A DNA stretch of 64,000 nt from NCBI GenBank assembly GCA_902779085.1, contig CACYZY010000001.1, positions 432,271 to 496,270 of the forward strand, given 5' to 3'. The DNA is from an uncultured Bacteroidales bacterium. GTDB taxonomy: Bacteria > Bacteroidota > Bacteroidia > Bacteroidales > Bacteroidaceae. The notes beneath the pieces were generated by a model. That model was given only the letters and a program-made list of their open reading frames with translations. It made no database searches and was not told the DNA's origin. Below, one piece after another: positions 1 through 64,000 of the stretch. The translations under genes and the position numbers were made by a program. Within the stretch, counting starts at the first letter, position 1. The number at the start of each line of letters is the position of its first letter.

Positions 1-688
1 CGCCAACTTTCACTGTCTGACCTTGTGAAAGCGACTTTACTAATTCTTCTACTTGACGTACTGAATAGTCTTTATCTACTATCTCACGATATAGGTTCAC
101 TTGCAATTTAGGGTCGGAAAGAGACACCAATGCTCGAGCATGAGCCATCTCAATTTGCTTGTTTTTCAACCCCATCTGCACCTCTGCAGGTAACTTGAGC
201 AAACGCAGGTAGTTGGCAATTGTGGCACGGTTCTTACCCACACGCTCGCTGAGTTGCTCCTGAGTGAGGTGATACTGATCGAGCAAGTGTTGGTAGGCCA
301 AAGCTATTTCCATTGAATTGAGGTCCTCACGCTGGATGTTTTCAATCAGTGCCATCTGCATCACATTCTCGTCATCGGCGGTGCGTATGTAGGCGGGAAT
401 GGTTGTCAATCCAGCTATTTGAGCAGCCCGAAAGCGACGCTCACCAGCAATGATCTGATATGCGTCTGTGTCTGTTTGACGTAGGGTAATGGGCTGAATA
501 ATACCTACTTCGGCTATTGAATCGGCCAATTCCTTCAACGCCTCTTCGTTGAACTCACGACGAGGCTGATTGGGATTGACATGGATTTTATTCAGTTCAA
601 TCTCATTGATGGAAGATGAGCCTTCCGTCTGTATATCACTTATGTCAAGCAGAGCATCAAGACCTCTGCCCAATGCATTCTTTTTCAT
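1..688 (-). CDS. parB: ParB-family chromosome partitioning protein (C-terminus outside window)
   Basis: This is the N-terminal 229 residues of a ParB/Spo0J protein; the 3' end lies beyond position 1. ParB binds parS centromere sites near the origin, spreads along DNA as a CTP-dependent clamp, and works with the ParA ATPase in chromosome segregation. Visible motifs are the N-terminal LGRGLDALL, the CTP-binding GERRFRAA box, and the ENIQREDLN box, followed by a helix-turn-helix (QLSERVGKNRATIANYLRLL). The ATG at 688 directly abuts the parA stop (689-691), so the two genes form one parA-parB operon and are probably translationally coupled. Confidence 0.95.
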   Translation of the reverse strand, partial: MKKNALGRGLDALLDISDIQTEGSSSINEIELNKIHVNPNQPRREFNEEALKELADSIAEVGIIQPITLRQTDTDAYQIIAGERRFRAAQIAGLTTIPAYIRTADDENVMQMALIENIQREDLNSMEIALAYQHLLDQYHLTQEQLSERVGKNRATIANYLRLLKLPAEVQMGLKNKQIEMAHARALVSLSDPKLQVNLYREIVDKDYSVRQVEELVKSLSQGQTVKVG

Positions 689-1453
689 TTAACTATTTCT
701 TTCAATCAATTCTTTTGCCAAAGCCATATGATTACGTGCACCATTGGAATCTGCATCATATAGGATGGCAGGTAAACCGAAACTCGGCGCCTCACTCAGT
801 TTTACGTTACGCTGGATAACTGTCTTGAAGACAAGTTCTTGGAAATGTTTTTTCACTTCGTCGTAGATTTGGTTAGCTTGACGGAGACGTGAATCATACA
901 TAGTGAGCAAGAAACCTTCAATCTCCAAAGAGGGATTCAACTTTGTCTTGATAATCTTGATGGTGTTCAGCAACTTGCTAATGCCTTCCAAAGCAAAGTA
1001 CTCAGCCTGTACAGGTATAATCACAGAGTCTGCAGCAGTCAGTGAGTTTACTGTTATCAAACCCAATGATGGTGAGCAGTCTATAAAAATATAATCGAAT
1101 TCATCTTTCAAGGGCATCAATATTTTCTTCAGGATTTTCTCGCGCCCCTTCATATTCAACATCTCTATCTCAGCTCCTACCAAGTTGATGTGAGAAGGAA
1201 TAACTTTCAGTGAATCGATTTCTGTATTTTGTATGGCTCTATGCACATCTGCATTGTCAATTAAGCATTCGTAGATGGAAGTCTCTATCTCTCTGATGTT
1301 GATGCCCAAGCCTGATGAAGCATTGGCTTGAGGGTCTGCATCCACCACCAATACCTTTTTTTCCAGCGTAGCTAATGAAGCTGCTAGATTAATAGTGGTT
1401 GTGGTTTTTCCCACGCCGCCCTTTTGATTAGCTAAAGCAATTATCTTTCCCAT
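689..1453 (-). CDS. parA: ParA-family chromosome partitioning ATPase (Soj)
   Basis: A 254-residue deviant Walker A ATPase that drives chromosome segregation with ParB. The P-loop KGGVGKTTT lies about ten residues from the start, with the signature lysine before GVGKT. DADPQANAS and FDYIFIDCSPSLG give the Walker A' and B motifs. An in-frame TTG upstream (1492) would add 13 residues of no recognised homology, so I chose the ATG at 1453, which gives the usual MGKIIALANQKGG start. A -7-like TATCTTTG lies upstream at 1505-1512. It leads the parA-parB operon, transcribed away from surE. Confidence 0.96.
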   Translation of the reverse strand: MGKIIALANQKGGVGKTTTTINLAASLATLEKKVLVVDADPQANASSGLGINIREIETSIYECLIDNADVHRAIQNTEIDSLKVIPSHINLVGAEIEMLNMKGREKILKKILMPLKDEFDYIFIDCSPSLGLITVNSLTAADSVIIPVQAEYFALEGISKLLNTIKIIKTKLNPSLEIEGFLLTMYDSRLRQANQIYDEVKKHFQELVFKTVIQRNVKLSEAPSFGLPAILYDADSNGARNHMALAKELIERNS

Positions 1454-1504
1454 AATTATTGTGTTATAGATAGCAAAAGGATAAATATACACTTATGCCG
1501 AGGG

Positions 1505-1512
1505 CAAAGATA
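1505..1512 (-). promoter_or_regulatory. Putative -7 element for parA-parB
   Basis: The minus strand reads TATCTTTG, a match to the Bacteroidetes -7 consensus TAnnTTTG, about 50 bases upstream of the parA ATG. I see no convincing -33 TTTG at the usual spacing. Confidence 0.5.
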
Positions 1513-1571
1513 AGCAAAATATCCCACATATTGATTAAATCGGTGTTAATTCCTTAATTTTTTTAAATAAG

Positions 1572-1603
1572 TTGGCAGATAAGGAATGTTTGTGTTAACT
1601 TTG
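1572..1603 (+). promoter_or_regulatory. Putative promoter for surE-lpxB
   Basis: A TTG at 1572-1574 and TAACTTTG at 1596-1603 are separated by about 21 bases, as in Bacteroidetes promoters. The -7 box is followed by GCAACC, as at the tRNA promoter near 7082. The surE start is about 30 bases downstream. Confidence 0.65.
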
Positions 1604-1633
1604 CAACCGAATTAAAAAGATTAAACGTTAATT

Positions 1634-2398
1634 ATGGAGAATAATAAACCGCTTATCCTGATTTCGAATGATGATGGCGTAATTTCAAAAGGTATTAGTG
1701 CATTGATTCGCTTCTTGCGTCCTTTGGGTGATATTGTTGTAATGGCCCCTGATGCTCCTCGCTCAGGCGTGGGTTGTGGTGTTTCTATCAACGAACCTGT
1801 CATGTTTCAGATGATCCGTAAGGATGTTGGATTGTCAGTATATAAATGTTCGGGTACACCAGTCGATTGCATCAAGTTGGCCTTTTATACAGTACTTGAT
1901 CGTCAGCCTGATATCATCATAGGTGGAATTAATCATGGTGACAACTCATCTGTGAACGTGCATTATTCTGGAACTATGGGAGCTGTCATTGAAGGTGCAA
2001 TTCGTGGTATTCCTTCTGTAGCTTTTTCTCTTTGTGACCATGATGCCGATGCAGACTTTGACCCAGCAGGTCCATATATCAGGGATATAGTGGAGAAGGT
2101 ATTGGAACGTGGTTTACCACTCAATACTTGTCTGAATGTAAATTTCCCAAATGTGAAAGAGTTGAAAGGTGTGCGCATCTGTGAGCAAGCAAAAGGTATC
2201 TGGATTAATGAATGGGAGAGTTTCGCTCACAGAGGCGATTCTCAGTTCTTCTGGATGGCTGGTGAGTACAAGAATACTGATCCTGAGAACGAAAATAGCG
2301 ATCGTTGGGCTTTAGAGAATGGCTATGTCGCTATCACCCCTACATTGGTGGATATGACTGCTCGTGAATTGATGAACGACTTGAAGTCGTGGTTCTGA
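1634..2398 (+). CDS. surE: 5'/3'-nucleotidase SurE
   Basis: A 254-residue survival protein E, a metal-dependent nucleoside monophosphate phosphatase of the cytoplasm. The N-terminal metal-binding motif ILISNDDG (about residues 8-15) and the [10 protein letters not shown] loop (about residues 97-106) are intact. [11 protein letters not shown] and [14 protein letters not shown] are also family-typical. The gene is followed after one base by lpxB and shares its promoter at 1572-1603; surE-lpxB pairing makes one short plus-strand operon. Confidence 0.96.
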
Positions 2399-2399
2399 T

Positions 2400-3533
2400 A
2401 TGAAATACTACCTGATAGTTGGAGAAGCATCAGGCGATTTGCATGCATCTCATCTGATGGCCGCTCTTAAAGAGACTGACCCCGAGGCTCAGTTCCGTTT
2501 CTTTGGTGGTGACTTGATGGCGGCTGTTGGTGGGAAGATGGTGAAGCATTATAAGGAATTGGCCTACATGGGCTTTATCCCCGTACTGATGCATCTTAAT
2601 ACTATCTATGCCAACATGCGTTTCTGCAAACAAGACATTGTTGCTTGGCAACCAGATGTGCTGATTCTCGTTGACTATCCAGGTTTTAACCTCAATATTG
2701 CCAAATACATACATAGTAATACGAAGATTCCCGTGTATTACTATATATCTCCCAAGATCTGGGCATGGAAAGAATACCGCATCAAGAACATCAAACGTGA
2801 TGTTGATGAATTGTTTTCTATCTTGCCATTCGAGGTGGATTTCTTTGAAGGCAAACATCATTACCCTATACATTATGTGGGTAATCCCACATTGGATGAG
2901 GTGACAGCATTTCAGGCTGAACATCAGCGTGATTTCGATCAATTTGTATTGTCTAACGGTCTGACTAATAAACCTATTATTGCCTTATTGGCAGGAAGCC
3001 GAAAGCAAGAAATCAAGGATAACCTTCCCATGATGATCAAAGCGGCTCAGTCATTTGGCGATTATCAGATGGTGTTGGCTGGAGCTCCAGGTATTGCGCC
3101 TGATTATTACCAGCAATATTTGAAAGGAACCAATGTCAAGTTGCTGTTCAATAAGACCTATGAATTGCTGCAACATGCTGATGCTGCACTCGTCACATCA
3201 GGTACTGCTACTTTGGAAACCGCTTTATTCCGTGTGCCACAGGTTGTTTGCTACTATATAAGTTTAGGGAAGATTGTGAGTTTTCTCAAGAAAATGGTAC
3301 TCTCGGTAAAATACATTTCTTTGGTGAATCTCATCGCAGGAAAAGAGGTAGTACAAGAACTGGTGGCCGATCGTATGACGGTGGAGAATACGCGTGCTGA
3401 ATTGTCGAAGTTGCTGACAGACAAATCCTATCGCCAGCAAATGTTGGATGGTTATCAGGAAGTAGCTGATATATTAGGCACTCCTGGTGCCCCTCACAAA
3501 GCAGCAAAAACCATCTTCAAGAGTTTAGTTTAA
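2400..3533 (+). CDS. lpxB: Lipid-A-disaccharide synthase
   Basis: A 377-residue GT19 glycosyltransferase that joins UDP-2,3-diacylglucosamine and lipid X to form the lipid A disaccharide at the inner membrane. The start YLIVGEASGDLHASHL is the classic LpxB N-terminus. ISPKIWAWKEYRIKNIK, FEVDFFE, HYVGNPTLDE and LLAGSRKQEIKDNLP mark the rest of the fold. The ATG at 2400 lies one base beyond the surE stop, so the genes are co-transcribed. Its 3' end overlaps the stop of convergent cdsA by a few bases. Other lipid A genes sit at 35878-39094. Confidence 0.96.
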   Translation: MKYYLIVGEASGDLHASHLMAALKETDPEAQFRFFGGDLMAAVGGKMVKHYKELAYMGFIPVLMHLNTIYANMRFCKQDIVAWQPDVLILVDYPGFNLNIAKYIHSNTKIPVYYYISPKIWAWKEYRIKNIKRDVDELFSILPFEVDFFEGKHHYPIHYVGNPTLDEVTAFQAEHQRDFDQFVLSNGLTNKPIIALLAGSRKQEIKDNLPMMIKAAQSFGDYQMVLAGAPGIAPDYYQQYLKGTNVKLLFNKTYELLQHADAALVTSGTATLETALFRVPQVVCYYISLGKIVSFLKKMVLSVKYISLVNLIAGKEVVQELVADRMTVENTRAELSKLLTDKSYRQQMLDGYQEVADILGTPGAPHKAAKTIFKSLV

Positions 3534-4363
3534 AGAGAAATGCAGTACAGGTAAACTGTAGCGGCAGGAATCGCCATAAGTGCACTGTCAAAGCGGTCAA
3601 GCATACCTCCGTGACCAGGTAAGACATTGCCTGAATCCTTGATGCCCAACTGACGTTTGAACAACGATTCTGTCAAGTCTCCCCAAGTACCAAATACCAC
3701 GATTGTGAGTGCCAATCCCATCCATTCCCATGTATTGAGAGCGTTGAAGAAATGAGCCAGAATAGCTGCAGCAATGAGTGCTACTACAGCCCCACCAATA
3801 CTTCCTTCCCATGATTTCTTGGGTGATATTCTTTCAAATAACCTATGTTTCCCAAATAAAGTACCTATGCAATAAGCACCTGTGTCACTCATCCACAAGA
3901 AAATGAATACCGATAAAGGCAGGATGGGGTTATAGGTCACTTCAGATGAAACAAAATCGTTCTGGAAAGAAATGACATTCAGCAAAGCAAAGGGTAGGGC
4001 GATATAAACCTGACTGAGCATTGTATGTGCCCAGTTGCCGATAGGGTTCTCGCGTTTGAGATACAATTCTGAAATCATCATATAGAGCAACAATAGCACA
4101 TAGGGCAGAAATACGCTAGCACTAACCATAAAGGTGTTGTAGCTCATGAAAGCCATGAACAGGTAACCAGCTCCGAGTGCAGTGATGTAAATGTTGACAT
4201 GTGCATCAGTATATTTGTTGATAAGCTGTCCGTATTCTATCACCGTCATTGCACTGATGATGAGAAACAACACACCGAATGACAATGAGTTGAAAAGGAT
4301 ACAACCCACCAGCACTGCAACAAACAGCACTCCAGTAACGGCTCTTATGATGAAATTTTTCAT
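3530..4363 (-). CDS. cdsA: Phosphatidate cytidylyltransferase
   Basis: A 277-residue multi-pass membrane enzyme that makes CDP-diacylglycerol from phosphatidic acid and CTP, the branch point for phospholipid synthesis. Hydrophobic helices fill most of the length. The C-terminal family signature is present: SPKKSWEGSIGG at about residues 182-193, then GDLTESLFKRQLGIKDSG and LPGHGGMLDRFDSA. It lies downstream of ftsH on the same strand across an 81-base gap and meets lpxB tail to tail. Confidence 0.95.
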   Translation of the reverse strand: MKNFIIRAVTGVLFVAVLVGCILFNSLSFGVLFLIISAMTVIEYGQLINKYTDAHVNIYITALGAGYLFMAFMSYNTFMVSASVFLPYVLLLLYMMISELYLKRENPIGNWAHTMLSQVYIALPFALLNVISFQNDFVSSEVTYNPILPLSVFIFLWMSDTGAYCIGTLFGKHRLFERISPKKSWEGSIGGAVVALIAAAILAHFFNALNTWEWMGLALTIVVFGTWGDLTESLFKRQLGIKDSGNVLPGHGGMLDRFDSALMAIPAATVYLYCISL

Positions 4364-4383
4364 ATAATTGTTTACTTTCTTTT

Positions 4384-4431
4384 CCCTCTCTCCCTGTTAA
4401 ATTAGAAGGAGTACCCTATAAAGGAGAGGGG
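4384..4431. repeat. C-rich/G-rich intergenic hairpin
   Basis: CCCTCTCTCC at the left pairs with GGAGAGGGG at the right across a loop of about 29 bases. There is no T-tract on either side, so it is not a clear intrinsic terminator. Similar C/G hairpins recur at 7241, 11676, 11739 and 22065. Confidence 0.4.
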
Positions 4432-4444
4432 AGTAACTGTATTG

Positions 4445-6562
4445 TTATTCTTCTGTAGGCTTAGATGGACGTTCAGCGTCAACTTCAGCCTCAGTTTTAG
4501 CCTCTGTCTCAGTCTCAGACTTCTTTTCTCCTGTTGCCTCCTGCTTTTTTGCTGCCTCGTTAGCCTGCTTCATTTCATTGGAAATCTTGTTGGCATTGAA
4601 GATTTCTTCTGAGCGTGATGCCCAAGGACGAGGACCAAATATTTCTTCTACATCCTCGGCAAAGATAACCTCACGTTCCACCAGTCTTTGAGCTAACTGG
4701 TTGTGCTTCTCCTTGTTCTCCATCAAGATACGCTTAGCACGCTCATATTGTTCATTGATCATGCGTTTCACCTCATTGTCAATAAGTTCAGCTGTATGCT
4801 CGCTATAAGGCTTGTTGAAACCAAACTCATCGCCTGCGTTATAGTAACACAGATTAGGCAACTTGTCGCTCATACCCATGTAGGCCGTCATGCCATATGC
4901 CTGTTTGGTCACACGCTCCAAGTCATTCATCGCTCCTGATGAGATTCTGCCAATAAACAAGTCTTCTGCGGCACGTCCACCCAGAGTAGCACACATCTCG
5001 TCAAGCATTTGTTCCTTAGTGGTAATTTGCCTCTCCTCGGGCAAGTACCATGCAGCACCCAAAGCCCTACCACGAGGTACGATAGTCACCTTGATTAGTG
5101 GGTTGGCATATTCCAACAACCATGAGATGGAGGCATGACCAGCCTCATGGATGGCAATAGAACGGCGTTCTTCTTCTGTTGTAATCTTGTTCTTCTTCTC
5201 CAAGCCACCAATGATACGGTCAACGGCATCAAGGAAGTCCTGCTTGGTTACTGCTTTCTTTCCATGACGTGCAGCAATCAACGCAGCCTCGTTGCAGACA
5301 TTGGCAATATCGGCACCAGAGAAACCTGGAGTCTGGCGAGCTAATAAGTCAATATCCAATGACTCATCAACCTTGATAGGACGCAAGTGGACACCAAATA
5401 TTTCCTTTCGTTCGTTCAAATCAGGCAAATCCACATGAATCTGACGGTCAAAACGTCCTGCACGCAGCAATGCCTGGTCAAGTACATCTACACGGTTGGT
5501 AGCAGCCAGGATGATGATACCGCTATTAGAACCAAAACCATCCATCTCTGTCAGCAACTGGTTCAAGGTGCTCTCGCGTTCATCGTTGCCACCAAAGGCA
5601 GCTTTGCTCGAACGGGCACGACCTACGGCATCAATCTCATCGATAAATACGATGCAAGGTGTTTTCTCTTTTGCCTGTCGGAACAAGTCGCGTACTCGTG
5701 AAGCACCTACACCCACAAACATTTCCACGAAGTCAGAACCTGACAATGAGAAGAAAGGTACATTAGCTTCACCAGCCACTGCCTTGGCCAACAGAGTCTT
5801 ACCTGTTCCCGGAGGACCTACCAGCAAGGCACCTTTAGGTATCTTACCACCCAGGTCTGTATATTTCTTAGGATCTCGCAAGAATTCAACAATTTCTTCC
5901 ACCTCCTGCTTGGCTTCTGCCAAACCGGCTACGTCCTTGAAAGTAACCTTTTCTTTGCCATCTTTCTCAAACAACTGTGCTTTTGACTTTCCCACGTTGA
6001 AGATGCCACCACCGATGCCACCTCCCACACCGCCAGACATACGCCTGGACAGATAAATCATGAAAGCAATGAAGAATATCAGTGGCATGATTTGCCAGAA
6101 AATAGCCCAGAAATAGTTTTGGCGTTTCTTGTATTGTACGGTACCGTCAAAATGCGATTGTTGAATTTCATTGTCAATGAATTCACCTAAGCTGTGCCTT
6201 GAAGGAGCTTCCGTCATGACGAAAGGCTTTTTCCCAACTTTGCCAGAATCCTGCTTGAAAACTTGCTGCACATACTGCTGTTTGATGTATGCCTCAACTG
6301 AATTGTCGTCATAGCCCACCACACGGTTCACATAACCGTTGCGTACAAATTGCTGGAACTCACCATAGGTGACTTCCCTTTGCGATGAACTGTCGTCGTT
6401 GAAGAACATCAGTCCCAGCAATAGCATACCTATCAGCAGATAGATGATATTCAAATTAAATTTGAAACGATAAATCTTCTTATCGTTCTGATCATTCTGA
6501 CGCTGATCCTGCTCAGGTCGCTGAGGTTTGTTTTTCTCTTTATTGTCGTAGTTATTACTCAT
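4445..6562 (-). CDS. ftsH: ATP-dependent zinc metalloprotease FtsH
   Basis: A 705-residue AAA+ membrane protease that degrades misfolded and regulatory membrane proteins. A charged N-tail is followed by one membrane helix (about residues 36-54), a periplasmic domain, a second helix (about 150-173) and a glycine-rich linker. Walker A GPPGTGKT is at 249-256, Walker B is [12 protein letters not shown], the second region of homology follows, and the zinc site is HEAGH. The C-terminal about 45 residues are a Glu/Lys/Thr-rich tail typical of Bacteroidales FtsH. It follows rsfS after 20 bases, forming an rsfS-ftsH(-cdsA) operon. Confidence 0.97.
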
Positions 6563-6582
6563 TTTCTTTAAACACTAATATC

Positions 6583-6942
6583 TTAATCCAAGTCTGGTAT
6601 GTTGTTTAGCTTCGCATCTGCCCACAAATGTTCCAGGTCATAGAACTCCCTTGATTGAGGGACGAAAACATGCACCATTACGTTGCCATAGTCCATAGCT
6701 ATCCATTCTGCATTGCGCTGACCATCCACGCCTGATGGCTTAACATGACTGCCCTTGATGGTGAAATCCTTGATAGAATCAGCGATAGCTGAAACTTGCA
6801 TAGGGGTATTACCTTGGCAAATCACAAAATACTGACAGATGGTGTCATCTATGCCCGTGAGATCGGCTATCACGATTTGCTTGCCCTTTTTATCCTGTAT
6901 TCCTTCTGTAATTTCTTTTAATAGTTTTTTTGTTTCTTCCAT
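6583..6942 (-). CDS. rsfS: Ribosome silencing factor RsfS
   Basis: A 119-residue RsfS/Iojap protein. The family binds uL14 on the 50S subunit and blocks subunit joining under starvation. QYFVICQGNTPMQVSAIADSI and VDGQRNAEWIAMDYGNVMVHVF are the conserved core. The length is typical. It lies just upstream of ftsH, and the neighbour order rsfS-ftsH-cdsA is familiar in Bacteroidales. Confidence 0.94.
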   Translation of the reverse strand: MEETKKLLKEITEGIQDKKGKQIVIADLTGIDDTICQYFVICQGNTPMQVSAIADSIKDFTIKGSHVKPSGVDGQRNAEWIAMDYGNVMVHVFVPQSREFYDLEHLWADAKLNNIPDLD

Positions 6943-6968
6943 TCTATAATTTTAGGTTATTACAAATG

Positions 6969-6976
6969 CAAAGATA
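6969..6976 (-). promoter_or_regulatory. Putative -7 element for rsfS-ftsH
   Basis: The minus strand reads TATCTTTG about 27 bases upstream of the rsfS ATG, matching TAnnTTTG. Confidence 0.55.
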
Positions 6977-7060
6977 GTCCTTTATCTCTTATAAATCACT
7001 TAAATTTGGCAAAGACTTTCAGAAAAAGTCATTTTTTTTGATTTTTTTTGAAAAGAATGC

Positions 7061-7089
7061 TTGTATTTCAGCAAAAGTTAGTATCTTTG
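7061..7089 (+). promoter_or_regulatory. Putative promoter for tRNA-Gln
   Basis: TTG at 7061-7063 and TATCTTTG at 7082-7089 are 18 bases apart and sit about 30 bases before the tRNA, a good Bacteroidetes promoter. Confidence 0.65.
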
Positions 7090-7117
7090 CAACCGCAAAA
7101 CAGAAATGTTAGGGCAT

Positions 7118-7191
7118 TGGAGTATGGTGTAATGGTAACACTACAGATTCTGGTCCTGTCATTCCAGGTTCGAATCCTGGTACTCCAACCA
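7118..7191 (+). tRNA. tRNA-Gln (anticodon CTG), CCA encoded
   Basis: The sequence folds as a cloverleaf: the acceptor stem TGGAGTA pairs with TACTCCA. The anticodon loop is TTCTGGT with CTG at 7150-7152, and the T arm contains GGTTCGAATCC. The discriminator base is A, followed by an encoded CCA (7189-7191). The U-A first pair and the loop are typical of bacterial tRNA-Gln. CTG is the minor glutamine anticodon, reading CAG codons; the TTG isoacceptor is not in this window. Confidence 0.95.
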
Positions 7192-7226
7192 AAAAGGCCG
7201 CTGGTTCAACACCAACGGCTTTTTTC
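7191..7226 (+). terminator. Intrinsic terminator after tRNA-Gln
   Basis: AAAAAGGCCGCTGGT pairs with ACCAACGGCTTTTTT around a five-base loop and ends in a T-run, directly after the tRNA CCA end. Confidence 0.85.
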
Positions 7227-7233
7227 TTTGCAA

Positions 7234-7265
7234 ATAAAAAACCTCCCCATTGAAATAGGGGAGGT
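7234..7265 (-). terminator. Intrinsic terminator of the DUF349 gene
   Basis: ACCTCCCC and GGGGAGGT form a hairpin at 7241-7265. On the minus strand it is followed by a run of Ts (As at 7236-7241 on the plus strand), downstream of the gene that ends at 7311. Confidence 0.75.
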
Positions 7266-7310
7266 GTATTAAATACAGAGAGCCGTTAGTTCAGCAATCC
7301 CGAAAACTGC

Positions 7311-9308
7311 TTATTCTGCCTTTTCGTTTTCCTTCTGGATGTCTTCGTCGATATGACGGATCTTCTCCTTTGCAGCTTCAATCTCGGTCTTTAGCTTGTC
7401 CATCTTCTTGCTTAGTTCAGTCAGCAGACTGCTTCCAGACTTAGATGTAGCATTCAGGAAACCAAAGTTGTTCTCATAGGTATGTAGCTCGCTTAGTAGG
7501 TTCTCGTAATTGCGTACCAGTTTCTCACGCTCACGATACACAGCCTGTATGCCAGTCTCTTGTGCCTTGCTTACTGCTGCACGGAACTTGTTGATTTTCT
7601 TTGAGGCCATACTCAGGTTGAATGTCTTGTGCAACTTGTCAACCAACGCACGGTATTGCTCATAAATCTTGTCCTTTTCCTTGAAAGGCACATGACCTAC
7701 CTCGTTCCATTCAGCCATCAGCTTATGGATCTGCTGGGTGTTCTCCTCGCTCTCTTCCTTGTTTAGCAACTCCTTCAGCTCTTCAATAATCGCTTTCTTG
7801 CGTTTCAGGTTCTCACCTTCCACTGAGCGCTTGGATGAAGTAGCTTCGCCCTTCTGCTCGAAGAAGTAGTCGCAGGCAGCGATGAAGCGTTTCCATAAAG
7901 CATCAGAATAGCGTTTAGCCACAGGACCAATGCTCTTCCATTCCTTCTGAATCTTCACCAGTTCCTCTGCTGTTTCTTTCCATTCCTTGCTGTCTTTCAG
8001 TGCTTCTACACGCTCTACCAGAGCACGTTTCTTCTCCAGGTTCTCGTTCATGCGAGCCTTAGCAGCCTTGAAATACTCGCTCTTCTTCTTGAAGAACTCA
8101 TCGCAAGCGCCACGGAAGCGTTCAAAGATCTTCACATTCATTTTCTGAGGAGCAAAACCTATGGTTTTCCATTTGTTCTGCAGGGCAATGATCTCTTGGG
8201 TCATCTTGTCCCATGCCTGGAATCCGTTCAGTTTGCTATAATCAATACCCTCAACGATTTCGCAGATAACAGTCTTCTTGTCCAGGTTCTCCTGTTCAGC
8301 TTCCTTCTGCTTCTCGAAATATTGCTGGTGTTTCTTGTTCAACTGGGTAGATGCAGCCTTGAAGCGTGCCCAAATTTCGTCGCGCAACTCCTTGGCAACG
8401 GGACCTGTATCACGATACTCCTGATGCAGTTTCTGCAGATGATGGAAAGCAGCCACCACATCTTCTTCGTCCAACAGTTTCTCTGCTGCTTCACACAACC
8501 TTGTCTTGATCTCCAAGTTCTTCTTGAAGTCATATTCGCGGAATTCATTGTTGAGTTTCAGCAGGTCGTAGAATTTCTCCACATACATCTGGTAGTTCTT
8601 CCACAACTCGTTAGCTTTGGTCAGAGGAATCAGCGTTACCTCATGCCATTGCTGTTGCAGCTTCTTGAACTCGTTATAGTTCTTGTTGGGATCACCTGTA
8701 GACTCAATCAGTTCTTTCAGTTCCTCGATGATGGCCAACTTAATCTGATAGTTCTTCTCACGTTCTTTCTCCTCTTCGGCGTTCAATTGGCTTCTCTTCT
8801 CCTTGACGACGGCCATCACTTGCTTGAATACATCTTCATCTGCATCTGGCGTAGGCACGAAATCCTCTTCGTTACCTCCTCCTTCCAGGAAGGCATGCTT
8901 TGCAGCTTCTACCTCGCTGTTGTGGAGTCTGTAGAAATTCTGCTTCAATGAGTCGATTTCTGCCTTAGATGATTTACTCACATCTTCTGCAATCTCCTTC
9001 AATCTGTCCAGAATTTCAGCCTTCGTTAATTTGTGTACAGATTCGTTCAGCGCAGCTGTTTCTAAAGCCTCCTGAGCCTCTGCAGCTTCTTTGGCCACAG
9101 CTTCTTCAGCCACAGCTTCTTCTTCTGCAACTACATCAGCCACAGCCTCTTCAACTGTTGCTTTTACTTCAGCTACTGCTTCTTCTACTACTGCTGGTTC
9201 CTGAGCTTCTACTGGAGCTTCGGCAGGAACTTCAACAGCTTGCTTTACATCTTCTAATCCTCCTTCCATCTTAGGCAGATTAGTGTCCTGAGTGTCCGTC
9301 ATTGTCAA
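7311..9308 (-). CDS. DUF349 domain-containing coiled-coil protein
   Basis: A 665-residue, highly charged, largely helical protein with several DUF349 repeats. Each repeat is recognised by W-x(n)-G-x-A/V-P patterns such as LQQQWHEVTLIPL, RDTGPVAKELRDEIWARF, KWKTIGFAPQKMN, EWKSIGPVAKRYSDALWKRF and EWNEVGHVPFKEKDKIYEQY. Residues about 15-90 are an Ala/Glu/Val-rich low-complexity tail. There is no signal peptide or membrane segment. The biochemical role is not known to me. It stands alone, with its own terminator. Confidence 0.85.
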   Translation of the reverse strand: MTMTDTQDTNLPKMEGGLEDVKQAVEVPAEAPVEAQEPAVVEEAVAEVKATVEEAVADVVAEEEAVAEEAVAKEAAEAQEALETAALNESVHKLTKAEILDRLKEIAEDVSKSSKAEIDSLKQNFYRLHNSEVEAAKHAFLEGGGNEEDFVPTPDADEDVFKQVMAVVKEKRSQLNAEEEKEREKNYQIKLAIIEELKELIESTGDPNKNYNEFKKLQQQWHEVTLIPLTKANELWKNYQMYVEKFYDLLKLNNEFREYDFKKNLEIKTRLCEAAEKLLDEEDVVAAFHHLQKLHQEYRDTGPVAKELRDEIWARFKAASTQLNKKHQQYFEKQKEAEQENLDKKTVICEIVEGIDYSKLNGFQAWDKMTQEIIALQNKWKTIGFAPQKMNVKIFERFRGACDEFFKKKSEYFKAAKARMNENLEKKRALVERVEALKDSKEWKETAEELVKIQKEWKSIGPVAKRYSDALWKRFIAACDYFFEQKGEATSSKRSVEGENLKRKKAIIEELKELLNKEESEENTQQIHKLMAEWNEVGHVPFKEKDKIYEQYRALVDKLHKTFNLSMASKKINKFRAAVSKAQETGIQAVYREREKLVRNYENLLSELHTYENNFGFLNATSKSGSSLLTELSKKMDKLKTEIEAAKEKIRHIDEDIQKENEKAE

Positions 9309-9464
9309 TAGATATTTAAGTTGCGGGATTCCCCGTAAATATTTTCCAAGCTACAAATAAAATAAGAAAAAAGTAAATTTCATACTTTTTTGCATATATT
9401 TTTTATTCTTAATGTATTTTTTTGGCCATACAGGTCTTTTATGCACCAAAATATGGGCACTTTC

Positions 9465-10820
9465 TTATGTTAACAACACAGTTATAACCATATAGATCAA
9501 CATACCCATGATATCACTGATAATGGTGATGAACGGACCAGTGGCGATAGCTGGGTCAATCTTCAGCTTGTCGAAAGTCATAGGTACAATGGTGCCGAAG
9601 ATAGAGGCAAACATTACCACAGCAAACAGACTCAGGCTTACTGAATAGGTAATGGGAGCTGTTCCTCCGTAGACGATGAAGTTATAGATATATACCAGCA
9701 TGGAAATGATTGTAGCGTTGATGGCTGCCACCACTGCTTCCTTGCCCACATGCTTGAGCATGTCTTTCGACTCCAGCGAGCTGTTGGCCAAACCCTGTAC
9801 CACAATAGCAGATGACTGGGTACCCACGTTACCACCCGTACCACCTACCAAAGGGATGAACAACGCCATTTCGGGATGAGCAGCGAAAGTGCTGTCAAAG
9901 TTACCCAATATCATGGAGTTGCCAATACCGCCCAGGATACCGATAAGCAACCAAGGCATACGTGCACGAGTCTGCTGAACCACGCTGTCGTTGGTCTCGA
10001 TGTCCTGCGAGATACCAGATGCCAACTGATAGTCACGCTCACTGTGCTCACGCACTTGGTCCATCACGTCATCGACGGTGATCTGTCCCACCAGACGCCC
10101 AATGCTGTCCACCACAGGGATGGCCACCATGTCATATTTCTCAATGGCCTGCACCACCTCATCCACAGGCGTATCCACATGCACAGACACAGGGTCGCGT
10201 TGCATCACATGTTTCACTTTAGAGACAGAGGGTGACGATATCATCATCTTCAACGGGAAGGTGCCCAGCAATCGCTCGTCGTCATCCACCACATATACAT
10301 AGTAGATATCGTCCATCTGCTCGGCTTGCATGCGCATCTCCTTGAGGCATTCGGGCATACTCCAGTTCTCGTTCACGATCACCATTTCCGTACCCATGAT
10401 ACCGCCGGCAGTGTTTTTGTCATATTTCAGCAAGTCTACGATGTCGCCTGCCTGCTCAATATCATTGATGTGGCTCAGCACCTCTTCCTGCTTGTCCTCG
10501 TCCAGATCACGAATCAGGTCCACCGCATCATCAGAGTCCATGTTGTCCACGAAACGCTTGGCGATGATTTCAGGATCCAGTTCTTCCAGCAACTCCTTGC
10601 GTTCGTCGTCATCCATTTCAGAAAGCACGTCTGCCGCCTTTTCATTATCGAGCAACTGATAAATATAGCGCGCCTCGTCAACATCCAGTTCCTTACATAG
10701 CTCGGCTATGTCGGCTGGGTGCATGTTCCAGACAATTTTCCTTACATTCTCGCCATCATTGTGTGCGATGAATTCTTTCACGCTATCCACATACTTCTCA
10801 TCAATCTCCATAACGTTCAT
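9465..10820 (-). CDS. mgtE: Magnesium transporter MgtE
   Basis: A 451-residue Mg2+ channel/transporter. An MgtE N domain with acidic helical repeats (about residues 15-125) precedes a CBS pair (about 130-255) that senses Mg2+ in this family. Five membrane helices follow, starting about residue 285, with the conserved GGTGGNVGTQSSAIVVQGL. Its start overlaps the rsmA stop by four bases on the same strand, so it is translated as part of an rsmA-mgtE operon. I see no M-box-like leader. Confidence 0.95.
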   Translation of the reverse strand: MNVMEIDEKYVDSVKEFIAHNDGENVRKIVWNMHPADIAELCKELDVDEARYIYQLLDNEKAADVLSEMDDDERKELLEELDPEIIAKRFVDNMDSDDAVDLIRDLDEDKQEEVLSHINDIEQAGDIVDLLKYDKNTAGGIMGTEMVIVNENWSMPECLKEMRMQAEQMDDIYYVYVVDDDERLLGTFPLKMMISSPSVSKVKHVMQRDPVSVHVDTPVDEVVQAIEKYDMVAIPVVDSIGRLVGQITVDDVMDQVREHSERDYQLASGISQDIETNDSVVQQTRARMPWLLIGILGGIGNSMILGNFDSTFAAHPEMALFIPLVGGTGGNVGTQSSAIVVQGLANSSLESKDMLKHVGKEAVVAAINATIISMLVYIYNFIVYGGTAPITYSVSLSLFAVVMFASIFGTIVPMTFDKLKIDPAIATGPFITIISDIMGMLIYMVITVLLT

Positions 10821-11608
10821 TTTTCAGGGTTAACGTAATCTTTCACTCTATTGGTAAGGTCAACGAACTCCGTCACGCTCAGCTGTTCAGGCCTGCGATT
10901 GAACAGTTCGTCACTCAGCAATGGGCAATCGGGTCCTATCAAGGGCTTGATTGAGTTGCGCAATGTCTTGCGACGTTGGTTGAAGGTGGTTTTCACCACC
11001 CGTTTGAAGAGCACCTCGTCGCATCCCAGCTCGTGGGTGTCGTTGCGTGTCATGCGTATGACGGCACTCTTCACCTTGGGAGGAGGGTTGAACACATGCT
11101 CGTGTACGGTAAACAGATACTCTACCTTATACCAGGCCTGCATCAGCACGCTCAATATGCCGTAGGTCTTGCTGCCCGGACCTGCTGCCATACGTTCGGC
11201 CACCTCTTTCTGTATCATGCCCGTACAGCAAGGAATCAGGTCTTTGTTGTCGAGCATCTTGAAAAATATCTGCGATGAGATGTTGTAAGGATAGTTGCCC
11301 GTCAGCACAAAGGGCTTGCCGTCAAACACCTGGTGCAGGTCCATCTTTAGGAAGTCGCCCTCAATGATGTTGCCCTCCAGGGTGGGGAAGTTGGCACGCA
11401 GGTAAGCAATCGACTCACGATCCAGTTCCACCACTTTCAGCAGTCTGTCCTTACGTTGCAGGAACTGCGTCAGCACGCCCATGCCTGGCCCCACCTCCAA
11501 AACGGGGATTGAAGCGCACGCATCTACGGTATCGGCAATGTCCTGAGCAATGCCCAAGTCAATCAGGAAATGCTGCCCCAGCGATTTTTTAGGTCTAACC
11601 TGCCTCAT
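10817..11608 (-). CDS. rsmA: 16S rRNA dimethyladenosine transferase (KsgA/RsmA)
   Basis: A 263-residue SAM-dependent methyltransferase that dimethylates two adjacent adenosines in helix 45 of 16S rRNA. KKSLGQHFLID is the family N-terminus, VLEVGPGMGVLTQFL is the SAM-binding loop, and NYPYNISSQIFF holds the catalytic N-x-P-Y motif. It overlaps mgtE by four bases. About 215 bases of repeat-bearing non-coding sequence separate it from the divergent flippase-like gene. Confidence 0.96.
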   Translation of the reverse strand: MRQVRPKKSLGQHFLIDLGIAQDIADTVDACASIPVLEVGPGMGVLTQFLQRKDRLLKVVELDRESIAYLRANFPTLEGNIIEGDFLKMDLHQVFDGKPFVLTGNYPYNISSQIFFKMLDNKDLIPCCTGMIQKEVAERMAAGPGSKTYGILSVLMQAWYKVEYLFTVHEHVFNPPPKVKSAVIRMTRNDTHELGCDEVLFKRVVKTTFNQRRKTLRNSIKPLIGPDCPLLSDELFNRRPEQLSVTEFVDLTNRVKDYVNPEK

Positions 11609-11625
11609 CTACAAACTATTTTTTA

Positions 11626-11633
11626 TACTTTTG
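11626..11633 (+). promoter_or_regulatory. Putative -7 element upstream of the flippase-like gene
   Basis: TACTTTTG followed by CAAAA matches TAnnTTTG. It lies almost 190 bases before the GTG start at 11823, and the intervening leader contains the repeats described separately. A closer candidate (CACCTTTG at about 11783-11788) is weaker. Confidence 0.35.
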
Positions 11634-11645
11634 CAAAAGATATTA

Positions 11646-11797
11646 GTACGATTGCAACCTGCAGTCCTGTTCATTCTTTCCCACAGGGGAAGGACTATTT
11701 GGAATGCTATTGTACGATTGCAACCTGCAGCAATTATGCTCCTCCCCGTAGGGGGAGGTGCCTTGCTTTGATGCAATTAACACCTTTGCAACCTGCA
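11646..11797. repeat. Three phased copies of TTGCAACCTGCA
   Basis: GTACGATTGCAACCTGCAG occurs exactly at 11646-11664 and 11712-11730, and a core TTGCAACCTGCA recurs at 11786-11797. Core starts are 66 and 68 bases apart. Between the copies lie two C/G hairpins (11676-11693 and 11739-11760). The array fills the leader of the gene at 11823. Function unknown. Confidence 0.7.
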
Positions 11798-11822
11798 AAA
11801 ATAAACATTTTAATTAAAAAAG

Positions 11823-12797
11823 GTGAATAAAAGGCTGAAAAAATCGCTTAAGGCACTCCTCCCGATAGTTTTGGGCGTCTTTGTGCTCTATTTTGTCTAT
11901 CGCGACTACGACTTTTCCCGTATAGGCGAAGTGTTGGCGCATGAGGTGTCTTGGGACTGGATGGTACTGTCTTTGCTTTTTGGCATATTGAGTCATGTGT
12001 TCCGTGGCTTGCGTTGGGAGCAGACCCTTCAGCCTTTGGGTGAGTATCCTAAAAAAGCCAACTGTATAGATGCCATTTTCATCTCCTATGCTGCCAATCT
12101 GATTATCCCCCGCATGGGCGAGCTCACCCGTTGTGGAGTGCTCAACAAGACCGATGGCGTGAATTTCAGCAAGGCATTGGGCACTGTGGTCACCGAGCGC
12201 ATCATCGACACCGTTTGCATCCTGCTCATCACTGCTGCCACCTTCTTGCTGCAGATGTCCATTTTCATGCGTTTCTTCAGTGAGACAGGCACCAAGGTCC
12301 CCTCGTTGTCTCACCTTGTTGCCACCCCCTGGTTCTATGTCAGTCTGTTCTGTGTGGCAGGAGCCGTCATTTTGCTCTATTATATAATTAAGGAGTTTGG
12401 CCTGCCTCGCAAGGTCAGAGCCCTCGTCTTGGGCATCTGGAAAGGCGTGTTGTCAGTGGGCAAGGTTTCCAATCCCCCTTTGTTCGTGCTCTATACAATA
12501 TTGATATGGATGTGCTATCTGTTGCATTTTTACCTCACCTTCTTCTGCTTTGACTTCTCCAGCAATTTGGGCCTTTTGGCAGGTTTGGTGATGTTTGTAG
12601 GAGGCACCTTTGCAGTGATTGTACCCACCCCCAATGGTGCAGGTCCTTGGCATTTTGCCGTCATCACCATGATGATGCTCTACGGCATCAGTGCTTCCGA
12701 TGCTGCCACCTTTGCCCTCATCGTCCATGCCATCCAAACCCTCTTGGTCATTGTGCTCGGCATCTGGGGCTGGCTCAGGGTTTCGTTGCAGCACTAA
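11823..12797 (+). CDS. Flippase-like membrane protein (YbhN / LPG synthase TM-region family)
   Basis: A 324-residue multi-pass membrane protein of the UPF0104/lysylphosphatidylglycerol-synthase TM family, proposed to move lipids or lipid-linked substrates. About eight hydrophobic helices are visible. Family-type segments are FRGLRWEQTLQPLG, AANLIIPRMGELTRC and VPTPNGAGPWHFAV. No in-frame ATG precedes it, so the start is GTG at 11823. Its last 54 bases and terminator recur twice downstream (14108 and 15477). A second family member is at 62821. The substrate is not predictable from sequence. Confidence 0.85.
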   Translation: MNKRLKKSLKALLPIVLGVFVLYFVYRDYDFSRIGEVLAHEVSWDWMVLSLLFGILSHVFRGLRWEQTLQPLGEYPKKANCIDAIFISYAANLIIPRMGELTRCGVLNKTDGVNFSKALGTVVTERIIDTVCILLITAATFLLQMSIFMRFFSETGTKVPSLSHLVATPWFYVSLFCVAGAVILLYYIIKEFGLPRKVRALVLGIWKGVLSVGKVSNPPLFVLYTILIWMCYLLHFYLTFFCFDFSSNLGLLAGLVMFVGGTFAVIVPTPNGAGPWHFAVITMMMLYGISASDAATFALIVHAIQTLLVIVLGIWGWLRVSLQH

Positions 12798-12823
12798 AAT
12801 ATAGTTGTTGCCCACAAATAATA

Positions 12824-12855
12824 AACCCCGAAAGTTAGAAATAACTCTCGGGGTT
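12824..12855. terminator. Bidirectional terminator hairpin, copy 1
   Basis: AACCCCGAAAGTTA and TAACTCTCGGGGTT form a 14-bp stem with one mismatch around a GAAA loop, between the convergent flippase and lipoprotein genes. T- and A-rich flanks allow use in both directions. Near-identical hairpins occur at 14187 and 15557, with the loop reading TTTC instead. Confidence 0.8.
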
Positions 12856-12899
12856 CTGTTTTCTATATCACAGGACTATTGCCCTGATAGGTTACTAAA

Positions 12900-13865
12900 T
12901 TAAAAATCGCAGAAAAGAGCTTCTCCATCCTCAGATAAGCGATAGATCTTTCCGCCTTCAGAGATTGTCAAATCATTTTCTCCATCACTAGTGCGAATCT
13001 CACAATAGATTGGTTCTTCTTCATCATATTCTTCATTCCAATCATCATAAACAAATAAGTTTGTAAAATATAATGTTAAGCCTGTAATAGGCTTTCCTTC
13101 AAAAACAGGGACTGCTATTAAGTAATTATTTCCACTAACCCGCTTCGTTAGCTCGTCATTGAGCCCTATACCTAAATTGCTAAAGTTTATACCGTCAATA
13201 TCAGCAGTAGCTCCCTCAAAATCTTCTATTTTACCAAAAAGATTCTCTCCTGAAAGAATGCCATAGACCTCTTTATATTCAGTATCATCATCTTTCAAAT
13301 ATTTTTTCAATTCTAAAAATTCTGTATCCTCAGGAATGTATATAAAGCTAAAGACAGGTTTAAGGTTAATTACTTCATCTCCAAAGGTACCACCTGAAAG
13401 TGTTGCAGTAGCAGTTGCATGAAGATATTTGGTAACATCAAAATCCTCTAAATCCTGTACCAGGAAAGATGTTGATCCTCCTTCATTACCTCCCCATCCA
13501 GCAGGGAAAGCCACTTTGTAATCACCTTCTGCCGTTGGAGCAGTGTCACTAACTAAGGTAAACGTAGCTACATCGCCTGACTCTTGTGCTTCATAGGTGT
13601 ATGTAACTCCATCTTTAATCAAGTCTATCTGGTCACCACTTGTCCAAGAAACCTTAAAACCTTCGGCATATTGAAAAGCATAGGAAGGAGTACCACTACC
13701 TTCTAAATCGGTTATATCATAACGGGTATTGGCACCCTGATTATAAGCTACTGTAATGGTACGCACACCATCATTAGGTTGCTCCACTGCTACTTCATCA
13801 GTATTGCTGCAAGCTGCCAATGCCATCAGGCCAAAGGCACCTGCTAAAATATTCATGTACTTCAT
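12900..13865 (-). CDS. Fimbrillin-like lipoprotein, copy 1
   Basis: A 321-residue exported lipoprotein. The signal peptide MKYMNILAGAFGLMALAAC ends in a lipobox with Cys 19, followed by SNTDEVAVEQPND. A GANTR motif lies about residues 44-48, in the region where FimA/Mfa-type pilins of this phylum are trimmed by an Arg-specific protease. The body is low-lysine, Asp/Glu/Gly-rich and beta-rich, with a LKPVFSFIYIPED segment shared by all three copies. Family assignment to fimbrillin-like proteins is from overall pattern, not a search. A small peptide gene ends 30 bases upstream and is probably co-transcribed. Confidence 0.75.
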   Translation of the reverse strand: MKYMNILAGAFGLMALAACSNTDEVAVEQPNDGVRTITVAYNQGANTRYDITDLEGSGTPSYAFQYAEGFKVSWTSGDQIDLIKDGVTYTYEAQESGDVATFTLVSDTAPTAEGDYKVAFPAGWGGNEGGSTSFLVQDLEDFDVTKYLHATATATLSGGTFGDEVINLKPVFSFIYIPEDTEFLELKKYLKDDDTEYKEVYGILSGENLFGKIEDFEGATADIDGINFSNLGIGLNDELTKRVSGNNYLIAVPVFEGKPITGLTLYFTNLFVYDDWNEEYDEEEPIYCEIRTSDGENDLTISEGGKIYRLSEDGEALFCDF

Positions 13866-13895
13866 AATAATTCTAAAACATTTAAGGGTTAATAC

Positions 13896-14021
13896 TTATG
13901 CATCTATTGGTTCCCAACTAGGTGCACCAAAACCAGGGTTGCTGGCAGCAATCATGCCTTGCAGCTCCATCTCAATCACCTCGCACTGAGGCGCTTCATA
14001 ATTTCTAATTTCTTCGTTCAT
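13896..14021 (-). CDS. Small peptide with conserved N-terminus and variable tail, copy 1 (41 aa)
   Basis: Translates to 41 residues: MNEEIRNYEAPQCEVIEMEL, then QGMIAAS, then a variable tail NPGFGAPSWEPIDA. There is no signal peptide or membrane helix, and one Cys at position 13. The first 27 residues are identical in copy 2 and differ at two positions in copy 3. It precedes the lipoprotein gene by 30 bases and has a -7 box at 14051-14058. I do not recognise a named family. The conserved leader with a Gly/Pro/Trp-rich tail recalls peptide precursors, but no modifying enzyme or exporter is nearby. Confidence 0.75.
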   Translation of the reverse strand: MNEEIRNYEAPQCEVIEMELQGMIAASNPGFGAPSWEPIDA

Positions 14022-14050
14022 ATCAATTATTTTTAGAGTTAATATTTTTA

Positions 14051-14058
14051 CAAAAATA
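14051..14058 (-). promoter_or_regulatory. Putative -7 element for peptide/lipoprotein copy 1
   Basis: The minus strand reads TATTTTTG, 30 bases upstream of the peptide ATG. The same box in the same place precedes copy 2 (15420-15427). Confidence 0.55.
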
Positions 14059-14107
14059 ATCAAAATCGCATTGATACCTATTCTTGTTTTTATTAAAGAA
14101 TGTTAAA

Positions 14108-14161
14108 TTGGTCATTATGTTCGGCATCTGGGGCTGGCTCAGGGTTTCGTTGCAGCACTAG
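14108..14161 (+). pseudogene. Duplicated 3' tail of the flippase-like gene, remnant 1
   Basis: These 54 bases match the last codons of the gene at 11823 (from 12744) and keep the frame: VIMFGIWGWLRVSLQH then TAG, against VIVLGIWGWLRVSLQH then TAA. No start or upstream part of the gene is present. It marks the left edge of the second unit of a tandem duplication. Confidence 0.9.
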
Positions 14162-14186
14162 AGTATAGTTGTTGTCTACAATAACA

Positions 14187-14218
14187 AACCCCGAAAGTTA
14201 TTTCTAACTCTCGGGGTT
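14187..14218. terminator. Bidirectional terminator hairpin, copy 2
   Basis: The stem is the same as at 12824-12855, but the four-base loop is TTTC, the reverse complement of the GAAA in copy 1. It lies downstream of the second lipoprotein gene. Confidence 0.8.
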
Positions 14219-14250
14219 CATTATGTTTTAGTTAATTGAAGAATCTATTA

Positions 14251-15225
14251 TTATTTTGGAACTTCGAATTGAAGATTGCTCTTATCATGAGTAAACACAT
14301 AGACATGTCCACCTTCATTGAATACCGCCGGACTGCCATCAGAATTGGTTATATCGCAGTAATGCATTTCACCTACACTATTAGTAAATCCAAGTCCCAA
14401 ATATTGAACTGGATAACCAGGAAGCACAGGGAATGCGAATATCAATGTATTCAAACTTTCCCACATCCAACCGCCGTATTGTTCACCTGGATTTTGAGCG
14501 TAGAATGAAATATTATTTAAAGTTATATTACCTTCTGTTCCTTCAAAATTTACTATTTTGTTATAAAGATTCAGTCCGGCAAGTGTAGCCGTAGTAGTCC
14601 AAGTACCCGACCTGGTACCTCCTTCTAATAATTCCTGAAAACCCCAATACTTCATGTTTTGGAATGAATATTCCATAGGAACATATATAAAATTAAAGAT
14701 TGGAGTAAGGGTAGCTTGTTCTTTAAACATGCCACCCTCGCATGTAGCATCACCTAATGCATAAAGATATTGTTTAGCTTTTTCAGCATTAAATTTATTG
14801 ATATATTCTTCTTTCTCCTCATCATATACAGCGAACTCTGCATCTTGAGTATCAAAATTATCAAGATTTCCATCCCAATCATAAGGATAAACCACCTTGT
14901 AAGTGCCATCAGCTAGAGCATCACCCTCTCTGGTAAATGTTGCGACTCCAGTTTCTTCATCTATAGTTGCAGCATCAATGCTATATTCATACGTGGTGCC
15001 ATTATTATCTATCAAACCAATCTTATCAGTACTTTCCCATGTACCTTTAAAACCTTCTTCTACGGAAAATTCAGATAGCTGAACACGAGTGTTTGCACCC
15101 TTATTAAAGGCTACTGTAATGGTATGCACCTCCTTAGGTTGCTCCATTGTCACTTCATCATTATTGGTGCAGGCTGCCAATGCCATCAGACCAAAGAAAC
15201 CTGCCAAAATACTAGTATACTTCAT
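14251..15225 (-). CDS. Fimbrillin-like lipoprotein, copy 2
   Basis: A 324-residue paralogue of the genes at 12900 and 15641. The signal peptide MKYTSILAGFFGLMALAAC is nearly identical to the others, followed by TNNDEVTMEQPKEVHTITVA and GANTR at about residues 43-47. The middle and C-terminal parts have diverged strongly, keeping only short shared blocks such as LTPIFNFIYVP and FPVLPGYPV. The peptide gene copy 2 ends 33 bases upstream. Probably exported to the outer membrane or surface. Confidence 0.75.
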   Translation of the reverse strand: MKYTSILAGFFGLMALAACTNNDEVTMEQPKEVHTITVAFNKGANTRVQLSEFSVEEGFKGTWESTDKIGLIDNNGTTYEYSIDAATIDEETGVATFTREGDALADGTYKVVYPYDWDGNLDNFDTQDAEFAVYDEEKEEYINKFNAEKAKQYLYALGDATCEGGMFKEQATLTPIFNFIYVPMEYSFQNMKYWGFQELLEGGTRSGTWTTTATLAGLNLYNKIVNFEGTEGNITLNNISFYAQNPGEQYGGWMWESLNTLIFAFPVLPGYPVQYLGLGFTNSVGEMHYCDITNSDGSPAVFNEGGHVYVFTHDKSNLQFEVPK

Positions 15226-15258
15226 CTTTCTAATACTTTAAATGTTAAACTTTAATGA

Positions 15259-15390
15259 TTAAGGTAAAGAGGTTGGACCAAAACCAGGCACAGGAACAGT
15301 TGGGTCACCACTAGCTGCAATCATGCCTTGCAACTCCATCTCAATCACCTCGCACTGAGGCGCTTCATAATTTCTAATTTCTTCGTTCAT
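15259..15390 (-). CDS. Small peptide with conserved N-terminus and variable tail, copy 2 (43 aa)
   Basis: A 43-residue product whose first 27 residues equal those of copy 1 (MNEEIRNYEAPQCEVIEMEL then QGMIAAS), with the tail GDPTVPVPGFGPTSLP. The upstream DNA to the flippase remnant is almost identical to that of copy 1, so this unit pair is the younger duplication. Confidence 0.75.
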   Translation of the reverse strand: MNEEIRNYEAPQCEVIEMELQGMIAASGDPTVPVPGFGPTSLP

Positions 15391-15419
15391 ATCAATTATT
15401 TTTAGAGTTAATATTTTTG

Positions 15420-15427
15420 CAAAAATA
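15420..15427 (-). promoter_or_regulatory. Putative -7 element for peptide/lipoprotein copy 2
   Basis: The minus strand reads TATTTTTG, 30 bases upstream of the peptide ATG, as in copy 1. Confidence 0.55.
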
Positions 15428-15476
15428 ATCAAAATCGCATTGATATCTATTCTTGTTTTTATTAAAGAATGTTAAA

Positions 15477-15530
15477 TTGGTCATTATGTTCGGCATCTGG
15501 GGCTGGCTCAGGGTTTCGTTGCAGCACTAG
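15477..15530 (+). pseudogene. Duplicated 3' tail of the flippase-like gene, remnant 2
   Basis: Identical in extent to remnant 1 (54 bases, ending ...GIWGWLRVSLQH then TAG). It marks the left edge of the third unit, 1369 bases after remnant 1. Confidence 0.9.
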
Positions 15531-15556
15531 AGTATAGTTGTTGTCCGCAAAAAATA

Positions 15557-15588
15557 AACCCCGAAAGTTATTTCTAACTCTCGGGGTT
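15557..15588. terminator. Bidirectional terminator hairpin, copy 3
   Basis: Same stem as copies 1 and 2, with loop TTTC as in copy 2. It lies downstream of the third lipoprotein gene. Confidence 0.8.
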
Positions 15589-15640
15589 CATTATTATGAT
15601 AGCTGTATGTTGCAAGACACTTCACTATAAGCTAATTAAA

Positions 15641-17134
15641 TTACTGTATCCTGTAATAGGGACGGACATAGACGTTGTCTTCATCTCCAATCTTTACGAA
15701 TTTTTTGTTGGCGAAGTCGTATCCCCAATAATACGAAGACCTCCGCTCACAAATATAAACGCCGTCCTTTACATCATTACCACCGGCAGCTATCAGGAAT
15801 TCACGGAATTTGCCATAGTCGAAATCCAGCTCTTCATAATTAAAAGATCCAGAACTCGTACTCTCACAATCTCTGAACATATCTACCAATATTGAACCTT
15901 GAGGATTGCCCCAATCTGAGTAATCTCCATCTATAGTGTGATTCTTGCACCATTCACTTTCATTTTTATAAATAAACATTTCAGCATCTCCTGGTGAAAG
16001 AAGTTCATCAGTTGCATCCTTCAGCGCGATGGCAAATCCATATCCATAACCAGTATTCCATTTGCATACCATAGCTTCAGGGGTAACGCCTGCTGGCACA
16101 TCTGCAGTTGTTTTATAATACTTGCCATCAGAGCCTATTATCCTGCCCACTTCTGGTTCTACTTCTGGTTCTGGGAACACGAGATTGAAATCCTCTAAGT
16201 AATAGACAGTTCCACCTTCATAGAAAGGAAAATCATTACCGTAGGTGCCATAATCCATTAGATTACAAGGAATCTCATAAAACCAAAGCTGCAAATTCTT
16301 AACAGGCTCTTGACCAGGAAGCACAGGGAAAGCAACTAACGTACCATATTCAAATCGCCATTTTTTAGATTCACTATCATAATACACAGGCCAACTCTCA
16401 TATTTCCCATTACTTCTTATCCGTAAACTACCTGTATCTACACCAGCATAGTTTTTGATTGTCTTATAAAGATTAGTTCCCGTAAGTCCAATCGAAGTAT
16501 CGAATATGATTTTTCCATTATCAAGTTTCTTTGTTAGGTCTTCTCCATCTATATTAGTCCAATCATACAACTCCATGTTTCCGATTGTCAGACCTTCTGG
16601 AATGTATAAGAAATTAAAGATAGGTTTAAGTGCAATTTCTGCAAATTTGCCATCTTTGCATTCAGCAATAGCCATCGCTTGCTGATAATCTTTGATGTCG
16701 AATCTATAATTTTTAAAAGCATCCGTATTTACTAGAGAAGTCTTTTCTTGGTACACATAATCATCATCGCCTCCTAAACTTCCATTCCAATCAGCAGGAT
16801 AGACCACCTTGTAAGTTCCATCTGCTGGTTTTCCCTCTCTGGTAAATGTTGCAGTACCATCTGCATTTATAGTTTCTATGCTATATACGTACTCGGTTTC
16901 ATCTTCAGCAACCAATTTTATCTGATCGGTATTTTCCCAAGAACTCTTAAAAGACAACATGTCATAGTCATCCCACTTTTCTTCTATAGCGAGACGGGTG
17001 TTAGCACCACGGCCATAGGCTACTGTAATGGTATGCACCTCTTTGGGTTGCTCCACTATCACTTCATCATTATTGCTGCAAGCTGCCAATGCCATCAGAC
17101 CAAAGGCACCTGCTAAAATATTAGTATACTTCAT
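15641..17134 (-). CDS. Fimbrillin-like lipoprotein, copy 3, with extra C-terminal domain
   Basis: A 497-residue lipoprotein. The signal peptide MKYTNILAGAFGLMALAAC and GANTR (about residues 43-47) match the other copies. The first roughly 328 residues correspond to a whole copy 1 or 2 protein. An acidic linker (EPEVEPEV) then leads to about 169 extra residues beginning GRIIGSDGKYYKT, which resemble a C-terminal module I know from other Bacteroidales surface proteins (G-S-D-G-K-x-Y ... GFAIALKD). That module could be a tip or binding domain; this is inference. It is preceded by peptide copy 3. Confidence 0.75.
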   Translation of the reverse strand: MKYTNILAGAFGLMALAACSNNDEVIVEQPKEVHTITVAYGRGANTRLAIEEKWDDYDMLSFKSSWENTDQIKLVAEDETEYVYSIETINADGTATFTREGKPADGTYKVVYPADWNGSLGGDDDYVYQEKTSLVNTDAFKNYRFDIKDYQQAMAIAECKDGKFAEIALKPIFNFLYIPEGLTIGNMELYDWTNIDGEDLTKKLDNGKIIFDTSIGLTGTNLYKTIKNYAGVDTGSLRIRSNGKYESWPVYYDSESKKWRFEYGTLVAFPVLPGQEPVKNLQLWFYEIPCNLMDYGTYGNDFPFYEGGTVYYLEDFNLVFPEPEVEPEVGRIIGSDGKYYKTTADVPAGVTPEAMVCKWNTGYGYGFAIALKDATDELLSPGDAEMFIYKNESEWCKNHTIDGDYSDWGNPQGSILVDMFRDCESTSSGSFNYEELDFDYGKFREFLIAAGGNDVKDGVYICERRSSYYWGYDFANKKFVKIGDEDNVYVRPYYRIQ

Positions 17135-17154
17135 CTTTTTCTTAGTTTAAATGG

Positions 17155-17286
17155 TTAATCAATAATGCCTGAACCCCATCCCGGAGGTGCAATAGAGGGG
17201 TCACCACTGGCTGCAATCATGCCTTGCAGCTCCATCTCAATCACCTCGCACTGAGGTGCTTCGTAATTTTTAATTGCTTCGTTCAT
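17155..17286 (-). CDS. Small peptide with conserved N-terminus and variable tail, copy 3 (43 aa)
   Basis: A 43-residue product: MNEAIKNYEAPQCEVIEMEL, then QGMIAAS, with tail GDPSIAPPGWGSGIID. It ends 20 bases before the third lipoprotein gene. Upstream DNA differs from copies 1 and 2, which fits this being the outermost, oldest unit. A -7 box is at 17333-17340. Confidence 0.75.
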   Translation of the reverse strand: MNEAIKNYEAPQCEVIEMELQGMIAASGDPSIAPPGWGSGIID

Positions 17287-17332
17287 AACGTAGATAATTT
17301 TTTGTAATGATTAATTTCATGTATTTAATGTA

Positions 17333-17340
17333 CAAAAATA
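17333..17340 (-). promoter_or_regulatory. Putative -7 element for peptide/lipoprotein copy 3
   Basis: The minus strand reads TATTTTTG, about 46 bases upstream of the peptide ATG. Confidence 0.5.
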
Positions 17341-17395
17341 TACATAATTACGAAATTACCCGGTTTTCTAAACATTAAAAGATGTTAATGGCTAT

Positions 17396-17403
17396 TAATT
17401 TTG
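17396..17403 (+). promoter_or_regulatory. Putative -7 element for the GH99-like gene
   Basis: TAATTTTG matches TAnnTTTG. If used, the transcript has a leader of roughly 140 bases before the start at 17550. Confidence 0.4.
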
Positions 17404-17549
17404 TAGCTCCAAGAACTGGTGAAGAGAATATCCGCATTGACTGGTATGAGCAATGGTTTACTTGTTTTGGCTCAAATGTCTTGCAGGTATCAAGAATTAT
17501 TCCCAACTTTGTGACAAAGTTGCACATATCTGCGAAGACCTTGATTACA

Positions 17550-18743
17550 ATGACAGATAAGAAGAACATTTTGCTTTTGTCCGTTTGGACAATGGTTCTG
17601 ATGTGCTGTTACTCTTGTAGAGAAAATGGCATCAAGCCCATCAGTGGAGACAATTACTATGTGTGTGCCTACGTTTGGCCATCCTGTCACGACGACTCGC
17701 TCGGACACAAATACCTTTGGCCGCAAGGTGAAGGGGAATGGGAAGTCATCAAGCAGGGCAATCCGCGCTTCCCTGGCCATTATCAACCAAAGCAGCCTCT
17801 CTGGGGATACGGGCACGACGATGACCCTCAGGTGGTGGAGAAATGGATAGACACAGCTCTGAAGTATGGTGTGAACACCTTCGTCTATGACTGGTACTGG
17901 TTTATGGACTATCCTTATCTGGAAGGTGCTCTCGACGATGGTTTCCTCGGTGCCAAGAATAACGGGAAAATGAACTTCTATATCATGTGGGCCAATCATG
18001 AAGTAAAGAAGAACTATTGGAACTATCACCTTTATGGTGATGACACATCGCTTCTTTTCGACCCTAAGGTGAACATGGATCAGTTCAAGACAATTGTGGC
18101 AAGAGTTATCAAACAGTATTTCAATAAGAAGAACTATGTGAAGATTGACGGCTGTCCTGTATTTGGAATCTTTGACATGGATCAGTTCGTCCAAAGTTTT
18201 GGTACGATAGACGAAGCCGCCAAGGCGATGGAATACTTCCGTGCCGAAGTGAAGAAAGCTGGTTTCAAGGGACTCCACATCCAGCAGAACAACGGCGGCG
18301 GCAGTTTCTTGGCAGAAGACTTTATCATAGCCCAGCAGGAACGTATCGACAAACTCGGCATCAACAGCCACGCATTCTATAACATGGGTGGTTTCACCCC
18401 AGATTACCTTACCTACGGCGCCAACGCTATCCAGATACGTGAGCAATGGGCAAAAGCTTTTAGCATTCCCGTCTTTCCCACGGTATCCATTGGATGGGAT
18501 GACACGCCCCGTTTCCCTGCAAAGGGAGAGAACGACATCACTCGTTTCAATCAGACACCCCGTGCCTTCGAATCTTTCCTTGAAGTGGCCAAGAAGTATG
18601 TTGATGAGCATCCTCAGCAGCCCCCTTTTATCATGATAAATGCCTGGAACGAGTGGGTGGAAGGAAGCTATCTGCTGCCTGACCGTTATTTCGGCTTCGG
18701 GTATCTAGAGGCAGTTCAGCACGTCTTTCGTCAGGAAGAATAA
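17550..18743 (+). CDS. GH99-like (WbsX-type) lipoprotein glycosidase
   Basis: A 397-residue protein of the GH99-like/WbsX family, which acts on mannose-containing or surface glycans. The ATG at 17550 gives a proper lipoprotein signal (hydrophobic stretch then a Cys near residue 23); an ATG further upstream would hide it. Family features are YYVCAYVWP near the mature start, a WPQGEGEWE/HYQPKQPLWGYGHDDDP block, YGVNTFVYDWYWF, and the C-terminal MINAWNEWVEGSYLLPD. Residues such as NEWVEG probably line the active site. It is a single gene without a SusC/SusD pair nearby, so it is not an obvious polysaccharide utilisation locus. Confidence 0.82.
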   Translation: MTDKKNILLLSVWTMVLMCCYSCRENGIKPISGDNYYVCAYVWPSCHDDSLGHKYLWPQGEGEWEVIKQGNPRFPGHYQPKQPLWGYGHDDDPQVVEKWIDTALKYGVNTFVYDWYWFMDYPYLEGALDDGFLGAKNNGKMNFYIMWANHEVKKNYWNYHLYGDDTSLLFDPKVNMDQFKTIVARVIKQYFNKKNYVKIDGCPVFGIFDMDQFVQSFGTIDEAAKAMEYFRAEVKKAGFKGLHIQQNNGGGSFLAEDFIIAQQERIDKLGINSHAFYNMGGFTPDYLTYGANAIQIREQWAKAFSIPVFPTVSIGWDDTPRFPAKGENDITRFNQTPRAFESFLEVAKKYVDEHPQQPPFIMINAWNEWVEGSYLLPDRYFGFGYLEAVQHVFRQEE

Positions 18744-19100
18744 ATAAGAGGTTTAGGGAACCTGATAAGATTACCTTGGCGGGCTTACTTGTCTTGGGTG
18801 ATTAATTAACTGTAGCAATAAGTCAAAGATCGTTTTGCGGCGAAATACTCCGAGTCACCGCTTCTCGCTTGTCATTCATGAATGGTTGCAACCAAGAACC
18901 TTTGCTTCCTCACCACCGTTGGCCACCAGCAGTGTTGTCGGCTCTGTTTCTTAATTGCGATACAAAGTTACAAAATATATTTTATATATGCAAATGATAT
19001 ACTAAAAAATATTACATTATTTAGTTTTTTTTTCTTCAGCTACTTGCTAGTAATATGCAAAACGCCCTTGCCATTGTCCGCATATTTATCCAGCTGCGCC

Positions 19101-19119
19101 AGGGGGCATTATAGCCCCC
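19101..19119. repeat. Hairpin at the left of repeat element A
   Basis: GGGGGC ATTATA GCCCCC forms a six-base stem directly before the 22-bp-period array. Confidence 0.6.
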
Positions 19120-19136
19120 AGAAACCCCTCGTTTCA

Positions 19137-19211
19137 TTTAGCGGAAGTAAAAGGTGGTTTTAGCGGAACTAAAACGCCTGTTTACTACTAGTAAGCATTT
19201 AGCTTACTGGT
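19137..19211. repeat. 22-bp-period TTTAGCGGAA array (element A)
   Basis: TTTAGCGGAAGTAA (19137-19150) is followed at exactly 22 bases by TTTAGCGGAACTAA (19159-19172) and at another 22 by a degenerate TTTACTACTAGTAAG (19181). A fourth TTTAGC word is at 19198. The first 36 bases are identical to the array at 56108. Confidence 0.8.
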
Positions 19212-19261
19212 GGCGTGTCTCGGTAGAGTATGAATTAGGGAGATGTATATTGCGTGTTTAT

Positions 19262-19451
19262 GCATAACAACATAACACATAACATTTAGTGAAATAACAT
19301 TGAGAATAAATGGTGAGTACAATCTTTATATTTATATATATTATATATATAATATATAATATATATAAATATAAAACTTAAAATCCGATTGTTTGAAAAG
19401 TTAGTTGATAGAATTGAATAATACAAATGTTATGTTGTTATGTTGTTATGC
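19262..19451. repeat. Nested inverted repeats (element A)
   Basis: The outer arms are 19262-19287 and 19425-19451. They are reverse complements apart from one inserted base, and each is built of CATAACAA-like units. Inside, 19325-19346 and 19354-19375 are perfect 22-base AT-only inverted repeats with a seven-base loop. The whole can fold into a long cruciform or RNA stem. Confidence 0.85.
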
Positions 19452-19705
19452 CTGTTATGTACTCAAATGTTAAATCTTTACTTTTTCATGAAAATAACAC
19501 AACTTTCGTAGTAGCAATGTTATATATCTAAATCATGCCAAGTGACAAAGGCATCTAGGTTGTTTTATATTCAATATGCTATGTTGTAACTATATTGATA
19601 ATCAAATTGAAATGTGTGTATTGTTATGCGTAGATACAGATGGAAAAGGCAAGGACTCAACCATATGGCATTCGACGGAAAGCCCTCCACTATTTGGTAA
19701 TAATG

Positions 19706-21499
19706 CTAGGGCAATATTGGTATCTCTATCCTGCTCTCACCATCAAGATACAAGGTCTGATGCGCTACACGTGTTTTCCCTTGCTCTGACCACACGCCAG
19801 CATAGTTGCTGTGTACGCTGTATTGGGGAAAGTCTGATGAAGAGATATCAACACGGATACAGCTCCCTGGCTGCAACTGCCACATGATGGGCAGGGATTC
19901 GATTTGTAGCTTTACCTTACTGCCTGGTTCATAGTCCTGACGAGCTCCTAAAGGCTGGTTGCGGAACCCCAAAGAGGTGATGCCTGTTCGTATGTTATAG
20001 GTACTCCCATCTGCAAAGACCTCACTGATTTTATAGGTAAACGCTGTGTCGTCGCAATCGGAGCTGACATTGAGCACTACCTTCACTTTTCCTGCCAACA
20101 GGAGAGGAGTCGACAAGGGCTCTGAGACAAATGAGATGACATCGTCCCTGTAGCCTGGCGCTGGTTGCAACTGGCTTCCTCGACGTGTAGAGGAGTTAAA
20201 CAGGGTTTCACCTCCCACTGACAATACGGGATTAAGGGGATCGAACGCATATCTTACTTGACTTGTTGCAAACATTGACGTCTCTGCCAACTTGTTAGCT
20301 GGTGCCAGATAATATACCTTCTGGTCAACGCTATCTTGCAAAGGCCAACTGTTCAGGTCGTGCCACTTGTCTTCGCCAATGGCATATACCTTGACGGCAG
20401 GCTTGGGCGCTTTCTCTTTTAATAACAGGTCATAGAACCAATTGAACTGCAGGGTAGTAAGGTTTACATCCATTGCATGATCCTGCTTGCCAATCATAGG
20501 AGTGATGACGTGGGAGTGGTTCCATGCACCCACAATGAGCTGACTCTTGGCTTTTGTCTCGTCTGGCAACAGGTTGTATCCCAAAATTGTGCCTTCCTGA
20601 TGATGGTCAAAATGGCCTGCCACCACTACGATGGGTACCTTAATCTTTGGAGGGATGCTCCGCAGAGTTTCCCACACTCCTTGATGCCAGTATGGGTCAG
20701 TATAGTCAGTATGTGTAATCCAGTCGCGATACCAAGGCAATTCAACGCCAAAGAAATGCGTATCCATCTCTTTCTGTGGCATATAGGCCATCTGCTCATG
20801 ATAAACCTTGGTAATATCAGGCTTTGCTGGTTTCTGGGTAATCTCTTCTGCGTTATCGATAGCCCAAGCAGTAAGGATGTCCTGTCTGAATTGCCCATAG
20901 CTGTAGGCTGACAGATGGCGGTCCACTCCATAATGATGCAGGAAGATACCCTTCACCTTGTCAGGTACGATGTCTGCAATAATCCAGGCAGTAAGAGCTG
21001 TATATGACTCACCGAACAGTCCTATGTTCTTGCACCAAGGTTGAGAAGCTACCCAATTGACCAGCGCCATACCATCGACACGTTCGTTTACATTGGGTTC
21101 GTACACACCCTCAGAACCTCCTTTGCCACGACAGTACTGAGTAATGTAGGCAATGCCCCTGCGTGCATATCCGCGTCCTATCTCATTGGTATCACCTGCA
21201 CCTCCATAGGCATAAGGAGTGCGTGTAATCACCACAGGCCAAGGACCTTCGACGGTGGGCTTATAGATGCATGTCTTCAACTTCAAGCCGTCGCCTGCTT
21301 CCACCATCTGCTCTTCATATACATAATCGCCTACTGGAGCTGCCACCTGAGTAGAGTCCAACGTAAAGGATACAGTTGAATGCTTCAGCATCTCAGCATA
21401 TGCCCTGCGCTGTTCTTCTGTCAGTTGCTGTGCTTGAAGTGTGGCGCAAAACAGTAGGCATAGTATTGTCAAAATATTTGAAAAATCAATTTTCTTCAT
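19706..21499 (-). CDS. Secreted CocE/NonD-type hydrolase (X-Pro dipeptidyl-peptidase S15 family)
   Basis: A 597-residue alpha/beta hydrolase with a cleavable signal peptide ending near CATLQAQ. The S15/CocE fold is seen from PWPVVITRTPYAYG, GYARRGIAYITQYCRGKGGSEG, the nucleophile elbow GLFGESYTAL (about residues 162-171), the VVAGHFDHHQ and VGAWNHSHV segments near the acid and histidine positions, and a C-terminal jelly-roll region (VKVVLNVSSDCDDTAF). The family includes proline peptidases, cocaine esterase and glutaryl-acylases; the substrate cannot be told. The strand is opposite to the upstream GH99-like gene. Confidence 0.85.
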   Translation of the reverse strand: MKKIDFSNILTILCLLFCATLQAQQLTEEQRRAYAEMLKHSTVSFTLDSTQVAAPVGDYVYEEQMVEAGDGLKLKTCIYKPTVEGPWPVVITRTPYAYGGAGDTNEIGRGYARRGIAYITQYCRGKGGSEGVYEPNVNERVDGMALVNWVASQPWCKNIGLFGESYTALTAWIIADIVPDKVKGIFLHHYGVDRHLSAYSYGQFRQDILTAWAIDNAEEITQKPAKPDITKVYHEQMAYMPQKEMDTHFFGVELPWYRDWITHTDYTDPYWHQGVWETLRSIPPKIKVPIVVVAGHFDHHQEGTILGYNLLPDETKAKSQLIVGAWNHSHVITPMIGKQDHAMDVNLTTLQFNWFYDLLLKEKAPKPAVKVYAIGEDKWHDLNSWPLQDSVDQKVYYLAPANKLAETSMFATSQVRYAFDPLNPVLSVGGETLFNSSTRRGSQLQPAPGYRDDVISFVSEPLSTPLLLAGKVKVVLNVSSDCDDTAFTYKISEVFADGSTYNIRTGITSLGFRNQPLGARQDYEPGSKVKLQIESLPIMWQLQPGSCIRVDISSSDFPQYSVHSNYAGVWSEQGKTRVAHQTLYLDGESRIEIPILP

Positions 21500-21571
21500 A
21501 CTATATGATTATTATCAGATAATGAAAAATTATTACAGCTATGTGCTATTTCTTAAAGTCTCTTGATGAGC

Positions 21572-22039
21572 TTATTTACTTAAACGCTCGAGGGCAGTTG
21601 CATCGAGGCGATAGACCGTCCACTCCTTCATGGGTACGGCACCCAGTGAGAGGTAGAAGTCGATGCTGGGCTGGTTCCAGTTCAGACAGGTCCACTCCAT
21701 GCGTCCGCAATGGTGCTCACGTGCCGTCTTGACCAAATGCAGGAGCAAGGCTTTGCCGTAGCCTTTGCCACGATATTCGGGCCACACGAACAAGTCCTCG
21801 AGGTATAAGCCCGAATGTCCTATGAAGGTGGAGAAATTGTAGAAGTAGAGGGCAAAGCCTATCTCACGGCCATCCACTACGGCAAATACGGCTTCTGCAC
21901 GATGCTCGTCGAACATCTCGCGTTCCAGCACTTCGACAGAAGCCACAACTTCGTTTTCCAGTTTCTCATACCTGGCAATGCCCTTGATGAAATCAAGCAG
22001 CAAGGCAGCATCTTTACGCTCGGCTTTTCGTATCTCCAT
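21572..22039 (-). CDS. GNAT family N-acetyltransferase
   Basis: A 155-residue acetyltransferase close in layout to spermidine/diamine acetyltransferases: MEIRKAERKDAALLLDFI at the start, LEDLFVWPEYRGKGYGKALL as the acetyl-CoA loop (R-G-x-G-Y-G-x-A), and CLNWNQPSIDFYLSLGA at the C-terminus. The substrate could be a polyamine or another small amine. It follows pheS on the same strand, beyond a terminator, so it is probably expressed separately. Confidence 0.88.
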   Translation of the reverse strand: MEIRKAERKDAALLLDFIKGIARYEKLENEVVASVEVLEREMFDEHRAEAVFAVVDGREIGFALYFYNFSTFIGHSGLYLEDLFVWPEYRGKGYGKALLLHLVKTAREHHCGRMEWTCLNWNQPSIDFYLSLGAVPMKEWTVYRLDATALERLSK

Positions 22040-22064
22040 AATTTTAACTACGTCTTGAAAAAAA

Positions 22065-22089
22065 TTCCCCCTCTATTGTAGAGGGGGAA
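22065..22089 (-). terminator. Terminator after pheS
   Basis: TTCCCCCTCTA and TAGAGGGGGAA form a perfect 11-bp stem with a three-base loop. On the minus strand it is followed by a T-run (As at 22058-22064), downstream of pheS. Confidence 0.8.
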
Positions 22090-22140
22090 CTATTTGATTA
22101 TGAGCCACTCCCTCTGATGATAGGGGGAATGATTTATTCA

Positions 22141-23178
22141 TTAATATGCTGCCTCGAACTCACGGAGGAAGCGCACATCATTCTCACTGAACAGGCGAAG
22201 GTCGCTTACCTGATACTTCAAGTTGGCAATACGCTCGATACCCATACCGAAAGCATAACCAGTATAAACCTTGCTGTCGATGCCACAAGCCTCGAGTACG
22301 TTAGGATCTACCATACCGCAACCCAAAATCTCTACCCAGCCAGTATGCTTGCAGAAGCCGCATCCCTTACCACCGCAGATGTTGCAGCTGATGTCCATCT
22401 CTGCACTTGGCTCGGTGAAGGGGAAGTATGAGGGGCGCAGACGAATCTTGGTGTCGTTGCCGAACATCTCACGGGCAAAGGTGAGCAATACCTGCTTCAG
22501 GTCGGTGAATGAAACGCCTTTGTCAATATACAAACCTTCAACCTGATGGAAGAAGCAGTGTGCACGTGCACTGATGGCTTCGTTACGATATACACGTCCT
22601 GGACAGATAACTCGGATAGGGGGCTGTGTCTGCTCCATCACGCGAGCCTGCACCGAACTGGTGTGTGAACGAAGGATGATATTCTTGATGACATTCTGGT
22701 TCTGTTCAACGAAGAAGGTGTCCTGCATGTCACGAGCTGGATGGTCGGCAGCAAAATTCAACTTGGTATATACATGCAGATCGTCCTCTACCTCAGGACC
22801 TTCAGCCAACTTAAAGCCCATGTGTCCGAAAATGTCGATGATCTCGTTCTTCACGATGGTCAGTGGGTGGCGAGTGCCTAAAACGCTAGGGTAGGCGGTA
22901 CGAGTCAAGTCAATTTCCTCATCTACATTGTCCATACCGTCAAACTGCTCCTTCAGGGCATTGATCTTGTCCTGTACCTGGGTCTTCAGTTCGTTGAGCT
23001 TCATACCCACCTCACGCTTCTGGTCGGCAGCTACTTCACGGAAATCACCCATCAATGCATTGATGACGCCTTTCTTGCTCAAGTACTTGATGCGCAGAGC
23101 TTCCAGCTCTTCCAGGTTCGCTGCATGCATGTCCTGAACACCCTGCAACGTCTCGTTGATTTTGTCAATTATACTCAT
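22141..23178 (-). CDS. pheS: Phenylalanine-tRNA ligase subunit alpha
   Basis: A 345-residue class II aminoacyl-tRNA synthetase alpha chain that charges tRNA-Phe together with PheT. There is an N-terminal coiled coil (about residues 1-85). Motif 2 is FFHQVEGLYIDKGVSFTDLKQ, motif 3 is GMGIERIANLKY, and the metal-binding stretch CNICGGKGCGFCKHTGW is present. The beta subunit gene is not in the window, though a stand-alone B3/B4 domain protein is at 52699. Confidence 0.96.
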   Translation of the reverse strand: MSIIDKINETLQGVQDMHAANLEELEALRIKYLSKKGVINALMGDFREVAADQKREVGMKLNELKTQVQDKINALKEQFDGMDNVDEEIDLTRTAYPSVLGTRHPLTIVKNEIIDIFGHMGFKLAEGPEVEDDLHVYTKLNFAADHPARDMQDTFFVEQNQNVIKNIILRSHTSSVQARVMEQTQPPIRVICPGRVYRNEAISARAHCFFHQVEGLYIDKGVSFTDLKQVLLTFAREMFGNDTKIRLRPSYFPFTEPSAEMDISCNICGGKGCGFCKHTGWVEILGCGMVDPNVLEACGIDSKVYTGYAFGMGIERIANLKYQVSDLRLFSENDVRFLREFEAAY

Positions 23179-23209
23179 TTTTATTTCTTTAATCTTCGAT
23201 TAACGGTTG

Positions 23210-23217
23210 CAAAGATA
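23210..23217 (-). promoter_or_regulatory. Putative -7 element for pheS
   Basis: The minus strand reads TATCTTTG 32 bases upstream of the pheS ATG. It is divergent from the box at 23230-23237. Confidence 0.6.
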
Positions 23218-23229
23218 TATATAATTCAT

Positions 23230-23237
23230 TATTTTTG
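23230..23237 (+). promoter_or_regulatory. Putative -7 element for the DUF4286-ruvC operon
   Basis: TATTTTTG matches TAnnTTTG, about 20 bases before the ATG at 23258. Confidence 0.55.
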
Positions 23238-23257
23238 CAAAATAAAAATGGCAGATT

Positions 23258-23581
23258 ATGATTGTTTATAACACAACCTACCACGTTGATGAGGCTGACG
23301 AACAGCTTTTCCTGAACTGGATTCACCAATATCTCATACCTGAGGTTCTGAAAGAGGGCACATTACGGAATCCGCGTGTGCTGAAGGTGCTGGGACATCA
23401 TCAGGACGATGAGGACGTGGGGAATTGCACATCGTATGCCGTGCAGATGGAGGCCGACGATACGGCTGCCCTGCACCGTTGGTACCAGAAGCAGGGGGTG
23501 GCGCTGAACCGTGAGTTGCTCTTGGTGTTCCGTCAGCGTGTGTTGGGATTTCCCACTATGATGGAGGTAGTTGAGCAATGA
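23258..23581 (+). CDS. DUF4286 family protein
   Basis: A 107-residue cytoplasmic protein of the Bacteroidetes family DUF4286, with the typical start [11 protein letters not shown], the [11 protein letters not shown] block and [16 protein letters not shown] near the end. Its function is unknown to me; it folds like a small ferredoxin-like domain in this family (inference). An ATG at 23248 is out of frame and gives only seven codons. The stop overlaps the ruvC start by four bases, so they are translationally coupled. Confidence 0.88.
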
Positions 23582-24141
23582 CGCCAGTAAAGGAGAAGAT
23601 TATATTGGGCATCGACCCGGGTACTACCGTGATGGGGTATGGGGTGCTGAAGGTGGCACAGGGCAAACCGTCGCTGATTGCGATGGGGGTGATTGACTTG
23701 CATAAGTATGCCAACCACTACTTGAAGCTGGCAAAGATACATGAGCGTGTGTTGAGCATCATAGAGAGCTATCTGCCTGATGAACTGGCCATTGAGGCGC
23801 CGTTCTTTGGCAAGAACGTGCAGAGTATGCTGAAGCTGGGACGTGCTCAAGGGGTGGCGATGGCTGTGGCACTGAGCCGTGATATCCCCATTACCGAATA
23901 CGCACCTTTGAAGATAAAGATGGCGATAACGGGCAATGGCAATGCATCGAAAGAGCAGGTGGCTGGTATGTTGCAACGCCTCTTGCATATTGCCGAGGAG
24001 GAGATGCCGAAGTTCCTTGATGCTACGGATGCCTTGGGAGCTGCCTATTGCCATTTCATGCAGATGGGGGCGCCGAAGGTGGAGAAGAGTTATAAGAGTT
24101 GGAAGGATTTTGTGACTAAAAATCCAGATAAAGTTGTATAA
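23578..24141 (+). CDS. ruvC: Holliday junction resolvase RuvC
   Basis: A 187-residue crossover junction endonuclease. [12 protein letters not shown] carries the first catalytic Asp, [23 protein letters not shown] the Glu and substrate loop, and [15 protein letters not shown] the C-terminal Asps. Length and motifs are standard. It overlaps the DUF4286 stop by four bases, and pulA follows after 23 bases. Confidence 0.96.
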
Positions 24142-24164
24142 ATTTACCGTTTACGAAAGATAAT

Positions 24165-26165
24165 ATGAGACATTTTTTAAGCTTGATTATGGTGGCATTT
24201 ATGATGACAGGATGTGAAGGCCATTCGGTGGTAGTATATGAAAGTTTTGAGGATTATCCAGTGAGGAAGGGGAGTCTGAGTGAAATGGAGTATACACCCA
24301 GTGGTGCAAGCTTCCACCTGTGGAGCCCGAATGCCGATGAGGTGCGCCTGATGCTCTATGAGGAGGCAGAGGGTGGTCACGCCTTTGAAACGTACCACAT
24401 GCAGTTGGGTGACGATGGCACCTGGCATGTAAATGTAAATGGTGACCTGAAGGGCAAGTTCTATGCATTCAACGTAAAGATGAATGACGAATGGTTGGGT
24501 GACACTCCTGGCTTGTTTGCCAAGGCGGTGGGTATCAATGGTCTTCGTGGTGCCATTATCGATATGGCTCAAACCAATCCTGTAGGGTGGGAGAACGACC
24601 GTAAGCCTGCTTTGAGAAGCCTGGCGGATGTGGTGGTATATGAGATGCATCATCGTGATTTCTCTATCGACGCCAGTTCGGGCATTGAACATAAAGGACA
24701 GTTTCTGGCACTGACGGAGCAAGGTACCCAAAGTCCAGAAGGCTTGTCAACTGGTATTGACCACCTGAAGGAGTTGGGCGTTACACATATACATATTTTG
24801 CCTTCGTATGATTATGCTTCAATTGACGAGCATACTTTCAAGGACAGTCATTATAACTGGGGCTATGACCCACAGAACTACAACGTGCCTGATGGTTCGT
24901 ATTCTACAGATCCTACAAAACCTGACACTCGCATCATTGAGTTCAAGCAGATGGTGCAGGCTTTGCACCAGGCTGGTATTCGTGTGGTACTAGATGTGGT
25001 GTATAATCATACCTATAACGCTGCTACCAGTGCCTTCGAGAAGACGGTGCCTGGCTATTTCTATCGCATCAAGTCTGACGGTACCTTTGCCAACGGATCG
25101 GGATGCGGCAACGAGACTGCCAGCAATCGTCCTATGATGCGTAAGTTCATGGTGGAGAGTGTACTCTACTGGATGCGTGAATACCACCTCGATGGTTTCC
25201 GCTTCGACCTGATGGGCATTCATGACATCGCTACCATGAATATGATCAGACAGGAGGCACAGAAGCTCGACCCACAAGTATTAATATATGGTGAGGGCTG
25301 GGCAGCAGAAACGCCTCTCTATGCTGCCGACTCGTTGGCGATGAAGGCCAATATAGCCCGCATGCCAGGCATTGCTGCTTTCAGTGATGAAATGCGTGAT
25401 GGTTTGCGTGGCCCTTGGGATGACGATAAGAAGGGTGCTTTCCTGGCAGGTTTGCCTGGACATGAGGAGAGCATCAAGTTTGGTATTGTGGGTGCCATCA
25501 ACCACCCACAGGTGAAGATGGATGAGGTGAACTACAGCAACAAGGCGTGGGCTTCGGAACCTGTGCAGATGATGAGCTATGTGAGTTGTCATGATGATAT
25601 GTGCCTGGTGGACAGGTTGCGTACATCAGTGTCTGACCTGAAAGGCAATGATTTGGAAAAGCTCGATATGCTGGCACAAACGGCAGTGCTGACCTCACAA
25701 GGCATTCCTTTCATCTTTGCTGGTGAGGAGGTGATGCGTGACAAGAAATTTGTGCACAACAGCTTTAATAGTCCTGATAGCATAAATGCCATCAATTGGC
25801 ACAATAAGGCTAAATATCAGTCGGTGTATAACTATTATAAAGGTATGATTGCCCTGCGCAAGCATCATCCTGCTTTCCGTTTGGGCAGTGCCGAACTGGT
25901 GCGGCAACATCTGGAATTCCTGCCTGTTGAGGGCAGTGGAGTGGTGGCATTCTGTCTGAAAGGCCATGCTGGTGGCGATGCGTGGAACAACATCATTGTG
26001 GTGCTGAATGCCCGTCGTGAAGCTGCTAAGGTTGAAGTGCCAGAAGGTAAGTATGTCGTTGTGGTGAAAGATGGCTGGGTAAACGAAGATGGTTTGGGTA
26101 GCCTCTATGGCCCTGTGCTTTCAGTGGCACCCGAAACAGCTTTAATTGTTTACCAAGATAATTGA
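24165..26165 (+). CDS. pulA: Type I pullulanase (GH13), lipoprotein
   Basis: A 666-residue alpha-1,6-debranching enzyme for pullulan, starch or glycogen. A short signal ends in MTGC, suggesting a lipid-anchored periplasmic or surface protein. A CBM48-like N-domain (ASFHLWSPNADEVRLMLYEE) comes first. The GH13 regions are the pullulanase signature YNWGYDPQNYNVPDGSY, VVLDVVYNHTY, GFRFDLMGIHD (nucleophile Asp), LIYGEGWA (acid/base Glu) and SCHDDM. It follows ruvC closely, though it has no functional link to it. Confidence 0.95.
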   Translation: MRHFLSLIMVAFMMTGCEGHSVVVYESFEDYPVRKGSLSEMEYTPSGASFHLWSPNADEVRLMLYEEAEGGHAFETYHMQLGDDGTWHVNVNGDLKGKFYAFNVKMNDEWLGDTPGLFAKAVGINGLRGAIIDMAQTNPVGWENDRKPALRSLADVVVYEMHHRDFSIDASSGIEHKGQFLALTEQGTQSPEGLSTGIDHLKELGVTHIHILPSYDYASIDEHTFKDSHYNWGYDPQNYNVPDGSYSTDPTKPDTRIIEFKQMVQALHQAGIRVVLDVVYNHTYNAATSAFEKTVPGYFYRIKSDGTFANGSGCGNETASNRPMMRKFMVESVLYWMREYHLDGFRFDLMGIHDIATMNMIRQEAQKLDPQVLIYGEGWAAETPLYAADSLAMKANIARMPGIAAFSDEMRDGLRGPWDDDKKGAFLAGLPGHEESIKFGIVGAINHPQVKMDEVNYSNKAWASEPVQMMSYVSCHDDMCLVDRLRTSVSDLKGNDLEKLDMLAQTAVLTSQGIPFIFAGEEVMRDKKFVHNSFNSPDSINAINWHNKAKYQSVYNYYKGMIALRKHHPAFRLGSAELVRQHLEFLPVEGSGVVAFCLKGHAGGDAWNNIIVVLNARREAAKVEVPEGKYVVVVKDGWVNEDGLGSLYGPVLSVAPETALIVYQDN

Positions 26166-26320
26166 TAATTGAGACTTTCTGGAGCAGCGAAAGCAGAGCT
26201 ATGTCGAGTCGTGACGGAATTGTTGCGTAGTAAAATTGATACGAAGTATAAGCATTGGAAGCAAAGCTAAAGAATAATGGTAGGTTCTCGGTCATTGTAG
26301 AAGGTCCATGCTCGATCAAG

Positions 26321-27877
26321 ATGACAGAGGTGCTGCCCCGTAGGGCTGATGTACGTATGGCTGTGCCTACTTCATTGGAAATCAGGAAAGGTGAGCAGAT
26401 AGCTATAGTGGGTGAGAATGGTGCCGGCAAGAGTATGCTGGTGGATTTGCTGATGGGCAAATATCCTTTGGAACAAGGCTCATTGGAATATGATTTCTCA
26501 CCTTCTCCCTGGAAGGAGGCATACAAGAATATCAAGCACATCAGTTTTCGTGATACTTTTGGCAGTGCCGACACCAATTATTATTACCAGCAACGATGGA
26601 ACTCAACGGACTTGGATGAGGTGCCATTGGTGAAGGACTTGATAGGTAGTTTTGAGGAAAGCGCTTTCCAACGTCAGTTGTTTGAGTTGTTCCATGTGGA
26701 GGAGATGCTCGATAAACCCGTTATCTTGCTGAGCAGTGGTGAGATGCGTAAGTTCCAACTGACCAAGATGTTGCTCACGCATCCTCGCATCCTTATATTG
26801 GACAATCCCTATATCGGACTGGATGCTGCTACACGCGACCAGCTTACTGAGTTGCTGATGCAGTTGTCCGAGAAGCAGGGCATCCAACTGATACTGGTGA
26901 TGAGCATGATGGACAGCGTGCCCGATTTCATTACCCATGTAGTGGTAGTGAAAGATATGAGGGTGGCGAGCAAGATGACATTGGACGAATATCGCTCTTG
27001 GTTCCATAACGAACTTACAAAACGCTCTCCAGAAGAGATTTCATTGCCAATGTCCAACTCACAGTTACCATCTTACGGTCAGCAACTGTCAGTCTCCAAC
27101 ATTCATACTTCATTCTCTAACACTTATTCGCCAACATCCCTTGACACTCATTCGTCATCACTCGATACTTCATCTTTCAACCCTCATTCGTCTTCCTTCA
27201 ACCCTCAACAAGAGGAAGTGGTGAGATTGAATAAGGTGAGTATCCGCTATGGCACCCGAACTATCCTGAAAGACCTTGACTGGGTGGTGCGCCAAGGTGA
27301 GAAATGGGCACTGAGTGGCGAGAACGGATGTGGCAAATCTACCTTACTGAGCATTATCTGTGCCGATAATCCGCAGAGTTATGCCTGCGACGTAAGTCTG
27401 TTTGGCTATAAAAGAGGTACTGGCGAGAGTATCTGGGACATCAAGAAGCACATAGGCTATGTAAGTCCTGAGATGCATCGTGCCTACTTGAAAAACCTGC
27501 CTGCCATAGACATTGTGGCAAGTGGATTGCACGACTCTATCGGATTGTATGTGAAGCCCAAACCAGAACAACGGGAGGTGTGCCAACAATGGATGGAGAC
27601 ATTCGGTATTGCTCATCTGGCAGACCGACTTTTCTTGCAAATGAGTGATGGTGAACAGCGTCTGGTACTGTTGGCAAGGGCTTTCGTGAAAGACCCCGAA
27701 TTACTGATACTTGATGAACCGTTGCATGGATTGGATACCTTCAATCGTCGCAAAGTAAAGCGTATCATCAATGCTTTTTGTGCCCGTGAGGACAAGACGC
27801 TGATGATGGTTTCGCATTTTGAAAATGAATTGCCTTCGTGCATCGACCATCGCTTGCACTTGAAGAAAATAATATAG
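26321..27877 (+). CDS. Tandem ABC ATPase (ModF/PhrA-like) with degenerate first site
   Basis: A 518-residue protein with two ABC ATPase domains and no membrane segments. Domain 1: Walker A GENGAGKS, signature LSSGEMRK, Walker B region ILILDNPYIGLD, where the usual catalytic Glu is Asn. Domain 2: GENGCGKST, MSDGEQRL, LLILDEPLHGLD, all intact. Between them, about residues 247-303, is a Ser/Thr/His/Asn-rich, repeat-like linker. I use the ATG at 26321 rather than an in-frame TTG at 26255; 155 bases upstream hold no gene. The role is unknown; molybdate-type, repair or translation-linked roles are possible. Confidence 0.82.
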   Translation: MTEVLPRRADVRMAVPTSLEIRKGEQIAIVGENGAGKSMLVDLLMGKYPLEQGSLEYDFSPSPWKEAYKNIKHISFRDTFGSADTNYYYQQRWNSTDLDEVPLVKDLIGSFEESAFQRQLFELFHVEEMLDKPVILLSSGEMRKFQLTKMLLTHPRILILDNPYIGLDAATRDQLTELLMQLSEKQGIQLILVMSMMDSVPDFITHVVVVKDMRVASKMTLDEYRSWFHNELTKRSPEEISLPMSNSQLPSYGQQLSVSNIHTSFSNTYSPTSLDTHSSSLDTSSFNPHSSSFNPQQEEVVRLNKVSIRYGTRTILKDLDWVVRQGEKWALSGENGCGKSTLLSIICADNPQSYACDVSLFGYKRGTGESIWDIKKHIGYVSPEMHRAYLKNLPAIDIVASGLHDSIGLYVKPKPEQREVCQQWMETFGIAHLADRLFLQMSDGEQRLVLLARAFVKDPELLILDEPLHGLDTFNRRKVKRIINAFCAREDKTLMMVSHFENELPSCIDHRLHLKKII

Positions 27878-27879
27878 TT

Positions 27880-28536
27880 ATGGATTATTTGATAAATATA
27901 GACAGTGATTTGCTCTTGTGGTTCAATGGAGCTCACAACGCCTTTTTCGATGCGTTCATGATGCTCTTTACAGGCAAGTTTATCTGGGTGCCCATGTATT
28001 TGGCATTGGCTTATGTACTGTTTAGGAATATGACACCCAAACAAGCCACGATGTGCTTGGTAGCCATAGCGCTGGTCATTGTCATTGCAGACCAGATGAG
28101 TTCCTCACTGATACGTCATGCTGTAGGTCGCTTGCGCCCAGCAAATCTGGAAAACCCCATTAGTAATATGGTGCATGTTGTTGATGGTTATCGTGGGGGC
28201 AGATACGGTTTCCCCAGTAGTCATGCAGCCAACTCGTTTGGTTTGGCTTTCTTCTTGCTCTATCTGCTTCGACGCAGTCCGATTCCTGCCTTCATCATGG
28301 TGTGGGCCGTTGTGAACTGCTATTCTCGCATCTATCTGGGTGTGCATTATCCAGGCGATATCCTGTGTGGTGCGTTGGTAGGCTTGGTGGCAGCTACGTT
28401 AGTTTGGTTCATCTATAAGAAATTGACTAAGCAGACATTCTTACAGGAAGTGCAACATTGGTGGGTGCCTATAGTTGTTGGTTTGCTCACAGTCGTAGGC
28501 ATTTCACTCTATTCTTACTATGTAATAAATTATTAA
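27880..28536 (+). CDS. PAP2-family membrane phosphatase
   Basis: A 218-residue membrane protein with about five helices. The PAP2 motifs are SSSLIRHAVGRLRPAN (motif 1, K/R-x6-RP type), GGRYGFPSSHAAN (motif 2, PSxH) and YSRIYLGVHYPGD (motif 3, SRx5Hx3D). Family members dephosphorylate undecaprenyl diphosphate, phosphatidylglycerophosphate or lipid A. The ATG at 27880 is chosen because it begins the usual short N-tail DYLINIDSDLLLWFNG. A second, soluble PAP2 enzyme follows after 13 bases. Confidence 0.9.
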   Translation: MDYLINIDSDLLLWFNGAHNAFFDAFMMLFTGKFIWVPMYLALAYVLFRNMTPKQATMCLVAIALVIVIADQMSSSLIRHAVGRLRPANLENPISNMVHVVDGYRGGRYGFPSSHAANSFGLAFFLLYLLRRSPIPAFIMVWAVVNCYSRIYLGVHYPGDILCGALVGLVAATLVWFIYKKLTKQTFLQEVQHWWVPIVVGLLTVVGISLYSYYVINY

Positions 28537-28549
28537 AAATCTATATGTT

Positions 28550-29362
28550 ATGAAGAAGACTCTCTTATTCGCAGCCCTGATGATTGCTGCAACGAATGTA
28601 ATGGCTCAAGATGCTGCATCAAAAGCTCGTGCTGGTGTTTATGACCGTTCTACAGCTCCTCAGTATTTCTTTTTAGAGCAGAAAGATGTGCCCAGTAGCG
28701 TGTATTTGTTGCCTCCTCCTCCAGAACCAGGTAGTGCCAAGTTTTCTGTTGATGAGGCTCGCTTCAATTGGGGACGCTATCAACGCCTTCGTCCACGTGG
28801 CAAGCAAGCCATCGCTGATGCTGATGTAACACCGAAGGGCGTAGCTGTGGCTTTCAGTGAGGCATTTGGCATAGAGATCAATGAGCAGAATACGCCTGAA
28901 ATTTATAAACTGATGACCAATATGAATGGCGATGCTGGTGTGCTGAGTGGTGGCGAGGCAAAAGTTTACTACCAACGTATGCGTCCGTTTGTTTATTTTG
29001 GCATAGGTACCAGTGTACCAGAAGATGAGGCAGCTTTGGTAAACAATGGTTCTTATCCGTCAGGTCATACAGCCATAGGTTGGGCTACTGCTTTGGTGTT
29101 GGCAGAAATAAACGTTGATCGTCAGAACGAGATACTGAAACGTGGCTATGAGATGGGTGAGAGTCGTGTGATTGCAGGCTATCACTACCAGAGTGATGTG
29201 GATAACGGTCGTATAGTTGCTGCAGGTGTGGTGGCACGCTTGCATGCTGACGAGGGTTTCCAGAAACAGTTGGAAAAGGCCAAGAAGGAGTTTGCCAAAC
29301 TGAAGAAGGAGGGCAAGATTGCTCCATCAACCTTTTCTTTCAACCCTGCAGAATTGAATTGA
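28550..29362 (+). CDS. Secreted class A acid phosphatase-like PAP2 protein
   Basis: A 270-residue protein with a cleavable signal peptide (MKKTLLFAALMIAATNVMAQ). PAP2 motifs of the PhoN type are KVYYQRMRPF, GSYPSGHTAIGWATAL and ESRVIAGYHYQSDVDNGR. It probably acts in the periplasm on phosphomonoesters. It directly follows the membrane PAP2 gene and its stop lies five bases before the ATG of the next gene, so the three are co-transcribed. Confidence 0.9.
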   Translation: MKKTLLFAALMIAATNVMAQDAASKARAGVYDRSTAPQYFFLEQKDVPSSVYLLPPPPEPGSAKFSVDEARFNWGRYQRLRPRGKQAIADADVTPKGVAVAFSEAFGIEINEQNTPEIYKLMTNMNGDAGVLSGGEAKVYYQRMRPFVYFGIGTSVPEDEAALVNNGSYPSGHTAIGWATALVLAEINVDRQNEILKRGYEMGESRVIAGYHYQSDVDNGRIVAAGVVARLHADEGFQKQLEKAKKEFAKLKKEGKIAPSTFSFNPAELN

Positions 29363-29367
29363 TTATT

Positions 29368-30882
29368 ATGAAAATATTTCCTACATCATCCATCAAGATG
29401 CTCGATGCCTATACCATTGAGCACGAACCGATTGCATCTATCGACTTGATGGAGCGTGCTGCTAAGGCTATTGTAAATGAGTTGACGGCTCAGTGGCCTG
29501 AGAAGGAAGAAACCAGATTTGTCATCTTTGCAGGACCAGGCAATAACGGTGGTGATGCGTTGGCGGTAACTCGCCTATTGGCAGAGAAAGGCTATCATCC
29601 AGAGGCCTATTTGTTTAATACAACTGGTAAACTGTCAGCTGATTGTGAGACCAATCGTGATTTGCTGACTCTTGCCGATGGAGTAGATTTCCATGAGGTA
29701 ACTACCCAGTTTACACCTCCCAAACTCACAGAAGATGATGTGATTATCGATGGCTTGTTTGGTAGTGGACTGAACAAGCCCCTTAGTGGGGGCTTTGCCT
29801 CATTGGTGAAGTTTATCAATGGTGCTGGTGCTACTATTGTGAGCATCGATATTCCCAGTGGTTTGATGGGTGAGGATAATAGTAGTCACAATATGGAGGC
29901 AGTGGTAAGGGCCGACTATACCCTGAGTCTGCAGTTCCCCAAACTGGCATTCCTTTTTGCTGAGAACGAAGCATACGTAGGTGCTTGGAAGGTGCTCGAC
30001 ATAGGCTTGAGCAAAGAGGCGATACGTCAAACGCCCACACTGTACGAGATGGGTGATGAAGGAAGGATAAGGTATCAGCTTAAGATTCGCAATCGATTCT
30101 CTCATAAAGGCGATTTTGGCAGAGCGTTGCTTGTAGCAGGACAACAAGGTATGGCTGGTGCTTCTGTCTTGGCAGCTCGTGCTTGCTTGCGTTCAGGTAT
30201 CGGACTACTTACTGTGCATGTGCCTTTGTGCAACAATACTATTGTGCAGACATCTGTACCAGAGGCGATGACTTCGTTAGATGCAAATGAGTTCTGCTTT
30301 ACCGAGACGCCCAACTTAGAAGGATTTCAGGCCATTGGTGTAGGTCCTGGCTTAGGAAAGGATGACCAAACCAAGCAAGCATTATATGACCTGCTAACCC
30401 GTAGTACTGTGCCTATGGTGGTGGATGCTGATGCGTTGAATCTAATAGGGGAGAACCACAGCTATTTGCGTCGATTGACCAAAGGCAGTATTATCACACC
30501 GCATCCAGGCGAATTGGATCGTCTGGTGGGTAAGTGTGCAGATTCATACGAGAGATTAACGAGGGCCATCAACTTGGCGCAGACTTGTGGCATATATATC
30601 GTGCTGAAAGGAGCATATACTGCTGTTATCTCGCCTTCAGGCGATTGCTGGTTTAATGTTACAGGCAATCCCGGTATGGCTACAGGAGGCTGTGGTGATG
30701 TGCTTACTGGTATCATCCTGGCATTGCTGGCACAAGGTTATGATGCCGAAAACGCAGCCAAGATGGGTGTATATATTCATGGATTGGCAGGCGACATTGC
30801 GGCACGAGAGAAAGGAGAAACTGCCCTCATAGCCAGTGATGTGGTGGATAACCTCTCCAAAGCTTGGAAGTTATTGGAATAA
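29368..30882 (+). CDS. nnr: Bifunctional NAD(P)HX epimerase/dehydratase
   Basis: A 504-residue metabolite-repair enzyme that converts damaged (hydrated) NAD(P)H back to NAD(P)H. The N-terminal YjeF_N epimerase half (to about residue 210) shows AGPGNNGGDALAVTRLL and IIDGLFGSGLNKPLSG. The C-terminal carbohydrate-kinase-like dehydratase shows ITPHPGELDRL and GNPGMATGGCGDVLTG. An in-frame TTG lies three codons earlier; the ATG at 29368 gives the normal MKIFPTSSIK start. A terminator follows. Confidence 0.95.
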   Translation: MKIFPTSSIKMLDAYTIEHEPIASIDLMERAAKAIVNELTAQWPEKEETRFVIFAGPGNNGGDALAVTRLLAEKGYHPEAYLFNTTGKLSADCETNRDLLTLADGVDFHEVTTQFTPPKLTEDDVIIDGLFGSGLNKPLSGGFASLVKFINGAGATIVSIDIPSGLMGEDNSSHNMEAVVRADYTLSLQFPKLAFLFAENEAYVGAWKVLDIGLSKEAIRQTPTLYEMGDEGRIRYQLKIRNRFSHKGDFGRALLVAGQQGMAGASVLAARACLRSGIGLLTVHVPLCNNTIVQTSVPEAMTSLDANEFCFTETPNLEGFQAIGVGPGLGKDDQTKQALYDLLTRSTVPMVVDADALNLIGENHSYLRRLTKGSIITPHPGELDRLVGKCADSYERLTRAINLAQTCGIYIVLKGAYTAVISPSGDCWFNVTGNPGMATGGCGDVLTGIILALLAQGYDAENAAKMGVYIHGLAGDIAAREKGETALIASDVVDNLSKAWKLLE

Positions 30883-30906
30883 ACATTTTTTCCATCCATA
30901 AATCAT

Positions 30907-30937
30907 GAACCCCAAAAGTAGCAAGCTTTTGGGGTTC
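30907..30937. terminator. Intrinsic terminator after the NAD(P)HX repair gene
   Basis: GAACCCCAAAAG and CTTTTGGGGTTC form a perfect 12-bp stem with a seven-base loop, followed by ACTTTTTG. It lies between convergent genes and can serve both. Confidence 0.85.
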
Positions 30938-30977
30938 ACTTTTTGTTTATTACAACGCTCTTTGAAAGATGGGATGT

Positions 30978-31406
30978 TTAATCGTCAAATTCAATCATCT
31001 TGAAACGCTTGTTAAACTTCATTTCCATGCTATTGTTCAGCTTCACTTCATAGTTCTTACGAACGCGTTCAATCTTAATGATCGTGGCAGTGGGGAAAGT
31101 TTGCTGCACCGTTGCCCTGATTTGTTCAGGGATGAGAGCGGCAGGCACTGGCAACAAATTGCAGTCGATTTCCGTCCATTCACCCTTCTTATTGAATTCC
31201 GCTTTCTCACCACTTTGGTACACCACTTTGTATTCTTTGCCTTCCACAGTAACAACTGCAGGCACCTTGTCGGCAAAATGTTGCTTCAAAATAGCCTGAG
31301 CCTGTGCAGGCAGTTGGTTAAAAGTGATCACTTTGATATTGTCGGCCATCATTGACATACTCATAGTCAACATAAAGACCAACATCAATACAATTCTCTT
31401 TTTCAT
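30978..31406 (-). CDS. PepSY-like domain-containing periplasmic protein
   Basis: A 142-residue exported protein with signal peptide MKKRIVLMLVFMLTMSMSMMA. It has two similar halves, each with a helix and strands ending in aromatic/charged patterns (PAQAQAILKQHFADK ... KVVYQSGEKAEFNKKGEW; PEQIRATVQQTFPTA ... YEVKLNNSMEMKFNKRF), typical of the Bacteroidetes PepSY-like/BLIP-like family. Its function is unknown; the family is thought to be periplasmic and binding. It shares no clear operon; the DUF5715 gene ends 32 bases upstream. Confidence 0.85.
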   Translation of the reverse strand: MKKRIVLMLVFMLTMSMSMMADNIKVITFNQLPAQAQAILKQHFADKVPAVVTVEGKEYKVVYQSGEKAEFNKKGEWTEIDCNLLPVPAALIPEQIRATVQQTFPTATIIKIERVRKNYEVKLNNSMEMKFNKRFKMIEFDD

Positions 31407-31438
31407 AAAAGGTAATTATTTGTAGTTATTTTTTATGT

Positions 31439-32101
31439 TCATCTTGTTGTGATATGGAAGCACCCTTGCTTGCGCTCATACTTGATGTAACAGCGTTTGG
31501 CAAGGCGAGCATCGCGTAACACTTCACTCAGCACCATTTTCAATGTGTCGGCACCTACTTCCTGCATAGGCCTTCCATCCTTGTCGGCCACCTGCTCGAA
31601 GCGCTTCCAACTGATGTCGAAGGTAGTGCCGTAACAATGGGTAGAGTTTTCCGTAGCATTGATGTTGCTCTTCGAGAGTTGTTTTTGCTGTTCTTGTGAG
31701 CGGGTTACAGAAGTGATGATGATGCGATAAGGGTTCAGTCCTTTGTTAGTCAGTGAATCCAGAAAGTTAATGCCAATATCGTCTATGAGTTTAGCTGCCT
31801 GAGGGATAACATAAGGTACAGAGTGTGTCAGTTCCTCTACCGTATAGTGTTCGTTGCTCTCTATCAATTTCAGTTGCTTGATATTAGCAGCATCCTTAGT
31901 ATTCTTGAATGGTTTTATACCGATGGCTCTTGCAGCTGATAGTTGTGTGTCGTTGTCGTCAGGAAAATCTCGTTGATAACTTATGACCCCTCGGATGTTA
32001 TGAGGGTCGTTCATTTTCATTGACATGTCTTTCTTGCAGCTACCCAACAGGCAAACACCTGCCAGTAAAACGATAATCGGACTAATTTGAGAGATTTTCA
32101 T
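31439..32101 (-). CDS. DUF5715 family lipoprotein (M15-like fold)
   Basis: A 220-residue lipoprotein starting MKISQISPIIVLLAGVCLLG with a lipobox LLGSC. The C-terminal region has ENSTHCYGTTFDISW, which resembles the S-x-H-x2-G-x-A-x-D zinc motif of VanY/M15 D-Ala-D-Ala peptidases, and ITSVTRSQEQQKQL upstream of it, also M15-like. A cell-wall role is likely but catalysis is not proven. The open frame extends 80 codons further upstream, but that part overlaps truA and lacks sense, so I start at 32101. Confidence 0.82.
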   Translation of the reverse strand: MKISQISPIIVLLAGVCLLGSCKKDMSMKMNDPHNIRGVISYQRDFPDDNDTQLSAARAIGIKPFKNTKDAANIKQLKLIESNEHYTVEELTHSVPYVIPQAAKLIDDIGINFLDSLTNKGLNPYRIIITSVTRSQEQQKQLSKSNINATENSTHCYGTTFDISWKRFEQVADKDGRPMQEVGADTLKMVLSEVLRDARLAKRCYIKYERKQGCFHITTR

Positions 32102-32111
32102 AAGTTTTTCA

Positions 32112-32119
32112 TATATTTG
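32112..32119 (+). promoter_or_regulatory. Putative -7 element for truA
   Basis: TATATTTG, 31 bases upstream of the truA ATG. A divergent near match (TATCTTTA on the minus strand, 32125-32132) faces the DUF5715 gene. Confidence 0.5.
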
Positions 32120-32149
32120 CGGTGTAAAGATAGTAATCTTATTTGATAA

Positions 32150-32884
32150 ATGCAACGTTACTTCATATATTTGGCTTACGATGGCACTCGTTATCATGGA
32201 TGGCAGATACAGCCCAATGGTGATAGTGTGCAGCAGCAACTCATGGAGGCGTTGCAAACCTTGTTGCGCCGTGAGGTTGTAGAAGTTACAGGAGCAGGAC
32301 GCACTGACACTGGGGTACATGCAAAACTCATGGTGGCTCATTTTGATTACGATGAGGCAGTCAACTGCACCATGCTTGCCGATAAGCTTAATCGCTTGTT
32401 GCCTCCCGATATCAGTGTATTCAAGTTAGAACCTGTGGATGCTGAGATGCATGCCCGTTTCAGCGCTAAGGCTCGCCGTTACGAGTACTATGTTACCACA
32501 GCCAAAAGTCCTTTCATGCGTCAATATCGCTACAAGTTGCACAAAGCGCCAGATTTCGAATTGATGAACCAGGCAGCTAAATTACTGCTACAGGTAGAGG
32601 ATTTTACCAGTTTCAGCAAGTTGCATACTGATGTGAAGACCAATATCTGTCATGTTACTCGTGCTGAATGGAGTCAGGTAGATGAGGTAACATGGGTGTT
32701 TAATATTCAAGCCGATCGTTTCCTTCGCAATATGGTGCGTGCCATTGTCGGTACTCTTCTGGAGGTGGGTTATGGCAAACTCACTTTAGAAGATTTCCAG
32801 CAAGTCATCCAACAAAAAGACCGTTGCTCTGCAGGTATGTCTGTTCCTGCCCAAGGCCTCTTCCTGGCGGATATCCAGTATTGA
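32150..32884 (+). CDS. truA: tRNA pseudouridine synthase A
   Basis: A 244-residue enzyme that makes pseudouridine at positions 38-40 of tRNA anticodon stems. The catalytic motif [11 protein letters not shown] holds the essential Asp. [18 protein letters not shown] near the start and [17 protein letters not shown] near the end are family-typical. It is followed by a repeat-rich non-coding region. Confidence 0.96.
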
Positions 32885-32961
32885 ATTACAGGATTACAGA
32901 CGCTGCTTTTACCTTCTTTTTATTCCAAGTATTCCGACATGTCGTCGGAGGCGTCGTTATG

Positions 32962-33050
32962 GGTCGTTGCAATATCTCCCATTGGTCGTCGCAGTATCTC
33001 CTATGGGGGTACGGCAGATATTGCGTTGGGTGATAGCAGATACTGCAGAG
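32962..33050. repeat. Degenerate array of about 22-bp units downstream of truA
   Basis: Units beginning GGT start at 32962, 32984, 33008 and 33029: GGTCGTTGCAATATCTCCCA, GGTCGTCGCAGTATCTCCTA, GGTACGGCAGATATTGCGTT and GGTGATAGCAGATACTGCAG. Units 1-2 and units 3-4 are inverted with respect to each other in the core (GCAATATCT against AGATATTGC; GCAGTATCT against AGATACTGC), so the array can fold back. A small hairpin CCGAC/GTCGG precedes it near 32934-32948. Confidence 0.65.
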
Positions 33051-33137
33051 AGTGTTAGTAAGCTTTGGCACGACAGATAGGGAACTTTGCTTCGATAGAT
33101 AGCAGGCATTGCTCCTATTGAAAAAAGATAACTAAGC

Positions 33138-33169
33138 TTTTGATGGAAGAGATTATATTTGTATCTTTG
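33138..33169 (+). promoter_or_regulatory. Strong putative promoter, likely giving a leaderless mRNA
   Basis: TTTTG at 33138-33142 and TATCTTTG at 33162-33169 are 19 bases apart, an excellent Bacteroidetes promoter. The ATG follows only five bases after the -7 box, so the transcript would start at or next to the start codon. Confidence 0.7.
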
Positions 33170-33174
33170 CAGCC

Positions 33175-34311
33175 ATGAAAAATATACAATTTGATAAAGC
33201 TTGTGTGGAGCTGTTAACGTTTAAGCCTGCAGGAAGGGTGGCGGAATATCACATGATGGTGCATGTAACTGATGTCACACTTTCTTACCAACGGCAGGTG
33301 GAGGTTTTGCTGGATGCCTATAGTGCTGTGCTGCAAGAGTTGCCAGGAGCTGTGGCTGTGTTTAAACGCTACTTTCTGAGTGATGCAGCTAATCAGTCGG
33401 ACATCTTGCTGGCTACCACTACAGAAGGCACTGATTGTGCCGTGTCGATAGTGCAACAGGCTCCATTGGATGGAACTAAGATTGCCTTGTGGGCTTATTT
33501 GCTGACTGACATGCATACAAAAGCGCTGAGTAATGGACTGTTTGAGGCAAAGCATGGTGCCTATCGTCATTTATGGACGGGCAGCAACAGCAACCATGCT
33601 GCTACGTCAGAATACCAGATGAGGCTATTGTTGAATGACTATGTGATGAACCTCATGCAAGAAGGTTGCACGCTCGCTGACAACTGTATGCGTACCTGGA
33701 TATTCGTACAAAATATCGACAATAACTATGCAGGTGTAGTGAAGGCACGTAATGAAGTGTTCATGACACAGAACCTCACTTCGGAAACGCACTTCATTGC
33801 CAGTACTGGCATTGGTGGGCGTATGGCAGATCCTAAGGTACTGGTTCAATTGGATGCCTATGCTGTGGAGGGTATCAGTCCTGAGCAGGTGCATTACCTT
33901 TATGCACGAACGCATTTGAATCCAACGTATGAATATGGTGTGAGCTTTGAGCGTGGTACCTATATAGACTATGGTGACAGACGCCACGTGCTGATATCTG
34001 GTACTGCCAGCATTAACAACAAAGGTGAAATCATGTATTGTGGTGATGTGTGCCAGCAGACCAAACGCTTATGGGAGAATGTTGAAACACTCTTAGCAGA
34101 GGCAGAATGCACCTTTGATGAGGTAGTGCAGATGATAGTTTATTTGCGTGACATTGCTGACTATGCGGTTGTAAAGGCTTTGTATGACGAACGATTCCCT
34201 GACAAGCCCAAGGTGTTTGTTAATGCCCCTGTGTGCCGTTCAGGGTGGTTGGTGGAAATGGAATGTATGGCGGTGAAAGCACAGACAGATAGCCGTTTCT
34301 CTGTATTTTAA
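33175..34311 (+). CDS. RidA/chorismatase-like two-domain protein
   Basis: A 378-residue cytoplasmic protein. The C-terminal 120 residues follow the RidA (YjgF/UK114) pattern: [42 protein letters not shown], then [17 protein letters not shown] and VEMECMAVK. The middle ([26 protein letters not shown]) matches the arrangement in FkbO/Hyg5-type chorismatases, which are built on RidA-like folds. RidA proteins hydrolyse reactive enamines/imines; whether this one does so or acts on another small molecule is unclear. It stands alone with its own promoter; miaA is convergent. Confidence 0.7.
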
Positions 34312-35210
34312 GCTTTTAATTGCGCATTGATATAAGAGATGATGTCTGTTCGTTGGTCAGGATGAAACCAGCGAATGGACATGTCTTTTTTAAACCAAGT
34401 AAGTTGCTTCTTAGCATAGATACGGGTGTTTCGTTTGATTTTCTCTACAGCTTCTTCTAATGTCCATTCACCATCAAGGTATTTGAAAAGCTCTTTATAA
34501 CCTACGGTGTTAAGTGAGTTGAGGTCACGAAAGGGATAAACTTTCTTGGCTTCTTCTAGCATGCCTTCTTGCATCATCTGTTCAACACGCAGGTTGATAC
34601 GGTTAAACAGTTCGCTACGTTCTCTGTTTAGTCCCACCTTGATGATACGGAAAGGACGTTCTGTTTGTTTACGTTGACGGAACGAAGAGAATGGTTTGCC
34701 AGTCATATAGCAAACCTCTAGAGCGTGAATGATGCGTTTGTGATTTTTCAAGTCAACAATGGCATAGTAATCGGGGTCAAGCAGTTTTAGTTCGCGCTGT
34801 ATGCCCTCTAGTCCCACCTCATCATAGTGTTGCCACATCTTGGCTCGTGTATCAACGTCGATGGTGGGTATGTCGTCCATCCCCAGGCAGACAGCATCAA
34901 TATACATCATGGAACCACCAGTCATAAGTGCTACATCCTGCTTTTGGTATAAAGTGTCAAGCAGAGTAAGTACCTCATCGGCATATTGGGCTGCACTATA
35001 GTAGTCTGACAGTTTCAGGATACCTACAAAATGATGGTGTACACGCTCCTGTTGTTCAGGAGTAGGGGCAGCAGTTCCTGTTTTCAAGTCGGCATAAAGT
35101 TGTCTCGAATCAGCAGAAATGATACTGGTTTGCAGCTGTTCTGCCAATTCGAGACTTAATGCTGTCTTGCCTACTGCCGTAGGACCCAAGAGTACAACTA
35201 ATGATTTCAT
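34308..35210 (-). CDS. miaA: tRNA dimethylallyltransferase
   Basis: A 300-residue enzyme that adds a dimethylallyl group to N6 of A37 in tRNAs reading U-starting codons. The P-loop [10 protein letters not shown] is at about residues 8-17, [12 protein letters not shown] carries the catalytic Asp, and [14 protein letters not shown] and [15 protein letters not shown] form the C-terminal signatures. The start ATG at 35210 overlaps the TGA of the upstream gene (TGATG), giving translational coupling. Confidence 0.95.
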
Positions 35211-35782
35211 CAATAGATGTCAGAGCCATCGTAGGAGTCTCCACCTACAATGCCATCCAAGCCTTCGTAGCCCTCGGCATCAATCTCATCGGAGTTATAG
35301 CCTTGGTCGCCATAGAAATCTTCTCCTAAATCATCGGAGCCAGCAGTCAACTTTTTCTCCATCTCATCAAAATCCATGGTCTGTTGTGGAGCTTCACCAC
35401 GACTCTTGGTGCATACAGCTTTGTCAAGCTGCTTGCCTGTAATGACCTCCATAAGCTTGATGAAGAAACAACGGTCAGTCATGTAATCGAATACATAGAT
35501 CAGTTTCTGATAGGTATCTTCATCCACCAGCTTGCCTATGCGTGTGTCAGACATGATATAGCTGTCTGTAGCGGAATCTGTGTCCATTTCTTCGAGGGTA
35601 ACTTCAATGTCTTTGTTCCACTCGTCATCGCATACGAAGAAAGAAGCCAACTCACCTTCCTTGAAACCTACGGCATCAAGTATTGCCTTATGGAAATCCA
35701 GAAATGTAGCGTCCGGATCAATCTGTATTTCCCTCAAGAAATTATCAACCTCATCGGATATTATTGTAAAACGATATACCAT
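35210..35782 (-). CDS. pRiA4b ORF-3 / IS1096 passenger-like domain protein
   Basis: A 190-residue protein. Residues 1-130 fit the plasmid pRiA4b ORF-3-like fold ([66 protein letters not shown]). The C-terminal third is Asp/Gly/Tyr-rich and probably disordered. The family is named after passengers of mobile elements, but here it is coupled to miaA (stop overlaps start) and looks like a settled chromosomal gene. Function unknown. Confidence 0.8.
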
Positions 35783-35877
35783 AATTCTCTATATATTAAT
35801 ATTACGAGTTGCTTTGCAAATTTGACGATTGACTTACATTAAGTTGTCTGTTGAGTAAAGCACATGTTAATGATAAA

Positions 35878-36657
35878 TCACCCAGTTATAATACCTCGTT
35901 TAGAACTTCTTACGAAATCAACGATATACTTGATCTCTGGTGTCAGCACCATCTCTTCCTCAATCTTTCGCAAGGCATTAGTGACATTCAACCCACTTTG
36001 ATAGATAATGCGATAAGCATTGTGAATCTGTTCGATGGTTTCGTTAGAAAAACCACGACGGCGCAGGCCAACAATGTTTATTCCACAATAGATGGTAGGT
36101 TCGCGACCAGCAATGATGTAGGGAGGAATGTCTTTTGAGAAACGGCAACCGCCTTGAATCATAACATAGCCACCTATACGACAGAACTGGTGAACCAACA
36201 CAACAGCACTGATAATGGCATTATCTTCAACCTCTACCTCTCCAGCCAATTTTGTGGAGTTACCTATGATGATACCACTACCTACAACACAATCGTGTGC
36301 AACGTGCATGTTCTCCATCAAGAGGTTGTTGCTTCCCACTACGGTTTCACCTTTGGAAGCAGTTCCACGACTGATGGTGACGTTTTCGCGTATACTATTG
36401 TTGTTGCCAACGATAGCTACAGTGTCTTCACCTTTGAACTTCAGGTCTTGTGGTAGGGTACTGATGCTGCATCCAGGAAAAAAGGTGTTACCAGAACCAA
36501 TGCGTGCGCCATAATGAATAGAAACATTGTTCATCAGCACATTGTTATCGCCAATCTCTACTCCTTTGTCAATGAAACAAAAAGGACCTATCTGATTGCC
36601 ATCACCCAACTTAGCAGTGGGATCAACATATGCTAACGGACTGATTTGATTGCTCAT
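35878..36657 (-). CDS. lpxA: UDP-N-acetylglucosamine acyltransferase
   Basis: A 259-residue left-handed beta-helix enzyme that performs the first step of lipid A synthesis, adding a 3-hydroxyacyl chain to UDP-GlcNAc. Hexapeptide repeats run from residue 3 to about 185. The catalytic His is in MENMHVAHDCVVGS, and VHQFCRIGGYVMIQGG and VGLRRRGFSNETI are typical. It is the last gene of the lpxD-lpxC/fabZ-lpxA operon, 12 bases after the fusion gene. Confidence 0.96.
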   Translation of the reverse strand: MSNQISPLAYVDPTAKLGDGNQIGPFCFIDKGVEIGDNNVLMNNVSIHYGARIGSGNTFFPGCSISTLPQDLKFKGEDTVAIVGNNNSIRENVTISRGTASKGETVVGSNNLLMENMHVAHDCVVGSGIIIGNSTKLAGEVEVEDNAIISAVVLVHQFCRIGGYVMIQGGCRFSKDIPPYIIAGREPTIYCGINIVGLRRRGFSNETIEQIHNAYRIIYQSGLNVTNALRKIEEEMVLTPEIKYIVDFVRSSKRGIITG

Positions 36658-36669
36658 ATATATTCTTTT

Positions 36670-38055
36670 TTATTTATTCTTTACTACTTGTGCCATTACT
36701 TCTGCTTCGCATACCTCATCTTCACCAACGAAGGCATAACCTCTCATGGTAGTAAGGCCACGATGCAGGGGTTGTATCATTTCAATTTTGAACACCAGTG
36801 TGTCGCCAGGCACTACTTTCTTACGGAATTTCACATTGTTGATTTTCAAAACGTAAGTAGAGTAGTGTTCTAATTCATCTACTTGGTTGAGCACTAGCAA
36901 ACCACCTGTCTGGGCCATTGCTTCCACCAGCAGTACACCTGGCATGACGGGCTCCAATGGGAAATGTCCTTGAAAATAGGGTTCGTTGCCAGTGATGTTC
37001 TTCACGCCAACTATATAATCGGGACCAATCTCCACAATCTTATCCACCAGCAACATTGGGTAGCGGTGAGGAATAAGCTGACGTATCTTGTTGACATCCA
37101 TCAGCGGGGCAGCATTGACATCATATTTAGGAGCTTGTACACTATGTAGCCTGATTTGACGACGCATCTCACGTGCAAATTTATTGTTCACTGTATGACC
37201 AGGACGGGTGGCGATGATGCGGCCCTTGATAGGCTTACCTATCAGTGCCATATCACCAATGAGGTCGAGTAACTTATGACGTGCGCACTCATTGGGCCAT
37301 ACCAAAGGCTTGTGCATGATATATCCAAGTTGGGTGGCATCCATATGGGGCACTCCCATCACATCGGCTAGCTGGTCGTATTTGTCCTGAGACATCTGAC
37401 GCTCGTATATAACGATTGCATTGTCAAGGTCACCACCTTTGATGAGACCTAATTGCAGCAACGGTTCTATCTCACGCACAAATACAAAGGTGCGCGCCTT
37501 TGCTACCTCATCTTTGAATAAGGTCATATCTTCGAGGGTGGCATATTGGTTAGGCAGGATAGTAGATTCATAAGAAATAAGTACGTTAAGGCTGAATTCG
37601 TCATCAGGTAATACGATGATAGATGAACCATTCTTCTCGTTGCGGAATTCTATTTTAGACTTGATAACGAAATAGTCTTTTACTGAATTTTGCTCAACGG
37701 TACCCACACGCTCAATATTCTCCACATAATACTGGGCACTACCATCCAAAATGGGGAACTCAGGACCATCGACTTGTATGAGACAGTTGTCGATGCCAGC
37801 AGCATAGATTGCTGCCAAACCATGTTCTACTGTGCTTACTTTAACGCCGTTTTTGTTGAGTACAGTGCCTCGAGTGGTTTCTGTTACGTTTTCGGCAATA
37901 GCATCAATTATTGGCTGTCCTTCCATATCGGTACGCTGTATTTTGTAACCGAAATTGTCGGGAGCCGGATTAAAGGTTACCGTGAGGTTTAAACCTGTGT
38001 GTAATCCTTTGCCGCTTAGAGAGAAGCTCTCTTTCAGTGTTTTCTGCTTCAACAT
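36670..38055 (-). CDS. lpxC: Bifunctional LpxC deacetylase / FabZ dehydratase
   Basis: A 461-residue natural fusion. Residues 1-300 are LpxC, the zinc deacetylase that commits UDP-GlcNAc to lipid A: SGKGLHTG, VEHGLAAIYAAGIDNC and CARHKLLDLIGDMALIG hold the zinc ligands and catalytic residues. Residues about 310-461 are FabZ, the 3-hydroxyacyl-ACP dehydratase: IRQLIPHRYPMLLVDKI, HFPLEPVMPGVLLVEAMAQ. The fusion links the acyl supply to lipid A and is a hallmark of Bacteroidetes. It lies one base downstream of lpxD. Confidence 0.97.
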   Translation of the reverse strand: MLKQKTLKESFSLSGKGLHTGLNLTVTFNPAPDNFGYKIQRTDMEGQPIIDAIAENVTETTRGTVLNKNGVKVSTVEHGLAAIYAAGIDNCLIQVDGPEFPILDGSAQYYVENIERVGTVEQNSVKDYFVIKSKIEFRNEKNGSSIIVLPDDEFSLNVLISYESTILPNQYATLEDMTLFKDEVAKARTFVFVREIEPLLQLGLIKGGDLDNAIVIYERQMSQDKYDQLADVMGVPHMDATQLGYIMHKPLVWPNECARHKLLDLIGDMALIGKPIKGRIIATRPGHTVNNKFAREMRRQIRLHSVQAPKYDVNAAPLMDVNKIRQLIPHRYPMLLVDKIVEIGPDYIVGVKNITGNEPYFQGHFPLEPVMPGVLLVEAMAQTGGLLVLNQVDELEHYSTYVLKINNVKFRKKVVPGDTLVFKIEMIQPLHRGLTTMRGYAFVGEDEVCEAEVMAQVVKNK

Positions 38056-38056
38056 T

Positions 38057-39094
38057 TTAATGAGTTTTGTCTTTAAGTTCGTCTAATTCTTTACGTAATG
38101 CATTCAGCTCGCGGTACATATCAGGCAAGCGTCGCATGATGGCCTGCATTTTGAAAAAGGCTTTGTCTTCCATAGGAAGAGAACCAATCATGGTCTTCCC
38201 ATCAGGGATGGAACTGATAATGCCAGATTGAGGTCCCAGTGTAACATGGTTGCCAATGGTGAGGTGGCCTGATATGCCAACCTGACCAGCGATAACACAC
38301 CATTCACCCATTTTGGCTGAACCTGCTAAACCAGATTGTGCAGCGATGACAGTGTTAGCACCTATCTCATCGTTGTGGGCAATCTGAATCAGATTGTCGA
38401 GCTTCACTCCTTTGTGCACGATAGTAGAACCCATCGTAGCTCGGTCTACACAGGTATTAGCGCCAATCTCTACATTGTCCTCAATGATAACATTCCCTAT
38501 CTGTGGAATCTTGTTATAACCTTCAGGAGTTGGAGCAAAGCCGAAACCATCGGCACCTATTACCACACCTGAATGTAAAGTCACATGATTACCAATCTGG
38601 CAATCGTGGTAGATATTGACACCAGAGTAAATAAGAGAACCTTCCCCAATGCGGGCATTCTTTCCTACATAGGTATGGGGATAAATCTGGGTGTTGTCGC
38701 CAATCACTACACCTTCATCAATAACAGCATACGCGCCGATATAAACATCTTTGCCTATTTGGGCACTCTCTGCGATAATAGCTGTTGAGGCAATCCCTTT
38801 GCTTTGAGTTTTGCTCTGTTCGTATAGAGTCATCAACTTAGCAAGGGTTTCATAGGCATTATCTACCTTGATGAGGGTAGCCTTGATGGGCTTTTCGGGT
38901 ATGAAGTCACGGTTTACCAACACAATGCTGGCTTCTGTGCCATAGATAAAATGTTCATATTTAGGATTAGAGAGAAATGTGATGCTGCCGGGTTTGCCTT
39001 CTTCAATCTTGGCGAATGAATTAACAGTGACATTGGCATCTCCCACAATTTCACCTTGCACGAAAGCAGCTATTTGTTGTGCTGAAAACTCCAT
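38057..39094 (-). CDS. lpxD: UDP-3-O-(3-hydroxyacyl)glucosamine N-acyltransferase
   Basis: A 345-residue trimeric acyltransferase that adds the second acyl chain in lipid A synthesis. The N-terminal uridine-binding domain (about residues 1-100) contains [19 protein letters not shown], the left-handed beta-helix runs from about 105 to 300, the catalytic His is in [11 protein letters not shown], and a C-terminal helix follows. It is the first gene of the lipid A operon, with its -7 box at 39122-39129. Confidence 0.96.
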
Positions 39095-39121
39095 AACTTT
39101 TAGTCAATTTTATATTTTCTA

Positions 39122-39129
39122 CAAAAATA
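39122..39129 (-). promoter_or_regulatory. Putative -7 element of the lpxD-lpxC/fabZ-lpxA operon
   Basis: The minus strand reads TATTTTTG 28 bases upstream of the lpxD ATG. Confidence 0.55.
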
Positions 39130-39189
39130 ATGCCTTTTTTTGAAATATACTGTATCTAAATGGAATAAAAAATGTTCTTTTATTCTAAA

Positions 39190-40014
39190 TCAGTCTATTT
39201 TCTTCAACTGTATTGCCATTTGCTGCTGCAAATCTTTGGATGCTTGACGTGCAGCATCAGCAAAAGCTGACGTATTGTCCGCATAGATGATACCTCGACT
39301 GGAGTTGACGATCAAGCCACATTGACTATTCATGCCATACTTGCAAACTTCTTCTAATGAGCCACCTTGAGCACCCACACCTGGAACCAATAAAAAGTGC
39401 TCGGGAACGATTTTGCGAATGTCCTCAAACGCTTTGCCTTGAGTGGCACCTACCACATACATGAGTTGGTCGGCATCTGCCCATTCTTGTGATTTGCGCA
39501 ACACTTTCTCAAATAGGCGCTCTCCCTGGTCATCAGTAGAGAGTTGGAAATCATGTGAGCCTTTGTTACTGGTGAGCGCCAGCAGAATGACCCACTTCCC
39601 CTCGTAGCCCAAGAAAGGCTTAACGCTGTCTTCACCCATATAAGGGGCAACGGTAACAGCATCCACTCTGCCTTCTTCGAAGAAACAACGAGCATACATA
39701 GCTGATGTATTGCCTATGTCCCCTCGCTTGGCATCAGCAATAATTAATTGGTCTGGGTAGTTGTCCTTGATATAGTTGACAGTCTTTTCAAAAGCCAGCC
39801 AGCCCTTCACTCCCATACACTCATAGAAAGCCAGATTGGGCTTATAGGCAATGCAAAGGTCTGTTGTAGCATCAATAATGGCCTTGTTGAAAGCAAAGAT
39901 AGGATCTTCTTCCAGCAAAAGGTGCTGGGGGATTTTCTTGATGTCAGTATCCAGACCAACGCACAGAAATGACTGCTTACGTTTGATGTTTTCAAATAAT
40001 TGTTCTCGATTCAT
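39190..40014 (-). CDS. pyrF: Orotidine 5'-phosphate decarboxylase (type 2)
   Basis: A 274-residue TIM-barrel enzyme that makes UMP from OMP. The long type 2 form is recognised by [13 protein letters not shown], the catalytic [18 protein letters not shown], and [14 protein letters not shown]. It follows the DUF4153 gene by 11 bases at the end of purM-prfA-DUF4153-pyrF. Confidence 0.96.
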
Positions 40015-40025
40015 ATTTAGACTAT

Positions 40026-41873
40026 TTATTCTTCAGTTGTTTTTTCATCTTCAAAATTAAGCGGTGCTTTCTTGAATGCCGCTTCGCGCAGTAAGAGTAA
40101 GCCTTCCAGATGCAAATCTTTCTTGGAAAGAGTTTTCTCTGCATCTTCATCATTACTTCTACCACTAGATTTTGACTCTACTTCGAAGAACCATATCAGT
40201 AATGCTCCATCATTGTTCTCAACCGTAAATGGCAGTTGTTTGTTTTCATCAGCTGCTATCTCCTGTAATTGACGGAAAGGAATGCCAAAACGTGTGGTGT
40301 ATAGCAATGTATCTTGAGAATAAATGATATCCATAAACAAGGTGCTGTCGGTAGCAATGAGGTCTTGTTCTCGTTGCCAATCGTCTATCTGCATCACCTT
40401 TTGATAGTTGTCTTGAGGGAGAGAGGCCATCTCTTCTCGCATATTGGCAAAAGGCGATTCGATAGTCGCTGGGTCTATAGGCTCTAGTGTAGTGTCAAAA
40501 GGTTCACGTGGCCCTTCGTAGTATGGGCTGGAAAGTAAATTTACTTGCCCATCAATCCAACGACTCAACAATGAGTCGGCTTGTAGCTCAAATTTTAAAT
40601 AGCTCAACTTTCCTTTAAGAATGTCAGCATCGTGTTTATCCATTGTCAGGATAAGACTATCGAATCGTGTATAGTCCAAGGGCAATTCTATTCCCTTACG
40701 TTGGAAAATTCTGTCCACTTGATTGGCCAATAAACGACGAGTCGAAGCTGTAATGTTCCATGGACCGACTGAGGCAATGAAGAAAACCAGAACAAATGAA
40801 ATCAGTATCCACAAAATGTGCCTAGTCTGCTTGAATAACAAATAGAAACATACAACATAGCACCAGATATTGAACAAAAGCACGTAAGCGCGAGCCACAG
40901 TAAAACCGTAGTCGGAGATACGGCGTCCGATGCCCACCGTCATCAGTACTAGCAATGGTAATGCCAAGATGGTAAGCCAACGAATCAACTTCTTATCAAA
41001 TAGTTTATCATCTTGTAAGAGTAGGGGATAGATGAGGGTAGTGATGAACAGCATCCCCACCATCATGGTTGTGACCAGCCAAACCACGCCTCCAGTAGGG
41101 AGTTCCCAAGTAAATAGAATATTGAACAGATAGACGTAAAGCGTAATAAGATAAGCTCCCTGTAAGGGTACGAACAAAGCATGTACTACCAATCGACCAA
41201 AATCATTCATGCAATGGGTATTGGTGTCGTGTTTGTCTGCATCTTTAGGTACTTGCATCATCAGTAAAATGATATTGATGGTGAACAAGCAGATGATGAC
41301 CATCGAGATATAGAGTTCTTCTGGCAAGTCTAAGTTGAACAGTCCCTGAATACCCCAAAGTAGCAGCTCAATTCCACCCAACAAGATAGCACTTACCACT
41401 GTTGATAGAAATGCCCCTTTGATGATGTGCCACCCAAAGTTCCATGCTTCAATATCGGTTTTCTTTCCTAAGAAAGATAGGAAAAAAATAGACGAAGCGA
41501 ATAAAAACAGCGAAGCTAATAAACCTATTACAAGCTCCATGTCGAAGTCATCAGGGGCTTGCTGAGAGATAATTAGACAGTATAACAGCCAGCATAGTTG
41601 AGCTACTAAGTGTACGATGCGGGCTTGCTTGACATTGGTCTGTTCTTCACTCCACAGATGAAAGGATACTCCTAAAAGCAAAGCCGTAGGAGGGTAGAAG
41701 AAGATAATGAATAACAGTGAATCATTGTTAGGAATCATGTCCTTGTCCCAAAGTAACAGCAAGGCGATAGCAGTATAGATAAAAGTAAACAATACAGCTA
41801 TTGGAAATCTCTTCCATACTGCTTCAAATCGCTCTGAAACGCTCTTCAATGATAGACTCTCTATCCACTTCAT
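40026..41873 (-). CDS. DUF4153 domain-containing membrane protein
   Basis: A 615-residue inner membrane protein. Roughly the first 365 residues contain about 11-12 hydrophobic helices of the DUF4153 type. The last 240 residues are hydrophilic, beginning after ASVGPWNIT, and probably periplasmic or cytoplasmic. No catalytic motif is visible and the function is unknown. It sits between prfA (17 bases) and pyrF (11 bases) in a housekeeping operon. Confidence 0.82.
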
Positions 41874-41890
41874 AGTGATAATTCATCGGT

Positions 41891-43003
41891 TTATAGTTCA
41901 CTCTCTTTCATGCGTTCAGCATTCTCGGCCACGATGAGGTGGTCTATGCAATCCTGTATATCTCCATCCATGAAAGCAGGCAAGTTATAGATAGTATAGT
42001 TAATACGGTGGTCGGTAATTCGTCCTTGAGGATAGTTGTAGGTGCGAATTTTGGCAGACCTGTCGCCTGTAGAAACCATCGTCTTGCGTTTTGCAGCTAT
42101 GTCGTCAACATATTTTTGGTGCTCTTTGTCGTAGATGAATGAGCGTAAACGGGCTAAAGCACGTTCCTTGTTCTTGGGCTGGTCACGGGTTTCTGTACAT
42201 TCTATCAAAATTTCTTCAACAATACCCGTGTTGGGATTTTTCCAATTATAGCGAAGACGCACGCCAGACTCTACTTTATTGACATTCTGACCTCCAGCAC
42301 CACTACTTCGGAAAGTGTCCCAACGAATTTCCCCCTCGTTGATGCTTACCTCAAAAGGTTCAGCTTCAGGCAAGACTGCAACGGATGCTGCTGAAGTATG
42401 TACACGCCCTTGTGTCTCTGTTACTGGTACTCGTTGCACACGATGCACACCAGATTCGTATTTCAAAGTACCATAAACGCCGTCTCCAGTAATGGGACAG
42501 ATAATTTCTTTGAATCCGCCTACAGCACCTTCACTGGCACTGGATACTTCCAACTTCCAGCCCTTACTTTCGCAATATTTAGAGTACATGCGGAAAAGGT
42601 CACCTGCAAATAGTGCTGCTTCATCCCCTCCTGTACCACCACGAATTTCAAGAATAGCATTGCGGCTGTCCATTGGGTCAGCAGGAATTAGCATGAGCTT
42701 AATTTCCTCTTCCAACTTGGGCTGTCGTTCCAGACAGATGTTTAGCTCGTCCCGAGCCATTTCTTTCATCTCAGGATCATCTTCGTTGGCAATAATGTCT
42801 TTTGCCTCGTCGATGCTTCCTAACAGTTCTTGATACTCTTTGCGAGCCGTCATCAGTCGCTCCAGCTCTTTGTATTCTTTTGTAAGCTTTACGTAGCGTT
42901 CCTGGTCAGCTATCACGCTGGGGTCAGTTATCAAAGTAGATACCTCGTCAAACCTCGGTGCCAAGCCGTCTAATTTCTCTAATATGTTGTTTTTGTCGCT
43001 CAA
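41891..43003 (-). CDS. prfA: Peptide chain release factor 1
   Basis: A 370-residue RF1 that terminates translation at UAA and UAG. The GGQ motif (SSGAGGQNVNKVES, catalytic at the peptidyl transferase centre) is intact. The anticodon-mimic region contains RVPVTETQGRVHTS, where the P-x-T type of RF1 appears as PVTE. VEEILIECTETRDQPKNK and IRTYNYPQGRITDHR are family blocks. It lies in the purM-prfA-DUF4153-pyrF operon. Confidence 0.95.
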   Translation of the reverse strand: MSDKNNILEKLDGLAPRFDEVSTLITDPSVIADQERYVKLTKEYKELERLMTARKEYQELLGSIDEAKDIIANEDDPEMKEMARDELNICLERQPKLEEEIKLMLIPADPMDSRNAILEIRGGTGGDEAALFAGDLFRMYSKYCESKGWKLEVSSASEGAVGGFKEIICPITGDGVYGTLKYESGVHRVQRVPVTETQGRVHTSAASVAVLPEAEPFEVSINEGEIRWDTFRSSGAGGQNVNKVESGVRLRYNWKNPNTGIVEEILIECTETRDQPKNKERALARLRSFIYDKEHQKYVDDIAAKRKTMVSTGDRSAKIRTYNYPQGRITDHRINYTIYNLPAFMDGDIQDCIDHLIVAENAERMKESEL

Positions 43004-43058
43004 TTTTCAATATTAATTAGGTCAATGGTCAATTATACAAAGCAAGAGTTGTCTATGG

Positions 43059-44228
43059 TTAATAGACAAACTCTCCGAACTCGCTTCTAATGATTAGTTC
43101 TTTATGGTCACTCTCTTCTATGTGTCCCACTATCTGGGCGTCGATATTGAAGCTCTTAGATATTGCTATCACCTCGTCAGCATATTCTTTTGGCAGATAT
43201 ACCTCATAGCGATGTCCCATGTTGAATACCTTATACATTTCTTGCCAGTCTGTACCGCTCTGTTCGTGGATGGTCTTGAACAAAGGAGGCACTGGGAACA
43301 TATTATCTTTGATTACGCGGCAGTTGTCACCCACAAAATGCAGCACTTTGGTTTGAGCTCCACCAGAACAATGTACCATACCATGAATCTGAGGGCGCAG
43401 TGCATCGAGCAGCTTCTTTACTACTGGTGCATAAGTACGGGTAGGAGAAAGCACTAGTTTTCCAGCATTTAGTGGACTGTTCTCAACAGCATCTGTCAGT
43501 TTTAGCCCTCCACAATACACCAATTCCTCAGGAACCGCCTTGTCGTAGCTCTCAGGATACTTCTCAGCCAAGTATTTGCTGAATACATCATGGCGGGCGG
43601 ATGTTAACCCATTGCTGCCCATACCTCCATTGTATTCGTGTTCATACGTAGCTTGCCCGAAAGAAGCCAATCCTACAATTACATCTCCAGAACGGATATT
43701 TGCATTGTCAATTACATCACTGCGCTTCATGCGGCAAGTAACTGTTGAGTCAACGATGATGGTACGAACCAAATCACCCACATCTGCAGTTTCGCCTCCA
43801 GTAGCGTAAGCTCCCACGCCCATTCCCCGCAACTCAGCCAGCAGTTCGTCAGTTCCGTTGATGATAGCAGAAATCACTTCTCCAGGTACCAATAGCTTGT
43901 TGCGCCCAATAGTAGATGATACAAGAATGTTATCTGTAGCACCCACACACAACAGGTCGTCGATGTTCATGATCAGTGCATCTTGGGCTATGCCTTTCCA
44001 TACACTGAGGTCTCCCGTTTCTTTCCAATATAGGTAGGCCAGTGATGACTTAGTCCCAGCCCCGTCGGCATGCATAATGTTGCAGTAGTTGGGATCACCA
44101 CCTAGAATGTCAGGAATAATCTTACAGAATGCTTTGGGGTAGATGCCCTTGTCTATGTTCTTAATGGCGTTGTGTACATCCTCTTTTGCTGCACTCACAC
44201 CTCTCATCATGTATCTTTGTTTGTCCAT
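43059..44228 (-). CDS. purM: Phosphoribosylformylglycinamidine cyclo-ligase (AIR synthase)
   Basis: A 389-residue PurM that closes the imidazole ring in purine synthesis. MHADGAGTKSSLAYLY, DALIMNIDDLLCVGA, ATGGETADVGDLVR and VFNMGHRYEVYLP follow the PurM/AIRS fold in order. It is longer than the E. coli enzyme, as usual in Bacteroidetes. It heads the operon with prfA and pyrF and has a -7 box at 44255-44262. Confidence 0.92.
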   Translation of the reverse strand: MDKQRYMMRGVSAAKEDVHNAIKNIDKGIYPKAFCKIIPDILGGDPNYCNIMHADGAGTKSSLAYLYWKETGDLSVWKGIAQDALIMNIDDLLCVGATDNILVSSTIGRNKLLVPGEVISAIINGTDELLAELRGMGVGAYATGGETADVGDLVRTIIVDSTVTCRMKRSDVIDNANIRSGDVIVGLASFGQATYEHEYNGGMGSNGLTSARHDVFSKYLAEKYPESYDKAVPEELVYCGGLKLTDAVENSPLNAGKLVLSPTRTYAPVVKKLLDALRPQIHGMVHCSGGAQTKVLHFVGDNCRVIKDNMFPVPPLFKTIHEQSGTDWQEMYKVFNMGHRYEVYLPKEYADEVIAISKSFNIDAQIVGHIEESDHKELIIRSEFGEFVY

Positions 44229-44254
44229 AACAAGCTATTAATTTAATTTGTTTG

Positions 44255-44262
44255 CAAAGATA
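44255..44262 (-). promoter_or_regulatory. Putative -7 element for the purM-pyrF operon
   Basis: The minus strand reads TATCTTTG 27 bases upstream of the purM ATG. Confidence 0.6.
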
Positions 44263-44302
44263 GTATTAATTTGTCAGATATGAAAATCCAAAGAATAAAA
44301 AC

Positions 44303-44330
44303 AACAGAGACGGAATGGTCCGTCTCTGTT
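44303..44330 (-). terminator. Terminator after the outer membrane receptor gene
   Basis: AACAGAGACGGA and TCCGTCTCTGTT form a perfect 12-bp stem with a four-base loop. On the minus strand it is followed by GTTTTTATT, downstream of the gene that ends at 44365. Confidence 0.85.
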
Positions 44331-44364
44331 ATATTAGGATAATGATATTTGAACCCTTTTGTAA

Positions 44365-46767
44365 TTAGAAATCTCTACCTTCAAACAATGCTCCACTGCC
44401 TGTCGATGAACTATGTTTTCCTCCGGCATTAAAGATATAACTCAGCGAGAACACAATGTTGGGATATTTAGGACGTACCCATGTTTCGGAACTCAAACCC
44501 ATTGAAGTTCGACGGTTATAATATTTAGCTGTGTGAAATACGTCGTTGGCAACAGCAGCAAAAGCCAGTTTGCCCTTGAGGAATTGCTGACGGAATGCCA
44601 AATTGAAGTATGCATATCCATGCTCTTTGCCTTGTGTCAGACTCTTAGGACCGATGAAATGTCCATCAAACTGCAATCGGCTATCCTTACCCAACGTAAG
44701 GGCATTGATCCAGTTGATTTGGAAGGTGAAGCCATCGGCATCGGTACATCCTACGTGTTGAGCTTTGAAGTCGTATTGGAATAGACTACCATTGAGGGTG
44801 GTAGTCCACCAACGAGTGGCCTTAGCCACACCGCTGAATTCCAAGCCCCATTCTATTTGACGGCCAGCATTAACATTCCTGTCAAGAGTTACACCAGGCT
44901 CATAAGCCTCACGTACCCAGTCCACCACATCCTTGCGATGACGGTAGAATCCACCAAACATGATGCTGTGTCCGCCATCAAAAGAATTGCGGTAGTTCAG
45001 CTCAATTGAGTTGATAAACTCAGGACGTATATCTGTGCTGCCAATTTTACGAGTGTAGTAATCCTCGTAAGTGATATATGGTTCTGTTTGCCAAATACCA
45101 GGACGATTGGTGCGACGAGAATAGCCCATGGTGAAGATGCCTCCCTTACCTAAGTTATAAGAAAGATGGGCAGAGGGAAACCAATCCAGACGCTTTTTGT
45201 CGAGGTTACCTCCAGGTACTGTTATTTCCACCAAATCGATAACCCTTTCAGCACGTAAGCCTGCGTCAAACTCAAAATTGCCGAACTTGTCGTTCATCAT
45301 CGCATAAAGCGCATGTATTTGGCGGCGGTAGTAGAACGGAGCATGCAGGTCATCCTGCCACTCAAATTGTTCTTTGTCACGATCCCAGTACTTGATGTTG
45401 TATTCTCCGTGCTCACTATAGGTAGAGTAAAAATAACCACTTTCGAAGTTACCCGTCGGACTATAGTGGTTGCGATAAGTAGCCGTGAAGTCACAGTCCC
45501 AATGGTGTTCCTCTTCATAGCCTCGAGTACCTTCGTAACGTTTGCCGCTCATGTCGAACATGTTACTCTCTGTATACTCTAGTGAATACCAATCGTAACG
45601 GAAACGGCTGATTGCGGAAAAGTCGCTTCTCTCGTTGATTTCCCAGTTCCAGGTAAGCGCTGCTTGGAATAGGTCTTTTTTCAGTTGGTAACGGTCGTGA
45701 CTGTTGTAAGTGGCATCGTTCAGCACTTCATCTCCTTTTAGACGCAACTCATCGTAGCGCATATCACCACCTCGTGTAAATTTAGTCTGACCTGTTTGTA
45801 GATCGAGTGAGAGATTGTGATGCTTGCCGTCATTATATTGCCAGCCTGCTTTACCGATGAATGAACGGTTCTCGCTGAAGCGTGTACCATCAGATTCAGA
45901 AGTGGTGGTAAAATCATCTACTACAGTTTTCTTCTTTTGTTGGAAATTACTCTTTCCCATGATGTTAGTGGCAGTTCCACCTACATAGAAAGTATGTTTT
46001 CCTGTACGGTAATTCAGCAAAGCGTCACCTGTCCAAGTCCCAAGTGTACCGCCTGAAGCGTTGAACATGCCACTCCACCCATTGCCGCTGGTACGCTTGG
46101 TTGTGATGTTGATGATACCCACATCGCCTTCTGCTCTGTAACGTGCAGAAGGAGTGGTGATGAGTTCAATGTCTTCAATAGATGCTGCAGGAATCTGCTG
46201 TAAAGCTTGTGTACCACTCAATGGACTCAGTTTGCCATCTACATACACAAGAAAATTACTACTGCCTCTAAAGGTGAGACCACCATCTGCATCAACTTGA
46301 ACTGAAGGGGTGTTGGCCAAGATATCAACTGCCGTTCCGCCTGAAGCAGCTACAGCAGTTGAACCACTGATGCGTTGACGGTCCAGCTTATATACAATTT
46401 GGTTCTTTTCACCTACAACGGTTACTTCAGAAAGACCAGTAGCAAGTTCACGTAGTTCAATAGTGCCTAAATCGATAGTTTGTCCATCCCTTGCCGTCAG
46501 TTTCTCACTGACATAGGGATCATAACCCATCATACGAACCATCACCAGCACATCACCTGATGGCACTTTCTCAACGGAAAAAAGTCCATTGGTCACCATT
46601 CCTGAAGCCACTACTTTGTCATTGAGATCAGATACAATTACATCAGCATAATCGATGGGTTGGCCGTTAGAGGCATCTACAACTTTCCCTTTAATGATGA
46701 CAGATGATGCTGCATAGAGCGCACAACTAGTGCACACCAACAGCATCGTCAGTAATATTTTTTTCAT
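44365..46767 (-). CDS. Outer membrane beta-barrel receptor (TonB-dependent receptor-like)
   Basis: An 800-residue outer membrane protein with a signal peptide (MKKILLTMLLVCTSCALYA). A carboxypeptidase-regulatory-like domain (GKVVDASNGQPIDYADVIVS) leads, then a plug domain (AASGGTAVDILANTPSVQVD ... NFLVYVDGKLSPLSG) and a 22-strand-type barrel of the outer membrane beta-barrel family 3. There is no SusD partner, so it is not a Sus pair. An in-frame TTG lies four codons upstream; I use ATG at 46767. The ligand is unknown. Confidence 0.88.
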   Translation of the reverse strand: MKKILLTMLLVCTSCALYAASSVIIKGKVVDASNGQPIDYADVIVSDLNDKVVASGMVTNGLFSVEKVPSGDVLVMVRMMGYDPYVSEKLTARDGQTIDLGTIELRELATGLSEVTVVGEKNQIVYKLDRQRISGSTAVAASGGTAVDILANTPSVQVDADGGLTFRGSSNFLVYVDGKLSPLSGTQALQQIPAASIEDIELITTPSARYRAEGDVGIINITTKRTSGNGWSGMFNASGGTLGTWTGDALLNYRTGKHTFYVGGTATNIMGKSNFQQKKKTVVDDFTTTSESDGTRFSENRSFIGKAGWQYNDGKHHNLSLDLQTGQTKFTRGGDMRYDELRLKGDEVLNDATYNSHDRYQLKKDLFQAALTWNWEINERSDFSAISRFRYDWYSLEYTESNMFDMSGKRYEGTRGYEEEHHWDCDFTATYRNHYSPTGNFESGYFYSTYSEHGEYNIKYWDRDKEQFEWQDDLHAPFYYRRQIHALYAMMNDKFGNFEFDAGLRAERVIDLVEITVPGGNLDKKRLDWFPSAHLSYNLGKGGIFTMGYSRRTNRPGIWQTEPYITYEDYYTRKIGSTDIRPEFINSIELNYRNSFDGGHSIMFGGFYRHRKDVVDWVREAYEPGVTLDRNVNAGRQIEWGLEFSGVAKATRWWTTTLNGSLFQYDFKAQHVGCTDADGFTFQINWINALTLGKDSRLQFDGHFIGPKSLTQGKEHGYAYFNLAFRQQFLKGKLAFAAVANDVFHTAKYYNRRTSMGLSSETWVRPKYPNIVFSLSYIFNAGGKHSSSTGSGALFEGRDF

Positions 46768-46803
46768 GATTGATTCCAAAAATCTTCGTGAAGGTAAATA
46801 TTA

Positions 46804-47385
46804 TTAAAACTCTACTTTCGGAGCTTGGCTTGCACCTGCATCAGCTTCGAAATAAGCACGCTGCGTGAAACCTAACATGCCAGCAAACATGTTACGTGGG
46901 AACGTGCGTATAGTGGTGTTGTACTTCTTTGCCTCATTATTAAAGTTGGTTCGAGCTACATTGATGCGATTCTCGGTGCCCTCTAGTTGTGCTTGCAATT
47001 CTTTAAACTGCTCACTAGCCTTCAGGTCGGGATAGCTCTCAGAAATGGCGATCAATCTGCCCAATGCAGAGGCGAGTTCGCCTTGAGCCTGTTGGAACTC
47101 CTGTAACTTTTCAGGTGTCACGTTCGATGGGTCAATGGAAATAGAAGTAGCTTTGCTGCGGGCATTGACAACTGCCTCAAAGGTTTCCTGCTCGTGTTGA
47201 GCATATCCCTTTACGGTATTCACCAGATTAGGAATCAGATCAGCACGACGCTGGTACTGGGTTTCTACATTGGCCCATGCTGTATTTACGCCTTCATCCA
47301 ATCCAACCATACCATTATAAACCCCTATTAGCCAAAAGGCAATAATTGCGATGACTGCTATCAGTCCAATTGTTGTTTTCTTCAT
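46804..47385 (-). CDS. LemA family protein
   Basis: A 193-residue protein anchored by one N-terminal helix (about residues 6-24), with a long alpha-helical body. Family motifs are NTAWANVETQYQRRADLIPNL, VNARSKAT, LGRLIAISESYPDLKA, NRINVARTNFN and NTTIRTFPRNMFAGMLGF. The role of LemA is poorly known. It follows the TPM-domain gene by 43 bases; LemA and TPM genes are paired in many bacteria. Confidence 0.93.
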   Translation of the reverse strand: MKKTTIGLIAVIAIIAFWLIGVYNGMVGLDEGVNTAWANVETQYQRRADLIPNLVNTVKGYAQHEQETFEAVVNARSKATSISIDPSNVTPEKLQEFQQAQGELASALGRLIAISESYPDLKASEQFKELQAQLEGTENRINVARTNFNNEAKKYNTTIRTFPRNMFAGMLGFTQRAYFEADAGASQAPKVEF

Positions 47386-47428
47386 ATTGCTTCTATTTTA
47401 AAATTATAAATATCAAAAAATTATATTG

Positions 47429-48337
47429 TCAAAAATGAGAGCCAGCGCCTCCTCCGCCTCCCATGCCTCCGCCGAAGCTGCCACCAATGTGGCCTCCACC
47501 ACCAAATCCTCCGCTACCACCAATAATGATGGGGCCTCCACCGCCTCTTGACACACTGTCATAGGTGGTGCGTTTGCGCTTTACCTGGTGTCCACAGTTA
47601 CGGCAAATATAGGTAACCTCATAGGTTTTTGAGCCTCTGCTCTTATACAACAGCCTGGTTGAGTCTTGCTCCAACGTATATTGTCCGCATGATGGGCATT
47701 TTCGCTGTTTCCTATCTGAGAGCCAGGCAAAGTACATCAAGATGCCTGCAAAGCCGAATGTCGAAAGCAGGAAATAAAATAATGCAATATCGCCTCCTGA
47801 TTCTTCCTCTTCTCTCTCCATCGACCCGTCCAAGCGGCCCACTACTTTAGTCATTCCAGCCAACATGCCCTCATCCCATTTGTTATCTTTTAGATAGGGT
47901 ATCATGTCTTTTACCTGTATGCGTTTGCAGATAGCGTCTGGCAGGTCGCCTTCCAGTCCGTAGCCAGTATAGAATTGAATCATGCGTTGGTCTACCACCA
48001 GCAATACCACCAAACCGTTGTCTTTTCCTTTTTTGCCCACACCCCAGCTGTTCAGCAGTTCGTGACAGAAATCGAATGCCTCTACTTCGCCAATGGAAGG
48101 CAGTGCAGCCACCACAGTCTCTATACCTGTCTTCTCCTCCAAACGATAGAGCATAGCGTCAATGCTGTCGGTAGCTGCTTGAGAAAGAATGCCAGAAGGG
48201 TTACACACATACTTGGTGCGATCCTGCAAGTGTACTTTTGGCAAATTGTCTGGAGTGAAAACTTTCTGTGCACTAATGCTAAAAGTACACAGAAAACTTG
48301 TCAAAACTATGATGAGCATCCGTATTTTCATCGCCAT
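47429..48337 (-). CDS. TPM-domain membrane protein with zinc ribbon and Gly-rich tail
   Basis: A 302-residue protein with a signal peptide ending near SISAQ, a TPM (TLP18.3/Psb32/MOLO-1) domain at about residues 30-160 (VCNPSGILSQAATDSIDAML ... FYTGYGLEGDLPDAICKRI), one membrane helix near 185-205, a four-Cys zinc ribbon (CPSCGQYTL ... CRNCGHQ), and a C-terminal Gly/Ser-rich tail that starts GGGGPIIIGG. YgcG-type family. The TPM domain would be periplasmic and the ribbon cytoplasmic. A start two codons later (48331) is equally possible. Confidence 0.88.
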   Translation of the reverse strand: MAMKIRMLIIVLTSFLCTFSISAQKVFTPDNLPKVHLQDRTKYVCNPSGILSQAATDSIDAMLYRLEEKTGIETVVAALPSIGEVEAFDFCHELLNSWGVGKKGKDNGLVVLLVVDQRMIQFYTGYGLEGDLPDAICKRIQVKDMIPYLKDNKWDEGMLAGMTKVVGRLDGSMEREEEESGGDIALFYFLLSTFGFAGILMYFAWLSDRKQRKCPSCGQYTLEQDSTRLLYKSRGSKTYEVTYICRNCGHQVKRKRTTYDSVSRGGGGPIIIGGSGGFGGGGHIGGSFGGGMGGGGGAGSHF

Positions 48338-48373
48338 TCTTTTATTGGTGGGGTAAAGATACGGAAAAAAACT

Positions 48374-49357
48374 CTATTTGATGTATTTTTCTAGGAAAAA
48401 CTGTACCCTTTGGGTATATTCGGCTGGATAATCGAAGTATGAGCAGGCGTGTTCAGAACCAGGGGCTAGCCATATTTCCTTCGGATCGGGTTTAGCTTCA
48501 TAAAGTGGATGAACCATCCATGTGGGTACGAATGTGTCATTATCTCCGTGAATAAAGAACATAGGCAAGTGGCTTTTCTTCACCATCTCCAAAGGGGCTG
48601 CCTCACTGAATGTCCATCCGTGACGGATGCCACACCACCAGCTGGCAAGTGGGATGACCAACTGCATGAGACTTTGTTCGTGTTGGTCGCCCGACACTTC
48701 GTCAAACACACTGGTATAACCGCAATCCTCAATATATGCTTTGACAAATGGCTTTTGTGGCTCTCCACTGACACACATAGCAGTAGCAGCACCCATTGAA
48801 GTGCCATGAATCACCATCTGAGTATCACTAATCTTGTTGCCCAAACTGTCTTTTGGTGCGAATATGTCATTTGCCACATCCAGCCATTCAATAACATCCA
48901 GCCGGTCCAACCACCCCATTTGTGCATATTCGCCTTCACTGAGGCCGTGACCGTTGAGGTCAGGCAAGAACATGTTGTATCCCAGATCATGTTGGAACAT
49001 ATAACCGTATCGCATCATACGTACAGCACTATCGGTCCAACCATGAATGATGAAAGCCGTCTTGTCAGTAGGTTGATTGGCTGCTGCATAGATAGCGTGC
49101 AGTCGCCTGCCATCTTTGGCTATGATGAAAGTATCACGCAAGGCACTTCTGCTTCGCAAATCTTCCACCCACATTTTGGCAGGAGGTAATTCTTCAAATA
49201 GTTGGGCATAGGCTATTTCAGGGTTGTGAGAAGTTTCACGATTTGGGTTCACCACCATGTTGACAGCCATATTGGCAATAATAAGAGGAAAAACTATGAC
49301 TATGATTATCAATACACATAGAAGAAATCCTAATATTCTTTTTGCTCTTTTCTTCAT
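48374..49357 (-). CDS. Membrane-anchored alpha/beta hydrolase
   Basis: A 327-residue hydrolase with an N-terminal membrane anchor (about residues 7-30). The nucleophile elbow is HGTSMGAATAM, preceded by FIIHGWTDSAVRMMRYG and NMFLPDLNGHGLSEG. The Asp is in FFIHGDNDTFVP and the His in APGSEHACSY, so the triad is complete. The fold matches BEM46/YqkD-like serine hydrolases; the substrate is unknown. The start is the ATG at 49357 instead of a TTG at 49372. Confidence 0.88.
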   Translation of the reverse strand: MKKRAKRILGFLLCVLIIIVIVFPLIIANMAVNMVVNPNRETSHNPEIAYAQLFEELPPAKMWVEDLRSRSALRDTFIIAKDGRRLHAIYAAANQPTDKTAFIIHGWTDSAVRMMRYGYMFQHDLGYNMFLPDLNGHGLSEGEYAQMGWLDRLDVIEWLDVANDIFAPKDSLGNKISDTQMVIHGTSMGAATAMCVSGEPQKPFVKAYIEDCGYTSVFDEVSGDQHEQSLMQLVIPLASWWCGIRHGWTFSEAAPLEMVKKSHLPMFFIHGDNDTFVPTWMVHPLYEAKPDPKEIWLAPGSEHACSYFDYPAEYTQRVQFFLEKYIK

Positions 49358-49390
49358 CCCAAATGCTATCAACTTTCAGCTGTAAAAAAA

Positions 49391-50137
49391 CTACATCTGC
49401 CAGATATTCCAGGCTTCAAATGCCTGCAAAAGTAACATCTCCAAGCCGTTTTTTACCATCGCTCCCTGTTTTTTCCCTTTCTTCATAAACAAGGTTTCGT
49501 CAGGATTGTAAAGCAAGTCGTACAACAGATGTTTTGGCGTAAGCAGGTGGTATGGGATATCGGGACACTCGTTGATTTTGGGGTACATGCCCAGTGGGGT
49601 ACAGTTCACAATCACATGATGTGATTCCATAATTTCTGGTGTCAGGTCACTGTAGTTGATGAACTTGTCTCCTTTTTTTGTGCGCGAGACAAATGTACTT
49701 TCGATGCCTAGATCTTGCAAACCACAGCATATAGCTTTAGAGGCACCGCCAGTACCGAGTATTAGCGCCTTTTGATGATGATCCTCTACAAACGGTTCGA
49801 TAGATTGGGTAAAGCCCACAATGTCGGAGTTGTAACCCACCAGTTTGGTCTTTTTGTTGTCACGGATGATTTTGATAACATTCACAGCCCCAATGCGCTT
49901 GGCAGTTTTTTTGTCCAAATCGTCAAGGTAAGGAATCACCTGCTCCTTATAAGGAATGGTGACATTCAACCCCTTCAGGTTGTCGTTTTTCTCAACGACT
50001 TCCCTGAACTCCTTGATGCTGGGAATTTCAAAATTCACATATTGGGCATCTATGCCCTCAGCTTCGAACTTTTCGTTGAAATATCCTGCTGAAAAGGAAT
50101 GTCCCAACGGATAACCTATCAATCCGTAAATATCCAT
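49391..50137 (-). CDS. aroE: Shikimate dehydrogenase
   Basis: A 248-residue enzyme that reduces 3-dehydroshikimate in aromatic amino acid synthesis. YGLIGYPLGHSFSAGYFN binds the substrate, LKGLNVTIPYKEQVIPYLD holds the catalytic Lys, and ALILGTGGASKAICCGL is the NADPH loop. It is a short AroE, typical of Bacteroidetes, and starts one base after the purC stop. Confidence 0.95.
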   Translation of the reverse strand: MDIYGLIGYPLGHSFSAGYFNEKFEAEGIDAQYVNFEIPSIKEFREVVEKNDNLKGLNVTIPYKEQVIPYLDDLDKKTAKRIGAVNVIKIIRDNKKTKLVGYNSDIVGFTQSIEPFVEDHHQKALILGTGGASKAICCGLQDLGIESTFVSRTKKGDKFINYSDLTPEIMESHHVIVNCTPLGMYPKINECPDIPYHLLTPKHLLYDLLYNPDETLFMKKGKKQGAMVKNGLEMLLLQAFEAWNIWQM

Positions 50138-50138
50138 T

Positions 50139-51083
50139 TTATAATGCTTTCAACACGTTCTTCTCGATACGTTCCAGCACGTCACCAACAGCTTCTTCCT
50201 TTAGGAACTGCTCGCCTGTGATGTGTTCATATAGCTCGATGTAGCGATCACTGATAGATGCTACAATCTCGTCAGTCATTTCAGGGACTTGTTGCCCTGC
50301 TTTGCCTTGGAATCCGTTGTCCATCAGCCATTCACGAACAAACTCCTTTGACAGTTGTTTCTGAGGCTCGCCTTTGTCGAATTTCTCCTGATAGCCATCA
50401 GCATAGAAATAACGACTGGAGTCGGGAGTATGAATCTCGTCCATCAAGTAGATTACGCCATCGTGCTTGCCAAATTCATATTTTGTGTCTACAAGAATCA
50501 AACCACGTTTTGCAGCGATTTCTGTGCCACGTTGGAACAAAGCCAGCGTATATTTCTCCAATAAAGCATATTCCTCAGGTGTAGCTAACCCCTTTGCTAA
50601 AATTTCTTCTTTAGAGATGTCTGCATCATGCTCGCCAATTTCAGCCTTGGTGGTAGGAGTAATGATAGGGGTAGGGAACTTCTCGTTCTCACGCATGCCT
50701 TCTGGCAATTTTACACCACAAATTTCACGTACACCACTCTTGTATGCTCGCCAAGCACTGCCACAGAGATAACCACGAACAATCATCTCAACAGGAAATC
50801 CTTCACACATTACACCAACCGTTACCATTGGGTCGGGAGAAGAAAGCTTCCAGTTAGGGCAAATGTCAGTAGTAGCATCCAGGAACTTAGCAGCTATCTG
50901 GTTCAGTACCTGTCCTTTGAATGGGATGCCTTTAGGCAGTATCACGTCGAAAGCAGATATGCGGTCAGTAGCTACCATTACTAGTTTCTCGTCTTTGATA
51001 TTATATACATCACGTACCTTCCCATGGTATACACTTTTCTGGCCGGGAAAGTTGAAGTCAGTTTTTGTTAATGCTTTCATCAT
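50139..51083 (-). CDS. purC: Phosphoribosylaminoimidazole-succinocarboxamide synthase
   Basis: A 314-residue SAICAR synthetase, step 8 (seven from PRA) of purine synthesis. [37 protein letters not shown] and [15 protein letters not shown] are the signatures. Either of two adjacent ATGs (51083, 51080) may be used. Its start overlaps the phoH stop by about 25 bases, implying coupling. With purM at 43059 it is one of two purine genes here. Confidence 0.95.
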
Positions 51084-52044
51084 CTTTATCTTTAAGTAAG
51101 TTTTTCTTCTCTTTGTCAAACTTGTCGTATGCCTCTACGATGCGTTCCACTAGTTTGTGGCGTACGATATCTTTTTGGTTCATCTCAATTACAGAGATGC
51201 CTTTCACTCCCTTGAGGATATGCAGTGCCTGCACCAAACCAGATGTCTGAGAGGGCGGCAAGTCAATCTGTGTTATATCGCCCGTTACAATCATCTTGGT
51301 GTTCATACCCATACGGGTAAGGAACATCTTGATTTGCTGGGTAGTGGTATTCTGAGCTTCATCCAGAATCACAACAGCGTCGCTCAGTGTTCTTCCTCGC
51401 ATGAAAGCCAGCGGAGCTATCTGAATAACGTTACTCTCCATATACTCTTGCAGTTTGACAGCTGGTATCATGTCTTGTAATGCATCATACAGGGGTTGCA
51501 AGTAGGGGTCAATTTTCTCCTTCATGTCACCTGGAAGGAACCCCAATTTTTCTCCAGCTTCCACTGCAGGGCGACAGAGTACGATCTTTCGCTTTTCCTT
51601 GTTTTTCAATGCACGCACCGCCAATGCGATTGCTGTATAGGTCTTTCCAGAGCCTGCAGGTCCTACGGTAAAAGTGAGGTCACTGGTATTGAATGCCTCC
51701 ACCAGTTTCATCTGGTTTTCGCTGCGTGGAATGATGGGTTTGCCTACCACGCTGAACACAATCACGTTGCCCGACTTCTCCGCTTGCGGTGCATTGCCTT
51801 TTATAATGTCAATAATTACTTCTTCTTTCAGAGAATTGAATTCGGAACAGTATTTTTGTAACTTGGTAATACTTTCTTCAAAAGCACACAATTCTTCTTC
51901 ATCGCCCAAAACCTTGATGACATTGCCTCTCGCAATGATGCGCAACTTAGGATAGAGCGCCTTGATGAGCTGCATGTTAGTGTTGTTAACACCATAGAAT
52001 ATAATAGGATCTACATCCTCGAGTACGATCAGTTTTTCTATCAT
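51058..52044 (-). CDS. phoH: PhoH-like ATPase
   Basis: A 328-residue PhoH/YbeZ family protein with Walker [15 protein letters not shown], the block [41 protein letters not shown] as Walker B, and [11 protein letters not shown]. The family acts in RNA handling and ribosome quality control with YbeY, though YbeY is not in this window. A -7 box is at 52080-52087. The gene starts the long minus-strand run down to 44365. Confidence 0.94.
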
Positions 52045-52079
52045 TAACGATACGTCCGTTTTTTATAAAAATTAGATTG

Positions 52080-52087
52080 CAAATATA
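52080..52087 (-). promoter_or_regulatory. Putative -7 element for phoH-purC-aroE
   Basis: The minus strand reads TATATTTG 36 bases upstream of the phoH ATG. Confidence 0.5.
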
Positions 52088-52093
52088 CACAAA

Positions 52094-52699
52094 TTACTTT
52101 ACTTTTTTTACACTAATACCATTCTTTTTTTTCGTTATTTTCAGACAATCTTTCTTTAAACGGTGGTTTTCAAAGTCAAAAAGCAGGCTGGGGTCGAAAT
52201 GTTTGTTGTCAACGCGTGTTTCAAAATGCAGGTGGTCACCTGTGGCTCTGCCTGTCCGTCCTTCTAATGCAAGTGGTGAACCAGCCTTTACCTTGTCTCC
52301 TTTCTTGACCAGATTTTTCGAGTTGTGACTATAAAGCGTTTCCAATCCATTTGGATGACGTACAATTACGCAGTTTCCATAGTCGGCAAACCATTCCGAC
52401 ATCACTACATCACCGTTGAAAGCGCAGCGTATAGTGTCATTGGCAAAAGTCTTGATATCCCAACCTGAGTGCATCCTTCCGTCCCTGGAACCATAAGGAG
52501 ACAATATCTTGCAATCAGGTAATGGGAAGAAGAACCCTTCTTCCATCAAGTCCATTGGACAGATAGTCATCTCTTCCTTGTCATTCAACTGTCTTGACGA
52601 GGTGACCTTGATATGCTTCACTCCCACATCATAATAGTCCTGTGCCCAAGCCATCCAAGGGAAGAATAAAGATAATAATATGACTATCAGTTTTTTCAT
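52094..52699 (-). CDS. M23 family metallopeptidase
   Basis: A 201-residue exported LytM-type protein with signal peptide MKKLIVILLSLFFPWMAWAQ. RDGRMHSGWDIKTF supplies the first zinc His and Asp, and GDHLHFETR the H-x-H motif, so the site looks catalytic. It would cut peptidoglycan cross-links in the periplasm. Its start overlaps the stop of the B3/4 gene by one base. Confidence 0.92.
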   Translation of the reverse strand: MKKLIVILLSLFFPWMAWAQDYYDVGVKHIKVTSSRQLNDKEEMTICPMDLMEEGFFFPLPDCKILSPYGSRDGRMHSGWDIKTFANDTIRCAFNGDVVMSEWFADYGNCVIVRHPNGLETLYSHNSKNLVKKGDKVKAGSPLALEGRTGRATGDHLHFETRVDNKHFDPSLLFDFENHRLKKDCLKITKKKNGISVKKVK

Positions 52700-53364
52700 T
52701 ATTCAAAGCTTATTACCTCTTTTTTGATTAGCGAGGCATATTTCTTCAATAAGTCCAAAGTCAGATCAGCAGCTTCTTGCAGACCTTTTGTGCCACTATA
52801 TCCATTGATGATTACCAGCAAATGCTGGGTGTTAAGGTCGATCTTGGTACGTTCGTTGTCGCTGGTTGGAGTACCTATACCTCCAACATTATCTCTGTAC
52901 ACAGGAAGTCCGTCAATATTCAGTACACCACGACCAATGCCTTCATAGGGTTCGCCTTCACGACCTATACCTAAAACAAGTTTGTCTCCTACAATCTTGT
53001 CGGCATCGAAACCACCTATGCTGTAGCCAGTTTGTAATGATACCAGATTGATGATGTCCACCAGTGTATCTATCTGATAGAGCTCCAATCCGCGCAGTAG
53101 TCGCCTGCGCAACGCCTCAGCTGATGGGCGATAACGGCTAGGATCTTTGCCACACCTCCGATAAGCTGTTCTGGTGGCAGCTATGGCATATTGCTCCTTG
53201 CAGTCGTCAACGTTGCTCTCAATACGCAGTTGTTGGGTAAAGTCATCAATCTCTTGCCACAGTTCCTTACTGTAGGCTGTGTTTTTTACCCATGCCTCTA
53301 CAGCAATTCCCCTGAACTCAGGGCACTTGTTCTTCAGCTCCTCAGATACTTCTATATTATTCAT
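52699..53364 (-). CDS. Stand-alone B3/4 (PheT-like tRNA-binding) domain protein
   Basis: A 221-residue cytoplasmic protein of the B3/B4 family, related to the editing domain of phenylalanyl-tRNA synthetase beta. SNVDDCKEQYAIAATRTAYRRCGKDPSRYRPSAEAL, LVDIINLVSLQTGYSIGGFD and LLVIINGYSGT are typical. It may edit misacylated tRNA or amino acids, but this is unproven. ATG 53364 is preferred; the frame extends 17 codons upstream without sense. Confidence 0.85.
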   Translation of the reverse strand: MNNIEVSEELKNKCPEFRGIAVEAWVKNTAYSKELWQEIDDFTQQLRIESNVDDCKEQYAIAATRTAYRRCGKDPSRYRPSAEALRRRLLRGLELYQIDTLVDIINLVSLQTGYSIGGFDADKIVGDKLVLGIGREGEPYEGIGRGVLNIDGLPVYRDNVGGIGTPTSDNERTKIDLNTQHLLVIINGYSGTKGLQEAADLTLDLLKKYASLIKKEVISFE

Positions 53365-53424
53365 TATAAATACTACAGAAAGGATGGAAGCAGTATTGAA
53401 ACCGGTTCCATCCATTCGGCAAAA

Positions 53425-54237
53425 TTATTTATTCAGCATTATTCCCGTTAATAATCGGCCAGAATCCCTGGTCAGACGACGTACTGAGAAAAACTCCTGA
53501 TACCTCAGGTAGGTGCAGATGCCCGACATCTCAATTTGGGAGGAAGGGACTCCAAACTCTTGCATGTCTAAGCGATTGGCCACCCACAAGTTGATGTGGT
53601 ATTTATGCGAGCGCGGTACCCATTCAGCCACATGCTCAATTGGATAGCCAGAGTTCTTGAACTCATCATACACTTCGTCGCCCACTTCAAAACCTGCCAG
53701 TGATATGCCTGGACCCACCACGATGTGCACATCTTCGGGCTGGGTGTCAAACTTCTGCTGCATCTTCTGCAAGGCCGTTAGAGTCACATGGTTAACAGTG
53801 CCTCTCCAGCCAGCATGCACCATACACACCGCTTCGTTCTTAGCGTCATAGATGGCAATAGGCAGACAGTCGGCCGAGGTGACACATACGCAGATACCCT
53901 TCTCTCTGGTCATCAGGATGTCCTTCTTTTCCAAACGCTCTCTACGCTCTTCTTCAGAAGCTTTCAGGAATGTCCTGCCCAGATGGGCATAGTCTGTACT
54001 GTGAGCCAGATGGGGGATTGCCAATACGGTAGGCTTAACTGGCAGTGCGTTGCATACAATTTCTAAGTTTTGTTTGATTTTCTCAGGATCATCATCGGTG
54101 TAAATGCCACAATTCAAAGATCCATAGTTGCCTTCACTCACGCCTCCGAAACGGGTAGTAGTGAAACAAGTAACATTGGGAAAAGCCAGCATCGACTTGT
54201 ATGACAACAACTTCTTGTCTTCGGATAATATAGCCAT
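53425..54237 (-). CDS. pgeF: Peptidoglycan editing factor / purine nucleoside phosphorylase, LACC1-like
   Basis: A 270-residue YfiH/PgeF (DUF152, formerly polyphenol oxidase) protein. TTRFGGVSEGNYGSLNCG, VTSADCLPIAIYD, VCMVHAGWRGTVNHV and VGPGISLAGFEVG form the conserved Cys/His zinc site. Family members have purine nucleoside phosphorylase and adenosine deaminase activity and prevent misincorporated peptidoglycan precursors. The start is ATG 54237; a TTG lies two codons upstream. It heads pgeF-B3/4-M23. Confidence 0.92.
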   Translation of the reverse strand: MAILSEDKKLLSYKSMLAFPNVTCFTTTRFGGVSEGNYGSLNCGIYTDDDPEKIKQNLEIVCNALPVKPTVLAIPHLAHSTDYAHLGRTFLKASEEERRERLEKKDILMTREKGICVCVTSADCLPIAIYDAKNEAVCMVHAGWRGTVNHVTLTALQKMQQKFDTQPEDVHIVVGPGISLAGFEVGDEVYDEFKNSGYPIEHVAEWVPRSHKYHINLWVANRLDMQEFGVPSSQIEMSGICTYLRYQEFFSVRRLTRDSGRLLTGIMLNK

Positions 54238-54362
54238 ATTCAATTCCTTTTAGGTTTGTTTTTCGGTATTAGTTTTAAAAAGTTGCGCTAATGTAAGCAT
54301 TTAATTTGAACAAAAAAAATATATCTGATATTTCTTTTTAATAAAGTTTGGGTAAAAATGAC

Positions 54363-54370
54363 TACCTTTG
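54363..54370 (+). promoter_or_regulatory. -7-like element immediately before the transporter start
   Basis: TACCTTTG matches TAnnTTTG and ends five bases before the ATG at 54376. If used, the mRNA is leaderless. The -33 TTTG at 54347-54350 is too close, so support is partial. Confidence 0.45.
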
Positions 54371-54375
54371 TGGCC

Positions 54376-55275
54376 ATGTGGTTGTTTTTAGCATTCCTAT
54401 CTGCTGTCCTTTTGGGCTTTTACGACGTTTTTAAGAAACAGTCGCTCAAGGACAATGCTGTATTGCCGGTGTTGTTTCTCAATACCTTTTTTTCATCATT
54501 GGTGTTCCTGCCATTCATTTTGGTGTCATATTTTGCACCAGAGACCTTACATAACTCTGTCTTTTTCGTGCCAGAGGCAGGATGGGAGGCCCATCGGCTC
54601 ATACTGCTCAAGTCGTTTATTGTCCTCTCGTCATGGATATTGGGCTATTTCGGCATGAAACACCTGCCCATCACCATTGTTGGACCTATTAATGCTACAC
54701 GACCTGTGATGGTGCTCATTGGCGCCATACTGCTTTTTGGCGAACGTTTGAACCTCTATCAGTGGATTGGTGTGTCGCTTGCCATCCTTTCATTCTTTCT
54801 TTTGAGTCGATCTGGTAAGAAGGAAGGTATTGACTTCAAGCATGACCGTTGGATCTATTTTGTTGTACTAGCTGCTGTGCTGGGGGCTGTGAGTGGTTTG
54901 TACGACAAGTACTTGATGACACAACTCAGCCCTATGTTAGTGCAGTCGTGGTATAATATCTATCAGGTAGTCATTATGGGCAGTATCATTGCTTTATTGT
55001 GGTGGCCACAACGCAGAAGCAGTACGCCATTCACATGGAAGTGGACCATAGTATGCATTTCATTGTTCTTATGTGCTGCTGATTTTGCTTATTTCTATTC
55101 TTTGAGTCTCGAAAGTTCTATGGTGTCTATCGTTTCTATGGTCAGAAGAAGCAGTGTAGTGGTGTCATTCCTCTTTGGAGCACTTGTTTTCCGTGAAAAG
55201 AACTTAAAAAGTAAAGTTATTGACCTAATTTTAGTGCTAATTGGAATGTTCTTCTTATATTTGGGCACAAATTAG
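54376..55275 (+). CDS. EamA/DMT-family transporter
   Basis: A 299-residue membrane protein with about ten helices in two EamA repeats: MWLFLAFLSAVLLGFYDVFKK begins the first and YFVVLAAVLGAVSGLYDKYLM the second. GPINATRPVMVLIGAILLFGERLNLYQWIGV and VSFLFGALVFREKNLKSK are the paired family ends. The substrate is unknown. I chose ATG 54376 over 54358 because the upstream codons coincide with a -7 box and the family normally begins at this MWL. Confidence 0.86.
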   Translation: MWLFLAFLSAVLLGFYDVFKKQSLKDNAVLPVLFLNTFFSSLVFLPFILVSYFAPETLHNSVFFVPEAGWEAHRLILLKSFIVLSSWILGYFGMKHLPITIVGPINATRPVMVLIGAILLFGERLNLYQWIGVSLAILSFFLLSRSGKKEGIDFKHDRWIYFVVLAAVLGAVSGLYDKYLMTQLSPMLVQSWYNIYQVVIMGSIIALLWWPQRRSSTPFTWKWTIVCISLFLCAADFAYFYSLSLESSMVSIVSMVRRSSVVVSFLFGALVFREKNLKSKVIDLILVLIGMFFLYLGTN

Positions 55276-55410
55276 ACTCTCATACCCTCTCTGGTTGCTG
55301 GTTGTCAGTTCCCCGAACAAGATGGGGAAAGGTCAACAAAGGTGCAAATTCTTTGCTAAAAATGGTGTCGTAGGGAGTGGAAAAGTTTATTGTAAGCGAT
55401 TTAAAATTCG

Positions 55411-56046
55411 ATGAAAAGGACGTTTTTTATAATAGTGGCATTGCTGGCGGCTTGTCAGATGACATTTGCTCAACAAATAAGAGAGAGTTTTGTGAATATG
55501 CCAGACTCTCTCAGCACCTTGCTGACAAAGGTGAATCGAGAAGACTTTATCGACTTCCTGGATAGCAACATGAAAGCTGAGGTGAATAACCGGTTGGGTG
55601 GCAAGTCGCAAATGACGAAACTGACAGCTGATTTCCTGGAGGTTAAAATGAGCGAGCAAAGCACATATCAGTTGAAGGTGCTAGCTAAGTCTGATGGCAC
55701 CCAACTGCTTTGTGCAGTATCTACTGCATGTGGACCTGTATGTGACAGCCATATTAATTTCTTTACCACTGATTGGCAACCACTTGATGCTAATGATCTA
55801 GTGCCAAAACTCCCTGTGCTTGACAGTTTTCTGAAACCTTTTCCAGAAGACGCTTCTTATGCCCTACGCGATGCCCGTCATCAAGCTGATTTGCTGCTGA
55901 TGAAAGCTGATCTTTCTGCAGATAATACTACTCTTTCTTTCACACTGACCACACCTGAATATATGGATGCTGAGGCTGCAAAGTTGTTGGCACCCTATAT
56001 TGTGCCCACTGTCACCTTGCAGTGGAATGGTGAATGTTTCCAATGA
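55411..56046 (+). CDS. DUF3256 family exported protein
   Basis: A 211-residue protein with signal peptide MKRTFFIIVALLAACQMTFAQ. The family DUF3256 is confined to Bacteroidales. The conserved parts are FVNMPDSLSTLLTKVNREDFIDFLDS, VLAKSDGTQLLCAVSTACGPVCDSHINFF and the final TVTLQWNGECF. It is beta-rich and probably periplasmic; function unknown. The DMT transporter ends 135 bases upstream. Downstream is non-coding element B. Confidence 0.85.
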   Translation: MKRTFFIIVALLAACQMTFAQQIRESFVNMPDSLSTLLTKVNREDFIDFLDSNMKAEVNNRLGGKSQMTKLTADFLEVKMSEQSTYQLKVLAKSDGTQLLCAVSTACGPVCDSHINFFTTDWQPLDANDLVPKLPVLDSFLKPFPEDASYALRDARHQADLLLMKADLSADNTTLSFTLTTPEYMDAEAAKLLAPYIVPTVTLQWNGECFQ

Positions 56047-56094
56047 ATATTTGCATATTTTGTACCTCTATTTGCTGTTTTGAGTACTACTGAA

Positions 56095-56178
56095 AGTCCC
56101 CAATTCGTTTAGCGGAAGTAAAAGGTGGTTTTAGCGGAACTAAGCCGTCCGTTTAGCGGTAGTAAGCGTAAGGGGACT
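56095..56178. repeat. 22-bp-period TTTAGCGG array in a hairpin (element B)
   Basis: TTTAGCGGAAGTAA (56108), TTTAGCGGAACTAA (56130) and TTTAGCGGTAGTAA (56152) are spaced exactly 22 bases apart. AGTCCCC at 56095-56101 and GGGGACT at 56172-56178 bracket them. The first 36 bases equal those of element A at 19137. Confidence 0.82.
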
Positions 56179-56214
56179 AGTGGGGTTGATTTTGGATATC
56201 TAAGTAGCTTTTCG

Positions 56215-56390
56215 ATTACAGATTACAGATTACAGTTTTCTTATAAGCACCACATCTCCGAGAGTAAAATTTTTTATTATATATAATATATATATCATAT
56301 ATATTATATATAATAAAGTTATATACTTCTTCTCTTCTTGTCCAGCGCATGTATAGCTCCCCAAATAAACTGTAAACTGTAATCTGTAAT
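56215..56390. repeat. Nested inverted repeats (element B)
   Basis: Outer arms 56215-56238 and 56367-56390 are reverse complements at 23 of 24 positions, the left one being three tandem copies of a GATTACA-like unit. Inside, 56273-56293 and 56297-56317 are perfect 21-base AT-only inverted repeats with a three-base loop. The architecture is that of element A with unrelated arm sequence. Confidence 0.85.
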
Positions 56391-56459
56391 TGTCGTGACT
56401 TCTTATAGAAAGGTTGTTTCCTTGTCTCTTAAAATATTATAATAAAATACTTTGTTTTG

Positions 56460-56490
56460 TTGTATAATCAAGAAAAAAATATTATCTTTG
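56460..56490 (+). promoter_or_regulatory. Putative promoter for the secreted esterase gene
   Basis: TTG at 56460-56462 and TATCTTTG at 56483-56490 are 20 bases apart, 35 bases before the ATG. Confidence 0.65.
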
Positions 56491-56524
56491 TATCATAATT
56501 AAGAACATTAAATAACAGAAAATT

Positions 56525-58225
56525 ATGAAGAAATTTATCGTACTGATAATGACCATGATGGTGACATTTATGGCACAAGCTCAGACTTCCGCACAGAATG
56601 GTGAAGTAAAACTTACTGAGGTGAAGGGCTTGCAACAGAAAGCATATGTGTATCGCTCAATGGGCATGGGAGACCTAACTGTTGAAACGGGTCATCTGAA
56701 TGGTTTTACTCCGTTCTATCTGGTGTATCCTGACAAGAAAGTAAATGAGGTGCAGGCAATGGACTTGATAAAGGAACTTGGCATTGACCAGCAGTTGAAT
56801 CAATTTGGCATCAGCTTCGGTGTGGTGAACCCTGTGGGTGATACTTATAACAACGAGGTGGATTTCAAGGCGTTCCAGACAATGGTGGATAGTCTGCGTA
56901 CATTTGCCAACCTGAAAATCATCGGCATTGGCAATGGTGCTACCTTTGTAAACCAGACTATCGCCAATAATGCGGGTGAAGTGGCTGGCATCGTGAGCAT
57001 TAATGGTAAGCCAGGGAAGGCAGTTGCCAATGCGGCACCTGTGCCTGCCTTTGTTGTGGGCAAAAATGCTGCTAACATCGCCAAATCTTATATTGCCACC
57101 AACAAGGCAAAACTCACTGCCAAGGAGAAACAAATGCAGATTTATACCAATGCTGACGAACCACTGCTACGAGTTGTAGTAAGTAATACAACCACTCAGA
57201 CATTAGGCGAAATTTTCCAGGATGCTTGGGAGACCTTGCTGAAAAAGAACTATCGTTTCAACAATTTCCGTCACACTTGGTATGAGGGACAAAAGCATGG
57301 ACAGTATGGAGTGTATGAACTGGAACCTTTCTTGAACCTCGACGAGCTGAAAGTGAAACGTAATATTGTGGTTAATGAAGATAGGTTTGGACAGTCTAAG
57401 ACGTTGTGGTATGAATATATCCCTGAAGGTGTGATGAGTGCCGAGAAGGGCAGTGTACCATTGGTGCTGCTGTTGCATGGCAATAACAACGATCCTCGTA
57501 CACAGGCTGATACATCCGGTTGGATTCAGTTGGCTGCTAAAGAGAAAATATTCGTGGCTGAACTTGAGTGGCAGGGAAAGCCTGGTTATGCTGCGATGGG
57601 GCATGATGGCATAGAAACTACTGTGATGACGCTGGTGCAGAAATATCCTCAGATTGACCCTTCTCGTATCTATACTGAAGGTTTGTCGGCTGGAGCTATG
57701 ACCTCAAGTGCATTGGGAATAAAAAAATCACATCTCTTTGCTGCTATCGGTGCTATGAGTGGCGGCTTGTTCCCTGGTGGTGGCGTGTTTGGTGGTGATG
57801 CTATCTACAATGAGGCAGTACAGAAACGTGGTTTTGTAGAAACGGCATACGTAGGTGTGTTTGGTACTGACGATGCTGTAATTCGCTATCCTAAGGCTAA
57901 TGACTGGAAAGGTAACAGTGTAATCAATGCTTGGCAGGTATATGAGACCATGAATGGTATGGACGTTGTGGAGGATTACGACTTTGGCAAGAATGAGGCA
58001 TTTGGTCAAACAGTGCAGAATCCAACCACCATTAAGACCAACAAGGGTGATGGCATCACGATGGAGATTGGTTATCTTAACAAGGGAAATGTACCATTGA
58101 TGAAGTTGGTGGCAGTGATGCATTATGGCCACTGGAACTTCCAGCCTGCAGCTGAGCAGATGTGGGAACATTTCAAGCATTTCTCACGTGATATTAAGAC
58201 TAAGAAACTGATTTATCATCCATAA
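56525..58225 (+). CDS. Secreted PHB-depolymerase/esterase-like protein, two hydrolase-like halves
   Basis: A 566-residue exported protein with signal peptide MKKFIVLIMTMMVTFMAQAQ. The C-terminal half (from about residue 270) is an Esterase_phd-type alpha/beta hydrolase: VPLVLLLHGNNNDPRTQAD for the oxyanion side, YTEGLSAGAMTSSAL with the nucleophile Ser near 387, and VMHYGHWNF with a likely catalytic His. The first half looks like a worn-out hydrolase, with GIGNGATFV where the nucleophile should be. The family includes esterases that release feruloyl or acetyl groups. Two small genes follow on the same strand. Confidence 0.78.
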   Translation: MKKFIVLIMTMMVTFMAQAQTSAQNGEVKLTEVKGLQQKAYVYRSMGMGDLTVETGHLNGFTPFYLVYPDKKVNEVQAMDLIKELGIDQQLNQFGISFGVVNPVGDTYNNEVDFKAFQTMVDSLRTFANLKIIGIGNGATFVNQTIANNAGEVAGIVSINGKPGKAVANAAPVPAFVVGKNAANIAKSYIATNKAKLTAKEKQMQIYTNADEPLLRVVVSNTTTQTLGEIFQDAWETLLKKNYRFNNFRHTWYEGQKHGQYGVYELEPFLNLDELKVKRNIVVNEDRFGQSKTLWYEYIPEGVMSAEKGSVPLVLLLHGNNNDPRTQADTSGWIQLAAKEKIFVAELEWQGKPGYAAMGHDGIETTVMTLVQKYPQIDPSRIYTEGLSAGAMTSSALGIKKSHLFAAIGAMSGGLFPGGGVFGGDAIYNEAVQKRGFVETAYVGVFGTDDAVIRYPKANDWKGNSVINAWQVYETMNGMDVVEDYDFGKNEAFGQTVQNPTTIKTNKGDGITMEIGYLNKGNVPLMKLVAVMHYGHWNFQPAAEQMWEHFKHFSRDIKTKKLIYHP

Positions 58226-58251
58226 ATAATTGAAACGAAGCATATATTGAT

Positions 58252-58911
58252 ATGAAAAGAATAAAATTTGTTATAATGGTATTGGCCACAGCAATGATGG
58301 CTGGTTGTGGCTCACTAGGAACAATGGGTGGCACAAGTGGCGGTAATGGCAGTTCTAACGGCTCAGGCGCTTTAGGTGGCATATTGGACATTCTGAGCAA
58401 TCCTAATACCATAGGAAACGTGATATCCAGTGTGATAGGTACTAACAAACTGACATCGGCACAGTTGATTGGCACATGGAGATACTATGGCCCTGGTGTG
58501 GCATTTACTTCAGAAAAGGCATTGGCTAACGCTGGTGGTGAAGTAGCTGCTGCACAGATCAAGGAGAAACTCCAGCCTACATATAACACCTTAGGCTTGT
58601 CGGCATCAAACACCATCTTTACGTATAAAGAAGACAAATCTTTCTCTGCCAACATCAAGGGCATTCCATTGTCGGGCAGCTATACATACGATGAGGCGAC
58701 TGGTAAGATTACTTATAAGACGCTGTTGTTGAGTTTCAATGGATATGCAAAGCGCAATACTAACGGCATTGCGGTATTGTTTGAGGCCAAGCAGTTGCTG
58801 AAAGTGTTGCAAACCATTACAGCACTGAGTGGCAACCAGACCTTGGAGGTGATAGGAGAGGTAAGCAAACAGTATGACAACGTTCGTTTGGGCTTCGATG
58901 TGACAAAGTAA
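58252..58911 (+). CDS. DUF4923 family lipoprotein
   Basis: A 219-residue lipoprotein with lipobox MAGC near residue 19. A Gly/Ser/Asn-rich linker is followed by LTSAQLIGTWRYYGPGVAFTSEKALANAGG, the DUF4923 lipocalin-like start, and a beta-rich body ending VSKQYDNVRLGFDVTK. The family is Bacteroidales-specific; function unknown. It is 26 bases after the esterase gene and eight before the next gene. Confidence 0.85.
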   Translation: MKRIKFVIMVLATAMMAGCGSLGTMGGTSGGNGSSNGSGALGGILDILSNPNTIGNVISSVIGTNKLTSAQLIGTWRYYGPGVAFTSEKALANAGGEVAAAQIKEKLQPTYNTLGLSASNTIFTYKEDKSFSANIKGIPLSGSYTYDEATGKITYKTLLLSFNGYAKRNTNGIAVLFEAKQLLKVLQTITALSGNQTLEVIGEVSKQYDNVRLGFDVTK

Positions 58912-58919
58912 AGCAACGT

Positions 58920-59879
58920 ATGGATTTGTTTCAAAGATTGAGCCGGTGGTTGGCTAGTAATGCCTCATGGGTGGTAATAGCAGCTGCTGTCTTCACTTTC
59001 TTCCTGCCATCGGCTTTTAACTGGGTTCGTGGCAATACACAGACTGTCATCTTGGGTATTATCATGCTCACGATGGGGCTTACCTTGACGACCCAGGATT
59101 TTAAGATCTTGGCACAGAGGCCATTTGATATCTTGATAGGAGCTTGTGCTCAGTTTTTCATCATGCCTTGTGTGGCTTATCTGCTGGTGCATGTGTTCCA
59201 ATTAGAACCTGCTTTAGCATTGGGTATCTTGTTGGTGGGCTGCTGCCCAGGTGGGGTGTCGAGCAACATTATGTCATACCTCTGTCATGGTGATGTGGCC
59301 TTTTCTGTTGGAATGACTTGTGCCTCCACCTTGTTGGCTCCTGTTATGACGCCTCTGCTAATGGAGTTTACTGCAGGAGAGATCATTGAGATTGATGCCA
59401 TCGGAATGTTTGTGAATATCCTGATTGTAACCATCATTCCTGTTGGAATAGGTTGCTACCTCAATTATACTTACTCGAAGAAAGAGGTCTTTCCTAAGAT
59501 TCAGTCATTGATGCCCGGACTGAGTGTTACCTGTCTGGCTTGTATTGTGGGTGGTGTAGTATCTACAGTACATGACGACTTGGTGGCTCGTGGTCTGATG
59601 CTGTTCTTGTGGACCTTTGCCGTAGTATTCTGCCACAATTCGTTGGGTTATCTGTTAGGATGGACAGCAGGCACGCTGGCAAAGTTCAATATGCCAAAAA
59701 AACGCACAATCTCCATAGAGGTAGGCATGCAGAATGCGGGGCTGGCAACAGTACTTGCAGGCACTTTCTTTGCTGCCCAGCCGTTAGCGGTGTTGCCTTG
59801 TGCTATTTCTTGCGCTTGGCATAGTATCAGTGGTACGATACTGGCTGGTATCTTCCTGAAGCTTGATAGAAAAAAGTAA
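58920..59879 (+). CDS. Bile acid:sodium symporter family (SBF/BASS) transporter
   Basis: A 319-residue membrane protein with about ten helices. Characteristic stretches are LGIIMLTMGLTLTTQDF, VGCCPGGVSSNIMSYLCHGDVAFSV (the crossing region that binds Na+ and substrate), and EVGMQNAGLATVLAGTFF. The substrate could be a bile acid, pantoate-like or another organic anion. Its operon includes DUF4923. Confidence 0.9.
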   Translation: MDLFQRLSRWLASNASWVVIAAAVFTFFLPSAFNWVRGNTQTVILGIIMLTMGLTLTTQDFKILAQRPFDILIGACAQFFIMPCVAYLLVHVFQLEPALALGILLVGCCPGGVSSNIMSYLCHGDVAFSVGMTCASTLLAPVMTPLLMEFTAGEIIEIDAIGMFVNILIVTIIPVGIGCYLNYTYSKKEVFPKIQSLMPGLSVTCLACIVGGVVSTVHDDLVARGLMLFLWTFAVVFCHNSLGYLLGWTAGTLAKFNMPKKRTISIEVGMQNAGLATVLAGTFFAAQPLAVLPCAISCAWHSISGTILAGIFLKLDRKK

Positions 59880-59993
59880 TAATTTGTAACTTCCATTTGC
59901 TTATAAGACAGTTTTCTCCTTTTTAATAATGTATATATATGGCGCGTAGTTAATTATTTGACAACTTGTGTAACAATTTTCGAATATAATGAT

Positions 59994-60001
59994 TAACTTT
60001 G
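59994..60001 (+). promoter_or_regulatory. Putative -7 element for the headgroup cluster
   Basis: TAACTTTG, 28 bases before the ATG at 60029. No ideal -33 is visible at the usual spacing. Confidence 0.5.
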
Positions 60002-60028
60002 CGCCAAAATATTGCTGAAGTAGTAATT

Positions 60029-60757
60029 ATGATTGGAGTTATTCTTGCCGCTGGTATGGCGAAACGGTTGCGCCCACTGACTGATGAGCGTCCCAAGTGT
60101 CTGCTGAAAGTAGGACAGCGCACACTGTTGCAGCGTACGGTGGATGCTGTTATTAATTCAGGTATTGATGAATTGGTGGTAGTGACTGGCTATAAGAATA
60201 ACATGATTGTGGATTTTTTGAAAACCAACTATCCGTCTCTTACCATTCATTTTATTGATAATCCTGATTATGCTCATAATAACAATATCTTTTCTTTGTG
60301 GTTGACAAGACCTTATACAGAAGGAAAAGATTTTCTTCTGCTTGACAGCGATATTCTGTTTGACCCTACTGTTGTTTCTACCATTGTCAGAGAGGAAGGA
60401 ACTGTGTTGGCATTGAATCGCCATGAACTGGGAGAAGAAGAAATTAAAGTGATTGTAGATAATAAGGGCTTTGTAAAGGAAATTAGTAAAGTGTGCGCCA
60501 TCAATGATGCATTAGGTGAGAGCGTGGGTATTGAGAAGATGACGGCTGATTACAGTAATGCATTATTCCAGGAACTGCAGCGCATGATTGTGGAGGAGGG
60601 ATTGATTGATGTTTTCTATGAAAAAGCCTTTGAGCGCTTGATTCCACAGGGTTTTACTTTCAGGATAGTGGATACCACCGACTATTTCTCGATTGAGCTC
60701 GATACGATAGAAGATTTTGAAAATGCAAAGAAGCTGATACCGGCTAACCTATATTGA
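60029..60757 (+). CDS. LicC-like nucleotidyltransferase (probable CTP-dependent)
   Basis: A 242-residue sugar-nucleotide-transferase-fold protein. MIGVILAAGMAKRLRPLTDERPKCLLKV is the nucleotide-binding loop, with the G-x-G-x-R replaced by GMAKR as in LicC-type enzymes. DFLLLDSDILFDP carries the metal-binding Asp. It resembles CTP:phosphocholine or phospho-amino-alcohol cytidylyltransferases more than sugar-phosphate ones (inference). I start at ATG 60029, since the upstream codons coincide with promoter sequence. It leads a tightly packed four-gene operon with a PLP enzyme, a CDP-alcohol transferase and a flippase-like protein. Confidence 0.78.
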   Translation: MIGVILAAGMAKRLRPLTDERPKCLLKVGQRTLLQRTVDAVINSGIDELVVVTGYKNNMIVDFLKTNYPSLTIHFIDNPDYAHNNNIFSLWLTRPYTEGKDFLLLDSDILFDPTVVSTIVREEGTVLALNRHELGEEEIKVIVDNKGFVKEISKVCAINDALGESVGIEKMTADYSNALFQELQRMIVEEGLIDVFYEKAFERLIPQGFTFRIVDTTDYFSIELDTIEDFENAKKLIPANLY

Positions 60758-60773
60758 CTAAAAGTGTTTTGAA

Positions 60774-61820
60774 ATGAATTTTTTAGATAGAAACGAATTT
60801 AACTTTGAACCAAGCCAGCAAGTAGTTGATGCCATCAAGAATTTTGATCCAAAGACACTTTGCTTTTACACACGCATCTATGACGAGGGCAAAAAAAGTG
60901 TTATTTCTGTTAGATTGAGTGAAATATACAATGTGCCAGAAGAGAGAATTTTGCTTGGTTATGGAGGTGAGGATATTCTGAAGAATGCGATTCATTATTT
61001 TCTGATGATAGGCGATAATAAGACGATTCTAATACCAGAGTTTTCTTGGTGGTATTATAATCGTGTGGCTGGTGAATGCGGTGGTGACTTTGTAATGTAT
61101 CCACTTCATGAAACAGAAGATACTTTCGCATATGACATTAATGAGGTGATAGAGTATACCAACCGTGTGCATCCTCGCATGCTGCTCCTGGCTTCTCCAA
61201 ATAACCCGACAGGCAATGGCCTTTCACCAGAAGAAATAGGGCAGATTATGGAAAATATCCCAAGTGATACGATGGTACTGGTAGATGAAGCTTATGCCAG
61301 CTTTGTATCAACAGATACGCACTATATTGCTCCTTTGGTGAACAAATACGACAACCTTATTATTTCAAGGACTCTTTCAAAATTCTATGGGTTGCCAGGA
61401 TTGCGTGTAGGTTTTGGCTTCATAGGCAAAGGACATGATCAGTTCCTTAGCTATGTAAACAAGTATTTGGGTTACAATCGTTTTTCTGAAGCAGTGGCGT
61501 TAGCTGCATTGAACAGTGATGAGCATTATCGTAAGGTGGCTGATGATATGGAGTGGGGACGTCAATTGTATAAACGCGAATTGGATAACCTGCCTGGTTT
61601 TAAGGTGTATAAGTCTGTTGCTAATTTTATCCTTATCAAGTATCCAGTGGAGATAAAAGAGGAACTTAAAAAAGCTTTGGACATTCAGGATTACAAGATA
61701 AAGTTCATGGGAGATAAAGGCTTGGAATCTTGTTTACGCATTACGTTGGGACGAAAGGAACAGACAAAGGTAGTATGCGATACTATCAAGCAAGTATTCC
61801 ATAATTTTTGCAATAAATGA
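60774..61820 (+). CDS. HisC/CobD-like PLP-dependent enzyme (class I/II aminotransferase fold)
   Basis: A 348-residue PLP enzyme. LLASPNNPTGNGLSPEEI and MVLVDEAYASF bind cofactor; the Schiff-base Lys is in SRTLSKFYGLPGLRVGFGF. The KFYGLPGLR stretch resembles CobD (threonine-phosphate decarboxylase) more than typical HisC (KAFxLAGLR). It could be a histidinol-phosphate aminotransferase or a phospho-amino-acid decarboxylase that makes a phospho-amino-alcohol; neighbours favour the latter. It is 16 bases after the nucleotidyltransferase and overlaps the next gene by four bases. Confidence 0.78.
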   Translation: MNFLDRNEFNFEPSQQVVDAIKNFDPKTLCFYTRIYDEGKKSVISVRLSEIYNVPEERILLGYGGEDILKNAIHYFLMIGDNKTILIPEFSWWYYNRVAGECGGDFVMYPLHETEDTFAYDINEVIEYTNRVHPRMLLLASPNNPTGNGLSPEEIGQIMENIPSDTMVLVDEAYASFVSTDTHYIAPLVNKYDNLIISRTLSKFYGLPGLRVGFGFIGKGHDQFLSYVNKYLGYNRFSEAVALAALNSDEHYRKVADDMEWGRQLYKRELDNLPGFKVYKSVANFILIKYPVEIKEELKKALDIQDYKIKFMGDKGLESCLRITLGRKEQTKVVCDTIKQVFHNFCNK

Positions 61821-62815
61821 CTGAAAACAATAAAGAGAAAGAAGGCTATTTAGCCTCTCTTAAATCTGCTGAAACAGAGGACTGGCTGGATTATCATGTA
61901 GTCCGTCCGTTTTGTTATCATTTAGCGCGATTCTTTGCTAAGTTTGGTGTACACCCCAATACGGTTACTATTTGGTCAATCATTATTGGAGCTGGTAGCT
62001 GCGTCTTTTTCGTTCATGGAAGTTTCTACTATGAAGGAATTTGGGGTTTTATCCTTAACCTGATAGCAGTGTTTTTGCTTTGTTGGGCAGACATCTTTGA
62101 CTGTACGGATGGACAGTTGGCGCGATTGACTGGACAAAAGAGCCGTTTGGGGCGCATTTTAGACGGAGTGGCAGGCTTTGTGTGGTTTATTTTTATCTAT
62201 GTGGCAATTGTCTATCGTTTTTACCTGCATCATGACCTGGAGTTTGGATGGTTAGGAATTGAGAATACTGCCGAGAATACGATGATAGCTACTTGTGTAG
62301 TAGTCCTATTAGGGCTGATTTCAGGGTTTGTATGCATGGGTGGGCAGACACGTTTGGCTGATTATTATATTCAAGTACACCTATTTTCCCTCAAAGGCGA
62401 AAAGGGTAGCGAACTCGACAATTCCAAAAAGCAGAAAGAAATATATGATCAGACTCCTTGGAAGGGTAACTGGGTTTGGAAGACTTTTTTGAATTCGTAT
62501 GTTGACTATACGCGTAAGCAAGAGAAAGTAACGCCACAGTTCCAACGCATGATGAAATTGATGAAAGATAAATATGGAAGTGTAGAACAGGTACCGTCTG
62601 CCATTCGCCAGGAGTTTCATGACCAGTCGTTGGCTCTGATGAAGTGGAATGGTTTACTTACCTTCAACTTCCGTTCTGCTATTTTTTTCTTAGCATGCTT
62701 ATTGGATGTACCTGTAATGAATTTCGTTTTCGAGATAGTTGCGATGTCTTTGCTAGCTTGGTATATTAATCACCGTCACGAGACGTTTAGTAAACAGATT
62801 GCACAGAAACTTTGA
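61817..62815 (+). CDS. CDP-alcohol phosphatidyltransferase with an altered motif
   Basis: A 332-residue membrane enzyme of the CDP-alcohol phosphotransferase family. The motif region FDCTDGQLARLTGQKSRLGR continues ILDGVAG. The family pattern D-x2-D-G-x2-A-R-x8-G-x3-D-x3-D is met except that the last Asp is Gly (GGC for GAC). About six helices are visible, with an unusual soluble insertion of around 90 residues before the last two (from LFSLKGEKGSELDN to MKWNG). It likely transfers a phospho-alcohol from a CDP donor to a lipid. The start overlaps the PLP gene stop (ATGA). Confidence 0.82.
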   Translation: MTENNKEKEGYLASLKSAETEDWLDYHVVRPFCYHLARFFAKFGVHPNTVTIWSIIIGAGSCVFFVHGSFYYEGIWGFILNLIAVFLLCWADIFDCTDGQLARLTGQKSRLGRILDGVAGFVWFIFIYVAIVYRFYLHHDLEFGWLGIENTAENTMIATCVVVLLGLISGFVCMGGQTRLADYYIQVHLFSLKGEKGSELDNSKKQKEIYDQTPWKGNWVWKTFLNSYVDYTRKQEKVTPQFQRMMKLMKDKYGSVEQVPSAIRQEFHDQSLALMKWNGLLTFNFRSAIFFLACLLDVPVMNFVFEIVAMSLLAWYINHRHETFSKQIAQKL

Positions 62816-62820
62816 TCTCT

Positions 62821-63858
62821 ATGAAATGGACGAGGAAAAAACTGAATAACCTGTTCTTTGTCGTAGGTGTAGCTGCTGTAGTAGTGATGATGTTAACATT
62901 TGATGTTAGTTTCATCGAATTATGGCAGCATGTGACTCGTGCGGGCTATTGGTTAATTCCTATCGTAGGAGTTTGGGTGTTTGTTTATGGATTGAATGCT
63001 ATTGCTTGGCGTTGCATTATTAAGAGCAATAAGCGTGAAGACGAACATGTAGGCTTTTGGCGTATATATCAGTTGACCATTGTTGGTTATGCCTTGAACT
63101 ATGCTACTCCTGTAGGTGGCTTGGGTGGAGAACCATATCGCATTATGGAACTTTCAAAGCATATCAATAAAGAGAGTGCTACCTCATCTGTTATTTTGTA
63201 TGCTATGATGCATTTCCTGGCACATTTCTTCCTGTGGTTTTCTTCTATTTTTATTTATTTGGCCCTTGCTGCAGTGGGCGATCTGCCTTATTCCATGCCT
63301 GTGGGTGTAGTGCTTGGCCTGATTGCTGTCTTTTGCATAGTGGCGTTTTATGTTTTGGGGAAAGGCTATCAGAAAGGTTTGGTTGTTAAACTTATTAAGT
63401 GGGTAGGTAAGGTTCCTGGATTGAAAAAGTGGAGTAATCGTTTCTTGGAGAAAAATGATGAATTGCTTCACAATATTGATGAGCAGATTATTTCTCTTCA
63501 CCATAGTGACAAACGTGCTTTTTATACGAGCTTGATTTTGGAATATTTCTCCCGCATAGTGCAGAGTTTGGAAATTTTCTTCATGTTATTGCTTTTTGGC
63601 ATTGACTGCGGTGGAGGCTTTTCAGGTTTAGCGCTTACTTTCCTACATTCCATATTAATTCTTTCGTTTACCACTCTTTTTGCTAATATGATAGGTTTCC
63701 TTCCTATGCAACTGGGTGTTCAGGAAGGAGGTTTCGTACTTTCTATTGCCGCATTGGGATTGTCGGCCGCTTTGGGCATTTTTGTGAGTATCATCTGTAG
63801 AGTAAGAGAAATTATATGGATACTAATCGGCTTGCTCTTGATGAGAATCGAAAAATAG
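62821..63858 (+). CDS. Flippase-like membrane protein (YbhN / LPG synthase TM-region family)
   Basis: A 345-residue multi-pass protein with seven to eight helices. Family segments are VFVYGLNAIAWRCII, GYALNYATPVGGLGGEPYRIMELSKH and FLPMQLGVQEGGFVLSIAAL. It is the fourth gene of the cluster and would suit export or flipping of the product lipid. An in-frame TTG at 62812 overlaps the previous stop; I prefer ATG 62821. It is a distant paralogue of the gene at 11823. Confidence 0.85.
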   Translation: MKWTRKKLNNLFFVVGVAAVVVMMLTFDVSFIELWQHVTRAGYWLIPIVGVWVFVYGLNAIAWRCIIKSNKREDEHVGFWRIYQLTIVGYALNYATPVGGLGGEPYRIMELSKHINKESATSSVILYAMMHFLAHFFLWFSSIFIYLALAAVGDLPYSMPVGVVLGLIAVFCIVAFYVLGKGYQKGLVVKLIKWVGKVPGLKKWSNRFLEKNDELLHNIDEQIISLHHSDKRAFYTSLILEYFSRIVQSLEIFFMLLLFGIDCGGGFSGLALTFLHSILILSFTTLFANMIGFLPMQLGVQEGGFVLSIAALGLSAALGIFVSIICRVREIIWILIGLLLMRIEK

Positions 63859-63919
63859 CTTATTTCTTCCCTTTATATAAATATGGTATAATTTTTTTTT
63901 CAAAAAAGTTTGTAAAATA

Positions 63920-63951
63920 TTTGCGTGTTCGAGAAATAGTGCTTACCTTTG
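63920..63951 (+). promoter_or_regulatory. Strong putative promoter at window end, possibly rRNA leader
   Basis: TTTG at 63920-63923 and TACCTTTG at 63944-63951 are 20 bases apart. It is followed by a hairpin (GCTTTCC GAA AGGGCAAGC, about 63957-63976) and ATCTATGACAGGATGATGGA, which resembles leader sequences upstream of Bacteroidales 16S genes. No gene body is visible before the window ends. Confidence 0.45.
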
Positions 63952-64000
63952 CATCCGCTTTCCGAAAGGGCAAGCATTGATCTATGACAGGATGATGGAC

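Follow-up and report, generated by a model that had tools for sequence, protein, structure and literature searches.

The window, by which we mean the whole 64-kb stretch of DNA analysed here, carries two elements of common layout, A and B, each consisting of an array of 22-bp-spaced direct repeats (the 22-mers) followed by two facing arms around an AT-rich palindrome (Table 1). The description given by an earlier note on this DNA was confirmed, with minor corrections: window positions 56108-56143 and 19137-19172 are identical at 36 of 36 bases, the outer arms of B pair at 23 of 24 positions across a loop of 128 nt, and its inner palindrome (56273-56293 with 56297-56317) is perfect over 21/21 bp. 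The description of each arm as three short tandem units holds roughly for B, where the right-arm unit TGTAAAC departs from the other units and is not mirrored in the left arm, and less well for A, whose arms are less regular and have 16 perfect bp in an ungapped core. The repeat units of B start at 56108, 56130 and 56152.

Table 1. Features of elements A and B, in window positions
Feature	Position	Strand	Sequence or basis
B 22-mer array, three 22-bp-spaced direct repeats	56108..56165	+	TTTAGCGGAAGTAA / TTTAGCGGAACTAA / TTTAGCGGTAGTAA
B left arm, GATTACA in three tandem units, proposed iteron set 1	56215..56238	+	23/24 paired with right arm
B AT-rich palindrome (21 + 3 + 21), proposed melting region between iteron sets	56273..56317	.	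inverted-pair scan
B right arm, TGTAAAC TGTAATC TGTAAT, proposed iteron set 2, opposite orientation	56367..56390	-	inverted-pair scan
Element A 22-mer array, two good units and one degenerate (third at 19181)	19137..19194	+	36/36 bases identical with B
Element A left arm core, CATAACAA-type units	19262..19277	+	16 perfect bp in ungapped core
Element A AT palindrome	19325..19375	.	inverted-pair scan
Element A right arm core, TTGTTATG units	19436..19451	-	16 perfect bp in ungapped core
Dispersed element A, limits from common match ends	18788..19520	+	aligned to copy L290 of the related MAG RUG12062

The limits of element A were taken from its matches elsewhere: those to six other places start at 18788 and seven stop at 19519-19520, while the remaining ones begin later than 18788 or extend to 19527-19614. 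Homology reaches about 470 bp to the left and 70-160 bp to the right of the arms, which places the arms inside the element; a MITE or transposon with terminal inverted repeats was rejected because the arms do not form the element ends. Of 26 cassettes, 11 have a module, TTAAATCTTCACC...CTTTCATAGTAGC (for example window 19460-19520), after the right arm when up to 3 mismatches per motif are allowed. Element A also stands between two segments whose close relatives differ, the left flank (window 18000-18763) being 99% identical to RUG12062 (B locus 83%, c7_54425 up to 95%) and the right flank (window 19712-21000) 97% identical to genome G008 (B locus 75-78%).

Collecting such loci genome-wide, a check proposed by the earlier note, gave 22-mer arrays at 23 places in the window's own genome (G000) and at 36 in RUG12062, the related MAG used for comparison. 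The first count comprises 20 places from the scan (22 less a G006 locus and a coding match at C1:291664) and three that were added (C2:229 kb, C11:30 kb and C8:46 kb); the second results from grouping 58 matches, with places L203 and L213 not recovered by the array script. Matches of the genome scan fell in 11 stretches, every one in RUG12062, and within the genus the 22-mer pair is rare, being present in 5 of 119 genomes including G000 (at most 3 mismatches). Inverted arms accompany about half of the 22-mer places, with more than 12 different unit words. By eye, facing tandem arms are present at 13 of the 23 G000 places: A, B, c1_158246, c2_342253, c2_43316, C2:229 kb, C8:46 kb, c2_175088, c3_136049, c4_83727, c7_54425, c7_29469 (by eye only, as the finder reported no pair) and c15_11450. 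In RUG12062 the finder placed facing non-AT arms at 18 of 36 places, leaving out the weak L209 and with the arms of L198 seen by eye only. Tandem expansion confined to A and B, one observation that would have spoken against the earlier note, is thus contradicted by dozens of places; as to the other, copies whose arms are not complementary, 10 of the 23 G000 places have 22-mers and no arms (by eye).

The assembled palindromic cassettes A/L290, c7_54425/L196 and B/L184/L189 have one orientation throughout, and an inverton was rejected since no flipped copy was found among them. The c10/L198 alignment is of too low a quality to demonstrate a clean insertion. Other repeats adjoin the arrays. A short palindrome AAATTCTCATGAGAATTT (or its CTAGAG variant) borders or follows the 22-mer array at several loci (L059, L061, L082, L083, L086, L079, L223), some beside vapE genes; another dispersed repeat, CCTCACGAGG / CCTCGTGAGG, adjoins the arrays of L045, L049, L050 and L088; and L050 (c2_446463) has about five tandem 22-bp repeats, CTACTACGGGAGGAACACCGTT, some 220-360 bases downstream of its array. 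REP- or MITE-like dispersed palindromic repeats have many intergenic non-coding copies and few related genes in the genome. The present family resembles them in both respects but differs in that its arms are internal and vary from copy to copy. We found no description of the family or of DUF3874 in the literature searched (DUF3874, Bacteroides satellite origins, Bacteroidetes dispersed repeats and, among the titles listed, Prevotella iterons).

Chance pairing or local tandem expansion was ruled out by the family-wide copies together with shuffles and a position control. The inverted pairs listed in the window (at least 18 nt, within 300 nt) number 15, and only the B arms, the B palindrome and the AT palindrome of A are at least 96% paired, the other 12 lying at 73-90%. 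An arm score of at least 16 was reached by 19 of 26 real cassettes and by 0 of 520 dinucleotide shuffles (shuffle maximum 14). In a set of 268,857 bases (the window, 18 G000 loci and 10 RUG12062 loci), 17 of 18 arm-type inverted pairs fell within 450 bp of a 22-mer array, stretches that make up 27,533 of those bases; because most of the loci had been fetched for their 22-mers, this control speaks to position inside loci and not to random DNA. The eighteenth pair lies beside the vapE gene P0001. An in-register arm test was dropped as circular, the best diagonal being chosen.

That structure is kept while sequence turns over, as the earlier note had proposed from two elements, is seen at orthologous and homologous sites, where the arms change in step: at the B site, in A/L290 and in c4/L207/L208. 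The B ortholog in RUG12062 lies between the same two flanking genes (81-83% DNA identity) and has four 22-mers to B's three; its arms carry GTTACAGTT three times in place of GATTACA three times, with AACTGTAACAACTGTAACAACTGTAAC units in the right arm. As it resembles c4_83727 and L208 by eye, a cassette from another lineage appears to occupy B's orthologous site. Element A and L290 align end to end, AT palindrome included; one is built of TTGTTATG units and the other of ATGGTAYG units, in both arms. Their upstream gene is common and 98-99% identical; orthology is judged from the left flank, since the downstream genes were not found together. Among the homologous cassettes c4, L207 and L208, 6 of 27 arm pairs vary, all of them two-sidedly and 0 one-sidedly, with identities of 74-84% in the left flank and loop and 45-61% in the right flank.

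Three G000 sites have a vapE gene beside arms: C2:175 kb (c2_175088), C1:158 kb (c1_158246) and C1:51 kb. At two loci the adjoining genes, P0001 and P0002, are of about 400 codons and have VapE-like and DUF3874 matches; the third, at C1:51 kb (L214), shares 74% identity with P0002 and is preceded by GTGGAGTG arrays, and a 22-mer array is present in L191, its RUG12062 counterpart. When the Foldseek matches were gone through a second time, the fold of the modelled helicase agreed with PriRep1 (7pds) along its whole length. Relatives of P0002 occur in 498 phage and 79 plasmid records, each below 60% identity. In other genomes, vapE relatives have upstream words of their own (GTGGAGTG, GTGAAGTG, GTGAAGAG, CCTTCACC, CCCTACAC and others), with little or no upstream word at L134 to L136. 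The relatives of P0001 in G044 and G006 have 22-mer-like arrays too (L223, L237; by eye), and about four 22-bp-spaced upstream units were seen by eye in about 11 of 30 loci of distant 410-470-codon genes, many of the remaining loci being too short to judge. One clade (L129-L133, L216-L218) has an extra TTTTCCCTG array upstream of the arms, themselves upstream of vapE.

Within about 3 kb, the surroundings of P0001 and P0002 (L046, L059) are ordinary-looking chromosomal ORFs (by eye). A whole PICI was rejected for these two loci, where no island of integrase, regulator and replication block surrounds vapE. Movement of the vapE block as a unit was also dropped, because identity between the P0002 region and RUG12062 remains at 98-100% over 5.3 kb or more past the array, a larger segment. 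At the 22-mer array L319:4089 (G000:C2), compared with L318, identity to RUG12062 jumps from 80-93% to 98-100% and stays there for at least 5.3 kb (L319 ~4100-9500), an apparent recombination breakpoint at an element.

Words upstream of vapE genes could be compared with the proteins encoded. We aligned 22 proteins and found a word for 20, a word being an 8-mer that has three or more copies in an upstream stretch of 632 bases (or shorter), contains at least 3 G or C and excludes TTCCC-array words. Among 80 pairs with AAA+ identity of at least 0.78, the 7 that share a word have DUF3874 identities of 0.77-0.95, whereas the 73 without a common word do not exceed 0.65 (permutation 1/9999). Word-sharing pairs are also closer overall, with means of 0.88 versus 0.82 in AAA+ and 0.77 versus 0.55 in the N-terminus; 16 pairs with AAA+ identity of roughly 0.85 or more and no common 8-mer have DUF3874 identities of 0.41-0.61. 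The 8-mer labelling was refined after the result of a first, noisier 7-mer labelling was known, in which a word was common to 19 of 80 pairs and DUF3874 identity was no higher than 0.52 in 12 of these 19 (permutation 94/5000). With hand-assigned words, a Mantel test gave r 0.29 (p 0.03) for the C-terminus; for the other regions p was 0.16 and 0.23. This covariation across sequences makes DUF3874 a candidate reader of the upstream word.

Comparable arrangements are known from mobile elements. PICI origins are described as adjoining rep and as having two iteron sets on either side of an AT-rich, possibly melting region (PMC6092414). The initiators of SaPI and SCCmec use a C-terminal domain to bind such repeats (PMC7581432). 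PLE satellites exchange modules, and their initiator varies together with the origin in its reading domain but is otherwise conserved (PMC8263062). Elements A, B and the other palindromic cassettes share with SaPI/PICI origins the two iteron-like sets flanking an AT-rich region. They differ in having many copies without an initiator, an extra 22-mer array and, for P0001 and P0002, ordinary-looking chromosomal surroundings with no island. A further difference is placement, the origin lying downstream of rep in the cited papers and the arms here lying upstream of vapE (on both sides of the gene at P0001). The likeness to PLE RepA/origin modules is the initiator's DNA-reading domain covarying with the origin (PMC8263062); the initiator there is of the RepA_N family and the origin layout is another. 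SCCmec Cch2 is alike in that a helicase C-terminal domain binds short repeats beside its own gene, and unlike in that one origin per SCC element is described there, not dispersed sites (PMC7581432).

This PICI/SCCmec/PLE scheme accommodates the arms, the AT palindrome, the VapE gene and the covariation of DUF3874, and we therefore read the arms as iterons. With moderate confidence we propose a dispersed family of origin-like DNA sites of the SaPI/PICI type, with arms that serve as iterons and are recognised by VapE initiators, B being a solo copy. Each arm would be a tandem iteron set, the two sets facing across a meltable AT-rich palindrome, and a VapE initiator helicase resembling SaPI/PICI Rep would read the word through its C-terminal DUF3874 and open the AT region. 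Because one protein would read all six units, units and reading domain would change together, and unequal exchange with copying between inverted arms may spread a new word through all units. Both halves of each element thus probably change together owing to a matching helicase reader, and arm-to-arm copying probably contributes to the perfect complementarity. The assignment of arms as iterons and palindrome as melting site is likely, and well supported, at the vapE-linked loci, whereas for B we put it at about even. Binding, melting and replication are inferred, as is the continued working of B. An initiator that is resident, encoded by a phage or since lost would act in trans on A, B and other solo sites.

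A VapE/Rep-type helicase like that of SaPI/PICI origins is found with the linked genes only, and a rep or vapE neighbour at c1_158246, c2_175088 and G000:C1:51 kb and not in the window, where tblastn with P0001 and P0002 found no vapE. P0001's word was counted 11 times in G000, at five places, and as 4 single occurrences in 118 other genomes, and RUG12062, which lies outside that search, has it at L083; a resident initiator therefore coexists with solo sites bearing its word. The search for an initiator with B's TGTAATC word found none, and no viral contigs. Among 119 genus genomes the word was seen only in G000, with a one-mismatch match in G132; RUG12062, outside this sample, carries it at L184 and L189. 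The solo words of A, B, c3, c4, c7 and c15 have 0-2 copies at three short and two long vapE loci. The two long BT4734-type VapE genes of G000 were rejected as partners of the solo sites, their 3.3-kb loci having no inverted pair with a score of 14 or more; each long locus holds at most one copy of each solo word.

Viral matches to the solo words were few. GATTACA gave 0 contigs, GYTRCAG 18 (15 within reading frames), GTAACATM 3, TGTTATG 6 (by eye next to genes that are terminase-like, in one family of 5, or structural-looking), GTGACAG 1 (within a simple repeat), TACCATC 1 (a contig end) and AGTTGCA 1 (near structural-looking genes), and a reversed control word gave 1, within a reading frame. 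Two of the 9 independent non-coding matches (L240, L257) lie near a protein linked by Pfam to a replication helicase, L244 being left out of this count because its neighbour gave no Pfam match; the others are simple repeats or, by eye, have terminase- or structural-looking genes nearby. For the B cassette itself the only matches were to a single phage record and a single plasmid record, in AT-rich sequence spanning 65 and 55 query bases.

It is also possible, if unlikely, that the palindrome maintains itself: template switching at a hairpin or cruciform would copy the arms from one another, slippage would copy the units, and complementarity and homogeneity would persist though the word has no function. 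The central AT palindrome would suit such a process, as would perfect arms of up to 34 bp, an indel mirrored in both arms of c3 and a unit variant mirrored in both arms of L295. Compared with c7_54425, L196 has lost one 8-bp unit from its right arm, and a single change in its left arm lets it pair again with the outer bases of the right one. These three cases show pairing or copying beyond what iterons alone need, and the in-register mirrored variants leave room for the earlier note's mechanism that writes new inverted arms. Self-copying of this kind leaves unexplained, however, the vapE-side arms, the DUF3874 covariation and the skeleton common to dozens of places. It is compatible with the origin-like reading, and the two can act jointly.

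We give still less weight to the repeats being operators that bind an autoregulator of vapE or of neighbouring genes. In L129-L133 and L216-L218 the arrays lie between a TANNTTTG box (by eye), which we take to be promoter-like, and the vapE start; yet facing sets around an AT-rich palindrome look more origin-like, no one gene adjoins all the solo copies among the listed loci, and a site at a rep gene is often origin and operator at once. Selection on folding, as an RNA or single-stranded DNA hairpin with for example a regulatory or processing role, ranks slightly lower again and is quite improbable: the two-sided changes in c4/L207/L208 and the strong predicted fold of B (one hairpin, z = -7.97 as single-stranded DNA, with 0 of 200 shuffles equally good under DNA parameters) would agree with it, but it does not require tandem units, the sole Rfam match in the window at gathering score is a tRNA (7118-7188), and, by eye, the genes that flank G000 copies converge at c4 and c2_342253, follow one another in tandem at B, c3 and c7_54425 and diverge at c7_29469 and c1_158246, with the c3 element opposite in direction to both neighbours, so that there is no fixed transcript position. 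Tandem units, vapE-side arms and the match between word and DUF3874 lead us to prefer DNA iterons read by a protein over the RNA folding that the earlier note had considered.

The solo sites may be decoys, relics or parasites that are not autonomous. One speculative view, to which we assign a low probability, is that they form a chromosome-wide bank of diversified origin mimics, acting as decoys or parasites of phage and satellite initiators, with words rewritten at fixed sites by cassette swaps and arm copying as those initiators change. The origin-like reading gives DUF3874 a proposed function as the reader of iteron words and offers a natural series of initiator/site pairs for deciphering the recognition code, and inverted arms that evolve in concert at orthologous places make the origin of concerted change directly traceable.
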